6,770 nt of DNA from Deltaproteobacteria bacterium (GTDB lineage Bacteria > Desulfobacterota > GWC2-55-46 > UBA9637), in assembly GCA_016234985.1 (NCBI GenBank), contig JACRNK010000171.1:1-6770 (forward strand), given 5' to 3'. This document shows positions 1 to 6,770 of the stretch, piece by piece. The position numbers were made by a program, and so were the translations under genes. Each line of letters opens with the position of its first letter. Within the stretch, counting starts at the first letter, position 1. A model generated the notes under the pieces. It had not been told where the DNA came from. It saw only the letters and a list, made by a program, of their open reading frames with translations, and did no database searches.

Positions 1-510
1 CAAGGCACAGTGCTTTTATATGTGAAGCAAGGCATTGAACCGCTGCCGCTAATTGACGGCGGAACCGCAGAGGACAATGATATGCTGGAAATCCCTGACA
101 GGCTTGAATCATGCACCATGAACACGCCCGGTATAGGAGGGCTTGGCGCGGGCATTGAATTTTTGTCGAAACAAGGCGTGGAAAAAATAAGGAGGCATGA
201 AGAGGGGCTTATAAGGCAGATATTAGATGGTTTGAAAAGAATAAATGGGATACAGATTATTGGCCCTTTGGATGAAAAGAAAAGGACATGTCTTGTTTCA
301 TTCAATATTGAGGGCAAAGAGCCTTCTGATATCGGGGACAGATTAGATAATGAATTCGGCATTATGCTTAGATGCGGCCTTCACTGCGCCCCTCACGCGC
401 ATAAGTCTGCCGGCACATACCCATCAGGCGCTGTTCGGGTAAGCCCCGGGTATTTTAATACCACAAAGGAGATTGAGGAGTTTTTAAGGGCAGTGAGGGA
501 GATATGTTAA
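1..510 (+). CDS. Cysteine desulfurase family protein (aminotransferase class V), C-terminal part, 5' end outside window
   Basis: The open frame runs from base 1 with no start in the window, so this is the last 169 residues of a protein usually about 380 long. It begins QGTVLLYVKQG, the strand that follows the PLP-lysine loop in this family, so the PLP lysine lies just outside the window. Visible family marks are NTPGIGGLGAGIEFL, the RCGLHCAPHAH loop with the candidate persulfide cysteine (fragment residue 129), GAVRVSPGYFNT, and an EIEEFL C-terminus. The HCAP loop and short tail resemble the EF2568-like branch of class V aminotransferases rather than classical IscS or NifS; that assignment is from memory of the family. 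The expected reaction is cysteine to alanine with sulfur held as enzyme persulfide, feeding Fe-S or tRNA sulfur pathways in the cytoplasm. Its stop overlaps the tsaD start (ATGTTAA), which suggests translational coupling. Confidence 0.88.
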   Translation, partial: QGTVLLYVKQGIEPLPLIDGGTAEDNDMLEIPDRLESCTMNTPGIGGLGAGIEFLSKQGVEKIRRHEEGLIRQILDGLKRINGIQIIGPLDEKKRTCLVSFNIEGKEPSDIGDRLDNEFGIMLRCGLHCAPHAHKSAGTYPSGAVRVSPGYFNTTKEIEEFLRAVREIC

Positions 511-1604
511 TCTTGGGCATTGAATCCTCATGCGATGATATGGCTGCTGCTGTGGTAAAAGACGGCAGGCATATCCTTTCAAATGTTGTGTCATCTCAGG
601 ATGCGATACATCACAAATACGGCGGCATTGTGCCGGAGCTTGCCTCAAGAAGACATCTGGAAACGGTTATCCCTGTTGTAGAAGAGGCATTACATCAGGC
701 AAAAATCACATTGGATGAGATAGATGCCATTGGCGTTACACAGGGGCCTGGATTAGTCGGCTCCATACTTGTGGGCCTCTCATTTGCAAAGGCTGTCAGC
801 TATGTAAAGGACATACCCTTTGTCGGAGTGAATCATATAACGGCACATCCCATGGCAGCGTTCTTGGAAAGGAAGTCAGAAGTCAGGAGTCAGGAGTCAG
901 GAGTAAATGCAAATACTCCGAACTCCGAACTCCCGACTCCGAACTTTCCTTTTATCGCCCTTGTCGTTTCCGGCGGCCACACTACTATTTTCAAATTCAA
1001 GGATTTTGATGATTATGAGATTTTGGGGCAAACCAGAGACGATGCGGCAGGCGAGGCGTTTGATAAGGTTGCAAAACTTCTGGGTCTCGGCTACCCGGGC
1101 GGCGCTGTAATAGACAGGCTTGCAAAAAAGGGGGACTCGTCTAAAATAGAATTTACGCGGCCATACATATCAAAGGATACCCTTGATTTCAGCTTCAGCG
1201 GCATAAAAACCGCGGTTTTAAGCTATATTAAGGAGATGAGAAAACTCAACCCTGAAGGGTTGAGTTACAAGGTAACTCAAGGCTTTAGCCTTGAAAAATC
1301 AACGATGGTAAACGACCTTGCTGCGAGTTTTCAGGAGGCGGTGGTTGATGTATTGACAGACAAGGCTGTTTCAGCATGTAAGGCTAATAACATAGACAGC
1401 CTGGTTGTTTCCGGCGGTGTTGCATGCAACAGCAGGCTGAGGGAAAAAATGCAAATCAAATCCAATGACAACGGCATAAAACTTTTTATCCCTGAACCAA
1501 GCCTATGCAGCGACAACGGCGCCATGATTGCGGCGGCAGCGTATCAGCTTTTAAAAAAGGGAAAGATGGGCGGGTTTGATATGAATGCGATACCAAGCAT
1601 GTAA
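504..1604 (+). CDS. tsaD: tRNA N6-adenosine threonylcarbamoyltransferase TsaD
   Basis: TsaD transfers threonylcarbamoyl from threonylcarbamoyl-AMP to A37 of ANN-decoding tRNAs, working with TsaB and TsaE in bacteria. Seen here: ESSCDD near the N-terminus, GGIVPELASRRH, TQGPGLVGS, metal ligands H111 and H115 (in NHITAH), VVSGGHT, DDAAGEAFDKVAKLLGLGYPGG, FSFSGIKTAV, VVSGGVACNSRLRE, and the SDNGAM metal aspartate at residue 337. At 366 residues it is about 30 longer than typical bacterial TsaD. The excess falls in two places: residues about 123-147 (between AAFLE and FPFIALVVSGGHT) and about 247-264 (between SYIKEMR and VNDLAASFQEAVVDVL). Both coincide with palindromic DNA, described as separate repeat features. 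The ATG overlaps the upstream stop by 7 bases and has a GAGGGA ribosome site at 495-500. The core motifs are complete, so the enzyme is probably active. Confidence 0.96.
   Translation: MLILGIESSCDDMAAAVVKDGRHILSNVVSSQDAIHHKYGGIVPELASRRHLETVIPVVEEALHQAKITLDEIDAIGVTQGPGLVGSILVGLSFAKAVSYVKDIPFVGVNHITAHPMAAFLERKSEVRSQESGVNANTPNSELPTPNFPFIALVVSGGHTTIFKFKDFDDYEILGQTRDDAAGEAFDKVAKLLGLGYPGGAVIDRLAKKGDSSKIEFTRPYISKDTLDFSFSGIKTAVLSYIKEMRKLNPEGLSYKVTQGFSLEKSTMVNDLAASFQEAVVDVLTDKAVSACKANNIDSLVVSGGVACNSRLREKMQIKSNDNGIKLFIPEPSLCSDNGAMIAAAAYQLLKKGKMGGFDMNAIPSM
868..953 (+). repeat. Heptamer-repeat palindromic element inside tsaD, in frame
   Basis: The left arm at 872-904 is a run of heptamers: GAAGTCA twice, GGAGTCA twice, then GGAGT. 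A 10-base loop follows (905-914). The right arm at 915-947 is ACTCCGA, ACTCCGA, ACTCCCG, ACTCCGA, ACTTT. Folding left on right gives 24 Watson-Crick pairs and one G-T out of 33 positions, mostly as GGAGT/ACTCC blocks separated by two-base mismatches. Short AAAGG and CCTTT flanks extend it weakly. Translation gives ERKSEVRSQESGVNA, then a proline-rich TPNSELPTPN stretch not expected in TsaD. Because the unit is 7 bases, each arm is read in all three frames. The plus orientation has no stop, while the reversed left arm (TGACTCC) would supply TGA. It is probably a copy of a dispersed genomic repeat; only this copy is visible. Confidence 0.85.
1243..1294 (+). repeat. Three overlapping perfect inverted repeats inside tsaD, in frame
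   Basis: Three perfect inverted repeats are packed into 52 bases. The first is 1243-1266, with 11-base arms (AACTCAACCCT / AGGGTTGAGTT) around GA. The second is 1260-1280, with 9-base arms (TTGAGTTAC / GTAACTCAA) around AAG. The third is 1277-1294, with 8-base arms (TCAAGGCT / AGCCTTGA) around TT. The middle one shares bases with both outer ones, so either the two outer hairpins form or the middle one does. AACTCAA occurs as a direct repeat at 1243 and 1274. The stretch encodes TsaD residues about 247-264 (LNPEGLSYKVTQGFSLE), where related proteins usually have a short linker. This supports a small palindromic insertion kept in frame. A role in mRNA folding is possible but not shown. Confidence 0.82.
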
Positions 1605-1607
1605 CCA

Positions 1608-2444
1608 ATGAAAAACATCCCTTCTCTACTCAAATCATACGGCTTCTCTCCCTTAAAAAAATTCAGCCAAAACTTCCTCACAGATGAACGGATTGCCGGA
1701 AAGATTGTTGATGCGCTTGAATTGACGGCAGACGATACGGTAATAGAAATAGGCCCTGGTCTCGGCATGCTGACAGAGCGGCTGTTGGACACAGGGGCAA
1801 AGGTTGTGGCAATAGAGATAGATAAGGGGTTTGCAGATATTCTTGATAAAAAATTCGGCAGCAGGGATAATTTTAAAAAAATAATATGTCAAGATGCGCT
1901 CAAGGTTTCATATACAGAGCTTTCAGCCGGATACGGCAAAAAATTTAAGGTGGTTTCCAATCTTCCGTATAACATCTCAACCCCCGTTATATTTAAACTC
2001 CTTGAGCAGAGGGAGGTATTCTCCACGCTTTTGCTTATGCTTCAAAAAGAGGTGGCTCAGAGGATTGTTTCTCAGCCGGATACGAAAGAGTATGGTGTCT
2101 TGTCTGTATTTGTTCAACTCCTTGCGGATGTGCAGATTGAGTTTGATGTGCCGCCGTCCTGTTTTTATCCTGCACCCAAGGTGTATTCGTCTGTTGTGCG
2201 GTTTGATATGCTTGACGAGCCGAGGATTAAAACGGATGATATTGCTTTTTTCAAAAAGGTTGTCAAGGCTTCTTTCGGGCAAAGGAGAAAGACTCTGTTT
2301 AACGCCTTAAAGGCATTAAAACTGCCTGTTTTGCAAATCAGAAGCGCGCTTGAATTATCCGGCATAAACCCGCAGAGGCGAGGGGAGACGCTTACCCTTG
2401 AGGAGTTTGGCATATTAAGCAATGAGTTGAATAAAATAGTATAA
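1608..2444 (+). CDS. rsmA: 16S rRNA (adenine1518-N6/adenine1519-N6)-dimethyltransferase RsmA (KsgA)
   Basis: RsmA dimethylates two adjacent adenines in the helix 45 loop of 16S rRNA using S-adenosylmethionine, late in small-subunit assembly. Its loss gives kasugamycin resistance in many bacteria. Motifs seen: KFSQNFLTDERIAGKIVD at about 18-35; the SAM-binding EIGPGLGML at 47-55; the acidic end of strand 2, VVAIEIDKG, at 66-74; the catalytic motif IV NLPYNIS at 118-124; PPSCFYPAPKV at 182-192; QRRKTL at 225-230; and the C-terminal helical domain with NPQRRGETLTLEEF. The length of 278 residues is normal. The ATG lies 3 bases after the tsaD stop with no strong ribosome site in front, so translation probably depends on coupling to tsaD. 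Nothing in the sequence looks damaged. Confidence 0.97.
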   Translation: MKNIPSLLKSYGFSPLKKFSQNFLTDERIAGKIVDALELTADDTVIEIGPGLGMLTERLLDTGAKVVAIEIDKGFADILDKKFGSRDNFKKIICQDALKVSYTELSAGYGKKFKVVSNLPYNISTPVIFKLLEQREVFSTLLLMLQKEVAQRIVSQPDTKEYGVLSVFVQLLADVQIEFDVPPSCFYPAPKVYSSVVRFDMLDEPRIKTDDIAFFKKVVKASFGQRRKTLFNALKALKLPVLQIRSALELSGINPQRRGETLTLEEFGILSNELNKIV

Positions 2445-2467
2445 CATCTTTAAAACAAAAACATTTT

Positions 2468-2473
2468 AAGGAG
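2468..2473 (+). promoter_or_regulatory. Ribosome binding site of cutA
   Basis: AAGGAG lies 6 bases before the ATG at 2480, inside the 35-base AT-rich gap after rsmA. The gap holds no recognisable terminator or promoter, so read-through from rsmA is likely. Confidence 0.7.
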
Positions 2474-2479
2474 ATTGTT

Positions 2480-2800
2480 ATGAAAAAATATATCCTTGTT
2501 TTGATTACCGCAAGCTCTTTGCAAGAAGGGGAAAAGATAGGCAGCACACTTGTGAAAGAAGGGCTGGCAGCGTGCTGCAATATCATCCCTGAGATAAAAT
2601 CCATCTTTAAATGGAAGGGGAAGCTTTGCAAAGAAAAAGAGGTTCTTCTGCTGGTAAAAAGCAAGACAGCTCTGTTTAAAAAATTGAAGGATAGGGTCAG
2701 GAAACTCCACAGTTATGAAACGCCTGAGATTATAGCCTTTCCCATAGAAGCAGGTCTTAAGGATTATTTTAAGTGGATAGATGAGGTTTTAAAGGCGTGA
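2480..2800 (+). CDS. cutA: Divalent-cation tolerance protein CutA
   Basis: CutA is a small cytoplasmic trimer with a ferredoxin-like fold, related in shape to PII signalling proteins. It was named for copper tolerance in E. coli, but its general role is unsettled. Family marks over 106 residues: ILVLITASSLQEGEKIGSTLVKEGLAACCNIIPEIKSIFKWKGK at the N-terminal half, EVLLLVKSK at 54-62, and the signature LHSYETPEIIAFPIEAG at 76-92, ending with YFKWIDEVL. A second cysteine follows the usual one in AACCN, giving a CC pair at residues 32-33. Length is typical and the start is fixed by a good ribosome site. The stop region overlaps a possible GTG start of the following glycosyltransferase, so the two genes are likely cotranslated. 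Confidence 0.95.
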   Translation: MKKYILVLITASSLQEGEKIGSTLVKEGLAACCNIIPEIKSIFKWKGKLCKEKEVLLLVKSKTALFKKLKDRVRKLHSYETPEIIAFPIEAGLKDYFKWIDEVLKA

Positions 2801-2802
2801 AT

Positions 2803-3489
2803 ATGTCCATCTTCTCTGTTGTAATCCCGACCTTGAATGAGGAATCCGCTCTTGAGGGCGCCTTAAAGTCAATCGGCCAAGACACGGAGATTATTGTTGT
2901 GGATGCAGGAAGCAATGATTCCACAATCAAAATAGCCGGAAAATTCACAGAAAGGGTTATCCTGTCAGAGAAGGGAAGAGGCTCTCAGATGGATAACGGG
3001 GCAAGAATTGCGACAGGCGATACATTCCTTTTTCTTCATGCAGACACAAGGCTTCCGGATGACTGGAGGGAAAAAGTTGCAGAGGCGCTAAAAGATGCTA
3101 AAGTTGTTGGGGGAGGGTTTAGGCTTAGAATCGACTCCAAGAGATTTCCTTTTCGTATTATAGAAGCTATGGTTAATCTTCGGTCAAGATACCTTGGGCT
3201 TGTTTACGGGGACCAGGCTATATTTGTCAAAAAACAGGCTTTCCTGCAAGTCGGCGGATTTAAAGGACTTCCTTTGATGGAAGATGTGGACTTAACGGGA
3301 AGGCTTAAAAAACAAGGTCGGGTTGTTTTGCTGGATGCGGAGGTCATCACCTCTCCAAGGCAGTGGGAGAGGAAAGGTGTCTTAAGAACAACATTAAGAA
3401 ACTGGCTCTTTTTGAGCCTTTATTATCTTGGCGTCTCGCCGGAAAGATTATATAAAAAGTGTTATGCGTCCAATAAAAAAGACCCTTGA
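2803..3489 (+). CDS. Family 2 glycosyltransferase, TIGR04283-like (arsenosugar-biosynthesis-type)
   Basis: This is a GT-A fold glycosyltransferase of 228 residues with no membrane segments. Seen: the N-terminal nucleotide-sugar strand FSVVIPTLNEE at 4-14, IIVVDAGSNDST at 30-41, the subfamily-like EKGRGSQMDNGARIATGD at 56-73, FLHADTRLP at 77-85 (the metal-binding DxD region), VYGDQAIFVKK at 134-144, and MEDVDLTGRLKK at 159-170 with the probable catalytic acid. The RG-x-QM-x-x-GA and FLHADTRLP blocks are what I recall for TIGR04283, a family named for an arsenosugar link. The usual TIGR04282 partner is not in the window, so the substrate is unknown. I chose the ATG at 2803 because AAAGG at 2791-2795 sits 7 bases before it. 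A GTG at 2797, overlapping the cutA stop, would add two residues. The 3' end overlaps the next gene. Confidence 0.88.
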   Translation: MSIFSVVIPTLNEESALEGALKSIGQDTEIIVVDAGSNDSTIKIAGKFTERVILSEKGRGSQMDNGARIATGDTFLFLHADTRLPDDWREKVAEALKDAKVVGGGFRLRIDSKRFPFRIIEAMVNLRSRYLGLVYGDQAIFVKKQAFLQVGGFKGLPLMEDVDLTGRLKKQGRVVLLDAEVITSPRQWERKGVLRTTLRNWLFLSLYYLGVSPERLYKKCYASNKKDP

Positions 3490-3802
3490 AAAAAGGCGGT
3501 GCGGCTGTTATAGTTTCAGAAGCTATATTGAAGAAATAAGACACAGGATTCTTCCAATCCTGCAACGTTATGAAGTTAAAAGAGCAGGCCTGTTTGGTTC
3601 ATGTGTCAGGGGAAAAATGAAAGCTGACAGTGATATTGATATCCTGGTGGAAATTGGAAAGGATATCAGCCTGCTTGATTTTGTGGGGTTCAAGTTAGAG
3701 CTTGAGGAGGTATTGAAAAATAAAGTAGATCTTGTGGAATACAAAACTATCAAGCCTCTTCTTAAGGAAACTATTTTAAAAGAACAGGTAATGATTCTAT
3801 GA
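3464..3802 (+). CDS. Minimal nucleotidyltransferase, MntA-type antitoxin of a HEPN/MNT pair
   Basis: The protein has the minimal nucleotidyltransferase core. GS at 45-46 is followed by ten residues and then D57-x-D59 (SDIDILVE), and a third acid is present at D89 in KVDLVE. This matches the GSx10DxD pattern of MNT proteins that AMPylate and neutralise a partner HEPN toxin. The active site looks complete. I chose the ATG at 3464, giving 112 residues and a 26-base overlap with the glycosyltransferase gene. A TTG at 3428 would add 12 more residues, and no standard start lies further downstream before the conserved core. The first 20 or so residues (basic, with a C-G-C) are unlike the usual short lead-in to this domain, and the ribosome site is weak. 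The start could therefore be recycled from glycosyltransferase sequence. The stop overlaps the HEPN start as ATGA. Confidence 0.87.
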
Positions 3803-4152
3803 AGCGGGACATGAGGCTGTATATTGAGGATATTTCGGAATGTATTGCAAGGATAGAAGAGTATACAAAGGAGATTACTGAAAAAGATTTCTATAAAAAT
3901 ACTCAGATTCAAGATGCAGTTTTAAGACGTTTTGAAATTATAGGCGAGGCTGTAAAAAATATTCCTCAAGATTTTAGAGATAAATACCATGACATACCCT
4001 GGAAGAAAATCGCAGGAATGAGGGATATTCTTATACATGAATACTCTGGAGTGAGTCTGGAACGAACATGGAAGGTTGTTAAGGAAGACCTCTTTGTTCT
4101 TAGGGATAAGATATTAAAAATAAGGAAAGATTTGGAGAAGACGACAGAGTAA
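3799..4152 (+). CDS. HEPN-domain RNase toxin, HepT-like (DUF86)
   Basis: This 117-residue, mostly helical protein follows the MNT gene with a 4-base ATGA overlap, the standard layout of HepT/MntA modules. The signature is RDILIHEY: R75, four residues, H80, one residue, Y82. It matches the RX4HXY motif, in which the arginine and histidine serve RNA cleavage and the tyrosine is the residue modified by the partner MNT enzyme in characterised systems. Flanking conservation includes [17 protein letters not shown] at 40-56, [10 protein letters not shown] at 66-75 and a tryptophan at 91. All key residues are present, so it is likely an active toxin or cleaving RNase. Whether it acts in cell stress or phage defence cannot be told from sequence. 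Confidence 0.92.
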
Positions 4153-4165
4153 ATATCTATTTGAC

Positions 4166-4171
4166 AGGAGG
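4166..4171 (+). promoter_or_regulatory. Strong ribosome binding site that fixes the aldolase start
   Basis: A full AGGAGG lies 7 bases before the ATG at 4179. An upstream TTG at 4161 would precede this site, so the ATG is the better start. It is the strongest ribosome site in the window and suggests high expression of this gene relative to its neighbours. Confidence 0.8.
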
Positions 4172-4178
4172 TTCGACT

Positions 4179-5624
4179 ATGGAGTTTAAAAAATCAGTTT
4201 CGGATATTCACGACTGCCTGAAAGGCATTATAAAAATAGAAAAAGACAAAGTAGCGGTGCAGGATGAAAAGAGACTGAGAGCGGCGGTTGACGGGCTTGT
4301 CTATAACGCTGTATTTAACTCCGACAAAGAGATAAAGGCCAATTGCAGATGGATTATCAAATCTGCCGCTTCGTCTATGGGCATACAATCTGCGTCAATT
4401 CAGGGGCTTTATGAGGCTATGGGGAGGGGAGATGTCCGCGGCTTTACAGTGCCTGCTGTGAATATTAGAGGCCTTGCCTATGATACTGCAAGGGCATTAT
4501 TCCGGTCAGCCTTGAAAAATAAGGCAGGCGCATTTATCTTTGAGATAGCCAAAAGCGAGATGGGTTATACAGACCAGAGCCCTTATGAATATGCAACGGT
4601 TATTATTGCCGCTGCATTGAGAGAGGGTTACAAAGGGCCTTTATTTATTCAGGGAGACCACTTCCAGATAAACCCAAAAAGTTACGCGCAGGATAAGGAA
4701 AAAGAAATTAACGGATTAAAAGACTTGATAACAAAGGCAGTTAATGCCGGTTTTTACAATATAGATATTGATTCGTCAACTATCGTGGATTTAAGCAAGC
4801 CGAATGTTGTGGATGAGCAACGGCCTAATTTTGAGGTTACGGCGCAGCTTACGGAATTTATAAGGGATATTGAGCCGGACGGCATTACCATATCCATCGG
4901 CGGCGAGATAGGCGAGGTTGGCGGAAAGAATTCCACTGAAGAGGATTTAAGTGTATTTATGGACAACTATCTTGCAACCCTTGTTAGAATGGGCAACAAC
5001 ATGAAGGGCATAAGCAAGATGAGCATCCAGACCGGCACAAGCCACGGCGGCGTTGTTTTGCCGGACGGCACAATCGCAAAGGTCAAGGTGGATTTTGACA
5101 CCATTGAAAAACTTTCCAATCTGGCGCGCAAGGCTTATGGTCTTGCAGGCGTTGTGCAGCACGGCGCATCAACGCTTCCCGACGACGCCTTTGACCTGTT
5201 TCAGAAAAGAGGCGCGGCAGAGGTTCATCTGGCAACAGGATTTCAGAATATGCTCTATGACAGCAAATATCTTCCTGAAAATCTCAAGCAGGAGATTTAC
5301 AAATATCTGCATGAGAACATGGCAAAGGAGAAAAAAGAAGGGGAGACGGATGAGCAGTTTATATACAAGACAAGAAAAAAGGGATTAGGCCCGTTCAAAG
5401 AAAAATTCTGGAATCTGCCTGCGTCTGCCAAAGATGCGATTGGAAAAGAACTTGAGCAGAGGTTTGACTTGTTGTTCGGCAAATTGAAGGCCGTTAACAC
5501 ATACGATATCGCCGCAAAATGGGCGAATCCGGTAAATATTCCGTTAAAACTTGAAAACGATATGGCAGGGGTTGCCTCAGAAGGCAAAAAGGTAAAACAG
5601 GAAAAAGGGGACAGGGGGGAATAA
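4179..5624 (+). CDS. Class II (metal-dependent) fructose-bisphosphate aldolase-like protein, long form
   Basis: The protein has 481 residues against about 280-360 for usual class II aldolases. After an N-terminal helical region (1-75) unlike the family core comes the barrel: MGRGDVRGFTVPAVNIRG at 81-98, FIQGDHFQ at 156-163 with catalytic D160 and zinc ligand H161, ISIGGEIGEVGG at 238-249, TSHGG with H289, and VVQHGAST with H328. The spacings H161-H289 and H289-H328 parallel H110-H226-H264 of E. coli FbaA, so the zinc site looks complete. The next block, normally N-x-D-T-D in FBP aldolases or N-V-A-T in tagatose-bisphosphate enzymes, reads EVHLATGF at 348-355. The usual asparagine is thus histidine. 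A charged C-terminal region (about 365-481) is also extra. It probably cleaves or condenses a ketose phosphate with DHAP or a similar compound; the true substrate is open. Confidence 0.85.
   Translation: MEFKKSVSDIHDCLKGIIKIEKDKVAVQDEKRLRAAVDGLVYNAVFNSDKEIKANCRWIIKSAASSMGIQSASIQGLYEAMGRGDVRGFTVPAVNIRGLAYDTARALFRSALKNKAGAFIFEIAKSEMGYTDQSPYEYATVIIAAALREGYKGPLFIQGDHFQINPKSYAQDKEKEINGLKDLITKAVNAGFYNIDIDSSTIVDLSKPNVVDEQRPNFEVTAQLTEFIRDIEPDGITISIGGEIGEVGGKNSTEEDLSVFMDNYLATLVRMGNNMKGISKMSIQTGTSHGGVVLPDGTIAKVKVDFDTIEKLSNLARKAYGLAGVVQHGASTLPDDAFDLFQKRGAAEVHLATGFQNMLYDSKYLPENLKQEIYKYLHENMAKEKKEGETDEQFIYKTRKKGLGPFKEKFWNLPASAKDAIGKELEQRFDLLFGKLKAVNTYDIAAKWANPVNIPLKLENDMAGVASEGKKVKQEKGDRGE
5613..5620 (+). 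promoter_or_regulatory. G-rich ribosome binding site of the cytochrome b561 gene
   Basis: AGGGGGGA lies 5 bases before the ATG at 5626, within the last codons of the aldolase gene. The two genes are separated by one base, so they are probably cotranscribed and translationally linked. Confidence 0.6.
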
Positions 5625-5625
5625 T

Positions 5626-6291
5626 ATGGAAAACCAGGAAGATTACAAGGCGGTAAAGATTTGGGACTGGCAGACAAGGATACTGCACTGGTTGAATGCG
5701 CTTCTTATTATTACCCTTGCAATCCTTGCCTTGAGTTTTGAAATAACAGAAGAACTCAACATGCCGAAACAGGGCAGGGAGGTTCTCAAAGAGACGCACG
5801 GCATAATAGGTTATTTTTTTATTGCAACCTTTGTCTTGAGGATTATATGGGGGTTTATCGGAAATGAATATGCAAAATGGCGGGATATAATTCCATTTAC
5901 AAAAGAAAAATGGCAGGCCATAGGCGCTAACATTAAGTGGTATTTGAGCGGTTTCAGGACAAAACCCCCTGTTGCGCTCGGCCATAATCCGCTTGCCTCG
6001 CTTTTTTATATGCCGCTCTTTATTGTTTTAATCAGCCAGGCTATTACAGGCCTTATGCTTGCCGGCCTTGCATTTAATTTTTTCCCGGGTTCTTTGTTTT
6101 TTGGAGGGTGGGGTGAGGCGGCAAAAGAATCCTTAGAGGATATTCTTAAAGCGGTTCATGAATTGGGCTTCTTTTTCATCATATTCTTTTTTATCGCGCA
6201 TATAGGCGGCTTGATTGTTCATGAGATAGGCGAAAAGACCGGGCTTTTTTCTTCAATGATACATGGAAGAAAATATCTGCCAAAGGAATAG
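5626..6291 (+). CDS. Cytochrome b561 / Ni,Fe-hydrogenase-type b-type cytochrome, membrane subunit
   Basis: This is a four-helix integral membrane dihaem cytochrome b of 221 residues. The N-terminus KIWDWQTRILHWLNALLI is the family lead-in. Predicted helices lie at about 22-40, 58-79, 124-147 and 178-199. Histidines placed as haem ligands are H21 (start of helix 1), H58 (ETHGIIGY, helix 2), and H178 and H192 (helix 4, AVHELGFF and AHIGGLIVHE). GHNPLASL at 119-126 is another strong family block before helix 3. Such proteins pass electrons between quinone and a periplasmic partner such as a c-type cytochrome or hydrogenase. No partner subunit is present downstream, because the next gene is on the other strand. 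The upstream aldolase has no obvious link to electron transfer, so its partner must be elsewhere or supplied in trans. Confidence 0.92.
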   Translation: MENQEDYKAVKIWDWQTRILHWLNALLIITLAILALSFEITEELNMPKQGREVLKETHGIIGYFFIATFVLRIIWGFIGNEYAKWRDIIPFTKEKWQAIGANIKWYLSGFRTKPPVALGHNPLASLFYMPLFIVLISQAITGLMLAGLAFNFFPGSLFFGGWGEAAKESLEDILKAVHELGFFFIIFFFIAHIGGLIVHEIGEKTGLFSSMIHGRKYLPKE

Positions 6292-6299
6292 CGGGCTGT

Positions 6300-6770
6300 C
6301 TACTTTTCCTTTTTGGGTATTGTAAATCTAAAAGTCGTCCCCTTTCCCAGTTCGCTTTCCAAAAAGATATTGCCTCCGTGCCTCTCTATAATATATTTTG
6401 CCAGCGCAAGGCCGAGGCCTGTGCCTTTTGTGGTTTTAAGCACATTGCCTGCCCTGAAAAACTCCTCAAAGATATGCGGCGTATCCTCAGGCGGTATGCC
6501 GATTCCTGTGTCTTTTACCTCAACAACAACTCCTTTCGCATCTTTGAAAACCTTTACTTCGACTATTCCGCCCGACGACGTGTATTTGAAGGCATTGGCA
6601 ATGAGATTGGCAAAGACATGGATTATCAGTTCCTTATCCGCTTCAATTTCCAATGCCTCAACATCAACCGCAACCTTTAATTCTATCTGTTTTTCTTCTA
6701 TTTTCGGCAGCGCTATTTCAGCGGCAGTATATATCAACTCTTTGATATTAACTCTCTGAATATTAAGATT
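6300..6770 (-). CDS. Sensor histidine kinase, C-terminal catalytic part, 5' end outside window
   Basis: The open frame on the minus strand continues to the right edge, giving the last 156 residues. It holds the linker after the dimerisation domain (VNIKELIYTAAEIALPK) and then a complete HATPase_c domain. The N box is FANLIANAFKYT at 53-64, the G1 box VKDTGIGIP at 85-93, the F box IFEEFFRAG at 100-108, and the G2 box GTGLGLALAKYIIERHGG at 116-133. The protein ends with TTFRFTIPKKEK. The histidine box and any sensor domains lie off the window, so the signal is unknown. It would phosphorylate a response regulator that is probably encoded upstream of it, to the right. The gene is convergent with the cytochrome gene, with 8 bases between the two stop codons and no hairpin terminator in the gap. 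Confidence 0.95.
   Translation of the reverse strand, partial: NLNIQRVNIKELIYTAAEIALPKIEEKQIELKVAVDVEALEIEADKELIIHVFANLIANAFKYTSSGGIVEVKVFKDAKGVVVEVKDTGIGIPPEDTPHIFEEFFRAGNVLKTTKGTGLGLALAKYIIERHGGNIFLESELGKGTTFRFTIPKKEK

Follow-up and report, generated by a model that had tools for sequence, protein, structure and literature searches.

A heptamer-array hairpin read in frame through tsaD lies in a protein loop that holds unrelated inserts in near-identical strains

The DNA analyzed here (the window) is a 6,770-nucleotide stretch, contig C140 of a fragmented deltaproteobacterial genome (G000; 1.49 Mb in 281 contigs, 63% complete). Its forward strand, on which all features below lie, carries tsaD (504 to 1604), encoding the 366-amino-acid tRNA A37 threonylcarbamoyltransferase subunit (NCBIfam TIGR03723, 413.7 bits against a cut-off of 296.1; Pfam PF00814). 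The original prediction placed a palindrome in frame within this coding region, at 868 to 953, with two 33-base arms that pair at 24 of 33 positions around a 10-base loop, and counting by hand on the sequence gave the same numbers. The left arm (872 to 904) is an array of GGAGTCA and GAAGTCA units, the hairpin loop (905 to 914) reads AAATGCAAAT, and the right arm (915 to 947) is an array of ACTCCGA-type units, arms and loop together spanning 76 nt. TRF reported AGTCAGG repeated 4.4 times at 874 to 904 and ACTCCGA repeated 4.4 times at 915 to 945. The palindrome folds as RNA to −39.9 kcal/mol, compared to −18.1 ± 3.0 for 200 dinucleotide shuffles (z = −7.4), and no shuffle reached so low a value. 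Words of the arms are also frequent in G000: GGAGTCAGGAGTCA, allowing up to two mismatches, matched 59 times versus 6 for the reversed control, and ACTCCGAACTCCGA matched 102 times versus 15 for its control. These shuffles and genome counts rule out a chance palindrome. No Rfam family reached its gathering score anywhere in the window.

At the protein level, the palindrome occupies what we call loop 1 of TsaD (residues 121 to 147; 864 to 944), delimited by alignment and strain comparison. An AlphaFold prediction built from 21 sequences has pLDDT values below 50 at residues 42 to 49, 125 to 140, 254 to 262, and 364 to 366, of which 125 to 140 and 254 to 262 sit within the two insert loops of the protein. 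The codons of H111 to H115 (834 to 848) lie upstream of the insert, and both histidines are invariant in 21 aligned TsaD sequences and outside the insert, which therefore spares them as had been proposed. The estimate of about 20 added residues likewise agrees with a relative, P0034, in which the loop is near-empty (LDDNPPP). Loop 2 (residues 244 to 270; 1233 to 1313), delimited by alignment and by comparing the DNA of this tsaD with that of ten relatives, is a second slot of TsaD. In the window, it holds two adjacent small hairpins (1246 to 1294, with repeat arms at 1246 to 1268 and 1272 to 1294) that are not heptamer built and belong to another palindrome family, as judged from the inverted repeat and the fold; the stretch from 1240 to 1300 folds to −25.4, compared to −10.7 ± 2.9 for shuffles (z = −5.1).

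The window hairpin has relatives elsewhere. Blastn found 34 matches in G000, itself included, and the loop residues differ between relatives rather than being shared, two results that set the insert apart from ordinary protein divergence, as originally supposed. Arm-level matches occur in all 11 genomes of the order's set, one of which has no tsaD match. The match counts are 35 in G000, 6 in G001, 41 in G002, 29 in G003, 36 in G004, 35 in G005, 17 in G006, 21 in G007, 13 in G008, 41 in G009, and 4 in G010, each to be read as "at least" where a first look gave more than 40 candidates. Copies of the hairpin with its loop, 81 to 86% identical, lie in miaB of G000 (contig C211), cobU of G003, a prmC-like gene of G006, and a locus of G004. 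When 20 loci were picked from the top of the match list, 17 had an open frame of at least 207 amino acids running through the match. It is plain from the sequence that the reverse strand carries TGA (GGAGTCA reversed is TGACTCC). This had been taken as a sign of selection on orientation, a suggestion that we do not retain: an insert in the stop-bearing orientation would truncate the gene, so orientation bias needs no special selection. Among 332 heptamer arrays surveyed (see below), 168 have units with a stop triplet on exactly one strand, versus 155 expected for random heptamers.

We found a long, filled loop 1 in all ten tsaD genes matched in the 11 genomes of the order, which represent six genera and two families. 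The units read by eye were GGAGTCA/ACTCCGA in G000, GGGATCA/CCCCCGA in G001, GGGAACA in G002, GAGTCAA/CTTGCCC in G003, GAGGTTA/CCTCAAA in G005, GGGTTCA/CAATCCA in G008, and GAAGTCA/ACTCTAA in G009, while G010 showed GATGCAA with a nested second palindrome. Outside the order, loop 1 was short in 17 of 20 loci of the class fetched from those matched (the exceptions being L077, L094, and L098). It was also short, at 18 to 25 residues, in 53 of the 54 readable loci among 80 named tsaD loci (26 were not readable), and the sole exception, L111, is G010. On average, the arms of loop 1 covary: pairing of an arm with its own partner scored 17.2, compared to 11.6 when the partner was taken from another species (P = 5e-5 by permutation; 0 of 20,000 permutations as good), and the own partner was the best of ten in 5 of 10 genes. 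The arms of G008 do not pair (z = −1.4), and pairing is weak in G002, G003, and G009 (z = 2.5, 1.9, and 2.0). To the eye, G000, G001, G002, and G009 have similar loop cores (AAATG.AAAT).

Loop 2, also read by eye, is occupied in more varied ways, with heptamer arrays in G001, G002, G003, G006, and (a short array) G009, the perfect palindrome GGGGACAGATTTAAAATCTGTCCCC in G005, a hairpin common with the window in G007, an imperfect palindrome in G008, and little in G010. The G001 and G002 arrays are orthologous and differ by the same single base in nearly every unit (AAATCAA versus AAATCGA), which looks like local homogenization there.

TsaD proteins that are near-identical elsewhere can hold unrelated inserts in loop 1, even between strains. 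We compared at the protein level the closest 49 of 120 listed relatives, the window included, taking the sequence outside both loops as the core. In 58 pairs the core was at least 0.98 identical, and in 41 of these loop-1 identity was below 0.5; loop-2 identity fell below 0.5 in 10 of the 58. All but three pairs (55, with 39 of the 41 swaps) come from one cluster of 15 proteins; of the other three, P0003-P0011 and P0036-P0039 have swapped loops and P0010-P0027 does not. Within the cluster, core identity runs from 0.962 to 1.0, six different loop-1 inserts occur, and mean identity is 0.40 for loop 1 and 0.65 for loop 2. Proteins P0026 and P0030, for example, agree at 300 of 300 compared core positions and throughout loop 2 (1.00) and have a loop-1 identity of 0.16. 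In the comparison over all 49 proteins, 0.966 was the lowest mean identity of any of the 27 core windows sampled. Of the cluster's six inserts, four recur in at least two listed entries or sources, and those of P0013 and P0015 were each found in one. By eye, P0021 looks chimeric, its N-terminal half resembling P0020 and its C-terminal half L071.

To score heptamer content, the peptides were decoded in reverse. A run of at least six residues decodable as one repeated heptamer was present in 18 of 37 distinct loop-1 peptides, 13 of 36 loop-2 peptides, and none of 68 core windows; such a run is present in five of the main cluster's six inserts. The remaining loop-1 peptides are either short or similar to products of other palindrome families (TPPAPPLLKGG type). 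P0002, with 93% core and 96% loop-2 identity to the window, has a TPPAPPLTKGGGGGVAPN insert in loop 1 and no heptamer hairpin, and similar peptides occur in P0020, P0021, P0023, P0032, P0042, P0047, and P0048. C-rich/G-rich palindromes able in principle to encode such peptides (CCCCTTT...AAAGGGG) are present in the samples of G000, G001, and G018 and absent from those of G002 and G009; we infer that they and the P0002-like peptides are of the same family. Loops that are near-empty or short among the 49 proteins are those of P0014, P0017, P0034, and P0036, and the near-empty ones (P0017, P0034, and P0036) belong to metagenome relatives.

We surveyed tandem arrays of periods 4 to 15 in samples of five genomes (169 to 400 kb per genome). 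Arrays of period 7 and at least 28 nt numbered 32 in 277 kb of G001, 63 in 310 kb of G002, 57 in 314 kb of G009, and 35 in 169 kb of G000, a sample partly chosen for matches. In these four genomes of the order, periods 4 to 6 gave 0 to 1 arrays and periods 8 to 11 gave 0 to 7, so that period 7 stands out alone between 4 and 11; codon-block shuffles gave 0 arrays at period 7. No period-7 array of this length was found in 400 kb of G018, from another family of the same class. A laxer cut of 21 nt gave 61, 62, 102, and 107 arrays in the order's four samples versus 6 in G018. At periods 12 to 15, there were up to 18 arrays in the order's samples and 20 (period 12) and 25 (period 15) in G018; thus, codon multiples and the double of seven are also present. 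The 332 arrays of the four samples comprise 166 distinct units, with 34 to 73 per genome sample, and the unit length of seven is fixed while the unit sequence is nearly free. The original prediction of a specific repeat family thus stands insofar as the hairpin has relatives elsewhere in the genome, but with so many heptamer words a single fixed family is ruled out, and what is fixed is the unit length.

The units are nevertheless not random. Their purine/pyrimidine patterns are skewed (RRRRRYY 76 versus 36 expected; RRYRYRY 4 versus 37 expected), and units common to two genomes exceed random draws (16 versus 5.9 for G002 and G009). An inverted partner of at least 70% adjoins 13 to 38% of arrays, compared to 1 to 6% in the null, so hairpins are enriched, though most arrays are single. 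Arrays are depleted in genes yet common there: 141 of the 332 lie strictly within open reading frames of at least 180 amino acids, a fraction of 0.36 to 0.50 per genome versus 0.71 to 0.79 for random stretches. A run of at least four A/T bases occurs in 75% of 61 hairpin loops, compared to 30% of random genomic pieces and 46% of shuffled loops, and among the 61 it showed no association with the orientation of the arms; we considered a loop motif as an element signature and rejected it, the excess being too weak to define an element. One branch of units, captured by the pattern RRRGTCA repeated three times, matched in 52 of the phylum's 297 genomes. The four order members drawn had 16, 31, 61, and 20 matches, and all eight other class members drawn had none. 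The reversed control matched at most once per genome in the order and in most other genomes, 19 times in G196, and 17 times in G275. The pattern is scattered elsewhere in the phylum, with 335 matches in G285. Named tsaD loci from Methylomirabilota, Omnitrophota, one Pyrinomonadaceae, and one Geobacter also contain period-7 arrays, indicating that the array class is wider than this order.

Housekeeping genes of the order with in-frame inserts include tsaD, miaB, cobU, a prmC-like gene, cobQ, leuS, bioA, and cbiD, some of them single arrays rather than hairpins. In PrmC (8 of 11 genomes read) and LeuS (10 of 11), every species read has, by eye, an array, hairpin, or other palindrome at a shared position, and the units mostly differ. 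CbiD has arrays at four places in G000 and G001, in loops that vary among nine aligned species (G002 and G004 left out). A blastp census of the fetched sequences found 59 arrays within open reading frames with homologues on both sides; in two cases, a probable dihydroorotate dehydrogenase electron transfer subunit and an acyl-CoA dehydratase-type activase, a same-class relative showed a clean gap.

BioA served as a control (47 proteins used of 49 looked at; array site read in eight species, G008 left out). By eye, an array lies at one site in six of the eight: the unit is GGGGTCA in G001 and G009, GAAGTCA in G002 and G005, CTCCGAA in G006, and GGCAATA-like in G010, while G003 has about two units and G007 none that is clear. 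This sharing (G001/G009 and G002/G005) runs across genera and families, against kinship. None of 16 BioA pairs at a core identity of 0.98 differ at the array site, and 11 of 47 do at 0.90. Exactly 7 residues separate P0136 from P0137, equal to three units (21 bases). BioA thus changes more slowly, and the TsaD loop is unusually unstable. Because close strains keep the same BioA array, exchange is not general.

We favor, at somewhat better than even confidence, a reading in which 868 to 953 is a heptamer-array hairpin in frame in a predicted-disordered TsaD loop, this loop being a long-lived slot whose hairpins are replaced wholesale, most probably by recombination with hairpins of the same genome. 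The same site with a different word suggests that coding hairpins would be exchanged whole at loop 1. Donors could be other arrays of the same genome, and a hairpin at the slot might stall or break replication and so invite exchange. Survivors would be inserts free of stops in the frames read and with a total length that is a multiple of three, and the insert itself may have no TsaD function of its own. Local homogenization and slippage by 21 bases would act alongside replacement. This exchange mechanism is one that we infer from the loop comparisons, and several results stand against it: the strain swaps are known from protein only, they come mainly from one 15-protein cluster, and just 18 of 37 distinct loop-1 peptides are heptamer decodable. 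Also counting against it are the single-entry inserts of P0013 and P0015, the near-empty loops of metagenome relatives, the stable BioA arrays, the apparent local homogenization in loop 2 of G001 and G002, the unpaired or weakly paired arms of four species, and the lack of an inverted partner for most arrays. Enrichment of the window hairpin in its own genome was considered and rejected (35 matches in G000, 41 each in G002 and G009); the matches are not centered on G000, so the counts do not single out this genome as donor. The seven-base pitch is most likely set by the process that generates the arrays and not by coding, because genic and intergenic arrays have the same pitch, one that suits coding badly; seven is an awkward unit for a reading frame because the smallest frame-neutral step is three units, or 21 bases. 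A broader proposal, which we regard as rather doubtful, is that the whole order runs a hairpin-exchange process: an unspecified activity would write stem-loops of seven-base pitch and nearly free sequence, and slots in TsaD, LeuS, PrmC, CbiD, and BioA would swap such cassettes between and within strains with the frame kept. If true, this would be a generator of protein-loop diversity acting on essential enzymes without a defined mobile element or template gene.

The main rival, a minority possibility that we nonetheless take seriously, is that the hairpins are small nonautonomous mobile elements, like Rickettsia palindromic elements (RPEs) or MITEs, moved by a transposase in trans, with the TsaD loop as a preferred target that empties and refills. 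Such elements would account for arm-level matches in 11 of 11 genomes, for composite copies (both arms plus loop) that lie at unrelated sites in G000, G003, G004, and G006 at the least, for near-empty sites such as P0034, and for the different palindrome families that occupy the same TsaD slot; in-frame fusion is, moreover, known for MITEs and RPEs (PMC2229807). Against this, 166 units among 332 arrays show no conserved element sequence; the ends of the composite copies look nonuniform by eye, and a fixed seven-base period with free sequence is left unexplained. Turnover in place dispenses with any donor: a single hairpin in the order's ancestor would have had its units rewritten by slippage, homogenization, and arm-to-arm templating. 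The occupied loop in 10 of 10 tsaD genes, the similar loop cores noted by eye in four of them (AAATG.AAAT), the one-base difference repeated through the orthologous loop-2 arrays of G001 and G002, and the average covariation of arms all fit that history, but unrelated inserts in near-identical strains (41 of 58 pairs) and the non-heptamer loop-1 insert of P0002 (93% core and 96% loop-2 identity to the window) represent change too great for gradual rewriting, and we consider this account unlikely.

We give very little weight to diversifying selection, in which an antagonist such as a phage protein or toxin would favor variation in the TsaD loop and the hairpins would be mere raw material. It would explain why TsaD loop 1 swaps when the BioA array at the same divergence does not, but the same kind of insert is found in many other housekeeping proteins, and we know of no antagonist of the TsaD loop. 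Misassembly at repeats, or simple drift of the loop, is barely credible: metagenome assemblies do misjoin at repeats, and P0021 looks chimeric by eye, but four of the six main-cluster inserts recur in at least two listed entries or sources, the core is unchanged, and a misjoin could hardly introduce new sequence where both flanks belong to one strain. We continue to prefer wholesale hairpin replacement in a long-lived slot. In this uncultivated deltaproteobacterial lineage, heptamer arrays are dense, nearly sequence-free, often hairpin forming, and unexpectedly placed within housekeeping enzymes. With its strain sets, which differ almost only in the insert, one can test directly what fixes the period at seven and how an essential gene has a palindrome replaced with the frame intact. 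In conserved proteins, loops of this kind offer little phylogenetic signal and can lead annotation astray.

Bacterial heptamer repeats have long been noted, to our knowledge without an accepted origin, and the heptanucleotide repeats of cyanobacteria are called STRR. In 1997, Vioque reportedly described an STRR heptamer hairpin, variable between strains, in the RNase P RNA of Nostoc, an essential gene; that hairpin lies in an RNA gene without a reading frame, whereas the tsaD hairpin must keep frame. MITE-type elements have terminal inverted repeats, a target duplication, and a trans-acting transposase, and REP/RAYT elements combine a GTAG- or CGTC-tagged palindrome with a RAYT transposase. 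A limited search of open-licence literature, a weak negative, found no report of strain-level exchange of coding palindromes.

Heptamer units described elsewhere include GGGAATC in Xanthomonas, GGGGA(C/T)T in Nostoc, and TAACTGA in Beggiatoaceae (PMC4692102, PMC4679880). The repeats of the window's order share with these STRR-type repeats a tandem unit of exactly seven bases and dispersal in many copies. Known heptamer repeats comprise one or few units per genome and are underrepresented in coding regions (Rehm 2015, PMC4692102); those of Beggiatoaceae lie mainly between genes, related heptamers are rare there, and copies within genes mostly fall at the ends of proteins (MacGregor 2015, PMC4679880). 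The order differs from these in having tens of units per genome sample and arrays within conserved domains of housekeeping enzymes. The host, too, is not cyanobacterial; the relative L111, which carries the G010 insert, is recorded as a Deltaproteobacteria metagenome-assembled genome. In Geobacter metallireducens, heptanucleotide tandem repeats, some in inverted pairs, occur between and within genes (Aklujkar 2009, PMC2700814). They are described there as a few classes of fixed sequence, with a proposed role as binding sites for regulators or as RNA elements, and the account considered here mentions no units being exchanged at a fixed coding site (PMC2700814). Rickettsia palindromic elements are likewise palindromes in frame through conserved protein genes and also found between genes (PMC2229807). 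Those elements are 105 to 146 bp long, whereas the tsaD hairpin is 76 nt, has no fixed sequence, is built of heptamers, and swaps between near-identical strains; no recognizable element sequence of 105 to 146 bp is present, and the unit sequence differs from site to site and from strain to strain. The coding palindromes of nematomorph mitochondria are a looser match, with inverted repeats kept within translated genes (PMC6649704); both of their arms encode conserved residues, unlike the TsaD insert, which lies in a nonconserved loop and has arms that are arrays of seven. The combination of free unit sequence, slots shared in housekeeping enzymes, and strain-level swapping is absent from the literature compared, and we regard the TsaD hairpin as a variant distinct from both the heptamer-repeat and the Rickettsia families.

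Besides loop 1, loop 2 of TsaD (positions 1233 to 1313 of the window) is a further insert site. It holds a second palindromic insert consisting of two small, adjacent hairpins (positions 1246 to 1294), which is partially shared with G007, a genome of the same order. In two other genomes of the order, G001 and G002, loop 2 carries twin arrays that are orthologous between the loci L074 and L070, with AAATCGA units in G002 where G001 has AAATCAA; judged by eye, this looks like a clear case of concerted change. In a third, G005, loop 2 is occupied by a palindrome, one half of which is GGGACAGATTT. This half had 20 matches on both strands together in a 314-kb sample of G009 (L231 to L250), a count in which each full palindrome scores two. 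The tsaD loop of G010 contains a GTAGCCGC double hairpin within the heptamer insert (about 1860 to 1960 in L079 and about 3360 to 3460 in L111), and the reading frame is kept despite the nesting of one palindrome family inside another.

Across 332 tandem period-7 arrays sampled from G000 (the genome of the window), G001, G002, and G009, the purine/pyrimidine order of the units was non-random: RRYRYRY was nearly missing (4 versus 37 expected), and RRRRRYY occurred at twice expectation.

Elsewhere in the window, Pfam matches identified a gene for a Pol-beta family nucleotidyltransferase and, after it, one of the HepT-like kind (positions 3428 to 4152). The two overlap by four bases and look like a putative MNT/HEPN toxin-antitoxin pair. 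TRF detected 2.5 copies of a period-14 repeat (positions 6731 to 6766) in a histidine-kinase-like frame of the reverse strand; this period is two times seven.

Within the phylum, tandem RRRGTCA x3, a pattern for one branch of heptamer units, had 335 matches in G285, by far the highest count among 297 genomes. In other groups, period-7 arrays with varied units also lie close to tsaD: in Methylomirabilota (L121 and L184), Omnitrophota (L150, L151, L167, and L190), Pyrinomonadaceae (L178), and Geobacter (L118).
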